Assembly (NCBI GenBank): GCA_029553475.1 | Contig: JAKPKV010000115.1 | Location: 1-53,057, forward strand | Direction: 5' to 3' | Source of the DNA: Armatimonadota bacterium | GTDB taxonomy: Bacteria > Armatimonadota > Hebobacteria > CAIYQO01 | Length of the DNA stretch: 53,057 nt | Part shown: in pieces, positions 1-53,057 of the stretch | Position numbering within the stretch: the first letter of the stretch is position 1 | Layout: the number at the start of each line of letters is the position of its first letter | Notes under the pieces: generated by a model | What the model was told of the DNA's origin: nothing | Seen by the model: only the letters and a program-made list of their open reading frames with translations | Database searches by the model: none | Position numbers and translations under genes: made by a program

Positions 1-50
1 TTCCCCCCCCCCCCACCCGTGGCGTGGAGGGCGCGGATCACACCGCACGG

Positions 51-73
51 TACAGCGTGACGACCCACTCCAG
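51..73 (+). repeat. Dispersed 22-nt repeat, copy 1
   Basis: TACAGCGTGACGACCCACTC plus CAG. Five copies of this motif occur in the first 12 kb, always between genes and in both orientations; none was noticed in the last 40 kb. Confidence 0.85.
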
Positions 74-262
74 ATGCTTTTTGATAAATGACTCCCGCTG
101 TGCTCGGTATCCGGTTGGTCGGCCCGATCCGGCCAGTCCGCGGGGGCGGACTTCGTTTCTCCAGCCCTGGATTTCAATCCGGGGGACGCACACCTGCCGA
201 TGCACAGCCCGCCAAAGCGGAAACACGTTGTCACAGCGCAGAGGTCGTTGGATGTGGGCGGC

Positions 263-296
263 GATGGCGATGACGATGACGATGACGATGACGATG
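263..296. repeat. GATGAC hexanucleotide microsatellite
   Basis: About 4.7 perfect copies of GATGAC (269-296), preceded by one imperfect copy (GATGGC at 263-268). It lies about 70 nt upstream of the GH42 start. Slippage at such a tract could vary leader spacing, but no promoter is visible that would make this a switch. Confidence 0.85.
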
Positions 297-363
297 GGGG
301 GGCAGGAGATGGCGCGAGAGAGGGCGAAAAGTCAGGACAGCAAACCGAAAGGGGAGTGAGGCG

Positions 364-2337
364 ATGCTACTGGGGTGCGCGTGGTATCCGGAGCACTGGG
401 ACGAGAGCCGCTGGCCGGAAGATCTGCGGCTGATGCGTGGCGCGGGGATGAACATGGTGCGCGTGGGCGAGTTCGCCTGGAGCCGACTGGAGCCGGCGGA
501 AGGGCAGTTCGAGCTCGACTGGCTGGAACGCGCCATCGCCCTCGCCGCCGACCACGGGCTGCGGACGGTCCTCGGCACGCCGACGGCGGCGCCGCCCGCG
601 TGGCTGACGCACACGTATCCGGAAACGCTGGCCATCAACGCCGACGGCCGCCGGGCCACCCACGGCGCGCGCTGCCACTTCAACGCCGGCAACCCCACAT
701 ACCTGGAGCTGTGCGCGCGCATCGCCGGCGAGCTGGCGAAACGCTTTGGGACGAGCCCGCACGTCATCGGCTGGCAGATTGACAACGAATACCACCGCGA
801 AAGCTGGGGCGACGACACCCGCCGCGCCTTCCAGGCGTTTTTACAGGCGCGCCACGGCGCGCTGGATAAGCTGAATAAGCGCTGGTCTACCGCCTACTGG
901 AGCCAGGAATATACCGACTGGGCGCAGATTCCGCTGCCGACGCCGTGGGGCGCGCACAACCCCGGCCTGCAGCTCGACTACAAGCTCTTCATCACCGAGG
1001 TGTACCGGCAGTACCAGCACGTGCAGATCGCGGCCATCCGCGCCCACGCCGAGCCGCGGCAGTGGATCACCCACAATTTCATGGGCTGGTTCGACCTCTT
1101 TGACCACTACACCCTCTCCGAGGAGCTGGATATCGTCGCCTGGGACAACTACGTGGGCAAAGGGCACCTGGATTTCCGCGCGAACGGCGCGGCGCACGAC
1201 CTCACCCGCGGCTTCAAGCGGAAGAATTTCTACCTGCTGGAGACCCAGCCCGGCTGGGTGAACTGGAGCGGGGTGGGCAACGCCCTCTATCCCGGCGAGG
1301 TGCGCGGCATGGCCTGGCACGCCATCGGCCACGGCGCCGACGGCGTCAGCTACTGGCAGTGGCGCAGCGCGCTGGGCGGACAGGAGCAGTACCACGGCAC
1401 GCTGGTGGCCGCCGACGGCGCGCCGCGCCCGCTCTACGCCGAGGTGGCCGCGCTGGGCACAGACCTCGAGCGCGTGGGCGCGCTGCTGGAGGGCACCGCG
1501 CCGTCGTCCCAGGTGGCGGTGCTGCACTCGTATGAAGATCGCTGGGCGATCAATCTGCAGCGGCACCACCAGGATTTCGATCCCGTGCAGCACCTGCTGA
1601 GCTACTACCGCCCGCTGCGCGACCGCACCCACGCGGTGGATATCGTCAGTCCGCTGGCGCCGCTGGACGGCTACGCGCTGGTGGTGGCCCCGCACCTGCA
1701 CCTCTTCCACAACGCCATTCTCGCGCCGCTGGGGCCGTTCATGCAGGGCGGCGGGCACCTGGTGCTGGGGCCGCGCTCCGGCTTCAAGGACCGCTACAAC
1801 GCGCTGCTGCCCTCTCGCCAGCCCTCCGTGCTGGCGCAGGGGCTGGGCGCGCACGTGGAGGAGTTCTACGCGCTGGAGGAGCCGATTCCCGTGGAGGGCC
1901 GCTGGGGCGAAGGGCGCGCGCAGTACTGGGCGGAGTGGCTCACCCCCGAGGCGAAAGACGTGGACGTGCTGATGAGCTACGGCCCCGGCCAGGGCTGGCT
2001 GGACGGCAAGCCCGCCGTCGTCACCCGCAAATTCGGCAAAGGGCGCATCACCTACGTGGGCGCGTGGCTCGATGAGGAGATGATGGGCAAACTCGCCGAC
2101 TGGCTCATCACCGTCAGCAAGGTGGAGCCGGCCTTCGGCGCGGTGCCTGACGGCGTGGAAGTCTGCCGCCGCGCCGCCCCCGACGGCCGCGAGCTCTTCA
2201 TCGTCATCAACCACACCCCCATCTCCGTGCAGGTGCCGATCCCCAAATCCATCCGCGACATGCTCACCGGCAAGGTGCACCGCACCACGCTGGCCATCGG
2301 CCCGCGAGACGTGGCGGTGGGGATGAAGGAGGGGTAG
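364..2337 (+). CDS. Beta-galactosidase, glycoside hydrolase family 42
   Basis: Encodes 657 aa, the usual size for GH42 enzymes, which hydrolyse terminal beta-galactosides by a retaining mechanism. The N-terminus (GCAWYPEHW) is the typical start of the GH42 TIM barrel. The acid/base Glu is seen in IDNEYH (E142) and the nucleophile Glu in LLETQPG (E293). The C-terminal half fits the Rossmann-like trimerisation domain (about 390-590) and a small beta domain. There is no signal peptide, so the enzyme should act in the cytoplasm on imported oligosaccharides. The ATG at 364 follows a GGGGAG-type ribosome site. The gene stands alone with no sugar transporter or regulator beside it. The family call is firm; the exact substrate (lactose-like, galactan or arabinoside) cannot be read from sequence. 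Confidence 0.92.
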   Translation: MLLGCAWYPEHWDESRWPEDLRLMRGAGMNMVRVGEFAWSRLEPAEGQFELDWLERAIALAADHGLRTVLGTPTAAPPAWLTHTYPETLAINADGRRATHGARCHFNAGNPTYLELCARIAGELAKRFGTSPHVIGWQIDNEYHRESWGDDTRRAFQAFLQARHGALDKLNKRWSTAYWSQEYTDWAQIPLPTPWGAHNPGLQLDYKLFITEVYRQYQHVQIAAIRAHAEPRQWITHNFMGWFDLFDHYTLSEELDIVAWDNYVGKGHLDFRANGAAHDLTRGFKRKNFYLLETQPGWVNWSGVGNALYPGEVRGMAWHAIGHGADGVSYWQWRSALGGQEQYHGTLVAADGAPRPLYAEVAALGTDLERVGALLEGTAPSSQVAVLHSYEDRWAINLQRHHQDFDPVQHLLSYYRPLRDRTHAVDIVSPLAPLDGYALVVAPHLHLFHNAILAPLGPFMQGGGHLVLGPRSGFKDRYNALLPSRQPSVLAQGLGAHVEEFYALEEPIPVEGRWGEGRAQYWAEWLTPEAKDVDVLMSYGPGQGWLDGKPAVVTRKFGKGRITYVGAWLDEEMMGKLADWLITVSKVEPAFGAVPDGVEVCRRAAPDGRELFIVINHTPISVQVPIPKSIRDMLTGKVHRTTLAIGPRDVAVGMKEG

Positions 2338-2464
2338 GGACGGAGAATTGAAAAATTGACAATTGAAAATCGCAGACTGGGAAGTGGGGGCCGGGACGTG
2401 AAAAGTGACCCGCCGTGGTATCTGTGCACGTTTGTGAGTATGTGTCCTAATCGAAGCAACCTAA

Positions 2465-2554
2465 CCCCCCGCCCCCCTTCCCTGAGCGGGAAGGGGGAGT
2501 GATGGGGTGCAGCTCCGGTGCTCCCCTCCCCGCTCAGGGAAGGGGGGCGGGGGG
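2465..2554. repeat. Large C/G-rich inverted repeat
   Basis: The arms 2465-2490 and 2529-2554 are perfect reverse complements over 26 nt and enclose a 38-nt loop. The composition (CCCCTTCCCTGAGCGGG core) resembles the pyrimidine-rich palindromes at 4839-4861 and 52850-52872. It could act as a terminator for the GH42 gene, although no U-run follows the stem. Confidence 0.85.
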
Positions 2555-2615
2555 AGAGGTGGGCGCGCGGATGGCAATGCATGCCGAGAAGCGTGAACAG
2601 CCGCCGGGACTTCTC

Positions 2616-2644
2616 TTGCATATTTCACGCTTTACCGGTATAGT
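2616..2644 (+). promoter_or_regulatory. Sigma-70-type promoter of the NfrB-like gene
   Basis: TTGCAT (2616-2621), a 17-nt spacer and TATAGT (2639-2644) match the -35/-10 consensus well. The predicted start near 2651 gives a leader of about 85 nt before the ATG at 2735. Confidence 0.65.
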
Positions 2645-2734
2645 GAAAACACTGTCAGCGTCTGCGTGAATTCATACCCACGGGTGGGTCGCCGGATTGC
2701 CGCGATCCCCGCCGTGCAGCTAGGACATCACTTC

Positions 2735-4774
2735 ATGTTAATCGGGATGAGTGGACACGACTGGCTGGTCCTCTGGCGCGATGTCTGCTTGGCTCTGACG
2801 TGGACCGTCGCCATCGTCTTCCTGTTAAGCGGCCTGCAGGACCTGGTGTATGATCTGGGCGCCTACATCTGGCGCCTGTATAAGCGCGTGGCCTTCGCCC
2901 GGCGCGAACGGCTGACGCTGGCGAAGCTGCGGGCGCGCGAACAGCAGCGCATCGCCGTCTTCATTCCCGCCTGGAACGAAGGCGACGTCGTCGGCACGAT
3001 GGTCACGAACATCCTCAAGCGTATCGAGTACCGCAACTACGTCATCTTCGTCGGCACCTACCCCAACGACCCGGCCACGCAGCACGCGGTGGACGCGGTG
3101 GCGCGCGTGTACCCGGAAGTGGTGAAAGTCGTGACCGGCCGCCCCGGCCCGACGAACAAGGCGCACTGCCTGAACACCGTCTATCACGCGATGAAGGAAT
3201 ACGAGCAGCGCCATGACGTGCACTTCGACATCATGGTGATGCAGGACGCCGAGGACGTGGTGCATCCCTACGCCTTCCTGCTCTTCAACTACCTCATCCC
3301 GCGGGTGGACGCCGTGCAGTTGCCCATTCTGCCGCTGCCGGCGCCGATGTCCAAATGGGTGCACTGGACCTACGCCGACGAATTCGCCGAAGTCCACATG
3401 AAGGACGTGATGGTACGCGAGCAGATTTCCGGTTTCGTGCCGTTCGCCGGGGTGGGCACGGGCTTTTCGCGGCGCGCGATGACGCTGCTGGAGCAGGAGA
3501 ACGACGGCGCGCTGTTCAACGAAGGCTCGCTGACGGAAGACTACAGCATGGCGAAACGCATGCGCGAGCTGGGGCTGAAGACGGTGTTCGTCAATCTCGT
3601 GCTCGCGGATGACCCCAAACCCTGGTACACGCCGCTGCTCCATCGCACGAGCTTCATCGCCAACTGGGCGTTCTTCCCGATGGACTTCACGCGCTCCGTG
3701 CGGCAGAAGACGCGCTGGATTATCGGCATCTCGCTGCAGGAGTGGGAGCAGCGCGGCTGGCGGGGCAGCCTGCTGATGGTCGAGAACCTGGTGAAGGACC
3801 GCAAGATCTTCGTCGCCGCCACCACCAGCCTCATCGCCTACCTGCTTTTCGGCTATTTCGTCCTCTACCAGTTGGGCGCGATGGAGTTGATCCCGCTGAA
3901 GGTGCTGCCGTTCATTTACAAGGGATCGGCGGTCTACACGCTGGTCATCATTGACACCATCTTCATGTTCCTGCGCATGGTGGAACGCATCATCTTCGTG
4001 GGCATGGTCTACGGCGTCACGCAGGGGTTGATGTCGGTGCCGCGGCTGGTGCTGGGCAACGTCATCAACGGGCTGGCGGCGTTCCGCTCGCTGCACACCT
4101 ATCTGCAGTCCCGCATCACCACCCGGCGCCTCACCTGGGACAAGACGATACACGAAGAGGGCGTGGGCTCGATGCCGACGGACCACACCGTGGTCGAGAG
4201 GCGGCGGCGCGAGCGCCCGACCTACAGCGAAGACGAGATCGTCGCCATGCTGAAATCGCTGGAGACGCTCACCGTCATCCGTGGATTGGAAGCCATCCCG
4301 CGCGAGTGCCCGCCGGCGGCGCAGGCGCGCTTCACGATCCTGCTCGGCGAGCTGGCGGGGGCGTCATCCAATCAGGTGCGCGGGGTGCTGGCGCGGGTCT
4401 GCGGCTTCCTGCGCTGGCCGTCGCTGACGCCGATCATCCGCACGCTGATCATTGATCGCGAATGGGTGGTGCGGGCGAACGCCTCGCGCGCGCTGTTGAA
4501 GATCCCCGATTTTGACCGCCTGCTCCCCGCCGTCTTCGCGGTGAAGGACGGGTATGCCTGGGAAGCGGTCATCCGCGCGCTGGAAGGCGACGAGCCGGCC
4601 CAGCGCCACCTGCTGCCCATCCTGCGCAACGAGGCGATGGTGGTGGTGCGCGGCATCCTCCTCAGCCGCTCGCTGCTCATCCGCCGGCGGTATCAGGCGA
4701 TGGTCGAGCCGCCCGACGGCGACCAGCACCGCGTGCCGGTCGCGCTGGTGATTGACCGCATGCCCGCGTCGTAA
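2735..4774 (+). CDS. NfrB-like membrane glycosyltransferase (GT2) with HEAT-like C-terminus
   Basis: A 679-aa protein whose first ~480 residues closely parallel E. coli NfrB, an inner-membrane GT2 protein used as an adsorption factor by phage N4 and linked to exopolysaccharide output. Shared landmarks are an N-terminal membrane helix, PAWNE, VGTYPNDP, RPGPTNKA, QDAEDV (the catalytic Asp region), GVGTGFSRRA, LTEDY, RQKTRWIIGI and several C-terminal helices. E. coli NfrB ends in an MshEN-type domain from memory of the family; here about 190 residues instead look like alpha-helical HEAT-type repeats (DREWVVRANASRALL). No NfrA-like outer-membrane partner is next to it. The ATG at 2735 aligns with the NfrB N-terminus; 2747 is an alternative, and the GTG at 2666 would add an implausible tail. 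Role inferred: polysaccharide synthesis or export. Confidence 0.82.
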   Translation: MLIGMSGHDWLVLWRDVCLALTWTVAIVFLLSGLQDLVYDLGAYIWRLYKRVAFARRERLTLAKLRAREQQRIAVFIPAWNEGDVVGTMVTNILKRIEYRNYVIFVGTYPNDPATQHAVDAVARVYPEVVKVVTGRPGPTNKAHCLNTVYHAMKEYEQRHDVHFDIMVMQDAEDVVHPYAFLLFNYLIPRVDAVQLPILPLPAPMSKWVHWTYADEFAEVHMKDVMVREQISGFVPFAGVGTGFSRRAMTLLEQENDGALFNEGSLTEDYSMAKRMRELGLKTVFVNLVLADDPKPWYTPLLHRTSFIANWAFFPMDFTRSVRQKTRWIIGISLQEWEQRGWRGSLLMVENLVKDRKIFVAATTSLIAYLLFGYFVLYQLGAMELIPLKVLPFIYKGSAVYTLVIIDTIFMFLRMVERIIFVGMVYGVTQGLMSVPRLVLGNVINGLAAFRSLHTYLQSRITTRRLTWDKTIHEEGVGSMPTDHTVVERRRRERPTYSEDEIVAMLKSLETLTVIRGLEAIPRECPPAAQARFTILLGELAGASSNQVRGVLARVCGFLRWPSLTPIIRTLIIDREWVVRANASRALLKIPDFDRLLPAVFAVKDGYAWEAVIRALEGDEPAQRHLLPILRNEAMVVVRGILLSRSLLIRRRYQAMVEPPDGDQHRVPVALVIDRMPAS

Positions 4775-4838
4775 GCGTCCTTACCCCAATACCGTGCAGA
4801 GAAGCGTTCTCGCCCGCCACGCGCGACCTCTCCCCCAG

Positions 4839-4861
4839 CCCCTCCCCTACATGGGGAGGGG
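4839..4861. terminator. Pyrimidine-rich hairpin between convergent genes
   Basis: CCCCTCCCC and GGGGAGGGG form a perfect 9-bp stem with a TACAT loop. It sits between the 3' ends of the NfrB-like gene and mreB, a suitable place for a bidirectional terminator, though no U-run follows. The flanking CTCTCCCCC text is the same repeat type seen at 52850. Confidence 0.5.
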
Positions 4862-4940
4862 AGCATGATGAGGAAAGAGGGCGGCATGGAGAGACGGATC
4901 CACCCCACGCAGAGCAGGCGTATGGGAACGGTATTAGTCT

Positions 4941-5990
4941 TTACCCTGCGACCCCCGCCAATTTCCGCTCGAACGCCGTGCGCAGGCCGAGGTCGCCGTC
5001 GGCGAGGACGCGCGCGGCGCCGACGGCCACGCAGCTCAACGGGTCGTCCACGGCGTAGGCGGGCATGCCGGTGGCGTGATGGATGAGGCGGTCAATGCCG
5101 CGCAGCAGCGCGCCGCCGCCCACCAGGGCGATGCCGCGCTCCATGATATCGGCGGAGAGTTCCGGCGGGGTGCTTTCCAGCGCGAGTTTCACGGCGTCGA
5201 GGATGGCGAGGATCGGCTCGCCGATGGCCTCGCGCACGGCGCCGCTGGAGAGCGTGAGCTGCGCGGGCAGCCCGCTCACCAGGTCGCGCCCGCGCACCAG
5301 GTACTCCAACTCCTGCTGCATCGGCCACACCGAGCCGATGGCCAGCTTGATCGCTTCCGCGGTGCGCTCGCCGATGTGGAGATTATGCACCTGGCGCGCG
5401 TAGGTGACGATGGCCTGGTCAATCTCGTCGCCGCCCACGCGTATCGTGCGCGCCAGCACCACGTCGCCCAGCGAGAGCATCGCCACCTCGGTGGTGCCGC
5501 CGCCGATATCCACCACCATGCTGCCGTTCGCTTCGTGGATGGGCAGCCCGGCGCCGATCGCGGCGGCGATGGGCTCTTCGATGACCCAGGCTTCCTTCGC
5601 CCCCGCCTTGCGCGCGGCGTCCTTCACCGCCCGGCACTCCACCTCGGTGACGCCGGCCGGCACGCCGATGAGCATGTGCGGGTGGATGAAGGGGCGGCGG
5701 CGATACACGCGCGCGATGAAGAGCGCCAGCATCTGCTCGGCGGATTCGAAATCGGCAATCACGCCGTCGCGTAGCGGGCGGATGGTCTCGATGGCGTCAG
5801 GGGTGCGGCCGAGCATGCGCTTGGCCTCCTCGCCCACCGCCCGCACCTGCCCCGAGGCGCGCTCAACGGCGATGACCGACGGCTCCCGCAGCAAAATCCC
5901 CTTGCCACGCACGTGGATCAGGGTATTGGCGGTGCCCAGGTCAATCGCCATCTCTGGCGTCCAGCGCTGGAATATCCGGGTGAGATTCAT
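4941..5990 (-). CDS. mreB: Rod shape-determining protein MreB
   Basis: A 349-aa actin-like ATPase that forms membrane-associated filaments and directs elongasome peptidoglycan synthesis. The phosphate-1 motif DLGTANTLIHVRGKG is near residue 17, the connect/phosphate-2 motif VVDIGGGTTEVA near 160, and GLPAQLTLSS and the adenosine motif GGGALLRG near 285 are typical of MreB/Mbl. Length is normal. The ATG at 5990 follows a GAGGG site. The gene is alone: no mreC, mreD or penicillin-binding protein is adjacent, so this may be a second mreB paralogue (Mbl-like) or a split locus. A copy of the dispersed 22-nt repeat lies about 30 nt upstream of the start. Confidence 0.93.
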   Translation of the reverse strand: MNLTRIFQRWTPEMAIDLGTANTLIHVRGKGILLREPSVIAVERASGQVRAVGEEAKRMLGRTPDAIETIRPLRDGVIADFESAEQMLALFIARVYRRRPFIHPHMLIGVPAGVTEVECRAVKDAARKAGAKEAWVIEEPIAAAIGAGLPIHEANGSMVVDIGGGTTEVAMLSLGDVVLARTIRVGGDEIDQAIVTYARQVHNLHIGERTAEAIKLAIGSVWPMQQELEYLVRGRDLVSGLPAQLTLSSGAVREAIGEPILAILDAVKLALESTPPELSADIMERGIALVGGGALLRGIDRLIHHATGMPAYAVDDPLSCVAVGAARVLADGDLGLRTAFERKLAGVAG

Positions 5991-6020
5991 AGCCCTCGGG
6001 GACGATCTGTTGACGCTAAT

Positions 6021-6042
6021 TGTCGCGGGTCGTCACGCTATA
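6021..6042 (-). repeat. Dispersed 22-nt repeat, copy 2
   Basis: Read on the minus strand it is TATAGCGTGACGACCCGCG plus ACA, matching copies at 51, 6192, 11001 and 11654. Confidence 0.8.
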
Positions 6043-6060
6043 CCGTGCCTCGTCCATCGT

Positions 6061-6168
6061 CGGGATTAGGGGTGAGGGATTAGGGATTGGGCGCGCGCTA
6101 CAGGCGGTTGTCCTGATACGCACACGACAACGTAACGACCCCCTAATCCCCAACCCCTAACCCCGACC
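6061..6168. repeat. Imperfect inverted repeat of TTAGGG-like text
   Basis: The left arm (about 6061-6090, GGGATTAGGGGTGAGGG) pairs imperfectly with the right arm (about 6141-6168, CCCTAATCCCCAACCCC). The arms are about 50 nt apart and lie between the two copies of the 22-nt repeat. Confidence 0.7.
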
Positions 6169-6191
6169 AGCGGTCGGTGCGCCGATCAAGA

Positions 6192-6213
6192 TACAGCGTG
6201 ACGACCCACTACA
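6192..6213 (+). repeat. Dispersed 22-nt repeat, copy 3
   Basis: TACAGCGTGACGACCCACTA plus CA, nearly identical to the copy at 51-73 and opposite in orientation to the copy at 6021-6042. Confidence 0.85.
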
Positions 6214-6338
6214 GCTAGTCCCTGATTCGCCGCGGCGGGGGGGAGTCCTTTTTTCGCGCCGCGTCCCGCGTCATCGCGGCAGGAATCCCTCCCGGGTTAC
6301 CGAAAGATACGATACAACTCGCATCTTCGGAGGTGTCC

Positions 6339-8414
6339 ATGTCCGTTGCCGTGTCCGAGAAAGCCGCTCATCTGCTGGCCGCGTTGGATCTCGCCCGTCC
6401 CGAATTGGCGGGGATCGCGAGCGCGGAGGAGTATGCCGCCTTCGTGGCGCGGGGGCCGCGGCCGCGATTCCGGGTGGAGTACGAGGAGAAGGCGCGGGTG
6501 CTGGCTTTCTTGCGCGAGCAGTACGCGGCGTGGCGCGACTTCGATACCGCGGCGGCCGAGCGTTTTCGCGCGATGACCATCGCGAAGGCGCAGGGGGAGC
6601 GGGCGCTGGCGGGCATCGCCGCGCTGGGGCAGGCGTGGTGGGCGACGGGTGACCCGGCGTACGGCGCGGCCTTCGAGCGCTTCTATCTCGCCGTGCCCAC
6701 CGGCGAGATGTTCAACTGGGGCAGCTTCAACGGCACGCAGGGGGCCATCGAGCTCAACGCCTTCTTCCTGCTGCAGGATTGTCCGGGCTTCACGCCGGCG
6801 GGGCGGGTGGCGTTTCTCGACCATCTCTATGGCATTACCGAGGTCGCCTGGGACGTGGAAACCTCCCGCTGGCAGCAGCTCATGCTGGGGCCGGAGGGGC
6901 ACAACTGGTACCTGCACGGCATGCGCGTGCTGCCGTTCCTCGGCATCCTCTTCCCGGAGTTCGCGCGGTCGGCCTTCTTCCTGAAGGTGGGGATGAGCGT
7001 GGTGGAGGAGCACCTGCGCGGGCACTACCTGGCGGACGGCGGCGCGCGGGAGACGACGCTGGGGTATCAGGCCGGCTCCATGCAGAATCTGTGGGATTTT
7101 TACCTCATCGCGCAGCGCAACGGCTATCCGCTCTCCGCCGGCTTCGCCGACCGGCTGCTCACCGCGACGAAATTCCTGCTGCGGCTGATGACCCCGCTGG
7201 GCGGGCTGCCCTCCTTCGGCGACGGCGGCCACACCCCCGGCGGCCTTACGTCGCTGGCGGCCACCGCCGCGGCGCTCACCGGCGACGGGGAGTGCAAGTG
7301 GTACGCCGAAGCATGCCGGCGGCAGCGCGCCGCGCCGGCGGAGACGCCGGGCGAAATTCCCCTCTGCGCCTTCTGGAACGTCGGGCTGGCGGGTGCAGCC
7401 ACTTACGCTGCGACGCGCGCCCGCGACCCGCGCCACGTCTCCGTGCTGATGGGGCCGACGGGGTATGCGGCGCTGCGCGACGGCGACCAATATCTCGCCA
7501 TCGCCGCCGCCAACCGCGGGCCCATCGTCACCAGCCACGGGCATAACGACGTCTTCGCCCTGGACGTGTGCGCGGGGGGCGCGCGCGTCCTGGGCGAGGA
7601 CGGCTGCGCGCCCTACGGCGATTCACCGGGCCGGCTGTATGACCAGACCACGGCGGCGCACAACACGCTGACGGTGGACGGCGGGGAGCAGGCGGTCATC
7701 CTCGACGAGTGGCGCTGGGATTCCCACGTCATCCCGCAGGTGCGCCGCTGGATCAGCGCGCCGACGCACGATTTCTTCCACGGCGTGCACGAGGGGTACT
7801 ACCACTACCGCCGCGAGAGCACGCTGCATGCGCGCAAGGTCTTCTTCCTCAAAGGCCACTATTGGGCCGTGCTGGACTGGCTGGAAGCGGACCGGGAGCA
7901 CGCGTATCAGGCGTATTTCCACGGGCTGGTGCCGGGGGCGGCGGACGGCGCGACCGTCCTGCTCGGCGCGGCGCCGCGGCTGGCGATCATCCCGCCGGCG
8001 GGGGACGCGCTGACGCTGGCGCGGGTGGATGACCCCGGCCTGTCCGCCTACCTCGAGGAGCGCCGCCTCGATCCCGACACCCATCCCTGCTTCCGCTACG
8101 AGGCGCGCGCCGCCTCCACCTGCCTGGCGTGGGTGCTGCTGCCGCAGTCGGCGCCCGCGCCGCTGCCGACCGTCCGCCGCCTGCCGGTGACGGTGAACGG
8201 CCTGCCGGAAGAGGCCCACGGCGCCACCGCGCTGGAACTCCGCTTCCCCGACTACACCGACTACCTCTGCGTCTCGCACAAGGATTTCGACGGGGAGCTG
8301 GCCTTCGCCGGCATCACAACCTGGGGGTTCCTCGCCTTCCGGCGGGTGGATGAGGCAGGGAACGTGCTGCTGGAGATCGAACAGACGATGATGGATGGCG
8401 TCTGCGGGCGGTGA
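6339..8414 (+). CDS. Heparinase II/III-type polysaccharide lyase
   Basis: A 691-aa protein with an N-terminal alpha/alpha toroid (about 40-370; landmarks GHNWYLHGMRVLP, DGGARETTLGYQ, SFGDGGH) and a C-terminal beta-sandwich typical of heparinase II/III-like proteins (SHGHNDVFALDV, AHNTLTVDG, HYWAVLDWLEA). Family members cleave uronic-acid polysaccharides such as heparan sulphate, alginate or oligo-alginate by beta-elimination; the substrate here is unknown. No signal peptide is visible, so it may act on imported oligosaccharides, as PL17-type oligo-lyases do. ATG at 6339 is chosen over GTG at 6333 because GGAGG lies at a correct distance. The next gene on the same strand, 566 nt on, is a beta-propeller protein of unknown role. 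Confidence 0.8.
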   Translation: MSVAVSEKAAHLLAALDLARPELAGIASAEEYAAFVARGPRPRFRVEYEEKARVLAFLREQYAAWRDFDTAAAERFRAMTIAKAQGERALAGIAALGQAWWATGDPAYGAAFERFYLAVPTGEMFNWGSFNGTQGAIELNAFFLLQDCPGFTPAGRVAFLDHLYGITEVAWDVETSRWQQLMLGPEGHNWYLHGMRVLPFLGILFPEFARSAFFLKVGMSVVEEHLRGHYLADGGARETTLGYQAGSMQNLWDFYLIAQRNGYPLSAGFADRLLTATKFLLRLMTPLGGLPSFGDGGHTPGGLTSLAATAAALTGDGECKWYAEACRRQRAAPAETPGEIPLCAFWNVGLAGAATYAATRARDPRHVSVLMGPTGYAALRDGDQYLAIAAANRGPIVTSHGHNDVFALDVCAGGARVLGEDGCAPYGDSPGRLYDQTTAAHNTLTVDGGEQAVILDEWRWDSHVIPQVRRWISAPTHDFFHGVHEGYYHYRRESTLHARKVFFLKGHYWAVLDWLEADREHAYQAYFHGLVPGAADGATVLLGAAPRLAIIPPAGDALTLARVDDPGLSAYLEERRLDPDTHPCFRYEARAASTCLAWVLLPQSAPAPLPTVRRLPVTVNGLPEEAHGATALELRFPDYTDYLCVSHKDFDGELAFAGITTWGFLAFRRVDEAGNVLLEIEQTMMDGVCGR

Positions 8415-8569
8415 CGACCTGCGATCACCGAGATGGCCATGACGGAAGGCGGCGATGCAGCACCCGGCGCTGCCGGCTCAATGCGAATTTTTACTGATGC
8501 GCGCATTGAGCTCTTCACGATCCCTCCCCCGCAGCACGCGGAGGCGTCACGAGAGGGTTCGCATCTCCT

Positions 8570-8825
8570 TCGTACTCGTACTCATACTCGTACTCGAATA
8601 CGGGCGGACAGGATGTCCGCGCTCCGATGGGCGCTCCGATGAGCCGCGCATCTTGGAGGGCGAGACTCCGTCGAGCCGCGCGCGTAGTGACGGGTATCGC
8701 CTATTGCCGTACCCTGGACCGGGCACCCCGGGCACAGGGTATGAGAATCCGCGCGCGGATGCTACGTGCGCGGCTCGACGGAGTCTCGCCCTCCAGGGGA
8801 TACGAGGACGAGTACGAGTACGAAA
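8570..8825. repeat. Nested palindromic element of about 250 bp
   Basis: The outer arms are tracts of GTACTC (about 8573-8598) and its complement GAGTAC (about 8802-8823). The inner arms 8654-8686 and 8763-8795 are 33-nt reverse complements with one mismatch. The centre has a small TACCCTG/CAGGGTA stem. The left side also carries a triloop hairpin (8604-8620) and an 11-nt direct repeat GCGCTCCGATG (8619-8641). The structure is that of a non-autonomous mobile element or a composite of REP-like units. Confidence 0.85.
8604..8620. repeat. REP-like 17-nt triloop hairpin
   Basis: GCGGACA-GGA-TGTCCGC: 7-bp stem, 3-nt loop. On the minus strand it is preceded by GGAGC, the foot shared by the hairpins at 36103, 36174 and 48865. 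Confidence 0.8.
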
Positions 8826-8980
8826 CGCGCGCTGACGCGCTGATGACGCCCATGCCTTCACCCCGCCCCTCTCCCCGCGGAGCGGAAATTTCAGGATTAA
8901 TGCGCGCAGCAATAGGCAAGCGGCAGGAATTCATACGCATGAAACGAATACTGGGGGAAACCCGTGCTGGAGGTTCCGTC

Positions 8981-10966
8981 ATGTCCGTCGCCACCGCGCC
9001 GTTCGTCGAAGTCGCGACCCCCGGTCTGCACCTGTTTTACGTGTTGAGCGATCCGTATGCGCCGCCGATGGGCGGGGCGCCGGCGCAGGTGTTCGTGGGG
9101 GAGTGGACCGGCTCCGACCGGGGGGCGGATATCGGGGTTTACGAGGTGGAGCGCGGGCGCTGGTCGGTGATCCCGTTCGACGGCATCCAGATTACCAGCC
9201 ACCTGTTCGTGGACCCGTACCGGCCGGTGGTCTACCTCTCCGCGCCGCAGCACCTCTACGAAATTGACCGGCGGACGCTGGCGGCGCGCCCGGTGTGCGA
9301 GCTGGGGCGGCAGTACTCCGCCGACACCGCGCCGGACGGCACGCTGTGGCTGTGCCTCACCCGCACGCTGCGCCACGTGAACCCCTTCACCGGCGAGCTG
9401 ACCACCTATCCCGATATCACCCCGGATGAGTTTTTTTACCCCCAGGGCACGCACATGCAGCTCGGCATGGGCAAGGACGGGCGGGTGTGGACCTCCCAGG
9501 GGCCGCTCGCCTGTCTGGCGGTCTTCGACCCGCGCCGCGGCGCGGCGACGGTGGTCGCGGCCGGCAAGGAGGCCGGCGTGCCGGTGGCGGTGGGCGACCT
9601 GATCTGGGCGGGGAACGTCTGCGTGGATGCCCGCACCGATGCGGTGGTCGAGCCGCCGTTTCCGGTGGGGGGAGAAGACGGGTATCACCTCCTGTTCCGC
9701 GGCAGCTGGCACCGCACGCCGAACGCCTTGCTCGACCGCGACGGCCACGCGCTGGTCCGCCGGCGCGACACCGTGGGCTGGCTGGAGGTGGCGACGGGCA
9801 AGTTCGATCCTATCGGCGCTATTCCCGACGCCTATACCCCGCCACAGCGCCTGGGCGAGCTCTCGCTGCATGGCGACTCTACGCTGCTCACCGCGGATAA
9901 GGACCGGCTCATCCGCCTCGAGCTGGCCCCCACGTCTCCCCACGCGCGGGGGAAGGGGGCGGTGGTGAATATTCCGCTGGAATTCCCGCCGGTGCACGCG
10001 CAATCCATCTTCGAGTGGACGGTGGGACCGGACGGCGCGATGTATGGCAGCGGCTACAGCCATGACCTGTGGCGGGTGGATACCGGGGGGCGTTTTCACG
10101 ATTACGGCAACGTGGTGAACACGCGCGGGGGCGAGCTGTTCGGCTTCGCCAATTGGCGGCGCAAGCTCTTCATCGCCAGCTATACCGGCTCGGTGCTCAC
10201 CCGGCTGGACCTGGCGCGCCCGGCCGACCACTGGGGGCCGAACCCGGAGGACAACCCGCGGCGGATCATTGACCTGGTGGCGGTGGCGGAGGGGCAGCAC
10301 CGGCCCAGCGGAGTGGTGGCCACCCCACGGGGACATATTTACTACATCAGCCGCGCCGATTACTGCACCCGCCGCGAGGGGGCGATGGTGATCGTGGACG
10401 GCGAGACGGACGAAGTGCTGAAGATCGTGGACCCCATCCTCCCCGGCGAGCAATTTTTCGCGCTGGCCGCCTCGCCCACGCGGCCCGAGGTCTACATCGG
10501 CGGCAGCGACGGCTCCTTCGTGGTGTGGGATACCGAGGAATGGGAAATCACGCGCGTGGAAAAATTTCCGCCGCGCGACGAGCGGGATGGGGAGCCGACC
10601 AGCGCGGAGATCAACGTCGGCGGCATCCGCTTCCTGGCCGCCGCCGGCAATTACGTGGTGGGCAACCGGTTCGGCAACGGTTTTCCGATGTTCGTCTACC
10701 GCGCCGACGCCGGCGTGATGGAGGGGCCGGCGCCGCACCCGCTGGGCCACGTCTTCGGCATCTGGCGCTGGGCGGCGCGCGACCGCGTCCTCCTCTTCAT
10801 CAACGGCGCGCTCTACGCCTACGACGGCGCGCACACGGCGCTGCTCTACCCCGAACCGCTGCCCGGCTTCGCCGTCCGCGAAGACCCCGCCGGCCGCCTC
10901 TTCATCTCCGACGGGATGACGATTTTCGCGGAGCGGGAGGCGGCGGCCGAGCGGGTGAACGGATAA
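8981..10966 (+). CDS. Large beta-propeller protein of unknown function
   Basis: A 661-aa protein built of repeated short beta-strand modules of the NHL/SMP-30/lyase-propeller kind: APDGTLWLCL, GKDGRVWTSQG, GPDGAMYGSGYSHDLWRVD, TPRGHIYYISRADY and EDPAGRLFISDG each look like one propeller blade, so one large or two linked propellers are likely. No catalytic signature, signal peptide or membrane helix is evident. The ATG at 8981 follows GGAGG at a good distance; an ATG at 8939 is possible but has no ribosome site. It follows the heparinase-like lyase on the same strand, which suggests but does not prove a role in saccharide metabolism. I do not recognise a named family. Confidence 0.7.
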   Translation: MSVATAPFVEVATPGLHLFYVLSDPYAPPMGGAPAQVFVGEWTGSDRGADIGVYEVERGRWSVIPFDGIQITSHLFVDPYRPVVYLSAPQHLYEIDRRTLAARPVCELGRQYSADTAPDGTLWLCLTRTLRHVNPFTGELTTYPDITPDEFFYPQGTHMQLGMGKDGRVWTSQGPLACLAVFDPRRGAATVVAAGKEAGVPVAVGDLIWAGNVCVDARTDAVVEPPFPVGGEDGYHLLFRGSWHRTPNALLDRDGHALVRRRDTVGWLEVATGKFDPIGAIPDAYTPPQRLGELSLHGDSTLLTADKDRLIRLELAPTSPHARGKGAVVNIPLEFPPVHAQSIFEWTVGPDGAMYGSGYSHDLWRVDTGGRFHDYGNVVNTRGGELFGFANWRRKLFIASYTGSVLTRLDLARPADHWGPNPEDNPRRIIDLVAVAEGQHRPSGVVATPRGHIYYISRADYCTRREGAMVIVDGETDEVLKIVDPILPGEQFFALAASPTRPEVYIGGSDGSFVVWDTEEWEITRVEKFPPRDERDGEPTSAEINVGGIRFLAAAGNYVVGNRFGNGFPMFVYRADAGVMEGPAPHPLGHVFGIWRWAARDRVLLFINGALYAYDGAHTALLYPEPLPGFAVREDPAGRLFISDGMTIFAEREAAAERVNG

Positions 10967-11000
10967 TGGGCGGGGACGCGCCCCGGCTATTTGTTGGTTG

Positions 11001-11020
11001 TAGCGTGACAACCCGCGACA
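11001..11020 (+). repeat. Dispersed 22-nt repeat, copy 4 (diverged)
   Basis: TAGCGTGACAACCCGCGACA, closest to the minus-strand copy at 6021-6042. Confidence 0.7.
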
Positions 11021-11090
11021 GATAGGAGATAGGCGTACGAGGTAGAGGATATGATGTCATCCCGAAGGGATCACCCCCGCCGGCCACGGA

Positions 11091-11592
11091 CGGCGCATCA
11101 GCGGACCCCGCGCGCAGCACCCGGTCGCCCCCTACCCCCCTGTCCCGCAGGGACCGAAGCCGTTCGCCACGGGTGGAGCGATAGCGGAACCCGTGGACCC
11201 CGGCCCCGCAAACATCCACAGCCCCGCAGGGGCGACAGCGTCCCGTCCCATAGCTACCGCGGAGCATACGGAATTCGGTGCCGCGCGAGAAACGCCACCC
11301 ACGCCTCCTGAAACGTCACCGTCCGCTGCTGCTCGGCCTGCCGCCCGCGATACCGCTTCACCGCGTCCCATCCGCTCACGCTGATCGAGGATGCGGGGGC
11401 CATCTCCGGTCGGGGCGGCGAATGAATCGGCCATGATCTCCTCCTGCTGCCGCCCCTGCGGGGCTGTGATGTTTTGCGGGCCGGGGTCCACGGGTTCCGC
11501 TATCGCTCCACCCGTGGCAAACGGCTTCGGTCCCTGCGGGACATGGGGGTGGGGGGCGACCGGTGCTGCGCGCGGGGTCCGCTGATGCGCCG
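11091..11592. repeat. Long inverted repeat, arms about 150 bp
   Basis: The left arm 11091-11240 and the right arm 11445-11592 are reverse complements at an estimated 90% or better by eye. Each arm contains small palindromes (GTCCC-GCA-GGGAC and CCCC-GCA-GGGG). The arms enclose about 200 nt with a possible transposase relic. The arm text is the kind of non-coding repeat that recurs in intergenic regions of GC-rich environmental genomes. Confidence 0.9.
11254..11436 (-). pseudogene. Possible C-terminal relic of an IS200/RAYT-type (Y1) transposase
   Basis: On the minus strand one frame reads SGWDAVKRYRGRQAEQQRT followed by VTFQEAWVAFLARHRIPYAPR and a TAG stop at 11254-11256. Recalled C-termini of REP-associated tyrosine transposases have the pattern YI..Q..HH...TF..E...FL..HGI.YD.RY, which this matches at spaced positions. 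The frame can be followed back to about 11436 and has no credible start. The HUH and catalytic Tyr regions are absent. It lies exactly between the arms of the long inverted repeat. If correct, the relic is a dead RAYT within its own repeat; a chance frame remains possible. Confidence 0.5.
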
Positions 11593-11653
11593 CCCGCGTC
11601 GGCGCCGTCCGATTCCCGTGGGGCGCCCCCGGTCAAGATGGCGAAGCGAGGCG

Positions 11654-11674
11654 CAACGTGACGACCCGCTACAA
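11654..11674 (+). repeat. Dispersed 22-nt repeat, copy 5
   Basis: CAACGTGACGACCCGCTACA plus A, matching the consensus TAYAGCGTGACGACCCRCTA with a few changes. Confidence 0.75.
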
Positions 11675-11768
11675 GTAATTACGATATGACGATGTCGAGG
11701 GGGGGCTGGTATGCAGCGCCGTTCACCCTGGATAATACGTCACGCTCCCCTTACCGCGCGCCGCGCCA

Positions 11769-13136
11769 TTATTCGCCGAGGAGGCGTTGCCGGTAATGCG
11801 CCTCGATTTGCCGAAGTTCCGCCGATTGGTCCGGGGTGGTTTTCTCTTCGGTATCGGCGGCGAGGATGTCGGCGGCGCGGGCGGCGGCGACGGTGGGCAG
11901 CGGGCCGGGGCACTCTTCGCGCTGGCGGCGGTTGAGGACGCCGGGTTCGAAGAGCTGCGCGCGGAAGTGTTGGAACGTGTGGTCGGTTTCCAGGTAGCTG
12001 CCGGCGATGCCCACCTCGCGGATGAGGTCGAAGGCGATCTCCCCGTCGGTCACCTGGAAGCCGCGCCGGCCGCGGTCGAGGTAGGCGATGATCTCGTCGT
12101 CAATCACGAGCTGGGCGAGCGACATCGTCTTTTCCGACTCGAGCTGCCCCAGGCCCCACACCAGGCTGACGCCGGCGGCGGCGTGCGCCTGAAAGCCGAT
12201 GGCCTTTTCCAGCCCTGCCTGCTCGTCCTCGCAGACCGCCTCGGTGGAGACCCAGGAGGCGGAGGGGAGGCCGTAAAAGCGCCCCAGGGCGGCGGAGGCC
12301 GCGGCGAACAGGACGTTCTCCGGCCCGCCGGTGATGGCGGTGGCGTGGCGCATGTCGAAGGCGTGCGCCAGTCCCAGGTTGTAGATGACGGGGCGGCCGG
12401 GCTCCAGCAGTTGGTTCACCACGATGCCGGCGAGGATCTCCGCGTTGCCCACGGCGACGGCGCCGGCGAGCGTCACCGGGCCGGTGACGCCGGCCATCGG
12501 CTCGCCGTTGACGGTGACGGGGATGCCGCGGCCGGCGCTCTGGTGAAAAATCTCCAGCGCCAGCGCCGTCCAGCGCAGCGGGCCGTGGGCGGTGAAGCCG
12601 ATGCTGTACCACGGGCCGGGGAAGACGCGGCCCATCTCCGCCAGCGCCTGCATGCCGGTGGGGGTGAAGCAGAGCACGCGGGCATGCTTGCGGGTATGCT
12701 CGGCGATGACGCGCAGGCCGGTGAAGTCGCGGCAGGGCGGCGGCACGTCGGCCATCGCCATCCCCATCACCCCCTGCGCGTGTGGCAGGTGGTCGCAGAG
12801 CCGGGCGACGGCGGCGAGGTCGGCGCTGGTGGCGTCGCGCACGCGGTCCGCGTCCAGCATCTGCAGGCCGGGGTTCGTCCAGTAGAAGGTGTCGCCGTCC
12901 GGCCGCAGCCGTACGCTGGCCCCATCGCGCGCGGCCAGTTCCACCGTCCGCGGCGCCAGCGCCAGGTAGTCGGCCACCATCGCGCGCGGGAGGCGCACCT
13001 CCTGCGCGCCGGGGCCGGCGTGCGCGCCGGCGGCGAGCAGCCGGGCGACGATGCCGTCATGCTCCAGCCGCACGCCGATCTCCTCCAGGATGCGGAGGCT
13101 GGCGTCGTGGATGCGCGGCGCGTCGGCCTGCCGCAT
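11769..13136 (-). CDS. MttB-superfamily (trimethylamine/glycine-betaine type) methyltransferase, non-pyrrolysine
   Basis: A 455-aa TIM-barrel protein of the MttB superfamily, which transfers methyl groups from quaternary or tertiary amines to a cobalamin (corrinoid) protein. Landmarks are the N-terminal IHDASLRILEEIGVRLEHDG, FYWTNPGLQMLD, VNGEPMAGVTGPVTLAG, and DEIIAYLDRG near residue 345. The frame has no in-frame UAG, so it lacks the pyrrolysine of true trimethylamine MttB and resembles MtgB-like members that use betaines. No corrinoid protein or reactivase is adjacent. The ATG at 13136 overlaps the stop of the upstream secreted-protein gene (TGATG), implying translational coupling. Substrate unknown. 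The downstream end faces the 11-kb repeat region. Confidence 0.85.
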   Translation of the reverse strand: MRQADAPRIHDASLRILEEIGVRLEHDGIVARLLAAGAHAGPGAQEVRLPRAMVADYLALAPRTVELAARDGASVRLRPDGDTFYWTNPGLQMLDADRVRDATSADLAAVARLCDHLPHAQGVMGMAMADVPPPCRDFTGLRVIAEHTRKHARVLCFTPTGMQALAEMGRVFPGPWYSIGFTAHGPLRWTALALEIFHQSAGRGIPVTVNGEPMAGVTGPVTLAGAVAVGNAEILAGIVVNQLLEPGRPVIYNLGLAHAFDMRHATAITGGPENVLFAAASAALGRFYGLPSASWVSTEAVCEDEQAGLEKAIGFQAHAAAGVSLVWGLGQLESEKTMSLAQLVIDDEIIAYLDRGRRGFQVTDGEIAFDLIREVGIAGSYLETDHTFQHFRAQLFEPGVLNRRQREECPGPLPTVAAARAADILAADTEEKTTPDQSAELRQIEAHYRQRLLGE

Positions 13137-14110
13137 CAGGAGTTCTTCCGGCGGAAGGTTCCCGCCAGCGCGGAAAAGGCGTTGAAGATCGCCGCGTCGT
13201 CGCCCTCGATGCCGCCTCCCGGCTCGCGCTCCACTGGCGCGAAGCCCTGCAGGATGAAGTAGCGGGTGAGCTCGGCGGGCAGGATGGTGAGATACACGAG
13301 GCAGGGTTTGCCGGTGGTGGCGTAGCTGGCGATGCCCGTCAGCTCGCAGCCGGCGAGGCCGTTGAGCCGCACCCTCTTCACCCCGGTGATCTGCACGCCT
13401 TTCACCTGCGGCATCTTCTCCAGCAGCTCGCGGCCGAAGGCTTCCGCGTCAGTCACCCTCGCGGTATGCGCGCGCTTGGCGATGAAGAAGTAGAGCAGTT
13501 TCGTCAGGTCCACTGGCTTTTCGACGTTGGTGGCCATCACGCCGTCGTCCAGCCGGCGCGGGTAGGCCAGCGGCGGGGCGAATTTCACCGCGTAGGGTTT
13601 GCCGAGGAAGACGTCGGCGGAGATGCGCGCGCTCAACACCGCGCCGGTGAGCGTATCCCAGACGCCCGGTTCTTTTGCGCTGGCTTCCGCCACGATGGCG
13701 GTCACCACCACCGATTGCCCGCCCTCGCCGAAGATGCCGTAGATTTTGGCGTAGCTCGCATTATTCGCCTTCAGAGTGGCGACCAGCAGTTGACCGGTGG
13801 CGGCGCCGAAGGTGGCGGGGCCGGCGTTGAACAGCGTCTCGTTCCGCGCTGCCAGCTTCTCTTTGGTGTAGTTGGCGATGGTCTTCGCATACGGCTCGGC
13901 CAGCACCGTCACCATGATGGAGGCATTCAGCGTCCGGCTCATGAAGCCGGTGAAGCTGGTGGCTCTTTCAAACCCCTCCGGCGGAATTATTTCCACGAAG
14001 GTGCCCGGCACCTGCACCGGCTTCGGCGGCTCCGCCGGTTTTTCGGGGTCCTGGGCCAGCACGGCCACGCCGGCCAGCAGCAGCAGACACCACAGCATAC
14101 GCACTCGCAT
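13136..14110 (-). CDS. Secreted protein of unknown function
   Basis: A 324-aa protein with a clear signal peptide (RVRMLWCLLLLAGVAVLAQ, cleavage near residue 20) followed by a Pro/Lys-rich stretch. The mature part begins with FVEIIPPEGFERA and has alternating beta-rich text, resembling small alpha/beta sheets seen in secreted DUF proteins, but I recognise no family. ATG at 14110 follows GGAGGTG. It overlaps the MttB homologue by one base (TGATG), so the two form an operon. Coupling of a periplasmic protein to a cytoplasmic methyltransferase is odd; it could bind a substrate or be functionally unrelated. Confidence 0.75.
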   Translation of the reverse strand: MRVRMLWCLLLLAGVAVLAQDPEKPAEPPKPVQVPGTFVEIIPPEGFERATSFTGFMSRTLNASIMVTVLAEPYAKTIANYTKEKLAARNETLFNAGPATFGAATGQLLVATLKANNASYAKIYGIFGEGGQSVVVTAIVAEASAKEPGVWDTLTGAVLSARISADVFLGKPYAVKFAPPLAYPRRLDDGVMATNVEKPVDLTKLLYFFIAKRAHTARVTDAEAFGRELLEKMPQVKGVQITGVKRVRLNGLAGCELTGIASYATTGKPCLVYLTILPAELTRYFILQGFAPVEREPGGGIEGDDAAIFNAFSALAGTFRRKNS

Positions 14111-14202
14111 GATGCACCTCCATGACGCATGAATGGACCATGCGCTTTGACACCGTCGCGGCGGTTTGGTTCGCGGTACCGAGGCCGTGAAGATGCACGT
14201 CA

Positions 14203-14298
14203 CCGGGACCGCGGATTTTCAATCCGCACGTATTGCCACTCTGTCTGTTTGAGAGGACGTTGCTGATCTGCGTGCGGATTGAAAATCCGCGGTCCCGG
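14203..14298. repeat. Perfect 28-bp inverted repeat made of two REP-like hairpins
   Basis: The arms 14203-14230 and 14271-14298 are perfect reverse complements over 28 nt with a 40-nt spacer. Each arm holds its own 17-nt triloop hairpin: GCGGATT-TTC-AATCCGC at 14211-14227 and GCGGATT-GAA-AATCCGC at 14274-14290. This two-hairpin layout is that of a REP doublet (BIME-like). It lies just downstream of the TM1266-type gene. Confidence 0.92.
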
Positions 14299-14306
14299 TA
14301 CGGCAC

Positions 14307-14564
14307 TCACTCCTCGAACTTCGCCAGCACGGTGCGAAAACCGCGGGCGTCCTGCACGTCGGCGAGCTCGCAGAGCATGCTGTCCATCGCCGTCTCGTCC
14401 CCCTGCAGGATGAGGGAGATGACCGAGCGCTCGTCATGCAGGTGGGGGATGCCCATGCGCCCGACGATGAGGCTGGCGTAGTTGGAAAGAATCTCGTTGA
14501 TCGCGGCATGCGCCGCTTTGCGGTCGCGCACCAGAATGGTGACGCCGGCGATGATATCGGCCAT
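14307..14564 (-). CDS. TM1266-family (iron-only hydrogenase system) regulator-like protein
   Basis: An 85-aa ACT-like protein close to Thermotoga TM1266: IIAGVTILVRDRKAAHAAIN, EILSNYASLIVGRMGIPH and a C-terminal strand ending in AKFEE fit the family pattern of one beta-alpha-beta-beta-alpha-beta unit. In Firmicutes and Thermotogae these proteins sit next to HydEFG and [FeFe]-hydrogenase genes and are called hydrogenase-system regulators; the ligand is not settled. The ATG at 14564 follows AAGGAG. No hydrogenase maturation gene is in this window. The neighbours are a REP doublet downstream and a repeat-filled gap upstream, so genomic context does not support a local target. Confidence 0.8.
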   Translation of the reverse strand: MADIIAGVTILVRDRKAAHAAINEILSNYASLIVGRMGIPHLHDERSVISLILQGDETAMDSMLCELADVQDARGFRTVLAKFEE

Positions 14565-14657
14565 GATGTTCTCCTTGTGTTAGTGGTATTGTTGTAGGGG
14601 TGAGGGGGAGTTGTCAAGGGGAAGGGAGGAGTTGCAAAATAACCGGTACGGTTAGTC

Positions 14658-14727
14658 GGAAAAATGGTAACGAGCACGAAGCGTAGCAGGCGAATCATTT
14701 TCAGCCAAGCGCTGTCACCATTTTTCT
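14658..14727. repeat. Inverted repeat upstream of the TM1266-type gene
   Basis: GGAAAAATGGTAAC (14658-14671) pairs with GTCACCATTTTTCT (14714-14727) with two mismatches around a 42-nt loop. A small AACCG-GTA-CGGTT palindrome lies at 14641-14653. No promoter is clear in this gap. Confidence 0.75.
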
Positions 14728-14753
14728 GGCGGGCGTGATCGCTACAGCCGGAG

Positions 14754-14790
14754 GGCGCCACTCCGCGATGCTGCGTGGCGCACTACCAAC
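14754..14790 (+). repeat. 37-nt repeat, copy 1
   Basis: Begins GGCGCCACTCC and ends GTGGCGCACTACCAAC. It matches, on the opposite strand, the copy at 18339-18375 apart from a short difference in the middle. Confidence 0.85.
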
Positions 14791-14831
14791 GGCCAGGTGC
14801 TTCTGCGATACGAGACAGTTGCTGGTGCTTG

Positions 14832-15521
14832 TCACGGGTAATCCGACTGGCGACCGTATTGCTTCAGCAACGCAGATATTTTGTCGAGTGTGCCTTTGAT
14901 GCTATGAACACCTTGCGGAATGCACTCGGGCACTTGCTTTACGACATAGCTGCTTGGCACTGGTAGCAACGCACCCAGGCATTCAATGTGCAGCATGCCA
15001 CCTCCGCGTGAGATGACGATTTCGAATTCGCGGCATGGGAACTTGCCTGTATGGACTAAATTATCCACATCATCCTCGCTAATAAAGAGAACCGTCTCCT
15101 CGTCCACTTGCAGGGCGTAGGCGGGCATCATGTCTTCGTCATACTCTATGTCACAATCCACGTAGACGGCTTCCGTGGCGGTGCAGTGGAGGACTTCGAC
15201 GGTGCTCACATCCAGTTGGTGTCGCTCCCGGCGGTCGCGCAGGTGCCGGACGATGCGGTAACTGATAAACGCGATGCCGCCTACAACCGCGCCGCCTGTC
15301 AGCAGTAATCCGATAATATGCACCGGCGCATCCATCCCGCCGAGGAACATGAGCGCGATGAATCCGGCCAGGCTCCCCAGCATCGTCCACATAATCAGCA
15401 GCACGATGAAGTTGCAGCCCAGGCAGCCGGCACCGAGGCAACTGAAGGGCTCGGGCTTCAGCCATCCGTCCATGATGGCGCGCTCGTCATCGGTTGGCGG
15501 GCGGGCGGTCTGCGTGAGCAT
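14832..15521 (-). CDS. Membrane protein of unknown function
   Basis: A 229-aa protein with two predicted transmembrane helices (about residues 32-56, FIVLLIMWTMLGSLAGFIAL, and 63-85) and a C-terminal cytosolic or extracellular part rich in short beta strands. A CLGAGCLGC segment precedes the first helix and could bind metal or acylate. ATG at 15521 is two nt after the PHP gene stop (TAA-AC-ATG) with a GGGG ribosome site inside the PHP end; the upstream ATG at 15554 would force overlap. It forms an operon with the PHP gene. I recognise no family. Confidence 0.7.
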   Translation of the reverse strand: MLTQTARPPTDDERAIMDGWLKPEPFSCLGAGCLGCNFIVLLIMWTMLGSLAGFIALMFLGGMDAPVHIIGLLLTGGAVVGGIAFISYRIVRHLRDRRERHQLDVSTVEVLHCTATEAVYVDCDIEYDEDMMPAYALQVDEETVLFISEDDVDNLVHTGKFPCREFEIVISRGGGMLHIECLGALLPVPSSYVVKQVPECIPQGVHSIKGTLDKISALLKQYGRQSDYP

Positions 15522-15523
15522 GT

Positions 15524-16378
15524 TTACCCCTGCCGCGGCGGCAGCCGCCAGCAATCCGCATCCGTGATCCCCACCGTCGCCAGCATCGCTTCCGCGCGAG
15601 GGAAGTCAATATCGTATCGCGGATGGTGGCAGTCGGAGCCGATGGACAGGGGGACGCCGCGCGCCTTCAGCATCGCCAGGTAGTCGAGGTATTGCGCCTT
15701 GTACCGTTCGGGATAGCCGGGGTGGAGGAGCTGGGCGCAGAGGTTGATCTCCACCACCGTGCCGTGCTGCAGGGCGGCGGCGGCGAATTCGTCGTGCATG
15801 CTGGCGGGGATGGCGCCGAAATCGTCGAACCACGGTTCCGCGCGATAGCTGCCGTCCTCGGCCTGCCAGTGGCCCATCCACCACCAGGGGTGGGCGACGA
15901 TGGTGACCAGCGGGTGGGCGGCGAGGAACAAATTCTGCCGGTGATAGTCGCGGATGATCGCCTCGCGCTCGTAGGGCACATACATCGGCCAGTGGGCCCC
16001 GGCGACGACATACTCCACGCCCAGCGCCCGCAGCGCCTCCGCCGTGATGCCCAGCGCCAGCGGGCCGTCCGCCGGCCCCCCGTCGCGCAGGCCGTAGGTG
16101 GGCGCCCCATGCGCGCCGGTGGCGATGGCATCCAGCTCCCACCGGGACACGCTGCTCAACTCGACGCCGAAATGCACGGTGGGCGGCGGGGCGGCGGCGT
16201 CGAACTCCGCCCGCGAGGCGACCAGGTCGGGCAGGTTCACCGGCGTGTGCAGATGATCGGTGACGCCGAAGTCGGTCATCCCCAGCGCGGCCGCCCCGGC
16301 CAGCAGGTCGGCGACCGTCAGCGACGCCTGGTCGCAGGAGTTGCGGGTGTGGATGTGCCAGTCGGCCGTGATCGGCAT
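15524..16378 (-). CDS. PHP-domain phosphoesterase (histidinol-phosphatase-like)
   Basis: A 284-aa protein with the four PHP metal-binding motifs: DWHIHTRNSCD at the N-terminus, TDHLH near residue 41, GVELSS near 72 and, near the C-terminus, VAHPWW and SDCHHP. The family hydrolyses phosphomonoesters such as histidinol phosphate with a trinuclear metal site. No other histidine biosynthesis gene is nearby, so histidinol phosphate is only one option; cyclic phosphodiester or nucleoside phosphate substrates are possible. The ATG at 16378 follows AAGGGG. The gene leads a two-gene operon with the membrane protein after it. Confidence 0.82.
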   Translation of the reverse strand: MPITADWHIHTRNSCDQASLTVADLLAGAAALGMTDFGVTDHLHTPVNLPDLVASRAEFDAAAPPPTVHFGVELSSVSRWELDAIATGAHGAPTYGLRDGGPADGPLALGITAEALRALGVEYVVAGAHWPMYVPYEREAIIRDYHRQNLFLAAHPLVTIVAHPWWWMGHWQAEDGSYRAEPWFDDFGAIPASMHDEFAAAALQHGTVVEINLCAQLLHPGYPERYKAQYLDYLAMLKARGVPLSIGSDCHHPRYDIDFPRAEAMLATVGITDADCWRLPPRQG

Positions 16379-16382
16379 AGGT

Positions 16383-16420
16383 CGCCCCTTTCCGCGCCTT
16401 ATGCTAGCACGGAAGGGGCG
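16383..16420. terminator. Hairpin downstream of the methyltransferase gene
   Basis: CGCCCCTTTCCG and CGGAAGGGGCG form an 11-bp stem with a one-base bulge and a 15-nt loop. It lies between the 3' end of the methyltransferase gene and the start of the PHP gene, both on the minus strand. Confidence 0.5.
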
Positions 16421-16434
16421 TCCCTGTCACGGCT

Positions 16435-17190
16435 TCAGCCCATTTCCAGCAGCAGCCAGACCGGGCCGGTGGTGACGGTCGGGTTCTCCCAGCCGGCTTT
16501 CATGGCGAGCACGGCGGCTTCGGCGGGCGTGTAGGCCGCCTTAAAAGAGGCCAGCGGCTCGCCGGCGCGGCGGATGGGTTCCGGCAGCAGGTAGCGGGAG
16601 ACGAGCGCGGCGACGCCATAGAAGGGAACGGCGATGTCACGGCGCAGGTCCAGCAGGTACGCCCGCCCGCCCGGGGTGAGCACGCGCCGGATTTCCGCCA
16701 GCGCGCGTTGCGGCTCCGTCCAGTGATGCAGCGAGAGGGTGGAAACCACCACGTCGAAGGAGGCGTCCGCCAGCGGGGACAGGTCGGCGGCGTCCATCTC
16801 CAAGAAGCGGGCGTTGGCGCCCACCGTTTCCGCCTGATGGCGCGCGGCCTCCACCAGATCGGCGGACAGGTCAATGCCCACCGCCTCGCTCACCTCCGGC
16901 TGGCGCGCCAGCGCGATGGTGAGCTGCCCCAACCCGCTGCCCACGTCCAGCACGCGCGCGCCCACCAGTCCGGTGACCGCGCGGCGCACCAGTTTGTGCT
17001 GGAAACAGCGGATATGCGGCTGCGCCGACATGCGCTGCCAGGTCTCGATGATCTCCGGCCGGTCTATGGCCGGCACCGCCGATGGCTGGCGCACTGCCGG
17101 CCGCTCCCGCGCCCCCAGCCAGTACAGCGCGCCGACCGCCCCGGCGGTCAGCCAGACACACGGCCCGCCCATCATCCCGCGCTTCCCCAT
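16435..17190 (-). CDS. Class I SAM-dependent methyltransferase
   Basis: A 251-aa methyltransferase with an N-terminal hydrophobic segment (about residues 5-25, possible membrane anchor). Motif I is LDVGSGLGQLTIALA near residue 80, the post-I acidic residue is in AVGIDLSAD, motif II region DVVVSTLSLHHW, and the motif III RVLTPGGRAYLLDLR fits UbiE/COQ5-type enzymes. Substrate is unknown; ubiquinone/menaquinone or lipid methylation is possible. ATG at 17190 follows GGAGGGG. The gene is divergent from the radical SAM gene with 113 nt between them. Confidence 0.8.
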   Translation of the reverse strand: MGKRGMMGGPCVWLTAGAVGALYWLGARERPAVRQPSAVPAIDRPEIIETWQRMSAQPHIRCFQHKLVRRAVTGLVGARVLDVGSGLGQLTIALARQPEVSEAVGIDLSADLVEAARHQAETVGANARFLEMDAADLSPLADASFDVVVSTLSLHHWTEPQRALAEIRRVLTPGGRAYLLDLRRDIAVPFYGVAALVSRYLLPEPIRRAGEPLASFKAAYTPAEAAVLAMKAGWENPTVTTGPVWLLLEMG

Positions 17191-17268
17191 GACGCCCCTC
17201 CCCTCACCGGCACGCAACGCTACGCGTATTGTATACCGCATCGGCCGCCCGCGCGCCGCCGGCATTGT

Positions 17269-17297
17269 TTCACCCGCGCGCCAAACCCTGTTAGAAT
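17269..17297 (+). promoter_or_regulatory. Promoter of the radical SAM gene, leaderless layout
   Basis: TTCACC (17269-17274), 17 nt, TAGAAT (17292-17297). The -10 ends only 6 nt before the ATG at 17304 and no Shine-Dalgarno sequence is present, so transcription would begin at or very near the start codon. Confidence 0.6.
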
Positions 17298-17303
17298 ACG
17301 CAC

Positions 17304-18272
17304 ATGATCGGACGCGCCGCCCAATTGCCCGACCTGTCCGCCCGCGCTGACGCGCTGCGGGCGCGCCTGGCCGCGTGCGACCTGTGCCCGCACGCCTGCG
17401 GGGCCAACCGCCGCGCCGGGGAGACGGGACGTTGCCGCACCGGCGCGCGGGCGCGCATCGCCGCCATCTGCGACCACCACGGCGAGGAGCCCGCCATCTC
17501 CGGCACGCGCGGCTCCGGCACGGTGTTTGCCGCCGGCTGCACCCTGCGCTGCGTCTGCTGCCAGAATCACCAGATCAGCCAGGGCCATCTCGCCGATTTC
17601 CCCGCCTACGCCGCGGAACGGCTGGCGGAGGACTACCTGCGCCTGCAAGCGATGGGGTGCCACAACGTGAACTGGGTGTCGCCCACCCACGCGCTGCCGT
17701 CGCTGGTCCGCGCGCTGGCGCTGGCGGTGGACGATGGCTTTCGCCTGCCGGTGGTGTATAACACGCATGGCTATGACAGCGTGGACGCGCTGCGCCTGCT
17801 GGACGGCGTGGTGGATATCTACCTGCCGGATATGAAATATGCCGATGCCGATGTCGCGCTGCGTCTCTCCGGCGCGCCGGATTATCCCGACCGCGCCATC
17901 GCCGCCATCCGCGAGATGTACCGCCAGGTCGGCCTGCTGGCGCTGGATGAGGACGGGGTGGCGGTGTCCGGCGTCATCGTGCGCCACCTGGTGCTGCCCG
18001 GCGGGCTGGCGGGCACGCGCGCGGCGCTGCGCCGGCTGGCGGAGGAAGTCTCCCCCCGCCTGACCATCAGCCTGATGGCGCAGTATTACCCCGCCCACCG
18101 GGCGGCACGGATGCCGGAGCTCGCCCGCTCGCTCACCGCCGCCGAATATGACGACGCCCTCGACGCCTTCGACGAGGCCGGCCTGGAGGACGGCTGGAGG
18201 CAGGAATTGCAGGCGGAAGCGACCTATCGGCCCGATTTCGCGGATGCGGGGCACCCGTTCGCGGGGCGGTGA
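17304..18272 (+). CDS. Radical SAM protein of the PflX/COG1313 type
   Basis: A 322-aa Fe-S protein with an N-terminal CDLCPHACGANR segment and the radical-SAM CX3CX2C motif in CTLRCVCCQN near residue 78. Other family landmarks are GTVFAAGC, QAMGCHNVNWVSPTH, VYNTHGYDS, DIYLPDMKYAD and LVLPGG. This family resembles pyruvate formate-lyase activases but has no assigned substrate, and no glycyl-radical enzyme lies beside it. The start has no ribosome-binding site but a -10 box 6 nt upstream, so the mRNA is probably leaderless. The last residues run into a GC-rich repeat region with a run of 11 G. Confidence 0.82.
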   Translation: MIGRAAQLPDLSARADALRARLAACDLCPHACGANRRAGETGRCRTGARARIAAICDHHGEEPAISGTRGSGTVFAAGCTLRCVCCQNHQISQGHLADFPAYAAERLAEDYLRLQAMGCHNVNWVSPTHALPSLVRALALAVDDGFRLPVVYNTHGYDSVDALRLLDGVVDIYLPDMKYADADVALRLSGAPDYPDRAIAAIREMYRQVGLLALDEDGVAVSGVIVRHLVLPGGLAGTRAALRRLAEEVSPRLTISLMAQYYPAHRAARMPELARSLTAAEYDDALDAFDEAGLEDGWRQELQAEATYRPDFADAGHPFAGR

Positions 18273-18285
18273 CGGCCGCGGCCGT

Positions 18286-18508
18286 GGGGGGGGGGGACAG
18301 CAGTCCCCCGTACCGGGATGTCAGCGGAGCCTCCGGCTGTTGGTAGTGCGCCACGCAACGGAGTGGAGTGGCGCCGCCCCGGCCGTAGTCAGAGTGCCTG
18401 CGCCGGGGGACAGTCAACGCCTGGCCAGGTGACGCTGACCGCGCGCCGCGGCGCGGGTCGGCATGACGCGCCAGGTGGCGGCCAGGCGTCAACAGTCCCC
18501 CGTATCGG
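18286..18508. repeat. Composite repeat region downstream of the radical SAM gene
   Basis: Contains a run of 11 G (18286-18296), direct repeats of CAGTCCCCCGTA about 190 nt apart (18300-18311 and 18490-18501), and a GC-rich imperfect hairpin (about 18418-18486, arms CGCCTGGCC and GGCCAGGCG). The 37-nt repeat copy lies inside it. No gene is present between 18273 and 18531. Confidence 0.75.
18339..18375 (-). repeat. 37-nt repeat, copy 2
   Basis: On the minus strand it begins GGCGCCACTCC and ends GTGGCGCACTACCAAC, matching 14754-14790. The two copies are about 3.6 kb apart in opposite orientation and differ mainly in the middle. Confidence 0.85.
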
Positions 18509-18531
18509 TCCCCCTGGTGTGCGGACGCGCC

Positions 18532-19917
18532 TTACTCCGCCGGTTTCGCCAGCGTCCGGATGAACACCCGGGCGCCGCGGCGGACCTGCATCACCACGCC
18601 GAGCGAGCCGCGAGCGTTCATGGCCGTGTCCACCGCCGCCCAGAATTCCTCCGGGGTGGTCACTTCCACGCCCTGGAAGGCGGTGCCGATGCGCAGGATG
18701 ATGTCACCGCGGCGCAGGTCGGCTTCCTCCGCGACGCTGCCGGCGGCGACATTGGTGATCACCACCCCGCGGGTGACGGGCAGGCGAAGCTGGGCGGCCA
18801 TCTCCGGCGTGATGCCGGTGACGGTGAGGCCGAGTTTCGCCGCGTAGCTGTTCGTCCGCGGGGCGTCGGCGGCGCCCATCGTCACCATCACGTCCTGCGT
18901 CTTCTTGTTGCGCATCACCGTCACCGTCACCGTCGCCCCCGGCTTCGTCGCCTCGATGAGGCGCACGAACTGGTTGCTGTCGGAGATCGTCGTGCCGTTG
19001 ACGGCGACGATGATGTCCTCGGCCAGGATGCCGGCCTTCTCCGCCGCGCTGCCGGGGGACACCTCATGCACGAACACCCCGCCCGCTTTCACGCCGTATT
19101 CCTCGCGCAGCGTGGCGTCAAGGTCGGCGATGCGCACGCCGAGCTGCCCGCGCTCGAAGGCCTTGCCGCTCACCAGCGCCTCGATGACCTGCTTGGTGAA
19201 CGCGTTGATGGGGATGGCGAAACCGATGCCCACGCTGCCCGGCTCGCTGCTCGGGCTGAAGATCATGAAGTTGATGCCGATGAGCTCGCCGCGCACGTTC
19301 ACCAGCGCGCCGCCGCTGTTGCCGGGGTTGATGGCGGCGTCCGTCTGCAGCAGGTCGCGGTAGGCGAATTCATCGGTCGGGCTGGGGATGCGGCGGTTCG
19401 TCGCGCTGATGATCCCCACCGTCATCGTGCTGGAGAGCCCGAACGGCGAGCCGAACGCGATCGCCCAGTCGCCCTCTTTCACCGTGGCGGCGTCGCCCAG
19501 CGTCGCCACCGGGTACTCGCCCTGCTCGGTGATGCGCACCACCGCCAGGTCGGTGCGCGGGTCGGTCTGTATCACCTCGGCGGGCAGTTCCTTCTCGGAA
19601 TCGGACAGCCGTACCGTCAGGCGGGTGGCGTTGGCGACGACGTGCGAATTCGTCAGCACGATGCCCTCTGTGCGGATGATCACGCCCGAGCCCGACGAGC
19701 GGAATGGCCGTTGCCGGCCCAGCGGGCTCGCCGCCTCGACGCCGCGCGCCGAGATGGAGACGATGGCCGGCGCCACTTTGGCGTGGACGGCGCGGAACGC
19801 GAGCTGCGTCTGCTCCAGCGCCTGCGTCGCGGCATCGGTCGGCGCGGCCAGCCCCGCGCCGGCCAGCAGCGCGACCAGCAGCACCCCCATCACGGACAGT
19901 TGCTGATGCAGTGTCAT
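18532..19917 (-). CDS. HtrA/DegP-type periplasmic serine protease
   Basis: A 461-aa secreted trypsin-like protease with two PDZ domains that degrades or refolds envelope proteins. A signal peptide covers about residues 1-24 (ending GAGLAAP). The catalytic triad is visible as His in TNSHVV (~91), Asp in RTDLAVV (~121) and Ser in GNSGGAL (~199). PDZ1 spans about 255-350 (GQLGVRI, GSAAEKAGILAEDIIV) and PDZ2 about 365-455 (RGVVITNVAAGSVAEEADLRRGD without a longer quote). Length is normal. ATG at 19917 follows GGAGGG; a TATAAT box lies about 60 nt upstream on the same strand. Convergent with the radical SAM gene. Confidence 0.92.
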   Translation of the reverse strand: MTLHQQLSVMGVLLVALLAGAGLAAPTDAATQALEQTQLAFRAVHAKVAPAIVSISARGVEAASPLGRQRPFRSSGSGVIIRTEGIVLTNSHVVANATRLTVRLSDSEKELPAEVIQTDPRTDLAVVRITEQGEYPVATLGDAATVKEGDWAIAFGSPFGLSSTMTVGIISATNRRIPSPTDEFAYRDLLQTDAAINPGNSGGALVNVRGELIGINFMIFSPSSEPGSVGIGFAIPINAFTKQVIEALVSGKAFERGQLGVRIADLDATLREEYGVKAGGVFVHEVSPGSAAEKAGILAEDIIVAVNGTTISDSNQFVRLIEATKPGATVTVTVMRNKKTQDVMVTMGAADAPRTNSYAAKLGLTVTGITPEMAAQLRLPVTRGVVITNVAAGSVAEEADLRRGDIILRIGTAFQGVEVTTPEEFWAAVDTAMNARGSLGVVMQVRRGARVFIRTLAKPAE

Positions 19918-19976
19918 TGGTCCCTCCTCAAGCTAAATAAGCGCATCGCCAAACAGTTATGCGCCGCACTCTACCA

Positions 19977-19982
19977 ATTATA
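19977..19982 (-). promoter_or_regulatory. Probable -10 box of the htrA-type gene
   Basis: Minus-strand TATAAT is a perfect -10 hexamer, 60 nt before the start at 19917. The -35 region at the right spacing is weak. Confidence 0.4.
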
Positions 19983-20131
19983 GACGCGCAACGCGCGGGA
20001 AGGTTGCGGGAGCATGCATGCCCGTGCGCGGCATGGCGGCCGTCGGCGGTTTCGCGGCACACGTGCGCATGTCAGGCGACGAATCCGCCCTGTAGGTACC
20101 CCGCACGTTTTGCCATAAAACGCGCGTCCGG

Positions 20132-20809
20132 TCACTCACTATGCACGGGGAAGCGTTTGTGCCCGCGCGTGGCCATGTGATAGCGGATCAGCGTGGCGAG
20201 GATATCGGCATACATGCGCCAGCGCGCCAGCGTGCCGCGCACCATGCCGATCTTTTCCTCTTTCATCGTGTGGGTGGCGCCCGGCAGCTCCACCGTCTGG
20301 ATGGCCAGTTTGCAGGCGCGGGCATGCACGGTGAGGGCGATTTCCACGCCGGAACGGCTGCCGTCCACCAGCGGCGCGGCGAGGAAGAAGTCGCGGGGCA
20401 GGCAGCGCTGGCCGGAGAGGTGCGGGCTGATCACCTGCGCGAGGTCGGTGGCGGCCCGGCCGCCGCGGAAGATGCCGATGGTCATCCCCGCCTCCCGCTC
20501 CAGCACCGGGCGGATGAGGCTATCCACATGCGCGGGGGCGAGGTGGCGCAGGTCGGCGTCGAGGAAGAGGAGGACGGTGCCGGTGGCCGCCTGCGCGCCG
20601 GCGCGCATCGCGCAGCCCTTGCCGCGATTGTCCGGCAGGCGCACCACGCGCACCCCCAGCCCGCGGGCGACCTGGGCGGTGTCGTCCTCCGAGCCGTCGT
20701 CCACCACGATGATCTCGTGGACCAGCGGCGCCGCCCGCACCGCCGCCACCACCTCCGCCAGGCGGGGCGCCTCGTTATACGCCGGGATGATCACGGAGAC
20801 GGCGGACAT
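20132..20809 (-). CDS. Glycosyltransferase family 2 (polyprenyl-phosphate sugar synthase-like)
   Basis: A 225-aa GT-A fold protein: VSVIIPAYNEAPRLAEVV at the N-terminus, IIVVDDGSEDDT near residue 35, NRGKGCAMRAGAQAATGTV and the metal-binding LFLDADL (DXD-type) near 84. It has no membrane helix domain, so it resembles the DPM1/DolP-mannose or glucosyl-3-phosphoglycerate synthase type; the sequence does not decide. ATG at 20809 overlaps the stop of the thioesterase gene (TGATG), so the two are co-translated. The conserved C-terminus is basic and could sit at the membrane. Confidence 0.8.
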   Translation of the reverse strand: MSAVSVIIPAYNEAPRLAEVVAAVRAAPLVHEIIVVDDGSEDDTAQVARGLGVRVVRLPDNRGKGCAMRAGAQAATGTVLLFLDADLRHLAPAHVDSLIRPVLEREAGMTIGIFRGGRAATDLAQVISPHLSGQRCLPRDFFLAAPLVDGSRSGVEIALTVHARACKLAIQTVELPGATHTMKEEKIGMVRGTLARWRMYADILATLIRYHMATRGHKRFPVHSE

Positions 20810-21225
20810 CAGGCGCCTCCCTCCGCGGGATGCCGGCGCATCACCAGGCCGGTGGCGTCCGCCAGCACGGTGCCGTCCGCCAGCGTCGCGCGCGCCGCGG
20901 TCTCAAAGAGCTGCCCGGCGCGGCGCACGGCGGTGATGCGCCCGCGCACCTCGATGGCCGCGCCGATGGGCGCCGGACGGCGGTAGCGGATGTCCAGCCG
21001 CGCCGTCGCCGACGGCCCGGCCTGCTCCCACACCAGCCGCGCCATCACTTCGTCCAGCAGCGTGGCGACAATGCCGCCGTGGATAATGCCGCGATACCCC
21101 TGCACGCGCGCGTCCGCGGTGAAACGCGTGACGTACTCCGCGCCGTCAAAGGCAAAGGTGAGCCGGAGACCAATGGGGTTCTCGCGTCCGCAGGCAAAAC
21201 ACATCTGATCCGCGACGAAGTCCAT
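20809..21225 (-). CDS. Hotdog-fold thioesterase (PaaI/YiiD-like)
   Basis: A 138-aa hotdog-fold protein. It begins with CFACGRENPIGL, found in many PaaI-like thioesterases, and contains the family motif IIHGGIVATLLDEVMARL near residue 49 where the active-site Asp/Glu region lies. Such enzymes hydrolyse acyl-CoA or acyl-ACP thioesters; the substrate is not evident. ATG at 21225 follows GAGGA. A TATACT box (minus strand, 21265-21270) lies about 40 nt upstream. Co-translated with the glycosyltransferase gene by a TGATG overlap. Confidence 0.8.
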   Translation of the reverse strand: MDFVADQMCFACGRENPIGLRLTFAFDGAEYVTRFTADARVQGYRGIIHGGIVATLLDEVMARLVWEQAGPSATARLDIRYRRPAPIGAAIEVRGRITAVRRAGQLFETAARATLADGTVLADATGLVMRRHPAEGGA

Positions 21226-21264
21226 GACTGATCCTCGCCCGGCACGCCGGGCTGTGTATGCCTT

Positions 21265-21270
21265 AGTATA
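21265..21270 (-). promoter_or_regulatory. -10 box of the thioesterase-glycosyltransferase operon
   Basis: Minus-strand TATACT, with TTCGCC 18 nt further upstream (21289-21294) as a weak -35. Confidence 0.4.
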
Positions 21271-21335
21271 GCATGAACCGCGGGAAAGGGCGAATCCGGG
21301 AGCGGGCGGTGGCCGCGCGTGGGCGCGGGGGTGAA

Positions 21336-21364
21336 TTGACAGGCGTCTCCCATCGCGTTACACT
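21336..21364 (+). promoter_or_regulatory. Strong promoter of the first zinc-ribbon gene
   Basis: TTGACA (21336-21341), 17 nt, TACACT (21359-21364). Perfect -35 and optimal spacing. It leaves a leader of about 95 nt before the ATG at 21468. Confidence 0.75.
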
Positions 21365-21467
21365 GGATCACTGTTTCGGATTGGGTGGCTGCCGGAGTGT
21401 CCCGCGAATTCGCCACTGTTGGCAGCCCGGCCCGAGCTGGAATCCATCAAACGGAGGGCCGAATTCC

Positions 21468-21662
21468 ATGCCGGACATCCCGCTCACGTGCGACGTGTGC
21501 CAGGCCACGTTCATCTTTTCTGAAGGCGAGCAGGCGCTCTACGACGCCAATGCGTTTCCCCCGCCTTCCTGCTGTCCCGCGTGTAAACGCGCGCGAAAAG
21601 ACGCCAAAGACGACGCGAAAGGCGGACGGCGCCGCGGGGGCGGACACCGACGCCGGCGCTAA
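21468..21662 (+). CDS. Small zinc-ribbon protein (zf-trcl type), paralogue 1
   Basis: A 64-aa protein with two CXXC knuckles (CDVCQATFIFSEGEQALY and CCPACKRARKD) spaced as in the 'probable zinc-ribbon' family, followed by a short basic, Arg/Gly-rich tail (GGRRRGGGHRRRR). The zinc site should be intact and the tail suggests nucleic-acid binding. ATG at 21468 follows CGGAGGG. It is a shorter paralogue of the next gene: both share the F(I/V)F..GEQ pattern. A strong promoter with a 95-nt leader precedes it. Function of the family is not established; association with RNA helicases hints at RNA metabolism. Confidence 0.75.
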   Translation: MPDIPLTCDVCQATFIFSEGEQALYDANAFPPPSCCPACKRARKDAKDDAKGGRRRGGGHRRRR

Positions 21663-21676
21663 TTTTCGTTCCCCTC

Positions 21677-21705
21677 TTGCGTCGCCATCCCATTTCCGGT
21701 ACACT
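21677..21705 (+). promoter_or_regulatory. Promoter of the second zinc-ribbon gene
   Basis: TTGCGT (21677-21682), 17 nt, TACACT (21700-21705). The downstream text TACACTGTGAT resembles TACACTGGAT at the upstream gene's promoter. The leader is about 150 nt. Confidence 0.65.
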
Positions 21706-21861
21706 GTGATAGTCAGAGAGACAATCTCTCCGACTGGACCGACAGTGTTCCGCCTGATTTGGCCTCGTACCGGTTGTCCATGCCCATGCATTGCACACCA
21801 TGTCCGCCATCCAAATCAACGAACCCGATGACGGTACCGAACGAAACAAGGAGTGCAAGCC

Positions 21862-22230
21862 ATGAGCTACACCGACAAGACCCTGAGCTGCCGCGACTGC
21901 GGCAGCAGCTTCGTGTTCACCGCGGGTGAGCAGGAGTTCCATGCCCAGAAGGGCTTCGCCAACACCCCGGGCCGCTGCCCGCAGTGCCGCGCCGCGCGCA
22001 AAGCGTCCGGCGGCTTCGGCGGCGACCGCCGCAGCGGCGGCCCGCGCGAAATGCACACCGCCACCTGCTCCGCCTGCGGCAAAGAGTGCCAGGTGCCCTT
22101 CGTGCCCTCCGGCGAAAAGCCCGTCTATTGCTCGGACTGTTTTCAGAGCCAGCGCGGCGGCGGCGGCGGGAGCCGCGGCGGCGGCTACGGCGGCGGCGGC
22201 GGCAGCCGCCAGCGCAGCAGCCGCTGGTAA
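21862..22230 (+). CDS. Zinc-ribbon and CxxC-x17-CxxC protein with Gly/Arg-rich tail, paralogue 2
   Basis: A 122-aa protein with two metal-binding modules. The first (about 8-45) is the zf-trcl type: CRDCGSSFVFTAGEQEF and CPQCRAARK. The second (about 64-95) is the CxxC-x17-CxxC module, CSACGKECQVPF through PVYCSDCF. A Gly-rich tail with RGG/SR-type residues (GGGGSRGGGYGGGGG) resembles RNA-binding tails of cold-shock and DEAD-box-linked proteins. ATG at 21862 follows AAGGAG by 8 nt; GTG at 21853 would overlap it. A DEAD-box RNA helicase follows. The leader is unusually long for such a small gene, as for cold-shock mRNAs. Confidence 0.85.
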   Translation: MSYTDKTLSCRDCGSSFVFTAGEQEFHAQKGFANTPGRCPQCRAARKASGGFGGDRRSGGPREMHTATCSACGKECQVPFVPSGEKPVYCSDCFQSQRGGGGGSRGGGYGGGGGSRQRSSRW

Positions 22231-22243
22231 GTGCCTCGCACCT

Positions 22244-22274
22244 CCCGCCTCGCTCCCGTGCGGAGCGAGGCGGG
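22244..22274 (+). terminator. Hairpin between the zinc-ribbon gene and the helicase gene
   Basis: CCCGCCTCGCTCC and GGAGCGAGGCGGG form a perfect 13-bp stem with a 5-nt loop starting 13 nt after the zinc-ribbon stop. No U-run follows, so it may be a partial terminator, an mRNA 3' stabiliser, or an attenuator between the two genes. Confidence 0.6.
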
Positions 22275-22398
22275 AATGCGTCCTCGCATGATTTCCCTCT
22301 ATTCCGGCGCCCGCGCGGCACGCCGTTGTGCATGCCGACGGGCGATCACGTTCGACTGCCAGTCCGGAAGTGGGCGCGCGCGTCCCTGGCTGGTCCCC

Positions 22399-23757
22399 AT
22401 GAAAGTTCGCATGACCTTCACCACGTTTTCGCTGCACGAACGCCTGCGGCGCGCCATTGTCGCCGCCGGCTATCAGCACCCTACCCCGATTCAGGCCGCC
22501 GCGATTCCTCCGGCGCTGGCGGGACGCGACATCCTCGGCACCGCGCAGACCGGCACCGGCAAAACCGCCGCCTTCGCGCTGCCGCTGCTGCAGCGCCTGC
22601 TCACTGGCCCCCGCGAGGCGCGCCACACACGCGCGCTGGTGCTCACCCCCACCAGAGAGCTGGCCATCCAGGTGCATGACGCCATCAATCAACTGGGCCT
22701 GCACACGAATCTGCGCGCCGCCACCATCTTCGGCGGCGTGGGCATGGCCGCCCAGGAACGCGCGCTGCGCGGCGGCGTCGAAATTCTGGTCGCCTGCCCC
22801 GGCCGCCTGCTCGATCACGCCGACCGCGGCAACCTCGATTTCCGGCAGCTGAGTTGTCTCGTGCTGGACGAAGCGGACCGCATGCTGGACATGGGCTTTC
22901 TGCCCGCCGTCCGCCGCATTATCAGCCTGCTGCCGCGCGAACGCCAGACGATGCTCTTTTCCGCCACCTTCGCGCCGGAGCTCCATAGCTTCGTGCGGGA
23001 GACGCTGCGCGACCCCGCGCGCATTGACATCGGCCTCGCCGCCCCGGCGGAGACGGTGGCGCACATGCTCTATCCCGTGCCACACCACTTGAAAACCGCG
23101 CTGCTGCTGGAAGTGCTGCGCGGCACGGCCACCGATTCCGTGCTCGTGTTCACGCGCACCAAGCACCGCGCCAACCGCGTGTCGGAGCAACTGACCCGCG
23201 CCGGCTTTCAGGCGGGCGTGCTGCACGCGAATAAGTCGCAGAATCAGCGGGAAGCGGCGCTGACCGCCTTCCGCGCCGGCGCGACCCGCGTGCTGGTCGC
23301 CACCGATATCGCCGCCCGCGGCATTGACGTGACCACTATCTCGCACGTCATCAACTACGACATCCCGGACTGCGCCGACGCGTATATCCACCGCATCGGC
23401 CGCACCGGTCGCGCCGAACGCAGCGGCGAAGCGATCACCTTCGTGACCACGGACGACCGCGACATCCTGCGCGACATCGAGCGCGCGTTGGGCGAGAAAA
23501 TCGCGACGCACTACGTGGAGGCGTTCGATTACACCAAACCGGCGCCGGCGCATGACGAGTTCCACCGCGACCCGCTGCCCGATGGCCGCCGCCCCGCCCG
23601 CCAGAGCGCGCCGCCCCGCCGGCAAAGCCCGGTGCGGCAGGTCGCCCCCGCGCAGCACAGCGCCCCGGTCGCGCGCCAGAACGACCGCCCGCGCCCCGCG
23701 CGTTCGGGCCCCCGCGCCCGCCGCGCCGCCGACCGCTCTGCCGCGCGCGGCTACTGA
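22399..23757 (+). CDS. DEAD-box ATP-dependent RNA helicase (RhlE-like)
   Basis: A 452-aa helicase with all core motifs: Q motif TPIQAAAIPPALAG (with upstream Phe in FTTFSLH), motif I AQTGTGKT, Ia PTRELA, motif II DEAD (LDEADRMLDMGF), motif III SAT, motif V ATDIAARGID and motif VI HRIGRTGR. The C-terminus (about 390-452) is a basic, Arg/Pro/Gln-rich tail of the RhlE kind that binds RNA non-specifically. ATG at 22399 or 22411 is possible; neither has a good Shine-Dalgarno sequence. The 168-nt spacer with a strong hairpin separates it from the zinc-ribbon gene, so it may be read through or separately expressed. Likely role: RNA remodelling in ribosome assembly or cold adaptation. Confidence 0.92.
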   Translation: MKVRMTFTTFSLHERLRRAIVAAGYQHPTPIQAAAIPPALAGRDILGTAQTGTGKTAAFALPLLQRLLTGPREARHTRALVLTPTRELAIQVHDAINQLGLHTNLRAATIFGGVGMAAQERALRGGVEILVACPGRLLDHADRGNLDFRQLSCLVLDEADRMLDMGFLPAVRRIISLLPRERQTMLFSATFAPELHSFVRETLRDPARIDIGLAAPAETVAHMLYPVPHHLKTALLLEVLRGTATDSVLVFTRTKHRANRVSEQLTRAGFQAGVLHANKSQNQREAALTAFRAGATRVLVATDIAARGIDVTTISHVINYDIPDCADAYIHRIGRTGRAERSGEAITFVTTDDRDILRDIERALGEKIATHYVEAFDYTKPAPAHDEFHRDPLPDGRRPARQSAPPRRQSPVRQVAPAQHSAPVARQNDRPRPARSGPRARRAADRSAARGY

Positions 23758-23770
23758 TCAGAGGCGACGC

Positions 23771-23802
23771 AACGCCCCGCGTTTACCAACACGCGGGGCG
23801 TT
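23771..23802. terminator. Bidirectional terminator hairpin
   Basis: AACGCCCCGCGT and ACGCGGGGCGTT form a perfect 12-bp stem with an 8-nt loop, between the convergent helicase and alcohol dehydrogenase genes. The outer AA/TT pairs allow short U tracts on both strands. Confidence 0.75.
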
Positions 23803-23829
23803 CGCTCCCCCCATACCCCCTCCGCCATC

Positions 23830-24852
23830 CTACGGCCGCATCACCATCTTCACCTCGTCGCTGCCGCGGCTGATGCGCGCGAGGGCGTCCGCCCAGCCCT
23901 CCAGCGGGAAGGTGTGCGTCACCAGCTCCTTCAGTTGGAGCACGCCGCTGTTCACCAGCTTCACCGCGCGGGGGAAGGTGCCGAGCTGCGAGAAGGAGCC
24001 GAGCAGCGTGAGCTCGCGGCGGAAGATGTCGTAGGGGCTGATGGCGATGCGCGCCTCCTCCGGCGCCACGCCGTACATCACCAGCTTCGCGCCCGGGTGG
24101 GCGTAGCGCGGCAGGCGCTCGATCACCGCCGGGACGCCGGTGGCGTCAATGACGATGGCAAACCCGCCGGGGTAGCGGTTGTGCAGGGCCAAGTCGTGCG
24201 CTTCCGGCGCGTCACGGCGTACCATCACCGTCTCCGCGCCCGCCAGTTGCCCCGCCAATGCCAGCTTGCGCGGGGACAGGTCGGCCACCGCCAGCGTGGC
24301 GACCCCGGCGCCGCGCAGTAACTGCGCCAGGATCAGCCCGGTGCCCCCCGCGCCGAATTGCAGCGCGTCGTCGCCCGCGCGCGGGGCGATCACGTCAATG
24401 CCGTGCACCGCGCATGCCGCCGGCTCGATGAGCGCGCCTTCGTCAAAGCTGACGGTATCGGCCAGGGGGTACAGCCGCGCCTCGTCCACCAGCGTGTATT
24501 CCGCGAAGCCGCCGGGGGCGTTCACCCCCTGGGCGGTCATGTGCGCGCAGAACAGCGGCGTCCCGCCCCGGCAGGCGTCACAGCGGCCGCAGGGGTACTG
24601 GTTATCCGCCGCCACGCGGTCGCCCACCTGCACCCGCGTCACCGCCTCGCCCACCGCCGCCACCTCGCCGGCGAACTCGTGCCCGGGAATCAGCGGGAAC
24701 GCGGCGAAAAAGCGCCCGTGGTGAATGTGCACGTCCGTCTTGCACACCCCGCACGCGCGCACCCGTACGAGCGCCTCCGTCCCCCGCGGCGTCGGCGTCG
24801 CCACCTCCCGCACCGCGCACGCCCCCGGTCCGTCATACACCAACGCCTTCAT
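23830..24852 (-). CDS. Zinc-binding medium-chain alcohol/polyol dehydrogenase
   Basis: A 340-aa MDR-family dehydrogenase. The catalytic zinc Cys is in RACGVCKTDVH near residue 36, the His in PGHEFAGEV near 60, and the structural zinc Cys cluster is CGRCDACRGGTPLFC near 90-104. The nucleotide-binding segment is GAGGTGLILAQLLRGAG near residue 165, with an acidic residue at the end of the second strand (VADLS), consistent with NAD. Sorbitol, threonine or other polyol dehydrogenation is possible. ATG at 24852 follows GGAGGGGG. It is alone, convergent with the helicase gene and divergent from etfB. Confidence 0.9.
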   Translation of the reverse strand: MKALVYDGPGACAVREVATPTPRGTEALVRVRACGVCKTDVHIHHGRFFAAFPLIPGHEFAGEVAAVGEAVTRVQVGDRVAADNQYPCGRCDACRGGTPLFCAHMTAQGVNAPGGFAEYTLVDEARLYPLADTVSFDEGALIEPAACAVHGIDVIAPRAGDDALQFGAGGTGLILAQLLRGAGVATLAVADLSPRKLALAGQLAGAETVMVRRDAPEAHDLALHNRYPGGFAIVIDATGVPAVIERLPRYAHPGAKLVMYGVAPEEARIAISPYDIFRRELTLLGSFSQLGTFPRAVKLVNSGVLQLKELVTHTFPLEGWADALARISRGSDEVKMVMRP

Positions 24853-25451
24853 TCCGCCCCCTCCCGCCGCCATGATGCCCCATCTTACCGCGCGAGATAC
24901 ACGGGCGCAACGGCGGGGGGTTGGTCTTTGGGCGGGCGCGTGTCCTCGCGAGCCGACGCCGGGAGGTCTGCGGTGATATCCCCCCTGGCAAGCAAACAGA
25001 AAGATGCTGCATCGCCGCCCGCACCGTGATACCCGCAGAGCGCCCGTCTGCCGGAAGAACCCCGCGCCGGCGGTCATACCCAGCCTTTGGGCAGAAAAGC
25101 ACTCTTTTTATTTTCTCGCGCCTTGGCGCCCTGGCGCCCTGACGTGAGATTTTCCGCGAACACGACGCCCCCCCGTTTGGCGAACACGCACCAATTTGGG
25201 GGAGTCAGCGGAGGGTCTCCGCGGTTGCACCACGAAGCAGGAAGAAGGGAAGCGGCCAGGGATTGGGGAGGAAAGGGCGGTCGCGCGGCAGGTCCGGGCG
25301 ACTATGCGGGCGGCGCGTCCGCGCGCGGCGCGACGGCGTCTTGCCCGCCCTTTTCGTTTTTCAGAAAATCTGGTACAGTGTGGCGGGCGCCATGCCGGAC
25401 TCTTTCCGCATGACGCCTCTCTCGTGACCCTGACCCGTGACTGGAGTCGCT
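24853..25451. other. Intergenic region upstream of etfB
   Basis: About 600 nt without a supported gene between divergent genes. It includes a short direct repeat (GGCGCCCTGGCGCCCTG near 25125-25141) in text of the CGCGCCTTGGCGCC kind and a GC-rich stretch up to 25330. A TACAGT box at 25372 is a weak -10 candidate for etfB. I see no RNA gene or riboswitch. Confidence 0.6.
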
Positions 25452-26249
25452 ATGAACATCGTCGTGTGCATCAAGCAGGTGCCGCAGACCACGAACGTGA
25501 AGATTGACCCGGTGACCAACACCCTCGTGCGCGAAGGCGTGGAGTCCCAGATCAATCCCTTCGATCTCTACGCGCTGGAAGAAGCCGTGCGGGTGAAGGA
25601 GCGCCTGGCCGCGCAGGGCGTGGAGAGCACCGTGACGGTGGTCTCCATGGGCCCGCCGCAGGTGGACGCCGCGCTGCGCGAGGCGCTCACCCTGGGCGCC
25701 GATGCGGCCGTGCTGCTCTCCGACCGCGCGTTCGCCGGGTCCGATACCTGGGCGACCTCGTATGCGCTGGCCGCCGCGGTGAGCGCGCTGAAAGCCGACC
25801 TGGTCTTTTGCGGCATGCAGGCCATTGACGGCGACACCGCGCAGACCGGACCGGGCATCACCGTGCATGCCGAATATGCGCTGGCCACCTACGTGAGCAA
25901 GATTGACGAGATCAGCGAGAAGCGCGCCACGGTGCACCGCCTGCTGGAAGACGGCTACGAGGTGTGCGACGTCGCGCTGCCCGCGCTCTTCACCGTGGTG
26001 AAGGAGATTAACGAGCCGCGCACCCCGTCGCTCCGCGGCAAAATGCGCGCCAAGTCGGCGCAGATTCCCGTGTGGACCGCCGCCAGCCTGCAGCTCGACC
26101 CCGAGCGCTGCGGCCTGAAAGGCAGCCCCACCCAGGTGGTGAAAGTCTTCAGCCCCGAACACCGCGCCGGCGGCGAACGCTGGGAAGGCGACCCGACGGA
26201 GCTGGCGGCGAAGCTGCTGGAGATCGTGCGCGAGCGCGTGACGGTGTGA
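25452..26249 (+). CDS. etfB: Electron transfer flavoprotein beta subunit
   Basis: A 265-aa EtfB/FixA. It starts NIVVCIKQVPQTTNVKIDP and contains FDLYALEEAVRVKE, VVSMGPPQVDAALREAL, and CGMQAIDGDTAQTGP, all typical of the FixA/EtfB AMP- or second-FAD-binding subunit; the bifurcating type carries FAD here. ATG at 25452 has a weak ribosome site. Its partner etfA follows after an inserted four-helix-bundle gene. EtfA in this locus has two [4Fe-4S] motifs, which points to an electron-bifurcating ETF. Confidence 0.92.
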   Translation: MNIVVCIKQVPQTTNVKIDPVTNTLVREGVESQINPFDLYALEEAVRVKERLAAQGVESTVTVVSMGPPQVDAALREALTLGADAAVLLSDRAFAGSDTWATSYALAAAVSALKADLVFCGMQAIDGDTAQTGPGITVHAEYALATYVSKIDEISEKRATVHRLLEDGYEVCDVALPALFTVVKEINEPRTPSLRGKMRAKSAQIPVWTAASLQLDPERCGLKGSPTQVVKVFSPEHRAGGERWEGDPTELAAKLLEIVRERVTV

Positions 26250-26260
26250 TCAGGATTGCA

Positions 26261-26293
26261 CAATGAATAATGGTGAATAGCGAATTGAGAATG
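26261..26293 (+). repeat. Left flank repeat of the four-helix-bundle cassette
   Basis: 33-nt AT-rich element CAATGAATAATGGTGAATAG plus continuation; 26 of 33 positions match the reverse complement of 26708-26740. It lies 12 nt after the etfB stop. Confidence 0.8.
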
Positions 26294-26303
26294 GAGGCGG
26301 GGG

Positions 26304-26741
26304 ATGCGCGAGGACGTTCAGCGGTTGCTTGCGCCAATGGATGATTTCGCAACCCATGTGATTGATCTGGTCGAGGAATTACCAACTTCCCCGGTCGGTC
26401 GGCATATCGGTGGGCAATTACTGCGTTCCGGCACATCCACTGCGGCAAATTATGAAGAAGCCTGTGCAGCGGAGAGCCGTGCCGACTTCATTCATAAAAT
26501 GCAAATTTCACTGAAGGAGATGCGAGAGTCACGATTCTGGTTGCGGATGCTGAAACGACGCCGTTGGGCGCAAGCAGAGAAGGCGGCAGTGCTCTATGCG
26601 GCAGTGCTCTATACTGAAGCAGACGAGTTATGCCGAATCTTCACGCAGTCAGTGGTGACGGCAAAGAAATCCAAGCGTCCGAACGTGCTCTCCGGTTTTC
26701 TATTTTGCATGCTCAATTCACGATTCTCCATTCTGCATTAA
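26304..26741 (+). CDS. Four-helix-bundle protein (S23/23S-IVP family)
   Basis: A 145-aa protein of the four-helix-bundle family first seen in 23S rRNA intervening sequences. It has the family pattern LPTSPVGRHIGGQLLRSGTS, TAANYEEACAAES, DFIHKMQISLKEMRES and WLRML, with an alpha-helical, Glu/Arg-rich composition. Its base composition is more A/T-rich than the flanking etf genes. It sits between etfB and etfA in an otherwise coupled pair, flanked by 33-nt imperfect inverted repeats. The last about ten residues (SGFLFCMLNSRFSILH) are encoded partly by the right repeat, so the original C-terminus was probably shorter. A 15-nt tandem duplication (GCAGTGCTCTATGCG type, near 26588-26617) makes VLYAAVLY. 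Function unknown; likely a mobile passenger. Confidence 0.9.
   Translation: MREDVQRLLAPMDDFATHVIDLVEELPTSPVGRHIGGQLLRSGTSTAANYEEACAAESRADFIHKMQISLKEMRESRFWLRMLKRRRWAQAEKAAVLYAAVLYTEADELCRIFTQSVVTAKKSKRPNVLSGFLFCMLNSRFSILH
26708..26740 (-). repeat. Right flank repeat of the four-helix-bundle cassette
   Basis: Inverted partner of 26261-26293. It overlaps the end of the four-helix-bundle gene and lies 20 nt before the etfA start. Confidence 0.8.
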
Positions 26742-26760
26742 CCCGAAAAGAGGAATACTG

Positions 26761-27972
26761 ATGTCCATTCGCGTCATCGAAGATAAGTGCAAGGGGTGCA
26801 CCCTCTGCGTGAAGGCGTGCCCGACCATGGCCGTGAAGATGGAGGGCAAGCTGGCCACCATCGCGGTGGAGAGCTGCAACTTCTGCGGCTCCTGCGTGAG
26901 CGCCTGCAAGTTCAAGGCGATCACCATTGAGATCGAGAAGCAGGCGCGCGAGGACCTGGACGCCTACACGGGCGTGTGGGTCTTCGGCGAGCAGCACGAC
27001 GGCCAGCTCGCCGGCGTGGTGCCGGAGCTCATCGGCGCCGGGCGCCGGCTGGCGGATGCCCGCGGCTGCGCGCTGGGCGTGGTCGTGCTCGGACACGAGC
27101 TGGACGCGCTGGGCGCGGCGGTGGCGAAGTATCCGGTGGACAAGGTCTACCTGTATGACCACCCGAAGCTGGCCCGCTATCGGCCTGAGCCGTATTCGCG
27201 CGTGCTGGCCAACCTCTGCCGCCGCTATAAGCCGGAGATCGTGCTCGCCGGCGCCACCACCATCGGCCGCGGCTTCCTCTCCCGCGTGGCGGTGGATCTG
27301 TATACCGGGCTCACCGCGGACTGCACCGGGCTGGAAGTGGGCGAGGACGGGCTGCTCTACCAGACGCGCCCGGCCTTCGGCGGCAATATCATGGCCACCA
27401 TTCTCTGCCCTTACACGCGCCCGCAGATGGCCACCGTGCGCCACAAGGTGATGCCGGCGGCGCTGCCCGGCGACGTGGCGCGCGCCGCGATCATCCGCGA
27501 GACGCCGGTCGAGCAGCTGCTCACCTCCAGCGTGAACATCCTGGAGTTCATCCCCGATTTCACCCAGAAGGTGAACCTGGTGGACGCCGACGTCATCGTC
27601 TCCGGCGGCCGCGGCATGGGGAAGCCGGAGCATTTTGCCCTGCTGCAGGAGCTGGCCGACCTGCTCGGCGGCGCGGTGGGCTCCTCCCGCGCAGCGGTGG
27701 ACGCCGGCTGGATGCCCTATCCGCACCAGGTGGGGCAGACCGGCAAGACGGTCTGCCCGAAGCTCTACATCGCCTGCGGCATCTCCGGCGCCGTGCAGCA
27801 CCTCGCCGGCATGTCCTCCTCCGACTGCATCATCGCCATCAACAAGGACAAAGACGCCCCCATCTTCCAGGTGGCGGACTTCGGCTTCGTCGGCGACGTG
27901 CTGGAGGTGGTGCCGGCGCTGATCACGCAGCTCAAGGCCGCGCGCGCGCCGGTGGGCGTGTGCGGCGCGTAG
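26761..27972 (+). CDS. etfA: Ferredoxin-fused electron transfer flavoprotein alpha subunit (bifurcating type)
   Basis: A 403-aa EtfA with an N-terminal ferredoxin domain holding two [4Fe-4S] motifs ([12 protein letters not shown] near residue 10 and [12 protein letters not shown] near 40). The ETF alpha domain follows with the FAD-binding C-terminal landmarks VSGGRGMG near residue 280, [20 protein letters not shown] and [10 protein letters not shown]. Ferredoxin-fused EtfA is typical of bifurcating ETFs such as the caffeyl-CoA reductase partner CarE, which couple NADH oxidation to ferredoxin reduction with a dehydrogenase. That dehydrogenase is not in this window. ATG at 26761 follows AGAGGA. 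The etf pair is separated by about 510 nt of inserted sequence. Confidence 0.93.
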
Positions 27973-27990
27973 ACCGCGCCCAAACCGCCG

Positions 27991-28884
27991 CTACTCTTTC
28001 GCCGCGTTGACCAGCTCCAACGTCTTTACCGTCACGGGCTTGTCTTCCACGGCGACCGGGTCTCTCAGCGGTTCGCTGAGGCGCTGGCCGGTGGCGGACA
28101 CCTCCACGCGGTAGAGGCCGGCGGGGAGATTCGCCACCGTGAAGCTGCCGTCCTGCGCGGAGGGGGTCACGGAGCCGAGCAGCACCTTCGAGGCCCCCCA
28201 GAACACCTCCACGCGCGCCGTCGGCGTCGCGGGCGTGATCGTCCCGGTGATGCCGCCGGTGGGCGAGAGCGTTTTCGCGGCGAGCGCGGTGGCCGGCAGG
28301 ATGACGTCTTCCGCAAATTTGACTTGCGTGCCGTCTACGGTGAAGGTGATGAGATTAGGCCGGGCGTCGGAGGGCGCCCATTCGCCGATGGCCAGCGGCA
28401 CCGTCTCCACCACCAGCGGCACGTTGGGCTGCTCTGCGCGCGCCAGCACGGTTTTCTCTTTGGCGAAGGTCAGTCGGGCGTAGGTGTAGGTGCGCCGGGG
28501 GACGGCAGTGCGCGCCAGCAGCGCGAAGCTCTCTTTCGCGCCCAGTTTCAGGGGGAGCGTCTCGTTCTTCGCGATGTCTTCCGCCTTCGCGACCGTGTGC
28601 CAGCGCGAGCCGTAGCGCAGCTCGATCTGCGTCAGGCTCAGCCGCAGCTCGTGCTCGGCGGCGGCTTTACCGCGCAGCGTGAAGGTGACGGGCACCGTCG
28701 GCGGTTGGGCCTGTTCGCCCGCTGCCGCCGGGGTGGAGCGCGCCGGCGCCTGCGGCCAGGGGCGGGCGTCGGCGCCGTAGCCGCCGCCGGAAGCCGGCGC
28801 GGAGCCGCAGCCGGCGACCAGGGCGAGGAGGGCGAGCATCACCGCGCCGGCGACCAGCGCGAGTAAGGCGTGTGTTTTCATCAC
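27991..28884 (-). CDS. Lipoprotein with DUF4382-like and carboxypeptidase-regulatory-like domains
   Basis: A 297-aa lipoprotein. The lipobox LVAGC lies after a hydrophobic signal ([17 protein letters not shown]), followed by an Ala/Pro-rich linker. The middle part ([27 protein letters not shown]) resembles DUF4382-type beta-rich domains, and the C-terminus ([22 protein letters not shown]) is a carboxypeptidase-regulatory-like or prealbumin-like beta-sandwich. No catalytic residues are seen. Start may be ATG 28884 or 28881. A TACAAT box lies at minus-strand 28926-28931. Probably an outer-surface or periplasmic anchor protein. It ends 18 nt after the etfA stop, so the two are convergent. Confidence 0.75.
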
Positions 28885-28925
28885 GGAGTACTATTCCCGT
28901 CTGGTGGCGTTCACATACCTCCGAT

Positions 28926-28931
28926 ATTGTA
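28926..28931 (-). promoter_or_regulatory. -10 box of the lipoprotein gene
   Basis: Minus-strand TACAAT about 40 nt before the lipoprotein start; the -35 candidate (TGCCAT at 28949-28954) is weak. Confidence 0.4.
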
Positions 28932-28970
28932 GCACACATTGCCGGCGCATGGCAGCCATCGCCCGACAAG

Positions 28971-29000
28971 TTGGCGGGCGCGGCGAGAACGTGCTACTAT
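28971..29000 (+). promoter_or_regulatory. Promoter of trpF
   Basis: TTGGCG (28971-28976), 18 nt, TACTAT (28995-29000). The start site would lie near 29007, so the ATG at 28999 cannot be in the mRNA and the start at 29035 is preferred. Confidence 0.6.
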
Positions 29001-29034
29001 GGAGGGGGAGCGAATTTTCGACAAGGCCCGTGGC

Positions 29035-29712
29035 ATGCATCCGTCACCACCGCGCACCCGCGTGAAAATTTGCGGCATCACCCATGCCGACGACGCCCGG
29101 CTGGCCGTTGTGCTGGGCGCGGATGCCCTCGGTTTTCTCTTCTACCCGCCCAGCCCGCGCGCGGTGACGCCGGCGGCGGCGCGCGCCATCATCGCCGAGC
29201 TGCCCCCCTTCGTGACGCCGGTGGCGGTGGTGGTGAATGAGCCGCCGGCGGCGGTGCGGGCACTGCTGGCGGATACCGGCTGCCGCGTCGCGCAGCTGCA
29301 TGGCGATGAGCCCCCCGCCTACCTGGATGAACTTGGCTGCCCGGCGATCAAGAGCCTGGCGATTGGCGGGGAGGCCGATGTGCCGGCGGTGGACGCCTAT
29401 CGCGGGGCGCGGGCGATCCTGCTCGACGCGCGGGTGGCGGGACAGCGTGGGGGCACCGGCGTATCCTTTGACTGGCGTCTGGCGCGGGCGGCGCGGGCAT
29501 GCGGGTTGCCCATTCTCCTCGCCGGCGGCCTGACGCCGGACAATGTCGCGGAGGCCATCGCGATCGCCGCCCCCTATGCGGTGGACGTGAGCAGCGGGGT
29601 GGAGCGCGCCCCGGGGCGGAAGGATGCGGAGAAGCTGCGCGCGCTGTTTGCCGCCGTCAGCGCGGCAGACCAAACCGCGCCAGCCACAGGTTCACCGCCA
29701 CCGCGGCGATGA
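29035..29712 (+). CDS. trpF: Phosphoribosylanthranilate isomerase
   Basis: A 225-aa TIM-barrel enzyme for the third step of tryptophan synthesis (PRA to CdRP). Landmarks are the N-terminal VKICGITHADDA, GFLFYPPSPRAVTP, VAQLHGDEPP, and the C-terminal phosphate-binding ILLAGGLTPDNV and VDVSSGVERAPGRKD. The catalytic Cys (KICG) and Asp (LLDA) are present. Other trp genes are not nearby. The C-terminal tail after LRALFAAV (SAADQTAPATGSPPPRR) is longer than usual and overlaps the convergent mgtE by 56 nt. Start at 29035 has AAGG upstream; promoter position excludes the earlier ATG. Confidence 0.93.
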   Translation: MHPSPPRTRVKICGITHADDARLAVVLGADALGFLFYPPSPRAVTPAAARAIIAELPPFVTPVAVVVNEPPAAVRALLADTGCRVAQLHGDEPPAYLDELGCPAIKSLAIGGEADVPAVDAYRGARAILLDARVAGQRGGTGVSFDWRLARAARACGLPILLAGGLTPDNVAEAIAIAAPYAVDVSSGVERAPGRKDAEKLRALFAAVSAADQTAPATGSPPPRR

Positions 29713-31000
29713 GCGCCACGGTGACGATCGCGGCGTGGGCCGGCGCGCTCAACGCGTCCCGGCGCTTGCGGACGACGACCGTCCCGAGCGCGCCGATGAG
29801 GCTGGCCGTCCACAGGCTGACGACGAACGGCAGGGCGACGCCGCCCGCCCGCGCCGGCGAGCGCGTCATCACGAAAAGCACCAGGCCGGCGAGCGCGCCG
29901 CTGATGAGCGCCAGCCCTCCGCCGGCGGCAACCTCGCGCAGGAAGATACGGCCGAGCTGCCGGCGCTCTATCGCGTCCTCGTACGCGTGATCCATGCCCA
30001 GCGCCGCCTGGCTGCCGGCGGAGAGCCCCAGCGCCAGCAGCAGCGGCAGCAAGGCGGCCGTGGTGTGCCAGGCCGTCAACTCGCGCGCAAAAAGCCAGAT
30101 GAGCCCCGCGAGCAGCGTGGCGCCGGCCAGCGTCAACAGGCCGGTGCGCCAGCCCGGCCGCCGGGACCACGGGCGCGGTTCTTCGGCGGCTTCCTCGCCG
30201 CCGCTCACCGCCAGCAGGTCTTCGGTCGCCTCCTCGCGCATGGCTTCGCTCACGTCGTCCACGGTGACGATGCCCTGCATACGGCCGTCTTCGTCCAGCA
30301 CCGGCACCGCCAGCAGGTCGTGCCGGCGCACCACGTCGGCCACGTCGTCCCGGGGCATGTCCGTCGGCACGCTGACGTATTCGCGCGCCATGATGTCGCT
30401 CATCACCGCGTCCGGGGCGTGCGCGATGAGATGGCGCAGGGTGACGACGCCGAGCAGGCGCTCGTCCTCGTCCACCACGTAAATCTCGTAAATCATCTCC
30501 GCGTCGGCGTAGGGGCCGCGCAGCAGCGCCAGCGTTTCGGCCACCGTTTCGTCGGGGGTGACGCGGACATATTCCTTCGCCATCAGCCCGCCGGCCACAT
30601 CGTCGGCGTAGCGCAGCAGCTCCGCCACGTCGTCGGCGGCCTCCGGCTCCATGCGCTCCAGCAGCGCGTCCACCTCTTCGTGCGGCAGCTCCGCCAGCAC
30701 GTCGGCGGCGTCGTCGGAGGACATCTCTTCCAGCACGTCGGAGGTGCGCTCGACGGTGAGTTGATCGAGCATGATCGCGCGGTCGTCAGGCTCCAGCTCG
30801 GCCAGCAGCTCCGCCGCCTGTTCGTCGGTGAGCGACTCCAGCAGCGCGATCTGCTCCGGCTCCTCCAGCTCGGTGAAAAAGTCGGCCAGGTCCGCCGGGT
30901 GGATCTCCGCCAGCAGCGCGGTCAGCGCCGCGCGGTCCTGCCGTTCCAGCGCCGTCCGCAGCCGCTCTTCCCACTCCGGTTGTGTCGCGTCGGTTGCCAT
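29657..31000 (-). CDS. mgtE: Magnesium transporter MgtE
   Basis: A 447-aa Mg2+ channel/transporter. The N-terminal superhelical domain (about 10-125) holds the repeated EIHPADLADFF, ELEPDDRAIML and SSDDAADVLAEL units; two CBS domains follow (about 140-260: VRVTPDETVAETLALLR, DLLAVPVLDEDGRMQGIVTVDDV); the C-terminal transmembrane domain (about 285-445) has the expected helices, including PFVVSLWTASLIG. Gating by cytosolic Mg2+ is expected from the N and CBS domains. A TACAAT box 8 nt before the ATG, with no ribosome site and no room for a Mg-sensing leader, suggests a leaderless mRNA. It converges on and overlaps trpF. Confidence 0.93.
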   Translation of the reverse strand: MATDATQPEWEERLRTALERQDRAALTALLAEIHPADLADFFTELEEPEQIALLESLTDEQAAELLAELEPDDRAIMLDQLTVERTSDVLEEMSSDDAADVLAELPHEEVDALLERMEPEAADDVAELLRYADDVAGGLMAKEYVRVTPDETVAETLALLRGPYADAEMIYEIYVVDEDERLLGVVTLRHLIAHAPDAVMSDIMAREYVSVPTDMPRDDVADVVRRHDLLAVPVLDEDGRMQGIVTVDDVSEAMREEATEDLLAVSGGEEAAEEPRPWSRRPGWRTGLLTLAGATLLAGLIWLFARELTAWHTTAALLPLLLALGLSAGSQAALGMDHAYEDAIERRQLGRIFLREVAAGGGLALISGALAGLVLFVMTRSPARAGGVALPFVVSLWTASLIGALGTVVVRKRRDALSAPAHAAIVTVALIAAVAVNLWLARFGLPR

Positions 31001-31008
31001 TGGCTGTT

Positions 31009-31037
31009 ATTGTACCGGCGTGCCCGGCGGGAGTCCA
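31009..31037 (-). promoter_or_regulatory. Promoter of mgtE, leaderless layout
   Basis: On the minus strand: TGGACT (31032-31037), 17 nt, TACAAT (31009-31014), then 8 nt to the ATG at 31000. No Shine-Dalgarno sequence lies between. Confidence 0.6.
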
Positions 31038-31110
31038 GCGGCGCCGATTCCGGGGCGCAAGCGCATCGCCGGCGCCGGCGCGGCGGCGCATGGTGAACAG
31101 GCACGTACCA

Positions 31111-32142
31111 CTACCACCCGGTCAGCGCGCGAAAGGCCGGCCACCCGTCCTCGGGGTAGAAACGGTGGCCGCCGTCGCCGACGATCAGCTGGCAGCGGTC
31201 GGGAGCGCCGACGGCGGCGTAAATGGCCTGGATGTCGGCGAAGGCTTCCTCCACGCCGGCGAGGGGGAAGATGGGGTCGTCGCGGCCCGCCACCACCACC
31301 AGCGGCCGCGGGGCGATGAGGCCGGCGAAGTCGGCCATCTCCAGGTAGCGCAGCGCGCCCGGCAGGTAATTGTCCTGGCAGTGGTCAATACGGCCGATGG
31401 AGTGGCGGAAGGTGCAGACGTAGCAGGAGGGCATCGCCGCGGTGATGCGCGGCTCATAGCAGGCGGCGTAGTACGTCGCCGTGCCGCCGCCGGAATTGCC
31501 CATGCAGCCGATGCGGCGCAGATCCAGCTCCGGACATGCCGCCAGCGCGTCAACGGCGCGGGCGATATCCCACACCCGCTCGCCGATCATCGTGCGCCCC
31601 AGCAGCAGCGACACCATCGAGGCGTGATGGCAGGTGGACTGCAGGTGCCGCGCCTCGGCGGCGCGCTGATCTCCGCGCTCCCCGAAGCAGCGCTGCTCCA
31701 GCGCCAGCGCGGCATACCCCTCACGCACCGCCTGCAGCGCGAAGTCGCGCCCGCCGGCAATCGTCGTCTCGTCCCCCGGATATTTCGGGCGTCCCAGCGA
31801 GATATGCATCCCCGTGCTGTGGCCCTGCAGGCAGATCACCAGCGGCACCGGGCCGTCCGCCTTCGGCAGCAGCAGGTGGCAGGGCACGTCCGCGCCCGCT
31901 TCCGCGGTGAAGATCAATCGGCGCTCGATATAACTGCCGTGATCCGCCTCGAACTCGACGCGCAGGTGTGGATCCACCCGCTCCGGCATGAGGCCGAGCA
32001 GCTCGAGAAACTTCTCACGCACCGCGGCCACCCAGCCGGAAACATCGTGCGCGTGGCGGTGAAAATTCAACGCGCGCGGCGGGTGATCGAGCTGGGGGGT
32101 ATGGCAGGTCTCCGGTGCATAGGTGTGCAGCAGCGTCTCCAT
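31111..32142 (-). CDS. Alpha/beta-hydrolase, acetyl-xylan-esterase or dienelactone-hydrolase type
   Basis: A 343-aa alpha/beta-hydrolase. The nucleophile Ser is in GCMGNSGGGTATYYA near residue 200, the acid Asp lies in VVVAGRDDPIFP near residue 290, and the His in GDGGHRFYPEDGW near residue 325. It matches the abhydrolase_7/acetyl-xylan-esterase pattern of proteins that deacetylate carbohydrates. There is no signal peptide. ATG at 32142 follows AGGAGG. It is divergent from the diguanylate cyclase gene and has a good promoter of its own. Carbohydrate esterase activity fits the nearby glycoside hydrolases, but the substrate is inferred. Confidence 0.75.
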   Translation of the reverse strand: METLLHTYAPETCHTPQLDHPPRALNFHRHAHDVSGWVAAVREKFLELLGLMPERVDPHLRVEFEADHGSYIERRLIFTAEAGADVPCHLLLPKADGPVPLVICLQGHSTGMHISLGRPKYPGDETTIAGGRDFALQAVREGYAALALEQRCFGERGDQRAAEARHLQSTCHHASMVSLLLGRTMIGERVWDIARAVDALAACPELDLRRIGCMGNSGGGTATYYAACYEPRITAAMPSCYVCTFRHSIGRIDHCQDNYLPGALRYLEMADFAGLIAPRPLVVVAGRDDPIFPLAGVEEAFADIQAIYAAVGAPDRCQLIVGDGGHRFYPEDGWPAFRALTGW

Positions 32143-32173
32143 ATGAGCGCCTCCTCGTGGGGATCTGGGCTTC

Positions 32174-32202
32174 ACTCTAGCACAGCCGCCGGGCGCTGTC
32201 CA
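32174..32202 (-). promoter_or_regulatory. Promoter of the esterase gene
   Basis: On the minus strand: TGGACA (32197-32202), 17 nt, TAGAGT (32174-32179), about 30 nt before the ATG at 32142. Confidence 0.6.
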
Positions 32203-32307
32203 GATTTTTTCAGCGGTGTGATGGAGTCCGTCCGGTGAATATGATACAATTATTATCCATACCAGTTGCGTGTGCCTGCGCGACCGGCTTTCCCGGTCAG
32301 GCCCTCG

Positions 32308-32391
32308 GCGCTCGGCTGTCAGCGACCGGCGCTCGACAGACTGTACACAGTACCTGTCACCGCACAGCCGACGGCTGACAGCCGACAGCGG
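32308..32391. repeat. Imperfect inverted repeat upstream of the diguanylate cyclase gene
   Basis: CTCGGCTGTCAGC (about 32310-32322) pairs with GCTGACAGCCGACAG (about 32374-32388). It lies between a weak TACAAT promoter candidate (32245-32250) and the GGDEF start. Confidence 0.6.
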
Positions 32392-32410
32392 CACCGGTCA
32401 GCGCAACGGG

Positions 32411-32416
32411 TATCAT
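32411..32416 (+). promoter_or_regulatory. -10-like box of the diguanylate cyclase gene
   Basis: TATCAT ends six nt before the ATG at 32423. The -35 at 17 nt spacing is poor. A second candidate (TGGAGT at 32222, TACAAT at 32245) would give a 170-nt leader. Confidence 0.35.
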
Positions 32417-32422
32417 ATAACG

Positions 32423-34012
32423 ATGTCGCCCTGGCTCCATCATCTGTATCTGTCGCTGCTGATCTTTGCCGCCGTGCTGGCCGTCATGTCCATCGCCGAC
32501 GCCGCGCGATTGCGCGACGCGCCGGGCCGGTGGTCGCTGGTGGTGCTCATGGTCGGGGTGGCGGTTTGGTGTGCGGGCTGCATCGTCGAGCTGCGGAGCA
32601 TGACCGAAGCCGGCAAGCTTTTCGCCTGTAAAATCCAGTATCTGGGTATCGCCACCGTGCCCACGACCTGGTTCCTCTTCGTGATCACCTACGTGCGGCG
32701 CGATGACTGGCTCGCCGGTGCGCGACGCGCGCTGCTCTGGATGATCCCCGCCGTCACCATCGTCCTGATGTGGAGCAATGAGTGGCATCACCTGATGTAT
32801 CGGGCCACCGCGCTCGATCTTGGCGGCTATCCGCCGTATTGGAAGATCGAGTATGGCGCCTGGTTCTGGGTGCATCTCACTTACAACTGGGCGCTCGTCG
32901 TGCTCGCGCTGGTGCTGGCGCTCTTGTCGCTGCGCACGCTGGCGCCGCTCTATCGGCGCCAGGTCCTGGCGCTGCTCGTGATCGCGCTGGTGCCGCTGGC
33001 GGTGAATATCATCTACGTGTTGCGCATCGGCCCGGCGCGGTATTTCGATCTCACCCCGGTCGCATTTGCGCTGTCCGGCGCCGGCCTGTTGCTGGCGCAG
33101 CGGCTCTTCCGCCTCGTTGACCTGTCGCCCATCGCGCGTGACGCCGTCTTTGAGAGCATGATTGACGGCGTGGTGGTGCTGGATACGCGCGGACGCGTCA
33201 TTGACGCCAACCCGGCCATGCGCGCGCTGCTCGGCAAACGGCAGCAGGAATGGTATGGCGTGGATGCCGCGGAGTTGTTCGCGGCCTGGCTGCCGGCGGC
33301 GGCGCTGCGGCAGGACGGACGAGTGCATACGGTGCGGATTGTCGCACCCGACGGCGCCCCGCGCTGGTTCGATCTGCGCGTCACCGCGCTGCGCGCCGGG
33401 CGGCGCGCCTCGCAGGGGTGGCTGCTGGTGCTGCGCGACATCACCGATCGGCACGCATTGCAGGAGCGGCTGAACGCGCTGGCGTTTTACGACCACCTCA
33501 CCGGCCTGCCGAACCGCCTGCTGGCCGATGACCGCCTGCTGACCGAGTTGGCGCGCGCCCGGCGCCGGCAGACGCGGGTGGCGCTGCTCTATATGGACGC
33601 CGACGGCTTCAAACGGGTGAACGATACGCTGGGGCACGCCGCCGGCGATCGCCTGCTGCAGCTCATCGCCGCCCGTCTCACGGCAAATACGCGGGAGGCC
33701 GATACCATTGCCCGCATCGGCGGCGATGAATTCGTCGTGGTCGTCTCGGACCTGGCCAATCCGGCGTTCGCCCTCATCACCGCCGACCGCATCCTGGCGG
33801 CCTTTCGCGAGCCGTTTGTGCTGGACGGCGCAGCGGTGACCATCACCATGAGTATCGGCATCGCGGTCACCCCGGAAGATGGCATGGAGATTGACGCGCT
33901 CTTTCGGCATGCCGATGAGGCGATGTATCAGGCCAAGCTGCGCGGGAAAAATTCGCACATGCGCTACACCGCGCTGCACGAGCAGGCTGGCGACGCCGCG
34001 CCGCCGCGATGA
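32423..34012 (+). CDS. Membrane sensor diguanylate cyclase (7TM-PAS-GGDEF)
   Basis: A 529-aa c-di-GMP synthase. The N-terminal part is hydrophobic with about seven helices of the HisKA-7TM kind (residues ~5-220). A PAS domain (about 240-350: DAVFESMIDGVVVLDTRGRV) follows, then a GGDEF domain (about 360-525) beginning FYDHLTGLPNRLLADDRL. The active-site GGDEF is intact near residue 433 and the allosteric I-site RXXD (READ) lies five residues upstream, so product inhibition is expected. ATG at 32423 is six nt after a TATCAT box with no ribosome site, a leaderless layout. The sensed signal is unknown. Confidence 0.9.
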   Translation: MSPWLHHLYLSLLIFAAVLAVMSIADAARLRDAPGRWSLVVLMVGVAVWCAGCIVELRSMTEAGKLFACKIQYLGIATVPTTWFLFVITYVRRDDWLAGARRALLWMIPAVTIVLMWSNEWHHLMYRATALDLGGYPPYWKIEYGAWFWVHLTYNWALVVLALVLALLSLRTLAPLYRRQVLALLVIALVPLAVNIIYVLRIGPARYFDLTPVAFALSGAGLLLAQRLFRLVDLSPIARDAVFESMIDGVVVLDTRGRVIDANPAMRALLGKRQQEWYGVDAAELFAAWLPAAALRQDGRVHTVRIVAPDGAPRWFDLRVTALRAGRRASQGWLLVLRDITDRHALQERLNALAFYDHLTGLPNRLLADDRLLTELARARRRQTRVALLYMDADGFKRVNDTLGHAAGDRLLQLIAARLTANTREADTIARIGGDEFVVVVSDLANPAFALITADRILAAFREPFVLDGAAVTITMSIGIAVTPEDGMEIDALFRHADEAMYQAKLRGKNSHMRYTALHEQAGDAAPPR

Positions 34013-34054
34013 GGGATTTTTCACCAACAGGCGCGGCGTGCCGCCGCAATCCTC

Positions 34055-34083
34055 TTGACCTTCCGGCCCGTCTTCCCTATACT
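34055..34083 (+). promoter_or_regulatory. Strong promoter of rpsB-tsf
   Basis: TTGACC (34055-34060), 17 nt, TATACT (34078-34083). It leaves a leader of about 115 nt with a CCCGGC-AAC-GCCGGG hairpin (34175-34189) just before the ribosome site. Such leaders often carry ribosomal-protein feedback sites; that role is only suggested. Confidence 0.8.
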
Positions 34084-34174
34084 TATCCGGTTCGCGACCG
34101 ATAGCGCGGCAAGATTCACTCCCTGCCGGCGCCGCTTTTCGGCACTCTGACGTCGCGGATCCATCACATGCTTC

Positions 34175-34189
34175 CCGGCAACGCCGGGA
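34175..34189 (+). promoter_or_regulatory. Hairpin in the rpsB leader
   Basis: CCCGGC and GCCGGG form a 6-bp stem with an AAC loop, 14 nt before the rpsB start. Possible translation-control element; no comparative evidence. Confidence 0.4.
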
Positions 34190-34203
34190 TCAAGGGAGTA
34201 TCC

Positions 34204-35151
34204 ATGTCACTGGTATCCATGAAAGAGCTGCTGGAGGCCGGCGTCCATTTCGGCCACCAGACTCACCGCTGGAACCCGAAGATGAAGCGCTTCATCTACG
34301 GCGCGCGCAACGGCATCTACATCATTGATCTGCACGAGACGCTGCGTCGGCTGGAAGACGCCCACGCCTTCCTGCGCGACATCGCCGCCAACGGTGGGCA
34401 GGTCCTCTTCGTCGGCACGAAAAAGCAGGCCCAGGACGCCGTGTATGAAGCGGCGCAGCGCTGCGGCATGCATTTCGTGACCTACCGCTGGCTGGGCGGG
34501 ATGATGACGAATTTTCAAACCATCCAGCAGCGCATCCGCCGCATGCGCGAGCTGCGCACCATGGAGGAAGACGGCACCTTCGAGCGCCTGCCGAAAAAGG
34601 AAGTCATCAAGCTGCGCGAAGAAATGATGAAGCTGGAGCGCGTGCTGGGCGGCATCGAGTACCTGAAAGACTCGCCGGACGCCCTCTTCGTGGTGGATGT
34701 GCGCAAAGAGCACATCGCGATCCTGGAAGCCCGCCGGCTGGGCATCCCCGTGGTCGCCATCGTGGATACGAACTGCGATCCCGATATGGCCGACTACGTG
34801 ATCCCGGCGAACGACGACGCCATCCGCGCCATCCGCCTCATTGCCGGCAAGATCGCCGACGGCATCATTGACGGCCGCCAGGAATATGACGCCCGCATGA
34901 CCGAGCTGCACGGCGATATGGGCTACACCTCGCCCTTCCGCCCGCTGCCCGAACAGGAAGCGGTGGAGGACGAGGAGGTGACCGTCGAGGAGTACGAAGC
35001 GTACGAGGAAGAGGAGGCGGCCGAGGAAGCCGCCGCCGACCTGGAAGCCGTGCTGGACTTCACCGAGGACGAGGAGCCGGTCGTCGTCCCCGAAAAAGAG
35101 AAGTACTACGAAGTGGCCAAGGACTACGGCATCATCGGCGAAGAAGAGTAA
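34204..35151 (+). CDS. rpsB: 30S ribosomal protein S2
   Basis: A 315-aa S2, about 60-70 residues longer than E. coli S2. The core is unmistakable: [73 protein letters not shown] and [12 protein letters not shown]. The C-terminal extension (about residue 245 onward) is strongly acidic ([20 protein letters not shown]) and then ends [18 protein letters not shown]. Acidic S2 tails are known in some lineages. ATG at 34204 follows GGGAG. It is followed by tsf, the conserved pair. A strong promoter precedes it. Confidence 0.96.
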
Positions 35152-35239
35152 CACCGCTCATGCGCGCATTGCAACATTGGCAATGGGCAATTCAGGTAGA
35201 GATGCCGTCTCTCGGAGAGGCGGCTGAAGGAGGAATATC

Positions 35240-36082
35240 GTGGCTGACATTTCCGCGTCATTGGTCATGGAGCTGCGCAATAAGACCGGCGCCAAGATGA
35301 TGGACGCCAAGCGCGCGCTGGTGGAGGCGGACGGCGATATGGCGCGCGCCGTCGCGCTGCTGCGCGAGCGCGGCGAGGCTGAAGCCGGCAAGCGCCAGCA
35401 TCGTGCCACCGCCGAAGGCACCGTGGCGACCGCCCAGGCGGCCGACCACGCCGCCGCCAGCCTGGTCGAGCTGAACTGCGAGACCGACTTCGTGGCGAAG
35501 ACGGATGAGTTTCAGGCGCTGGCCGCGCGCATGGCCGGCTGGCTGCTGGGCGCGCGGGCCGAGCGCGTGAGCGCCGATGCGCTGCCGGAAGACGCGCAGG
35601 CCGCCGTCACAGCGGCCATCAGCAAGACGGGCGAGAACATCCTGTTCCGCCGCGGCGTCCGCTTCGCGACCGCCGACGGCGTGGTGGAGAGCTACATCCA
35701 CCTCGGCGGCAAGATCGGCGTGCTGGTGCAGATTGACGGCTGCGCGTGCGATCTCGTGCGCGCGCTGGCGAAGGATCTCGCCATGCAGGTGGCCGCCGCC
35801 GTGCCGGAATACCTGGCGCGCGAAGACGTGCCCGCCTCCGTGATCGCCGGCGAGATGGAAATCTACCGTAATCAGGCCCTGGCGGAAGGGAAGAAGGAAG
35901 AGTTCCTCGACCGCATCGCCGCCGGCCGCCTGGAAAAATTCTTCAAGGACACCTGCCTGCTGGAGCAGCCCTTCATCAAAGACGCCGACAAGACGATCAA
36001 AGGCCTGGTGGCCGAAGTCGCCAAAGCCGTCGGCCAGGAGCTCACCTTGGTGCGCTTCGTCCGCTTCCAGCTCGGGCAGTAA
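35240..36082 (+). CDS. tsf: Elongation factor Ts
   Basis: A 280-aa EF-Ts, which releases GDP from EF-Tu. The N-terminal UBA-like region (ASLVMELRNKTGAKMMDAKR, ALVEADGDMARAVALLRERG) and the core SLVELNCETDFVAKTDEF, with its Tu-contact TDFV, are normal. The C-terminus ends in ITLVRF-like text (ELTLVRFVRFQLGQ). GTG start at 35240, 8 nt after AAGGAGG, is well supported. The 88-nt gap after rpsB has a small hairpin; both genes share the rpsB promoter. A rho-independent terminator follows 20 nt after the stop. Confidence 0.96.
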   Translation: MADISASLVMELRNKTGAKMMDAKRALVEADGDMARAVALLRERGEAEAGKRQHRATAEGTVATAQAADHAAASLVELNCETDFVAKTDEFQALAARMAGWLLGARAERVSADALPEDAQAAVTAAISKTGENILFRRGVRFATADGVVESYIHLGGKIGVLVQIDGCACDLVRALAKDLAMQVAAAVPEYLAREDVPASVIAGEMEIYRNQALAEGKKEEFLDRIAAGRLEKFFKDTCLLEQPFIKDADKTIKGLVAEVAKAVGQELTLVRFVRFQLGQ

Positions 36083-36102
36083 CACGCGAGCCCTTATGGA
36101 GT

Positions 36103-36128
36103 GCGGCAAGGATTGCCGCTTTCTTTTT
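36103..36128 (+). terminator. Rho-independent terminator of rpsB-tsf, REP-like hairpin
   Basis: GCGGCAA-GGA-TTGCCGC (7-bp stem, triloop, 36103-36119) is followed directly by TTTCTTTTT. The hairpin belongs to the same 17-nt triloop family as 8604 and 14211, preceded by GGAGT. Confidence 0.88.
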
Positions 36129-36173
36129 ACTCACGACAGCGGTTCTGCCATCGTAACCGTGCGTATAAGGAAA

Positions 36174-36190
36174 GCGGCGATCCTCGCCGC
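36174..36190 (-). terminator. Rho-independent-type terminator facing the opposite gene
   Basis: On the minus strand GCGGCGA-GGA-TCGCCGC preceded by GGAGT and followed by TTTCCTTA. It is the inverted partner of 36103-36119 with compensated stem changes, and lies downstream of the PA14/TolB-type gene. Confidence 0.75.
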
Positions 36191-36240
36191 ACTCCAAAAG
36201 GCCAGCGTATCACCCCGCGGAAAATGCGGACGCTGTCCCC

Positions 36241-37659
36241 TCACCACCCCCACGCGAACGAGACCACGTTGCCGGTATCCGTCATCTTGCGGAGGCCCTT
36301 GCCGTCGAGGGCCATCACGTGGATGTCGGTTTTGCCGCCGCCACCGCTCATGATGAAGGCGATCTCGCTGCCGTCCGGGCTGTAGAGGGGGTTGCTCTCG
36401 ACGTCCGGGGTGTTCGTGACGCGGATGACTTCTTGCGTCTCCAGCAGCATCTGGTAGAGGTCCGTCTGGCCGCCGCGGCTGGAGAGGAAGAGCAGCTTTT
36501 TGCCGTCCGGGCTGTAGGCCGGGCTCCAGGCGACGCCCTCCACCAGCGGCGCTTCCCCGGTGCCGTCCACGTTGACGGCGAAAATCTCCCAGCGCCCGTT
36601 GCGGTTCGTCTGAAAGGCCACTTGCTTGCCGTCCGGGCTGATGACGGGCAGCAGGTCCATCCCCGCGTCGGTGGTGAGCTGGCGCGGGCGCCCGCCCATC
36701 ACCATGGTGTAGATGTCGCGGTTGCCGTTGGCCGTGTCGGCGACGAAGGCCACCCGCCGCCCGTCGCGGCTGAGCGCCGGCATCATGTCGGGGTAAAAGT
36801 TCGAGGTGATGCGCCGCTGGTCGGCGCCGTCCGGCTTCATGCTGTACAGCTCGGTGTTTTTCACCGTCTTCGGATCGTTCCAACTGGTGTGCCAGCAGGC
36901 GGTGAAGAGCGCGGTGTCCCCCATCCAGTTGATCGTCGGCTCGGCCGCCCCCGCCTGGGTGAGTTCTTTCGGGCCCTCCGTCGGCGTCAGCAAGTACACT
37001 TTCCCCTTCGCGCCCAGCCCGGCGGTGGCGTAGAGCACCTTGCCGATGCGCATCCGCGGCGGGTAGAGCCGCTCGGTGGGGATGACTTCCGCCGGCTGGC
37101 TCTTGCTGCTCCAGTAGAGCGCCATGCTCGCGCCGCCGCCGGCTTCGCGGTGCTCCACCACGATGGTGTGCAGCGTGTCCGGCGTCAGCTCGATCTCCCC
37201 GCGCTCCTTGCGCGGCTCGTTCGGCCAGGTGGTCATCAGCAATTGGCCGTCCACGGTGATGCGCGCGTAATCATCGGCCGACGCCCAGAAGGTATATGTC
37301 TCGGCATATTGCGGCAGCACGTAGCCGCGCCAGCGGCAGGTGAAGTTATCGCCCGGCACCCCCGGCCCCGGCGAGCCGCCGCCCCACTGGAACTCCACCT
37401 TCGCGTCCAGCCGGGTGAAGACCAGCTTCGTCAGCGCGTCGTCGGCGAAATATTCCCCGTGCAGCCCAAAACCCGGCATGGCGGGCGGCGTCATGTCCTC
37501 CGCGTTCACCGGCGGCGGGGGAGGCGGCGTCGGTTTCGGCGGTGGTTTCGGCTGCGCCGCCGTGCTCGGCGGCTTCGGCTTGGGCGGCGGCGCCGCCTGG
37601 GACGGCCATACCGCCAGCAACAGTCCCAACAGGATCAGCCAGGCCGCGAATCGCAGCAT
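36241..37659 (-). CDS. Secreted PA14-TolB-type repeat protein
   Basis: A 472-aa secreted protein. A signal peptide (about 1-21, ending SQAA) is followed by a Pro-rich linker (about 24-50), then a PA14 domain (about 65-205: GLHGEYFADDAL, YTFWASADDYARITVDGQLL). The C-terminal half (about 215-470) is a WD40-like/PD40 beta-propeller of TolB type with the repeats RDGRRVAFVADT, SPDGKQVAFQTN, SPDGKKLLFLSSR and SPDGSEIAFIMS. PA14 modules often bind glycans, and TolB-type propellers often bind other proteins; the exact role is unknown. ATG at 37659 follows GGGAGGAG. It converges on tsf and is divergent from GH30. Confidence 0.85.
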   Translation of the reverse strand: MLRFAAWLILLGLLLAVWPSQAAPPPKPKPPSTAAQPKPPPKPTPPPPPPVNAEDMTPPAMPGFGLHGEYFADDALTKLVFTRLDAKVEFQWGGGSPGPGVPGDNFTCRWRGYVLPQYAETYTFWASADDYARITVDGQLLMTTWPNEPRKERGEIELTPDTLHTIVVEHREAGGGASMALYWSSKSQPAEVIPTERLYPPRMRIGKVLYATAGLGAKGKVYLLTPTEGPKELTQAGAAEPTINWMGDTALFTACWHTSWNDPKTVKNTELYSMKPDGADQRRITSNFYPDMMPALSRDGRRVAFVADTANGNRDIYTMVMGGRPRQLTTDAGMDLLPVISPDGKQVAFQTNRNGRWEIFAVNVDGTGEAPLVEGVAWSPAYSPDGKKLLFLSSRGGQTDLYQMLLETQEVIRVTNTPDVESNPLYSPDGSEIAFIMSGGGGKTDIHVMALDGKGLRKMTDTGNVVSFAWGW

Positions 37660-37736
37660 ATCGTCTCCTCCCCCGCGTGAACGCTGCCCTGAGTCTACCA
37701 CAAAACGCTCGGAAGGGCACCTCGCCGCGCGCGGGA

Positions 37737-37766
37737 TTGACAGCGCATCCCCTTTCTCTCTATCCT
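37737..37766 (+). promoter_or_regulatory. Promoter of the GH30 gene
   Basis: TTGACA (37737-37742), 18 nt, TATCCT (37761-37766), about 32 nt before the ATG at 37799. Confidence 0.7.
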
Positions 37767-37798
37767 ACCCGTGCAACATCCACCGAAAGGAGACCCGT

Positions 37799-39100
37799 AT
37801 GCCGCGCACACGCTGGATTTCCACCACCCCGGCCGCCCAATGGCAGGAAAAGACGCTGGAGGTCTCCGCGCCCGTCGAAGCGCCCGTGCTCAAACTCGAC
37901 GGCACGCGCCACCAGACCTGGGACGGGTGGGGCGGCTGCTTCAATGAGCTGGGCTGGCGCGCGCTTTCCGCGCTGGATGAAGGGGCGCGGCATGCGGCGC
38001 TCGGGCTGCTGTTTGACCAGCGGGACGGCTGCAAGCTCACCGTCTGCCGCCTGCCCATCGGCGCCAGCGATTACGGCGCCGAGTGGTATAGCCTGAATGA
38101 GACCGCCGGCGACTTCGCCATGGCGCATTTCTCGATCGAGCGCGATCAGGGCTGCCTCATCCCCTACATCAAGGCGGCGCTGGCCTGGCAGCCGGCGCTG
38201 GCGCTGTTCGCCTCGCCGTGGAGCCCGCCCACCTGGCTCAAATTCCCGCGCGCGTATAACTACGGCACGCTGATCTGGCAGCCGGAGTACCTGGATGCGT
38301 ACGCCCGCTACTTCCTGAAGTTCGTGCGAGCGTACCGCGCCGAAGGCATCAACATCACCCAGGTGCACGTGCAGAACGAGCCGGCTGCCGACCAGAAATT
38401 CCCCTCCTGCCTGTGGACGGGGGCGCAGCTGCGCGACTTCATCCGCGACCATCTCGGCCCGCTGTTCGCGCGCGAGGGGCTGGACTGCGAAATCTGGCTG
38501 GGCACGCTGAACACCGACGATTACGACGGCTTCCCGCACACGGTGTTGAGCGACCCGGACGCCTATCGCTACACGGCGGGCGTGGGCTTCCAGTGGGCCG
38601 GCAAAGGCGCCATCCAGCGCACCCATGAGAGCTGGCCGGAAAAACGGCTGATGCAGACGGAGAACGAGTGCGGCGACGGGCGCAACACCTGGGAATACGC
38701 CCGCTACGTCTACGATCTCTTCCGCCACTACATCGCCAACGGCGCCAACGCCTACGTCTACTGGAATATGATCCTGCAGCCCGGGGGCTTGAGCACCTGG
38801 GGCTGGCGGCAGAACGCGATGCTGACCGTGGATCCGGCGGCGAAGACGGTCACGCTGAACCCCGAGTTCTACGTGATGAAGCATTTCTCGTCCGTCATCG
38901 CCCCCGGCGCCGTGCGCCTGGGCCTGCAAGGACCGTGGACGGCCAACGCCGTCGCCTTCGCCAATCCGGACGGCAATACGGCGGTCGTGGTCGGCAACCC
39001 CTTCGCCGGCGACCGCGCGCTGACCTTCGATGGCGCGGGGGCGCGCTTCACCGTGACGCTGCCGGGGTATTCGTTCAATACGTTCGTGATCGAAGGGTGA
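37799..39100 (+). CDS. Glycoside hydrolase family 30 (beta-glucosidase/glucosylceramidase type)
   Basis: A 433-aa GH30 enzyme. It has the family start QTWDGWGGCFNELGW, CRLPIGASDYG, ASPWSPPTWLK, the acid/base Glu in VQNEP (E194) and a probable nucleophile in QTENECG (E288). A small C-terminal beta-sandwich (about 365-433) is seen. Family members act on beta-glucosides, glucosylceramide, beta-xylosides or beta-1,6-glucans. No signal peptide is present. ATG at 37799 follows GAAAGGAG. A following open frame codes for a zinc-ribbon membrane protein 12 nt later, so the two may be co-transcribed. Confidence 0.9.
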   Translation: MPRTRWISTTPAAQWQEKTLEVSAPVEAPVLKLDGTRHQTWDGWGGCFNELGWRALSALDEGARHAALGLLFDQRDGCKLTVCRLPIGASDYGAEWYSLNETAGDFAMAHFSIERDQGCLIPYIKAALAWQPALALFASPWSPPTWLKFPRAYNYGTLIWQPEYLDAYARYFLKFVRAYRAEGINITQVHVQNEPAADQKFPSCLWTGAQLRDFIRDHLGPLFAREGLDCEIWLGTLNTDDYDGFPHTVLSDPDAYRYTAGVGFQWAGKGAIQRTHESWPEKRLMQTENECGDGRNTWEYARYVYDLFRHYIANGANAYVYWNMILQPGGLSTWGWRQNAMLTVDPAAKTVTLNPEFYVMKHFSSVIAPGAVRLGLQGPWTANAVAFANPDGNTAVVVGNPFAGDRALTFDGAGARFTVTLPGYSFNTFVIEG

Positions 39101-39112
39101 TGTGAGCGCGTC

Positions 39113-39643
39113 ATGCGGGTGTGTTGGTCCTGCCAGCAGGTGAACGGTGATACGGCGGAGCGCTGCGGCCGGTGTGGGATGGCTATCGCCCGGCAGGCGC
39201 CCTTGCCGCCCACGGTGTACGTGGCGCGGCCACTGCCGGACGTGGTGGCGCGGCGCAATCGCAGTTATCGCCTGCTGCTGGTGCTGCTCCCCTTTGCCGT
39301 GGCGCTCACCCTCTGGTTCTGGCTCGGTTTCATCCCCGCCGTCTTCCAGGATGCCGAGGCCGCGCGGGCGGCGCAACTGGCGCGGAATCGCGCGCGGATC
39401 GAGGACGCGCTGCGCGCCTGCCGCGATGACACCGGCGGCGTGCCGCTGCGGCGGCTGGACGTGCTGCGGCAATACGGGGTGACGGCGGGCGAGTTGACGG
39501 CGGGCGCGGATCCCGCCCGCTGGCGCGGCCCCTATCTGCCCGGCGGCGCCTTCCCCAGCAATCCATACCGCCCGCGCGATGGCGCCGCCGGGTGGCGGTA
39601 CGTCGTCTCCGGGAATACGTGGATCGTGGAGCCGGCGCCTTAG
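39113..39643 (+). CDS. Zinc-ribbon membrane protein with pilin-like C-terminus
   Basis: A 176-aa protein: an N-terminal zinc ribbon (CWSCQQVNGDTAERCGRCG, residues 4-22), one transmembrane helix (about 52-75, LLLVLLPFAVALTLWFW) and an exported part ending YVVSGNTWIVEP. The C-terminal part (ALRACRDDTGGVPLRRLDVL, WRGPYLPGGAFPSNPYRP) resembles the globular end of GspG/type II pseudopilins, which contain a similar RGPYL..P.NP pattern. A zinc ribbon on a pilin-like single-pass protein is unusual. ATG at 39113 is 12 nt after the GH30 stop. The function is not known. Confidence 0.75.
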   Translation: MRVCWSCQQVNGDTAERCGRCGMAIARQAPLPPTVYVARPLPDVVARRNRSYRLLLVLLPFAVALTLWFWLGFIPAVFQDAEAARAAQLARNRARIEDALRACRDDTGGVPLRRLDVLRQYGVTAGELTAGADPARWRGPYLPGGAFPSNPYRPRDGAAGWRYVVSGNTWIVEPAP

Positions 39644-39687
39644 AAACTGTCCGAGCAGCCCCACACCGAGACGGCTCGGACAGTTTC
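39643..39687. terminator. Bidirectional terminator spanning two convergent stop codons
   Basis: GAAACTGTCCGAGC (39643-39656) and GCTCGGACAGTTTC (39674-39687) form a perfect 14-bp stem with a 17-nt loop. The left arm starts in the TAG of the upstream gene and the right arm abuts the TAA of the minus-strand PP2C gene. Confidence 0.85.
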
Positions 39688-40944
39688 TTAGCGTCCGGGC
39701 GGGACCGATGACGGCGGCCTCGTAGACACCGCGTCGAGCATCTGCTGCAGTTGCCGCAGCAGCTCCGCGTCGGCGCCCAGCCCTTTGGCGCGGGTCAGGC
39801 AGCTCTGCGCGCGGTCCAGGCTGCGGGTGTCTATGGCCGTTTTCGCCTCCGACAGCAGCCGCACCGCCACCTTCTCCGCCAGCCCCAGCAGGAAATACTC
39901 TCCCGCTTCCTTGCTCTTCACCGGCATCCCCGCTTCAACGGTTGCGACCTCCGGCAGATGCGGGCGCACTTCCTCCAGCGTGAGGATGGGCGCGTTCACC
40001 GACGGCGCGCGCTGCGCTTCCAGCATCGGCAGCAACGGCCAGCGCTGGAACAGATCAAGCGAGCCGTGGGTATCCACCTTCACGAAGTAGCTGGGGTGCA
40101 TGAAGAGCCACAGCGCGACGCTGGCGCTGAGGATCGCCAGCGAGAGCAAGCTGATGACGAGGGTCTGCCAATGCGGCAGCTTCATCCGTTGGCACGGCTG
40201 TGCCGTCTCCGCCGGGCGCGGTCGTTGGTAGGCGATGACGATGGCGGTGATGTTGTCGGGGCCGCCGGCCTCCAGCGCCGCCTGCGCCAGCGCGTCCGCT
40301 TTCTCCTGCGCGCTCTGGGTGGAGGCGAGCGTGGCCTTGATGGCCTCGGGCGGCACCACGCCGCTCAGCCCGTCCGTGCAGAGCAGCAGGTGGTCGCCGG
40401 GGAGCAGCGCCTGGCTGGCGATCTCCGGCGACACCGGGTCGCCGGCGCCCACCACCCGGGTAATCTGATGGCGCAGCGGGTGAATGGCGGCTTCCTCCGG
40501 GGTGATCTCCCCGCGGTCCACCATCAACTGCACCAGCGAGTGGTCGCGGGTGAGCTGGGTGAAGACGTCGCCGCGCAGCAGGTAGAGGCGGCTGTCGCCG
40601 ATGTGCGCGAAATACAGGCGATCGCCATTGATGGCCGCCAGCACCAGCGTGGTGCCCATCGGCCGCTCCGCGCCGGCCGCGGCGGGCTGCTCGGCGAGGA
40701 CGCGGGCGTTCGCCTGCTGGATGGCGTCGTGCAGCACCGCCGGCAGGTCGGTGGGGGCGGCGTGGGCGATGGCATCCGCCTGCGCACCGATGGTCTCCAC
40801 CGTCAAGCCGCTGGCGATTTCGCCGCGCTCATGCCCGCCCATGCCGTCCGCCACCGCGAAGACGGCGAGCGCATCCGACACGAAGAGCCCGTCTTCGTTC
40901 ATCGCGCGCACAAGCCCCAGATGCGTGACGGATCCGATATCCAT
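39688..40944 (-). CDS. PP2C-type protein serine/threonine phosphatase, membrane-anchored
   Basis: A 418-aa phosphatase. The N-terminal domain (about 1-245) holds the metal-binding motifs RAMNEDGLF, AVADGMGGHERGE, HIGDSRLYLLR, DHSLVQLM, LLLCTDGLSG and GGPDNITAIV, typical of Stp/PrpC proteins that reverse Hanks-type kinases. A transmembrane helix follows (about 262-285: LVISLLSLAILSASVALWLF) and then an outer domain of about 130 residues with no recognised fold (predicted helices near the end). No kinase gene is nearby. The start at ATG 40944 is chosen by motif; a TTG at 40959 is possible. Convergent with the zinc-ribbon gene. Confidence 0.88.
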   Translation of the reverse strand: MDIGSVTHLGLVRAMNEDGLFVSDALAVFAVADGMGGHERGEIASGLTVETIGAQADAIAHAAPTDLPAVLHDAIQQANARVLAEQPAAAGAERPMGTTLVLAAINGDRLYFAHIGDSRLYLLRGDVFTQLTRDHSLVQLMVDRGEITPEEAAIHPLRHQITRVVGAGDPVSPEIASQALLPGDHLLLCTDGLSGVVPPEAIKATLASTQSAQEKADALAQAALEAGGPDNITAIVIAYQRPRPAETAQPCQRMKLPHWQTLVISLLSLAILSASVALWLFMHPSYFVKVDTHGSLDLFQRWPLLPMLEAQRAPSVNAPILTLEEVRPHLPEVATVEAGMPVKSKEAGEYFLLGLAEKVAVRLLSEAKTAIDTRSLDRAQSCLTRAKGLGADAELLRQLQQMLDAVSTRPPSSVPPGR

Positions 40945-41011
40945 AACGTGTTGCTGCAACCTTACGCGAAAAACGCCCGCTCTGCAAGACCTACCCGTCC
41001 GGGGCGGTCCC

Positions 41012-41689
41012 TTACGCCGGGAGCAGCGCCAGCACGGCGGCCACCACCTGGGCGATGGAGCGGCCGTCGGTGCTGATGTGCACGGCGTCGGGCGCCGCGC
41101 GCAGCGGCGCGGCGTCGCGGGCGGTGTCCCGCGCGTCGCGGGCGTTCACCTCGTCCAGCACCGCCGCGTAGCTCACCGTCTCGCCGCGCGCGCGCAGCTC
41201 TTCCCAGCGTCGCCGGGCGCGTTCTTCGACGGAAGCGGTAAGGTAGACCTTCACCTCGGCGTCGGGGAAGACCACCGTCTGGATGTCGCGGCCTTCCATC
41301 ACCAGCCCGCCGTCGCACCCGTATTCCCGCAGCTTGCGCACCAGGTGGGCGCGCACCGGGGGAATGACGGCGATGGTCGAGGCCATCTGCTCCACCGCCG
41401 GCTCCCGCAGGGCGTCCGTCACCTCGTCGCCGTTCAGCCAGGCGCGCACCGCGCCGTCATCATCGGTGGTGAAGCGGAGGTTCACGCCATCGGCGAGCGC
41501 CGTGAGCGCGGCCTCATCCGTCGCCGCGACCCCGCCGCGTACCGCCAGCAGGGCCACCGCGCGGTAGTAGGCGCCGCTGCTGACGAACTGCAGCCCCGCG
41601 GCGCGCGCCGCCAGCTTCGCCACCGTGCTCTTGCCGGAGCCCGCCGGACCGTCAATCGCCACGATCGGTTTGCGACGGAGTGCGGGCAT
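41012..41689 (-). CDS. cmk: Cytidylate kinase
   Basis: A 225-aa CMP/dCMP kinase. The Walker A is AIDGPAGSGKSTVAK near residue 15, GLQFVSSGAYYRAVAL is the nucleoside-binding region, and RDIQTVVFPDAEVKVYLTAS and RARRRWEEL are the LID and conserved NMP parts. Length matches. ATG at 41689 overlaps the stop of the site-2 protease gene (TGATG), implying coupling. The adjacent decayed PDZ-like fragment would fit a lost DUF512 gene, which is often near cmk and der. It is followed by a small gap and the PP2C phosphatase gene. Confidence 0.93.
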   Translation of the reverse strand: MPALRRKPIVAIDGPAGSGKSTVAKLAARAAGLQFVSSGAYYRAVALLAVRGGVAATDEAALTALADGVNLRFTTDDDGAVRAWLNGDEVTDALREPAVEQMASTIAVIPPVRAHLVRKLREYGCDGGLVMEGRDIQTVVFPDAEVKVYLTASVEERARRRWEELRARGETVSYAAVLDEVNARDARDTARDAAPLRAAPDAVHISTDGRSIAQVVAAVLALLPA

Positions 41690-42363
41690 CAGAACGACAC
41701 TCCGAAGACAAATTGGTTCAATGACATGATGGCCGTCTGCAGCGGGATGAGGATGGGGCTCAAGACATACTGGAACAGGATGGGCACGAACACCAACGCG
41801 TAGAAGACGGCGATCCACGCCGGGTGGTCAATGATGGGCCGCCAGGCGGGCGGCGCGAAGTAGCTCAGGATGTGATGGCCGTCCAACGGGTAGATGGGTA
41901 TCAGGTTGAAGGCGGCCAGAAAGCCATTCACCCAGACGCCGGCCCAGCAGATATCCCCAATGACCGCGGGCAGCGCGCCGCCGGAGAGGCCACCCAGCAG
42001 CAAGAGCAGCGACGCCCAGCCGAACATCTGCAGCACGTTGCTGAGCGGGCCGACGAGGGCGCTGATCATGCGGTCGCGCGCCGGGTTGCGGAAATTGCCG
42101 GGGTTCATCGGCGTCGGCCGTCCCCAGCCCAATCCCCACCCGGAAATGACGGTGACCACCATCATGATCGTGCCCAGCGGGTCCAGGTGCGCCAGCGGGT
42201 TCAGCGTGATGCGCTTCTCCGACTTCGGCGACGGGTCGCCCAGGCGGTAGACGACCCAGCAGTGCGCGAACTCATGCAGCGCCACCGAGATCAGCAGGAT
42301 GGGAAAGACGTAGAGGAAGTTGAGCCACACCCCGGGATTGATGATGTTATTGAAAAAGTTCAT
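41689..42363 (-). CDS. Site-2 protease family zinc metalloprotease (M50)
   Basis: A 224-aa membrane protease. The zinc-binding HEXXH is HEFAH near residue 30 (ISVALHEFAHCWVVY), and the third ligand Asp is in NLIPIYPLDGHHILSYF near residue 155. Five or six transmembrane helices are expected. It has no PDZ domain and belongs to the compact S2P/SREBP-protease-like group distinct from RseP. Substrates are unknown. ATG at 42363 follows GGGAG; a TATAAT box is 35 nt upstream. It overlaps cmk by TGATG. RseP itself is encoded at 49 kb. Confidence 0.88.
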   Translation of the reverse strand: MNFFNNIINPGVWLNFLYVFPILLISVALHEFAHCWVVYRLGDPSPKSEKRITLNPLAHLDPLGTIMMVVTVISGWGLGWGRPTPMNPGNFRNPARDRMISALVGPLSNVLQMFGWASLLLLLGGLSGGALPAVIGDICWAGVWVNGFLAAFNLIPIYPLDGHHILSYFAPPAWRPIIDHPAWIAVFYALVFVPILFQYVLSPILIPLQTAIMSLNQFVFGVSF

Positions 42364-42397
42364 GAACGCTCCCTCACCGCGCACGCACGACATACCC

Positions 42398-42403
42398 ATT
42401 ATA
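42398..42403 (-). promoter_or_regulatory. -10 box of the site-2 protease-cmk operon
   Basis: Minus-strand TATAAT, perfect to consensus, 35 nt before the start at 42363. The -35 region is weak. It overlaps the stop codon of the decayed PDZ-like fragment. Confidence 0.45.
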
Positions 42404-42539
42404 CCAGAGGGGATGCGGGCGGACCAGCGCCGCCGTTTCCCGCCGCCACCACGTCGCCGGGGAGCAGGCCGATCTCCTCGGCGATGCTCCCGGCGACGAC
42501 GGCGGCGACGCGCGCCAGAGACGGCTGTGGCGCTATCAC
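42399..42539 (-). pseudogene. Possible PDZ-like fragment (DUF512-type N-terminus)
   Basis: A 46-codon minus-strand frame reads VIAPQPSLARVAAVVAGSIA then EEIGLLPGDVVAAGNG and ends soon after. This resembles the opening of a PDZ-like domain, V..V..GSIAEE.GL.PGD...., as in DUF512 radical-SAM proteins, which often lie near cmk and der. It stops right after the PDZ start, so only a fragment remains. It is not preceded by a ribosome site and could be coincidental. Confidence 0.35.
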
Positions 42540-42646
42540 CCCGCACTACGTCGTCGTCAAAAAGGCGAAGCGTGCCGGGACCGGCAAGGTGCCCGACCAG
42601 ACCGTCATCTACGATAATTTACCCCAATTGGGAAAAGCCTCCTACC

Positions 42647-42676
42647 TTGGCATCCCCTCCCCGCATCGGGTACAAT
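42647..42676 (+). promoter_or_regulatory. Promoter of rpiB-wecA
   Basis: TTGGCA (42647-42652), 18 nt, TACAAT (42671-42676), with a 65-nt leader. A second -10-like TATGCT ends exactly 6 nt before the rpiB ATG. Confidence 0.6.
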
Positions 42677-42748
42677 GACGGCGGAAATGTTATCGTCCCG
42701 TCATCGGCGCGTCATGGCGTTGTCATCGGGCACAGGTATGCTGGCACT

Positions 42749-43207
42749 ATGCAGATCGCGCTCGGCGTGGACCACGCCGCATTTGAGTACAAAGAGGCGC
42801 TTCGCGCGGAGCTGGAGCGGCTGGGGCACGCGGTGCTGGATTGCGGCACCGACGGGCCGGCCGCGGTGGATTATCCGGCCATCGCCCTGGCGGTGGCGCG
42901 GGCGGTGCGCGACGGAGCGGCGGCGCTCGGCATCTTCCTCTGCGGCACGGGCATCGGCGGCTCCATCGCGGCGAACAAGGTCCGCGGGGTGCGCGCCGCC
43001 CTCTGCCACGAGGCTTTCACCGCGCGCATGGCCCGGCAGCACAATAACGCCAACGTGCTGTGCATCGGCGCGCGCGTGGTGGGGCGGGACCTGGCGTTGG
43101 AGATCGTCCGCGTCTTCCTCGCCACCGCGTGGACGGGCGAGGCGCGCCACGCCCGCCGCCTCGCCCAGCTCGCCGAGGCCGAAGCGGACACGGGCACGCC
43201 GTCATGA
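42749..43207 (+). CDS. rpiB: Ribose-5-phosphate isomerase B family protein
   Basis: A 152-aa RpiB/LacAB-family sugar-phosphate isomerase linking ribose- and ribulose-5-phosphate in the pentose phosphate pathway. Landmarks are the N-terminal ALGVDHAAFEYK, VLDCGTDG, VDYP, FLCGTGIGGSIAANKVRGVR (active-site Cys in CGTG), and the ARQHNNANVLCIGARVVG anion-binding segment. ATG at 42749 has no good ribosome site. Its last codons overlap the start of the next gene (ATGA), so the two are co-translated. Such an rpiB-wecA pair is common in Gram-positive-like gene orders. Confidence 0.92.
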   Translation: MQIALGVDHAAFEYKEALRAELERLGHAVLDCGTDGPAAVDYPAIALAVARAVRDGAAALGIFLCGTGIGGSIAANKVRGVRAALCHEAFTARMARQHNNANVLCIGARVVGRDLALEIVRVFLATAWTGEARHARRLAQLAEAEADTGTPS

Positions 43208-44202
43208 ATCGTTCCGACGCACTCGCTGACGCACTGGGACTCGCCATCTCCGGGGACAAGCTGGCCCTCATCGTCCTCGCCTTCTTCGCGGCGCTGGCCT
43301 TCGCGCTGCTGCTGGTGCCGCTCTCCATGCGGCTGGCCGAGCGCCTGGGGGTGGTGGATCAGCCGCACGCCCGCCGCGTGCATACCAAACCCACCCCGCG
43401 CTGGGGCGGCCTGGGCATGTACGCCGCCTTCGCGCTGGCGGTGGGGCTGATGCTCTTCTTCCACGACAGCCTCAGCAACAACCGCGTGTGGGGCCTGCTC
43501 GTCGGCGCCACGCTGATGACCGCCCTCGGCGCGCTGGACGACAAGTTCCAGATCCCCGCCTGGGCGAAATTGCTCGGGCAGCTCTTGGCGGCGGCGCTGG
43601 TCACGCTGGACGTCTTCGGCCTGCGCATGGTGGTGCTGCTGGATTGGGACCTGCCCAAGTGGCTGGGGGTCACCCTGTCGGTGGTGTGGATCGTCGGCGT
43701 CACCAACACCATCAATCTCATTGATGGGCTGGACGGGCTGGCGGCGGGGGTCTCCGCCATCGCCACCTTCACCTTCCTCGTCATCGCGCTGGTGGCGATG
43801 GAGAGCAGTTTTGGCTTTGTGCTCCTCACCGCCGCGCTGGTGGGCACCTGCGCGGGGTTCCTGCGCTTCAACTTCCACCCGGCGAAGGTCTTCATGGGCG
43901 ATGCCGGCAGCCACTTCCTCGGCTTCACCATCGCCGCCCTCTCCATCCTGCAGAACTGGAAGGTGGCGGCGGCGGCGGCGCTGGCGGTGCCCCTGCTCAT
44001 CCTCGCCGTGCCGATCTTCGATACCGTGTTTGCCATCATCCGCCGGCTCTGGCGGCGGCAGCCCATCTTCATGCCGGATCGCGGCCACCTGCACCACCGC
44101 CTGCTCGCGCTGGGCATGAACCAGCGGCTGGTGGTGCTCACCATCTACGTGCTCACCGGCCTGGGCTGCACGGCGGCGGTGTGGCTGGCCCTCTGGCGGT
44201 GA
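43204..44202 (+). CDS. wecA: UDP-GlcNAc:undecaprenyl-phosphate GlcNAc-1-phosphate transferase (WecA/TagO-like)
   Basis: A 332-aa integral membrane protein of the MraY/WecA superfamily that starts O-antigen, teichoic-acid or enterobacterial common antigen synthesis on the lipid carrier. Seen are ARRVHTKPTPRWGGLGMY near residue 58, the catalytic Asp pair in NLIDGLDGLAAG, FNFHPAKVFMGDAGSHFLGF, PIFDTVFAIIRR and the WecA-type GHLHHRLLALGM (HIHH motif), with about 11 helices. The HIHH motif and lack of UDP-MurNAc features favour WecA/TagO over MraY. ATG at 43204 overlaps rpiB by four nt. It precedes wecB, the gene for UDP-GlcNAc epimerase. Confidence 0.9.
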   Translation: MNRSDALADALGLAISGDKLALIVLAFFAALAFALLLVPLSMRLAERLGVVDQPHARRVHTKPTPRWGGLGMYAAFALAVGLMLFFHDSLSNNRVWGLLVGATLMTALGALDDKFQIPAWAKLLGQLLAAALVTLDVFGLRMVVLLDWDLPKWLGVTLSVVWIVGVTNTINLIDGLDGLAAGVSAIATFTFLVIALVAMESSFGFVLLTAALVGTCAGFLRFNFHPAKVFMGDAGSHFLGFTIAALSILQNWKVAAAAALAVPLLILAVPIFDTVFAIIRRLWRRQPIFMPDRGHLHHRLLALGMNQRLVVLTIYVLTGLGCTAAVWLALWR

Positions 44203-44205
44203 CCG

Positions 44206-44241
44206 CCGCCGGAAATACCCGGCGCGGCATGTTTCCGGCGG
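44206..44241 (+). terminator. Hairpin after the wecA-type gene
   Basis: CCGCCGGAAA (44206-44215) and TTTCCGGCGG (44232-44241) form a perfect 10-bp stem with a 16-nt loop. It starts 4 nt after the wecA stop; no U-run follows, so partial termination or mRNA protection is possible. Confidence 0.5.
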
Positions 44242-44321
44242 GGGCAAGATGTGGAACAACCGTAGCGGTCGCCGTTCGAGGCGGGCGGCGATTCCCTGCC
44301 GCTCGCAGCACTGCTGAACGC

Positions 44322-44367
44322 GAAGAAGGACACGGATGACTATTGAAGAAGGACACGCATGACTATT
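44322..44367 (+). repeat. 23-nt tandem duplication of the wecB translation start
   Basis: GAAGAAGGACACGGATGACT plus ATT (44322-44344) is repeated at 44345-44367 with one change (G to C). The first copy gives a second AAGG ribosome site and a second ATG (44336), opening a short frame of eight codons (MTIEEGHA, then TGA) whose stop overlaps the wecB ATG. This is either a translated leader peptide or a recent duplication. Confidence 0.92.
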
Positions 44368-45501
44368 AACGTACTCGCCGTCATGGGCACGCGCCCGGAG
44401 GCCGTGAAAATGGCGCCGGTGGTGCGCACGCTCCGCGCCGACGCGGCGTTTTCCGTCACCGTGGCGCTCACCGCGCAGCACCGCGAGATGCTCGATCAGG
44501 TGCTGCGGCAGTTCGAGATCCGCGGCGACGTGGATCTCGATATCATGCGGCCGGGGCAGACGCTGGGGCAGATCACCGTCCGCGCGCTGGAGGGACTGGA
44601 GCGCGTGCTCGCCGAGGTGAAGCCGGCGATCGTGCTCGCGCAGGGCGACACCACCACCGTGTTTGCGGCGGCGCTGGCGGCGTTCTACGCGAAGGTGCCC
44701 TTCGGCCACGTGGAGGCCGGCCTGCGCACCGGCAACATGTATTCCCCGTATCCCGAAGAGGCGAACCGCCGGCTGGCGGGGGTGCTCACCGCGCTGCATT
44801 TTGCGCCCACCGCCGCCGCGCGCGCCAACCTGCTGCGGGAGAACGTGCCGGCGGAGACGATCTTCGTCACCGGCAACACCGTCATTGACGCGCTGCTCTA
44901 CGCCGCCCGCCCGCGCCCGCTGCCCGCCGAGCTGGCCTGGGCGGACGAGGAGGCCGGCCCGCTGATTCTGGTGACCGCCCACCGGCGCGAAAACTGGGGC
45001 GAGCCGCTGCATCAGGCGTGCCTGGGCATGCGCGACCTGCTGGCGCGCGTGCCGGAGGCCCGCCTCGTGTACGCCGTCCACCGCAACCCGGTGGTGCGCG
45101 AGACGGCGCAGGCGGTGCTCGGCGACCACCCGCGCGTCCGCCTCATCGAGCCGCCGGACTATTTTGATTTCGTGCAGCTCCTCAAGCGCGCTCGCCTCAT
45201 CCTCACCGATTCCGGCGGCATCCAGGAGGAGGCGCCCAGTCTGGGCGTGCCGGTGCTGGTGCTGCGCGACACCACCGAGCGCCCGGAAGCGGTGGAGGCC
45301 GGGGTGGCGAAGCTCATCGGCCCGGTGCGCGCCGCGATCGCCGCGGACGGCGCGCGCCTGCTCACCGATCCCGCCGCCCACGCCGCCATGGCCCGGGCCG
45401 CCAATCCGTATGGCGATGGCGGCGCCGCCGCGCGCATCGCGCAGGTGCTCAAGGTGCAGTTCGGCGTGGACGCCGCGCTGCCGACGGCGTTCGAGGCATG
45501 A
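44359..45501 (+). CDS. wecB: Non-hydrolysing UDP-N-acetylglucosamine 2-epimerase
   Basis: A 380-aa enzyme converting UDP-GlcNAc to UDP-ManNAc. Landmarks are the N-terminal VMGTRPEAVKMAPVV, AQHREMLDQVL, VLAQGDTTTVFAAALAAFY, the active-site HVEAGLRTGNMYSPYPEEAN and C-terminal LTDSGGIQEEAPSLGVPVLV. Length is normal. The start at ATG 44359 has AAGG upstream; a second identical start motif lies 23 nt before it (duplication). wecA is 156 nt upstream, separated by a hairpin. The product feeds envelope polysaccharides. No ManNAc dehydrogenase is adjacent. Confidence 0.95.
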   Translation: MTINVLAVMGTRPEAVKMAPVVRTLRADAAFSVTVALTAQHREMLDQVLRQFEIRGDVDLDIMRPGQTLGQITVRALEGLERVLAEVKPAIVLAQGDTTTVFAAALAAFYAKVPFGHVEAGLRTGNMYSPYPEEANRRLAGVLTALHFAPTAAARANLLRENVPAETIFVTGNTVIDALLYAARPRPLPAELAWADEEAGPLILVTAHRRENWGEPLHQACLGMRDLLARVPEARLVYAVHRNPVVRETAQAVLGDHPRVRLIEPPDYFDFVQLLKRARLILTDSGGIQEEAPSLGVPVLVLRDTTERPEAVEAGVAKLIGPVRAAIAADGARLLTDPAAHAAMARAANPYGDGGAAARIAQVLKVQFGVDAALPTAFEA

Positions 45502-45653
45502 CGCAACGGCGCCCCGGTGGGAGACAATCCGCACACATCGCCTGCTCCGCGGCACGGGGGGGAGGGGTAAGATACGGCGATGGCGGGTATAAGCCCACTA
45601 TACCGGTCAACACTATGGCACAGGACAGGCCCGCGCGCGATTGAGGAGTCGTG

Positions 45654-46883
45654 ATGGTATCCCCGTCTGGTGAATCGGCGCTCGCATCCGCCCCCACGCC
45701 GTGGTGGCGGATGCTGCTCTACGGCCTCCTCATCGCCGCCGCCCTCGTCCTCGTCTTCCTCGTCTTCGAGCGCTACTTCCGCGCCGCCGCCACCGTGCTG
45801 CTGCTGGCGGCGGTGCTCACCTACCTGCTGCAGCCGGTGGTGGAGTGGGCGGTGCGGCGTGCGGCCCGGCGGCTCGCGACGGGCGCCACCTGCCCGCGCC
45901 GGGCGCACGCCGTGCGCGTGGCCGCCGTGCTGCTCATCTACCTGCTCATCGCCGGCGTGCTGGTGGGCATGGGCACCGCCATCGTCGCCACCATCAAGGG
46001 GCAGGCCACCGAGCTCTATGCCACCTTCACTCAGGGCAAGCTGCCCGCGCAGGTGGAGCACGTGCAGGCCTGGTACCTGGCGCACGTGCCCGCCGACATC
46101 CGCGCGCAGATCGCCGCCGACCTGCGGCGCGAGCTGCAGAAGTCCGAATTCACCGGTCAACTGGCGGCGTGGACGCTCGGGTTGGTCGAGCATATCGGCA
46201 AGTGGGCCGGGCTCATCGTCGAGCTCATCTTCGTGCCGCTCATCGCGTTTTATTTCCTCACCGATGCGCGGGCGGTGCGCGAGCAGGTGCTGTTTTTCGT
46301 GCCGGGGCGGTTCCGCGAGCGCGTGCTGCGCTACGGCGGCGGCATGGACCGCATCTTCCGCCGCTACATTCAGGGGCAGATCGTCCTCGTCGTCATCGCC
46401 TGGGCGGTGGTGACGATTGGGCTGCTCGCGCTGGGCGTGCCCGGGGCGCTGCTCCTCGGCGTCATCGCCGGGCTGGCGCGCGCCATCCCGGTGGTCGGGC
46501 CGGTCATCGGCGGGGTACCGGTGCTCGGCGCGGTGCTGCTGCATCCGCACACCGCCGGCTATTTCTGGCCGGTGCTCATCGGCTTCACGTCATTGCACCT
46601 CTTCGAGAGCAAGTACCTGATGCCGCGCATTCTCGGCGATCACCTGGGCATTCACCCCATCATCATCATCGTCTCGCTGCTCGTGGGGTACGAGTTCCTC
46701 GGTCTGCTCGGCATGTTCATCGCCCCGCCCGTCGTCGCCATCATCCGCTTCATCCTCGCCATGCGCCGCGGCGAAGGCCCCTTCGCCCCGCCGGATCAGC
46801 CCACGCTGCCGGGCATGGTGGTCGAGGAGACGCGGGACGCGGCCCATCGCGAACCGCCGGGCCGCACGCCGCAACACGCGTGA
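45654..46883 (+). CDS. AI-2E/PerM family membrane protein
   Basis: A 409-aa polytopic membrane protein. The N-terminal helices (about 22-65), a long soluble segment (about 105-190) and the C-terminal cluster (about 190-375) with LAFYFLTDARAVREQ-like text, YIQGQIVLVVIAWAV, LGVPGALLLGVIAGLARAIPVVGP and LVGYEFLGLLGMFIAPPV are typical of the PerM/TqsA (AI-2E transporter) family. Members export AI-2, or permit Na+/H+ antiport in others; specificity is unknown. ATG at 45654 with GAGGAG; GTG at 45651 is an alternative. The C-terminal tail is short and polar. Confidence 0.87.
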   Translation: MVSPSGESALASAPTPWWRMLLYGLLIAAALVLVFLVFERYFRAAATVLLLAAVLTYLLQPVVEWAVRRAARRLATGATCPRRAHAVRVAAVLLIYLLIAGVLVGMGTAIVATIKGQATELYATFTQGKLPAQVEHVQAWYLAHVPADIRAQIAADLRRELQKSEFTGQLAAWTLGLVEHIGKWAGLIVELIFVPLIAFYFLTDARAVREQVLFFVPGRFRERVLRYGGGMDRIFRRYIQGQIVLVVIAWAVVTIGLLALGVPGALLLGVIAGLARAIPVVGPVIGGVPVLGAVLLHPHTAGYFWPVLIGFTSLHLFESKYLMPRILGDHLGIHPIIIIVSLLVGYEFLGLLGMFIAPPVVAIIRFILAMRRGEGPFAPPDQPTLPGMVVEETRDAAHREPPGRTPQHA

Positions 46884-46902
46884 GCGGCCATCGGGAACGC
46901 GC

Positions 46903-46932
46903 TTGACGCGCGCCCGTGTTCTTGGCTACAAT
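46903..46932 (+). promoter_or_regulatory. Promoter of the winged-helix-repeat gene
   Basis: TTGACG (46903-46908), 18 nt, TACAAT (46927-46932). It lies 75 nt before the GTG start. Confidence 0.65.
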
Positions 46933-47006
46933 ACCCCATTGTGTGACTCTCCGCGGCGCGGGCCGCGGATATCTGCACGATTTCCGTGTGTCAGGAGGAT
47001 TGCCGG

Positions 47007-48854
47007 GTGACCACCGAGCAATTTGAACAGCAGTTCTACGCCGAGACTTCCGCGGTGCAGGTGTTGAATGATACCGTCGCCGATTTCCTGCTCCATCGCG
47101 GGCACGCCGCGAAAATCGGCGAGATCGCCACGCAGGTGGGAAAACGCATCGGCGCGAGCGCGAAACTCATCCGGCAGGCGCTGGCGACGAACCCGCAGTT
47201 CGTCGGCGAAGAGCGCCGCTGGAACCTGGCGCTGCGCACGCTCTTCCACCGGCCGGTGGAAGGCGCGCTGCGGCAGGCGCTGCAGCTCTACGGCAAGCCG
47301 ATGACGATGGCCGAGCTCTGCAATGAGATGGCCGTGCTCAATGCCCGCGCGCCGGAATATTTCCAGTTGATGCTGCCCGCCTTCATGGCGGAGCGCCCGG
47401 AGGCCTACTTCCAACTGGACGATGGCCGCTGGGGCCTGCGCGCCTGGCTGCTCGACCCCGATGCCGCTGATGAAGAGGAGCTGCTGCTCCGCAACTTCTT
47501 CACCGAGCTGGACGTGCTGGCGCCGCTGCTGGCGCAGATCACCGCCGTGTCGCTGTCGCCGACGATGAGCGATGCCGACGCCGCCCTCGCCGTGCTCGAC
47601 GCGGTGGACCGCCCGCTGCATACCAAACTGCTCTCCGTGGCGTCGTGGAAGCTGCGCGGGCGCGCGTTCGACCCGATGGCCGCCTTCCTCGCGCTGCTGG
47701 CGGACGAGCGGTTGCACCTGCTCGCCGGCGGCGAGTGGATTCAGGCGAGCAAACTCACCGACGTCTCCGCCTCCCTGCACAAACTCTCCGCGCTGGCCGA
47801 TGTGGCGCTGGAAGAGGAAGAAGCCTGGGAAGGCCCATACGTGCCGGCGCCGGAAGACCTGAGCGAGATTTTCGATTTCGTGGTGGAGCACGACCGCCCG
47901 CAAAAGCTCTCCGACCTCATCGAAGGCGTGCTGGAATACGGCAAGGCTTCCCCGCGCTACGCCTCACTCTCCGAGGGGCTGCTGGCCGCGCTGCAGGGCG
48001 ACTCCCGCTTCCAGCTCGTCGGCCGCCAGACCTGGACGCTGCCCGCGCTCATCCCGCAGGCAGTGCTGCAGGTGCCGGAAAGCCTGATGCCGGAAAGCGT
48101 GGATGCCGGCACCTTCACCGATCCGGAGACGGACGCCGAGCTGGAAGACGAAGGCCTGGAAAACAATCTGGCGCTCTGGGTGCACGACCCGCGCTACGAG
48201 GATTTTGGCGGCGAGCACGAAGTGGAGCTCTCCCCGGAGATGATGGGCGGCTATTCGGTCGAGGAAACGCGCATCCCGCTGCTCTACAACCACCAGCGCA
48301 TGGGCACGCTGAAGCTGCGCCAGGCGGACATGGCCTTCTTCCCGACCGACACGCCGCTGGCCTGCGTCACCGTGCATGCCGAGCCGGTGGGCACCTTCCA
48401 GATGTGGATCAACAACGACGAGCTGCTCATTCATGGGCTGGCGGACTGGTACCGCGCCTCCGGCGTGCCGGTGGGCGCCGTGCTCACCTTCCGCCGCGGC
48501 GACGAGGCGGATGATTACCTCCTCACCTGGGACGGCGAGATTGATGAGCTCATCGCGATCAGCGAAGAGCGCGTCGGCACGCTGCTCGACCTGCGCGAGC
48601 AGGCCGAAGCCGGCGTCTGGTCGGTCTACGAGATCATCCGCAACGTGCTGGCCGGCCACCCGGACGGCGCGCACTTCCTCACCGTCTGGGCGGAGGCGAA
48701 CGTCGTGCGCCGCACCCCGAAACGCGTGGTGGCCTCCGACCTCAGCTCGTACCACTGCTTCAACCTCATCTCCAACACGGAGCGCTGGCGGTTGGACGAG
48801 CGCAAGGTAGACCAGGGCCGCAAGAAGACGAAGAAGAAGTTCATCATGGAGTGA
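47007..48854 (+). CDS. Unrecognised 615-aa protein with three winged-helix-like repeats
   Basis: Three segments of about 65 residues share a pattern of helix, helix with charged turn, and a final (F,Y)xLxGxxxWxL strand: about residues 13-75 (AAKIGEIATQVGKRI, RRWNLALR), about 80-145 (MTMAELCNEMAVL, GRWGLRAW), and about 285-355 (QKLSDLIEGVLEYGKA, RQTWTLPA). This layout resembles HARE-HTH or RpoE-delta-type winged helices. The centre (about 150-265) is helical. The part after residue 400 is rich in beta strands (ETRIPLLYNHQRMGTLKLRQ, GVPVGAVLTFRRGDEADDYL), and the C-terminus (about 545-615) ends basic (KKTKKKFIME). No signal peptide or membrane segment. GTG at 47007 follows AGGAGG. It is monocistronic and upstream of rseP. 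Function unknown; nucleic-acid binding is suggested. Confidence 0.7.
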   Translation: MTTEQFEQQFYAETSAVQVLNDTVADFLLHRGHAAKIGEIATQVGKRIGASAKLIRQALATNPQFVGEERRWNLALRTLFHRPVEGALRQALQLYGKPMTMAELCNEMAVLNARAPEYFQLMLPAFMAERPEAYFQLDDGRWGLRAWLLDPDAADEEELLLRNFFTELDVLAPLLAQITAVSLSPTMSDADAALAVLDAVDRPLHTKLLSVASWKLRGRAFDPMAAFLALLADERLHLLAGGEWIQASKLTDVSASLHKLSALADVALEEEEAWEGPYVPAPEDLSEIFDFVVEHDRPQKLSDLIEGVLEYGKASPRYASLSEGLLAALQGDSRFQLVGRQTWTLPALIPQAVLQVPESLMPESVDAGTFTDPETDAELEDEGLENNLALWVHDPRYEDFGGEHEVELSPEMMGGYSVEETRIPLLYNHQRMGTLKLRQADMAFFPTDTPLACVTVHAEPVGTFQMWINNDELLIHGLADWYRASGVPVGAVLTFRRGDEADDYLLTWDGEIDELIAISEERVGTLLDLREQAEAGVWSVYEIIRNVLAGHPDGAHFLTVWAEANVVRRTPKRVVASDLSSYHCFNLISNTERWRLDERKVDQGRKKTKKKFIME

Positions 48855-48864
48855 CCCTGGGAGC

Positions 48865-48881
48865 GCCGGTGTCTCACCGGC
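48865..48881 (+). repeat. REP-like 17-nt triloop hairpin
   Basis: GCCGGTG-TCT-CACCGGC, preceded by GGAGC as in the other members of the family. It lies 10 nt after the end of the winged-helix-repeat gene. Confidence 0.75.
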
Positions 48882-48901
48882 ACGCATTGACGAACAACCC
48901 T

Positions 48902-48930
48902 CATCGGGGCGCGACAGTCGCGCCCCGATG
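48902..48930 (+). terminator. Stem-loop upstream of rseP
   Basis: CATCGGGGCGCGA (48902-48914) and TCGCGCCCCGATG (48918-48930) form a perfect 13-bp stem with a CAG loop, followed by TGTT. It should end transcription of the gene before it. Confidence 0.75.
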
Positions 48931-48994
48931 TGTTAGAGCCTGGCACGTCGCGGCGCGGGTAACACCCGGCGCAACGGGGAACAATAGGGCTGCT

Positions 48995-50104
48995 ATGGAA
49001 GTACTGACCGGGATACTGGGGATCGTCATTATTTTGGGCTCCATCGTGTTTGTCCACGAGTTGGGCCACTTTGTCGTCGCCAAACTCAGCAAGATGGGGG
49101 TGCACGAGTTCGCCATCGGCTTCGGCCCGCCGCTCATCAGTTGGGTGCGCAAGGGCACCCGGTATTCGCTGCGCGCGTTCCCCCTGGGGGGGTATGTGCG
49201 GATCGCCGGCATGGAGCCGGGTGAAGAGAACGAGCCAAACGGCTTCTATACCAAGGGCTTCATCGCCAAATTCGCCACGATCCTCGCCGGCGCCACCATG
49301 AACTTCATCCTCGCGTTGGTGGTCTTCGTCGTCATCGGGCTGGCCATCGGGTATTACGAGCCGGCGGAACGCGCGGTCATCCAGCGCGTCGAGCCGGGCA
49401 TGCCGGCGGCGTTGGCCGGCCTGCGCGCGGGTGATGAGCTCGTCGAGGTCAACGGCGTCCACCATCCAACCTCCGATGAGGCGGTGGTGGCGTTGCGCGA
49501 AGGCCACGGACCGGCGCGGCTGGTGGTGCGTCGCGACGGCCGGCAGTTTTCACGCCTCATCCTCCCCGATCAGATCACCGTCCCTGAGGTGGTCGGCATA
49601 GACATCGTATTCCGCGAGCGTCGGCTCATTGGCGTCGAATTGCAGTCACACCTGGCGCGGAAAGGGCCGGGACCATCCATCGCGGCGGGCGTGAAGAGTC
49701 TGTCCTATACCTTCCGTTTCGCGATAGCCAATATACGCTACATTGCGTCCGGCAAGGCGAAAATCACGCAAATCGGCGGACCGGTTGCGGTGATGCGGAT
49801 GTCATACGAAGTCTCCAAGAATGCGTTTACCAGCAAGGCGTTGTTCGCCGAGTTCCTCAGTACGCTGGCCATGCTGTCGGTGTTGATCGGGTTTTTCAAT
49901 ATCCTGCCCATTCCCGCGTTGGATGGCGGACACCTGGCAACCATTGTGGTGGAAAGTCTCTTTCGGCGCATCACGAAGAAGGAGTTCGACCGCAGCAAGG
50001 TCGCGATTGTCCACGCGGTCGGCCTGATGCTCCTGCTGGCCTTCATCGTGATCATCTCCGTCATGAACGTCGGCCAGTGGGCGGGATGGATTCAAACAGA
50101 GTGA
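48995..50104 (+). CDS. rseP: Regulated intramembrane protease RseP
   Basis: A 369-aa M50 protease with one PDZ domain. The zinc HEXXH is in FVHELGHFVVAKL near residue 22, the PLGGYVRIAGM stretch near 66, the LDG motif in ILPIPALDGGHLATIV near residue 308, and the PDZ region (about 125-205) has QRVEPGMPAALAGLRAGDELVEVNG-type text in short segments. Such enzymes cut anti-sigma factors such as RseA or others. ATG at 48995 has no clear Shine-Dalgarno sequence. It precedes ispG with a 19-nt overlap, matching the common rseP-ispG order; the usual dxr gene is missing upstream. Confidence 0.94.
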   Translation: MEVLTGILGIVIILGSIVFVHELGHFVVAKLSKMGVHEFAIGFGPPLISWVRKGTRYSLRAFPLGGYVRIAGMEPGEENEPNGFYTKGFIAKFATILAGATMNFILALVVFVVIGLAIGYYEPAERAVIQRVEPGMPAALAGLRAGDELVEVNGVHHPTSDEAVVALREGHGPARLVVRRDGRQFSRLILPDQITVPEVVGIDIVFRERRLIGVELQSHLARKGPGPSIAAGVKSLSYTFRFAIANIRYIASGKAKITQIGGPVAVMRMSYEVSKNAFTSKALFAEFLSTLAMLSVLIGFFNILPIPALDGGHLATIVVESLFRRITKKEFDRSKVAIVHAVGLMLLLAFIVIISVMNVGQWAGWIQTE

Positions 50105-51255
50105 ACGGGCCAAGCTACCCCCTGCCTCGCCAGACCACGCGCGCAGTGCGCGTCGGCCCGCTGACCATCGGCGGCGGCGCGCCCATCAGCGTGCAGGCGA
50201 TGACGAAGACGCCCACGGTGGACGTGGAGGCCACCGTGGCGCAGATTCACGCGCTGGAGGCGGCGGGGTGCCACCTGGTGCGGGCGGCCGTGCCGGATGC
50301 CGCGTCGGCGCGCGCGCTGGCCGCCATCAAGGCGCGGATTCGCATCCCGCTGGTGGCCGACATCCACTTCAACTACACCTTCGCCCTCCTCGCCCTCGAC
50401 GGCGGGGTGGACAAGCTGCGGCTGAATCCCGGCAACCTGAAAAACCCCGCCCACGTGCGCGCGGTGGCGGCGGCGGCGACGGCGCGCGGCGTGCCCATCC
50501 GCATCGGCATGAACAACGGATCCATCCCCGCCGCCCTCCGCGCGCGCTTCCCCTTCACCCCGGCGGGCAACGCGCAAGCGCTGGTGGAAGGCGCGCTGGC
50601 GCACATCCGGCTGCTGGAAGCGCTGGATTTCACCGACATCATCGTCTCGCTGAAGGCGTCCGACGTCATCACCACCGTGCTCGCCTACCGGCTGATGGCC
50701 GCCGCGCGCGACTACCCGCTGCACGTGGGCGTCACCGAGGCCGGTCCGCCGCCGGAGGGGCTGATCAAATCCGCCGCCGGCATCGGGCAGCTCCTCGGCG
50801 AGGGGCTGGGGGATACGCTGCGCGTGTCGCTCACCGCCGACCCGGTGGAGGAGGTGGATGCCGGCTGGCACCTGCTGCGCGCGCTGGAGCTGCGTGAGGG
50901 GGGCATCACCCTCACCGCCTGCCCCACCTGCGCCCGCTGCGACGTGAATCTCGACCCCATCGCGCACGCGGTGAAGGCCCGCCTCCGCGCGCTCGACCAC
51001 CGCCTCCGCGCCGCGGGCCGCTCGTTGCGCGTGGCGGTGATGGGCTGCGAGGTGAACGGCCCCGGCGAAGCCCGCGACGCCGACCTCGGCATCGCCGGCG
51101 CCATCGGCGAAGGCGTGTTGTTCCGCCAGGGGCAATCCCTCGGCCGCGTCCCCGAAGCCGACCTCGTTGACACGCTGGTGCGCGAGGTGGAAGCGCTGGC
51201 GCAACGGGAGGGCGGGCCAGTTGACGCCCGGCTGCCGGGCGGCAGCGGGTCGTGA
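50086..51255 (+). CDS. ispG: 4-hydroxy-3-methylbut-2-enyl diphosphate synthase (flavodoxin/ferredoxin type)
   Basis: A 389-aa Fe-S enzyme of the methylerythritol phosphate pathway that converts MEcPP to HMBPP. Landmarks are PISVQAMTKTPTVDVEATV near residue 28, RAAVPDAASARAL, PLVADIHFNYTFAL, LNPGN, IRIGMNNGSI, LHVGVTEAG, and the [4Fe-4S] ligands: Cys of CPTCARCD plus Cys and Glu in GCEVNGPGEA. Length is typical for bacterial IspG. ATG at 50086 lies inside the end of rseP (19-nt overlap); a GTG at 50101 is an alternative that overlaps the stop by GTGA. Translational coupling is expected. Confidence 0.94.
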   Translation: MDSNRVNGPSYPLPRQTTRAVRVGPLTIGGGAPISVQAMTKTPTVDVEATVAQIHALEAAGCHLVRAAVPDAASARALAAIKARIRIPLVADIHFNYTFALLALDGGVDKLRLNPGNLKNPAHVRAVAAAATARGVPIRIGMNNGSIPAALRARFPFTPAGNAQALVEGALAHIRLLEALDFTDIIVSLKASDVITTVLAYRLMAAARDYPLHVGVTEAGPPPEGLIKSAAGIGQLLGEGLGDTLRVSLTADPVEEVDAGWHLLRALELREGGITLTACPTCARCDVNLDPIAHAVKARLRALDHRLRAAGRSLRVAVMGCEVNGPGEARDADLGIAGAIGEGVLFRQGQSLGRVPEADLVDTLVREVEALAQREGGPVDARLPGGSGS

Positions 51256-51287
51256 CGATGCCGGCGCATCCCAGCCTGGAGGTGTTG

Positions 51288-52799
51288 ATGTCTACTGTGA
51301 TTCGCGTTCATGCCAGGCCCACGTTCAGCCTGTCGCCCTACCTCTATATGCAGTTCATGGAGCCGCTGGGGGCGACGGACGGCTCGCTGGAAGCGGCCTG
51401 GGACCATCAACGGCAGGACTGGCGGCCGGATGTGGTGGAGGCGGCGCGCTGCCTGGCGCCGACGCTGATGCGCTTCGGCGGCTGCGTCAGCTCGTACTAT
51501 CGCTGGCGCGAGGGGGTCGGCCCGCGGCAGCGGCGCCGGCCGATGCGGAATCTGCTCTGGGGCGGCATGGAGAGCAACCAGATCGGCACGCATGAAATCG
51601 TGGATTTTTGTCGCCGGGTCGGCGCGGAGCCGTTGTTTTGCGTGAATTTCGAGTCGGACGGTCGGCGGCCGTGGGCGCGCCCGGCCGATGGCCGCCTCCG
51701 CGCGGCGGGCCCGGCGGAAGCGGCGGCCTGGGTGGCGTACTGTAATCAGCCCGGACACGCGGCGCGCATCGCGCACGGCGCCGCGGCGCCCCTCGGGCTA
51801 AAACTCTGGCAGATCGGCAACGAGACGTCGTACGACCGCGACGGGTACGACTGCGACACCGCGGCGCGACGGACGGTCGCCTTCGCCCGCGCGATGCGCG
51901 CGGCCGATCCGGAGCTGACGCTCATCGCCTGGGGCGACAGCGGCTGGGCGCGGCGCATGCTGGAGATCGCCGGCGCGCATATTGATATGCTGGCGTTTCA
52001 CCACATGTTCAATCCGGCCTGGGTGACGCCGGAGACGCCGCTGCGCGACACCGCGTGGCGGCGGGATCCCGAGGACACCTGGCGCCACCTGATGGACGCC
52101 TGGCGGCAGCAGGACGGCAAAATCCGCGCGATGCGCGCGGAGCTCGCGGGCCTGTCCGTGCCGCTGGCGCTCACCGAGTCTCATTTCGCGCTGCCCGGGC
52201 GCAGCCGGTGCGAGGTGCTGTCCACCTGGGCGGCGGGCGTGGCGAATGCCCGCATCCTCAACGTGCATGAACGGCATGGCGATGTGCTGAAGATCGCCAC
52301 CCTGGCTGACTTTTGCGGCACCACCTGGCAGGTGAACGCCGTCATGATCCCCATGCCGCATGGCCGCGCCTTCCTGATGCCGGTCGCGCGGGTGATGGCC
52401 CTCTATCGCGCGCACACTGGCGAGCGAGCGCTGCGCGTGCTGGCGCAGCCGCCGGACCTCGACATTACCGCCAGCCGCACGGGCGACCGCGTCTTCCTGC
52501 ACGTCGTCAACACCCGGCGGACGGCGTCGGTGGCGGCGGGCCTGCGGGTGACGGGCGCCGCCATACAGTCCGGCCGGGTCTGGGAAATCGCCGCGCCGCC
52601 GGAGACGGAAATCATGGCGCACAACGCGGAGCTGCTCGCGCCGGTCGAAAAGCCGCTGCCGGTTGAGGGGGACTGGGTCTTCCCGCCGGCCTCCGTCTCC
52701 GCTGTCGAGCTGCGGCTTGCGCCCGCGGCCCCGCGCCGCGATCCCGGCGGAACTCCCCGCGGAACCGCCGCAGAGCCGGACGGTGAAGACGGCTGCTGA
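51288..52799 (+). CDS. Glycoside hydrolase family 51-type alpha-L-arabinofuranosidase-like protein
   Basis: A 503-aa protein with GH51-like architecture. It has an N-terminal FSLSPYLYMQFMEPLGATDG, the barrel's LMRFGGCVSSYYRWREGVGP, the acid/base Glu in LWQIGNETSYD (E179) and the nucleophile Glu in ALTESHF (E297). A C-terminal beta-sandwich (about 395-490) follows, and a disordered tail ends the protein. There is no signal peptide, so it likely hydrolyses imported arabinosides. The catalytic signatures are short, so the distance from well-studied GH51 enzymes should be considered. ATG at 51288 follows GGAGGT. It is 32 nt after ispG but likely a separate unit. Confidence 0.82.
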   Translation: MSTVIRVHARPTFSLSPYLYMQFMEPLGATDGSLEAAWDHQRQDWRPDVVEAARCLAPTLMRFGGCVSSYYRWREGVGPRQRRRPMRNLLWGGMESNQIGTHEIVDFCRRVGAEPLFCVNFESDGRRPWARPADGRLRAAGPAEAAAWVAYCNQPGHAARIAHGAAAPLGLKLWQIGNETSYDRDGYDCDTAARRTVAFARAMRAADPELTLIAWGDSGWARRMLEIAGAHIDMLAFHHMFNPAWVTPETPLRDTAWRRDPEDTWRHLMDAWRQQDGKIRAMRAELAGLSVPLALTESHFALPGRSRCEVLSTWAAGVANARILNVHERHGDVLKIATLADFCGTTWQVNAVMIPMPHGRAFLMPVARVMALYRAHTGERALRVLAQPPDLDITASRTGDRVFLHVVNTRRTASVAAGLRVTGAAIQSGRVWEIAAPPETEIMAHNAELLAPVEKPLPVEGDWVFPPASVSAVELRLAPAAPRRDPGGTPRGTAAEPDGEDGC

Positions 52800-52849
52800 T
52801 ACCCGTTGGGAAATAGCGACGCGCCCGGCGTCCGCTCCCTCATCCCCAG

Positions 52850-52872
52850 CCCTTCTCCCAGGGGGAGAAGGG
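52850..52872 (+). terminator. Hairpin after the GH51-type gene
   Basis: CCCTTCTCCC and GGGAGAAGGG form a perfect 10-bp stem with an AGG loop, 50 nt after the stop. It belongs to the same C/T-rich palindrome group as 4839 and 2465. No U-run follows. Confidence 0.6.
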
Positions 52873-53001
52873 GGTGACGGTCTCACGGCGCGCCGCCAGC
52901 GGATCGCTGCGCCGCTCACCCGCCGGACCACGCCGGGCGGGCTGGTCAACGCAGCGGATATGCGTCGCGGACGACGGCGTCGGCCGTGCTCCGTCGGGCG
53001 G

Positions 53002-53057
53002 TCAGGCTTCGGGCATGAGCAGGGTGAGCTGCTCCTCCTCGCTGAGGTCTTCCAGCG
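53002..53057 (-). CDS. 3' end of a truncated gene
   Basis: The last 56 nt on the minus strand read LEDLSEEEQLTLLMPEA followed by a TGA at 53002-53004. Codon quality and the acidic helix-like text suggest a real C-terminus of a gene that continues past the window edge. No family can be given. Confidence 0.5.
   Translation of the reverse strand, partial: LEDLSEEEQLTLLMPEA

Follow-up and report, generated by a model that had tools for sequence, protein, structure and literature searches.

In the window, i.e., the whole stretch of 53,057 nt analysed here from an Armatimonadota bacterium (contig JAKPKV010000115.1), etfB (25437..26249, + strand; PF01012, E 1.5e-42) and etfA (26761..27972, + strand; PF00766, E 3.1e-38), the latter with an N-terminal ferredoxin domain (Fer4, E 1.2e-11), are the host genes upstream and downstream of a cassette that encodes a four-helix-bundle protein of 145 aa belonging to the S23 (23S_rRNA_IVP) family (26304..26741, + strand). 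The earlier note on this DNA had described an S23-type gene splitting etfB from etfA, and the profile searches agree with it: the protein reaches 53.8 bits against PF05635 (E 2.5e-14, curated cut-off 33.8) and 76.2 bits against TIGR02436 (E 2e-21, curated cut-off 24), and has a relative in the PDB entry 2RLD (E 1.1e-13).

The gene is framed by two inverted arms of 32 nt each, found by a repeat search to be 81% complementary and separated by 414 nt; the left arm spans 26262..26293 (+ strand) and the right arm 26708..26739 (- strand), and the unit that they delimit (26262-26739) measures 478 nt. These values are in accordance with the repeats of 33 nt with 26 matching positions that had been reported, as is the position of the right arm, which lies inside the end of the ORF, overlaps the last S23 codons, and reaches into the stop codon. 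The heptamer composition of the arms had instead been missed: the left one consists of about five tandem heptamers of the form AATNNNG, readable as AATGAAT, AATGGTG, AATAGCG, AATTGAG, and AATGGAG, and the right one is the complement of a similar row, with lag-7 identities of.68 and.72, respectively. The inverted-repeat score of the locus is 20, and the arms are unlikely to be due to chance, since none of the 148 displaced control pairs described below reaches 18. In the predicted RNA fold of 26250-26745 much of both arms is paired (z -2.25, with 3/100 shuffles at least as stable); an rRNA location of the unit was not found, no Rfam match being present in the window at gathering scores.

Inverted arrays around S23 genes

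The genomes searched were 101, including that of the window and its relatives, and a TIGR02436 match is present in 52 of them. The relatives' set comprises 73 S23 loci, mostly the better-scoring of the matches listed, together with the copies of the window's genome (G000), of its congener G001, and of G002; a locus was considered arrayed when its flank-to-flank inverted repeat scored at least 18. Loci with flanks shorter than 60 nt were left out (3/73 in this set and 1/80 in the named set), as was L095, which is the same place as L070. In the window's phylum and relatives 56/70 loci are arrayed and 14/70 fall below the threshold. An independent scan of named genomes from many phyla, in which the best 80 of 590 confirmed S23 loci were considered, gave 52/79 arrayed loci and 27/79 below, against 0/148 control pairs displaced by 850 nt on the same contigs; scores of at least 16 are reached by 60 of these loci and 5 controls, and scores of at least 14 by 67 and 11. 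Among the best 80 of 590, arrays are found in Planctomycetota (7/10), Bacteroidota (10/21), Pseudomonadota (9/10), Bacillota (5/7), Cyanobacteriota (3/4), Chloroflexota (2/3), smaller groups, and archaea of the Methanophagales (1/2). The cyanobacterial plasmid S23 genes tested are arrayed in all three cases (scores 29, 32, and 25); a pair of S23 genes on Calothrix plasmids shares the same gene neighbourhood and so gives no element borders. Viral contigs yielded five pattern matches and no true relative of the window S23 protein, and no phage record was found with the S23 protein of L067. One subfamily from the class of the window is armless (L117, L121, L125, L128, and L130), its scores of 10-14 being below the threshold.

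The arms were picked by inverted similarity alone. In the named loci (best 80 of 590) the internal identity of the arms is.60,.58,.56,.51, and.50 at lags 7, 14, 21, 28, and 35, respectively, with a lesser peak of.35 at lag 8 and values of.24-.32 at the other lags, whereas control arms remain at.25-.32 throughout lags 1-21. The best period among 108 arrayed loci is 7 in 80, 8 in 21, and 9, 10, or 12 in 7; the median arm length is 40 nt and the median unit length 517 nt (77 elements). The unit consists of an S23 gene bounded on both sides by tandem repeats of a word of 7 nt (8 nt in some clades), with the two arrays mutually inverted; the word differs between loci and is common to both arms of a locus. 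A rotation-aligned logo of 74 heptamers gave a weak common core, A-G-(G/T), with an information of 1.96, whereas 30 position-permuted controls averaged 1.61 and did not exceed 1.70 (60 restarts for the data and 15 for the controls), and a conserved end sequence of the type used to recognise transposons and MITEs was not found, the words varying by locus. The idea that the same ends would recur beside other S23 genes is therefore borne out for the inverted tandem periodicity, which is common, and fails for the sequence, common only to that weak core; similarly, the mobile unit with defined ends postulated from the window was largely right, except that its ends are defined by period and not by sequence. 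Tools that recognise mobile elements by their sequence could overlook ends of this kind, in which no sequence is conserved. The arms were also considered as suppliers of stop codons in all frames, a candidate that was rejected because a stop triplet occurs in 46% of the words and in 48% of the shuffled ones.

The relationship between arms and protein was evaluated on a tree of 150 S23 proteins, with 3/153 left out (L099, which has a broken frame, and two short reads). The period (7, 8, or other, in the 97 loci where it is clear) requires 15 changes on the tree, whereas 1000 shuffles averaged 21.6 and never fell below 16, and the presence of arms requires 29, compared to a shuffle mean of 34.4 (p 0.008). 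One S23 clade is wholly of period 8 (L001, L092, L114, L119, L120, L124, and L127), and the more distant the S23 proteins, the less similar their heptamers (Mantel r -0.19, p 0.001); period and word are co-inherited with the S23 clade. The attribution of the ends to the unit thus holds, with most of the examined S23 genes framed and with period and word tracking the clade. It could be supposed that REP- or MITE-like extragenic hairpins, common at operon junctions, merely happen to frame S23 genes, and the window's genome does harbour other intergenic hairpins and solo arrays; such a secondary association is highly improbable, considering that arrays frame S23 genes in many phyla, that no displaced control does the same, and that the array period follows the S23 clade.

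Concerted evolution of the arms is suggested by their similarity, which in most loci is higher within the locus than with the nearest S23 relative (mean score 29.2 versus 15.4, own score higher in 99/107 loci), a comparison biased by the choice of loci with a high own score and in which 24/107 also reach 18 with the relative. The same is indicated by L079, L104, and L118, which sit on the same strand, with a tRNA gene on one side and that of the large SRP RNA on the other (Rfam): their words differ, with best periods of 12, 9, and 10 (the first two being weak calls), and in each of them the own arms agree (scores 34, 54, and 22). In this arrangement, seen in several genomes, the S23 element lies right behind the tRNA 3' end and before the large SRP RNA gene, and L075 belongs here too by sequence likeness.

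S23 genes and solo arrays in the window's genome

The genome of the window contains four S23 genes, all with inverted arrays (4/4) and each with its own word: AATNNNG in the window cassette, AATTGAC in the C126 cassette, GGATTTT in the C34 cassette, and the octamer GGTGAAGR in the C159 cassette. The C159 gene is flanked by what we take to be two transketolase subunit genes; here, as for pyrF, dnaK, dnaJ, and hsp20, the gene names are assumed from a reading of the sequences. Arrays of these four arm families also occur away from S23 genes, as the earlier note had anticipated with its solo ends. The one that it had described as a similar relic lying alone, a solo heptamer array AATTGAA/AATTGAC placed directly after an apparent TAG stop (2343..2371, + strand), is real, although it fits the repeat family of the C126 cassette better than the window arms, with scores of 24 and 19 against the C126 ends and of 16 and 13 against the window arms; the score of 24 derives from an alignment that takes in the preceding TAGGG.CGGAGAATTG.

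In the window's genome the pattern AATTGAGAATNGAGAAT, with two mismatches allowed, matches 27 times, with overlaps, at 13 places; 11 places are outside S23 cassettes, and the reversed pattern has no match. On inspection, many of these arrays begin within some tens of bases past an apparent stop codon. The octamer GGTGAAGR matches the same genome 196 times (51 for the reversed control) and the congener G001, which is 78% complete, 42 times (21 for the control). GGATTTT is rarer, with 9 matches (control 2), five of them in the C34 cassette, three in one C182 array, and one in C2, i.e., one clear site away from S23. For AGTCCGN, the arm word of a G001 cassette, no clear solo arrays were found in G001 or G000: 11/12 matches in G001 are inside its own cassette (G001 control 2), and G000 has 2 matches versus 1 in the control.

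The solo arrays of the octamer GGTGAAGN were also considered as inverted MITE-like pairs and this was rejected, as inspection of 20 regions revealed an inverted pair only at L267, the others looking single. In several solo octamer arrays (e.g., L268-L286, G000) the TGA at which the upstream ORF appears to stop lies within the array, and a composite repeat, roughly AGGCCCGAAGGGCC...TAGCCACGGGTG...CCCGTGGG, recurs beside the arrays at L269, L272, L276, L277, and L286. A further region of this genome, L035 (G000:C186, ~111992), carries a short unit, about 150-200 nt in length, that lacks an S23 gene but is bounded on either side by heptamer arrays, resembling a non-autonomous derivative.

Junctions, orientation, and selection

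None of the eight etfB-etfA junctions inspected in other genomes contains an S23 gene (0/8), and etfB and etfA abut within 0-1 nt in three of them (EtfA 64-67% identical). In the congener G001 (EtfA 94% identical) the etfB-etfA spacer of about 110 nt is without S23 and has a different hairpin, and behind a pyrF-like gene the situation is reversed, with an S23 cassette in G001 and another hairpin instead at the matching junction of G000. An S23 gene precedes a dnaJ-like gene in two genera belonging to the same family, and it is of a different clade in each (L002 and L100). Presence and absence of the unit therefore vary between relatives, and the window gene looks inserted relative to its kin, judging from the compared sequences. 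Of the insertion claimed for the window, the part concerning the other etfB-etfA junctions stands, while the congeneric site is no clean empty site; the junctions compared revealed neither a transposition event nor an exact empty site nor a target-site duplication, the last of which could not be delimited with other spacers occupying the S23-less junctions.

As for the hairpins, the one in the G001 spacer (L037, G001:C497) is near-perfect, GTCCGCGCCCTC...GAGGGCGCGGAC, the one behind the pyrF-like gene of G000 is a palindrome (L217, G000:C52), and operon junctions of the window's genus seem to gather several hairpin families.

The unit lies prevailingly in the sense of the adjacent genes: among the 108 arrayed loci a rough ORF scorer places both neighbours in sense at 74 and both in antisense at 5, with 23 loci mixed and 6 unresolved. 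The bias of 74 versus 5 has p 8e-17 against random insertion, although an ordinary operon gene would be mostly sense as well; the S23 gene of a Nostoc edaphicum plasmid is antisense to both neighbours. Where the upstream gene is in sense (90 loci), the median distance from its stop codon to the start of the left arm is 0 nt (overlaps capped at 25 nt), and where an in-frame ATG lies nearby (77 loci) the medians are 21 nt from the left arm end to the start codon and 7 nt from the stop codon to the right arm start. In the left arm G outnumbers C in 98 loci and C outnumbers G in 8, with 2 ties, and hence the G-rich strand points inward at both ends. For pairs with both loci arrayed, dN/dS is.075 (L001/L092) and.38 (L075/L079); the values of.079 (L134/L135),.077 (L155/L204), and.116 (L121/L125) come from pairs that include loci under the threshold or armless. 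Two further pairs yielded no ratio, and synonymous change is near saturation in several pairs.

In an alternative reading the S23 gene would be an ordinary operonic gene with an autoregulatory array, spread by horizontal transfer and not as an element: the S23 ring would bind the word of its own leader, one subunit per repeat unit, in the manner of TRAP, which binds its triplets, and the mirrored right array would be a second regulatory site. The low dN/dS of several pairs, the distance of 21 nt between left arm and start codon, the G excess of the left arm, the tracking of the S23 clade by word and period, and the five chains present in each of the structures of the S23 relatives 2GSC and 2RLD are all in favour of this regulation. 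However, it offers no explanation for the mirrored copy of the left word in the right array, for the presence of the unit in one congener and its absence in the other at two junctions, or for the solo arrays of the same words elsewhere in the genome, so that it is considered rather unlikely.

Proposed element and known systems

A second alternative concerns retro-mobility, in which S23 would act in trans as an accessory subunit of a reverse transcriptase, and the arrays would result from repeated copying of a 7-nt template. Its premise is the homology of Avd, a protein of diversity-generating retroelements, to PF05635, as reported (PMC10053308), and the prevailing sense orientation is in line with it. 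Moreover, PF00078 matches are present in 22/52 S23-bearing and in 10/49 S23-less genomes (odds ratio 2.9, p 0.02), a raw ratio uncorrected for genome size and kinship. Conversely, 30/52 S23-bearing genomes have no PF00078 match, including the single-contig G034 and G087, which nevertheless possess arrayed S23 genes (L080 and L085), and the only match in the window's genome is on another contig. A reverse transcriptase was therefore rejected as an obligatory partner and does not seem to be needed, and this second alternative is improbable. Avd also differs in acting together with the reverse transcriptase on template and variable repeats; on the side of S23 the comparison consists of genome-wide PF00078 matches.

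The reading preferred here, to which a probability of about 0.6 is assigned, is that the stretch between etfB and etfA is a free-standing S23 element, of the same kind as the intervening sequences (IVSs) of 23S rRNA that encode S23, lying in sense at an operon junction. According to this reading, the S23 pentamer would recognise the iterated word at both ends, the element would ride on host transcripts, and its arms could pair and be trimmed by RNase III, as published for rRNA IVSs; slippage and copying between the arms would keep them alike, and the unit may move between sites with the help of host functions. Selection on an RNA stem, considered for the arms, found no support: arm mismatches display no preference for G.U (212 G.U versus 202 A.C; 33 against 42 loci, p 0.74), and the lack of a G.U excess would fit recognition of DNA better than of RNA.

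In a broader and only tentative generalisation, S23 elements would represent very widespread mobile units of bacteria and archaea, with ends defined by period, in which a pentameric ring might read, or help to build, mirrored tandem arrays of almost any 7- or 8-nt word; S23-coding 23S IVSs would be one insertion class, and the excess of heptanucleotide repeats, for long without explanation, in cyanobacteria and Xanthomonas would partly consist of solo ends. S23 genes constitute a widespread four-helix-bundle family without a known function, and rRNA IVSs have been puzzling for decades; the common anatomy, with mirrored heptamer arrays and an own word per locus, gives a testable entry point to what S23 binds and suggests a source both of S23-coding rRNA IVSs and of the heptanucleotide repeats of bacteria.

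The closest known system is the 23S rRNA IVS of Coxiella burnetii, which is described as a 428-nt unit with an S23 ORF in sense to the host transcript, complementary termini that form a 28-bp terminal stem, and, before the ORF, tandem heptamers GACAGAT whose copy number varies between strains; RNase III cuts at the first repeat and S23p is a homopentamer (PMC4990558). The heptamers are reported there for one IVS and S23p is held to be expendable (PMC4990558), and in a search based mostly on paper listings this was the only publication found linking heptameric repeats with S23. Other 23S IVSs are described as having no ORF or as encoding a transposase (PMC2672173), and for CPR bacteria S23 ORFs are reported in insertions of both 16S and 23S rRNA (PMC11270868). 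The window unit resembles the Coxiella IVS in its S23 ORF, complementary ends, length of ~0.4-0.6 kb, and tandem heptamers at the ends; it differs from rRNA IVSs in lying between protein genes, as three other loci lie between tRNA and SRP RNA genes, and from the Coxiella IVS in having arrays that are inverted at both ends, with an own word per locus. No rRNA match was found among 20 S23 loci compared with Rfam, and the probable continuity of the free-standing units with rRNA IVSs is drawn from the published descriptions.

MITEs and REP/RAYT palindromes are likewise short intergenic units with inverted ends and solo derivatives, characterized by a conserved end sequence paired with one transposase. 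In the S23 units, in contrast, the end word differs from element to element and what is held in common is the period.

Heptanucleotide repeats have been described in Xanthomonas and Nostoc (GGGAATC and GGGGA(C/T)T) and in Beggiatoaceae (TAACTGA) (PMC4692102, PMC4679880), and the terms "S23" and "four helix" have 0 occurrences in the main text of both. Like the S23 arms, these repeats are tandem and intergenic, and in Xanthomonas they form 70-75 inverted pairs (PMC4692102, PMC4679880); on the basis of the window's genome and its congener, bacterial heptanucleotide repeats of this type may be solo ends of S23 elements.
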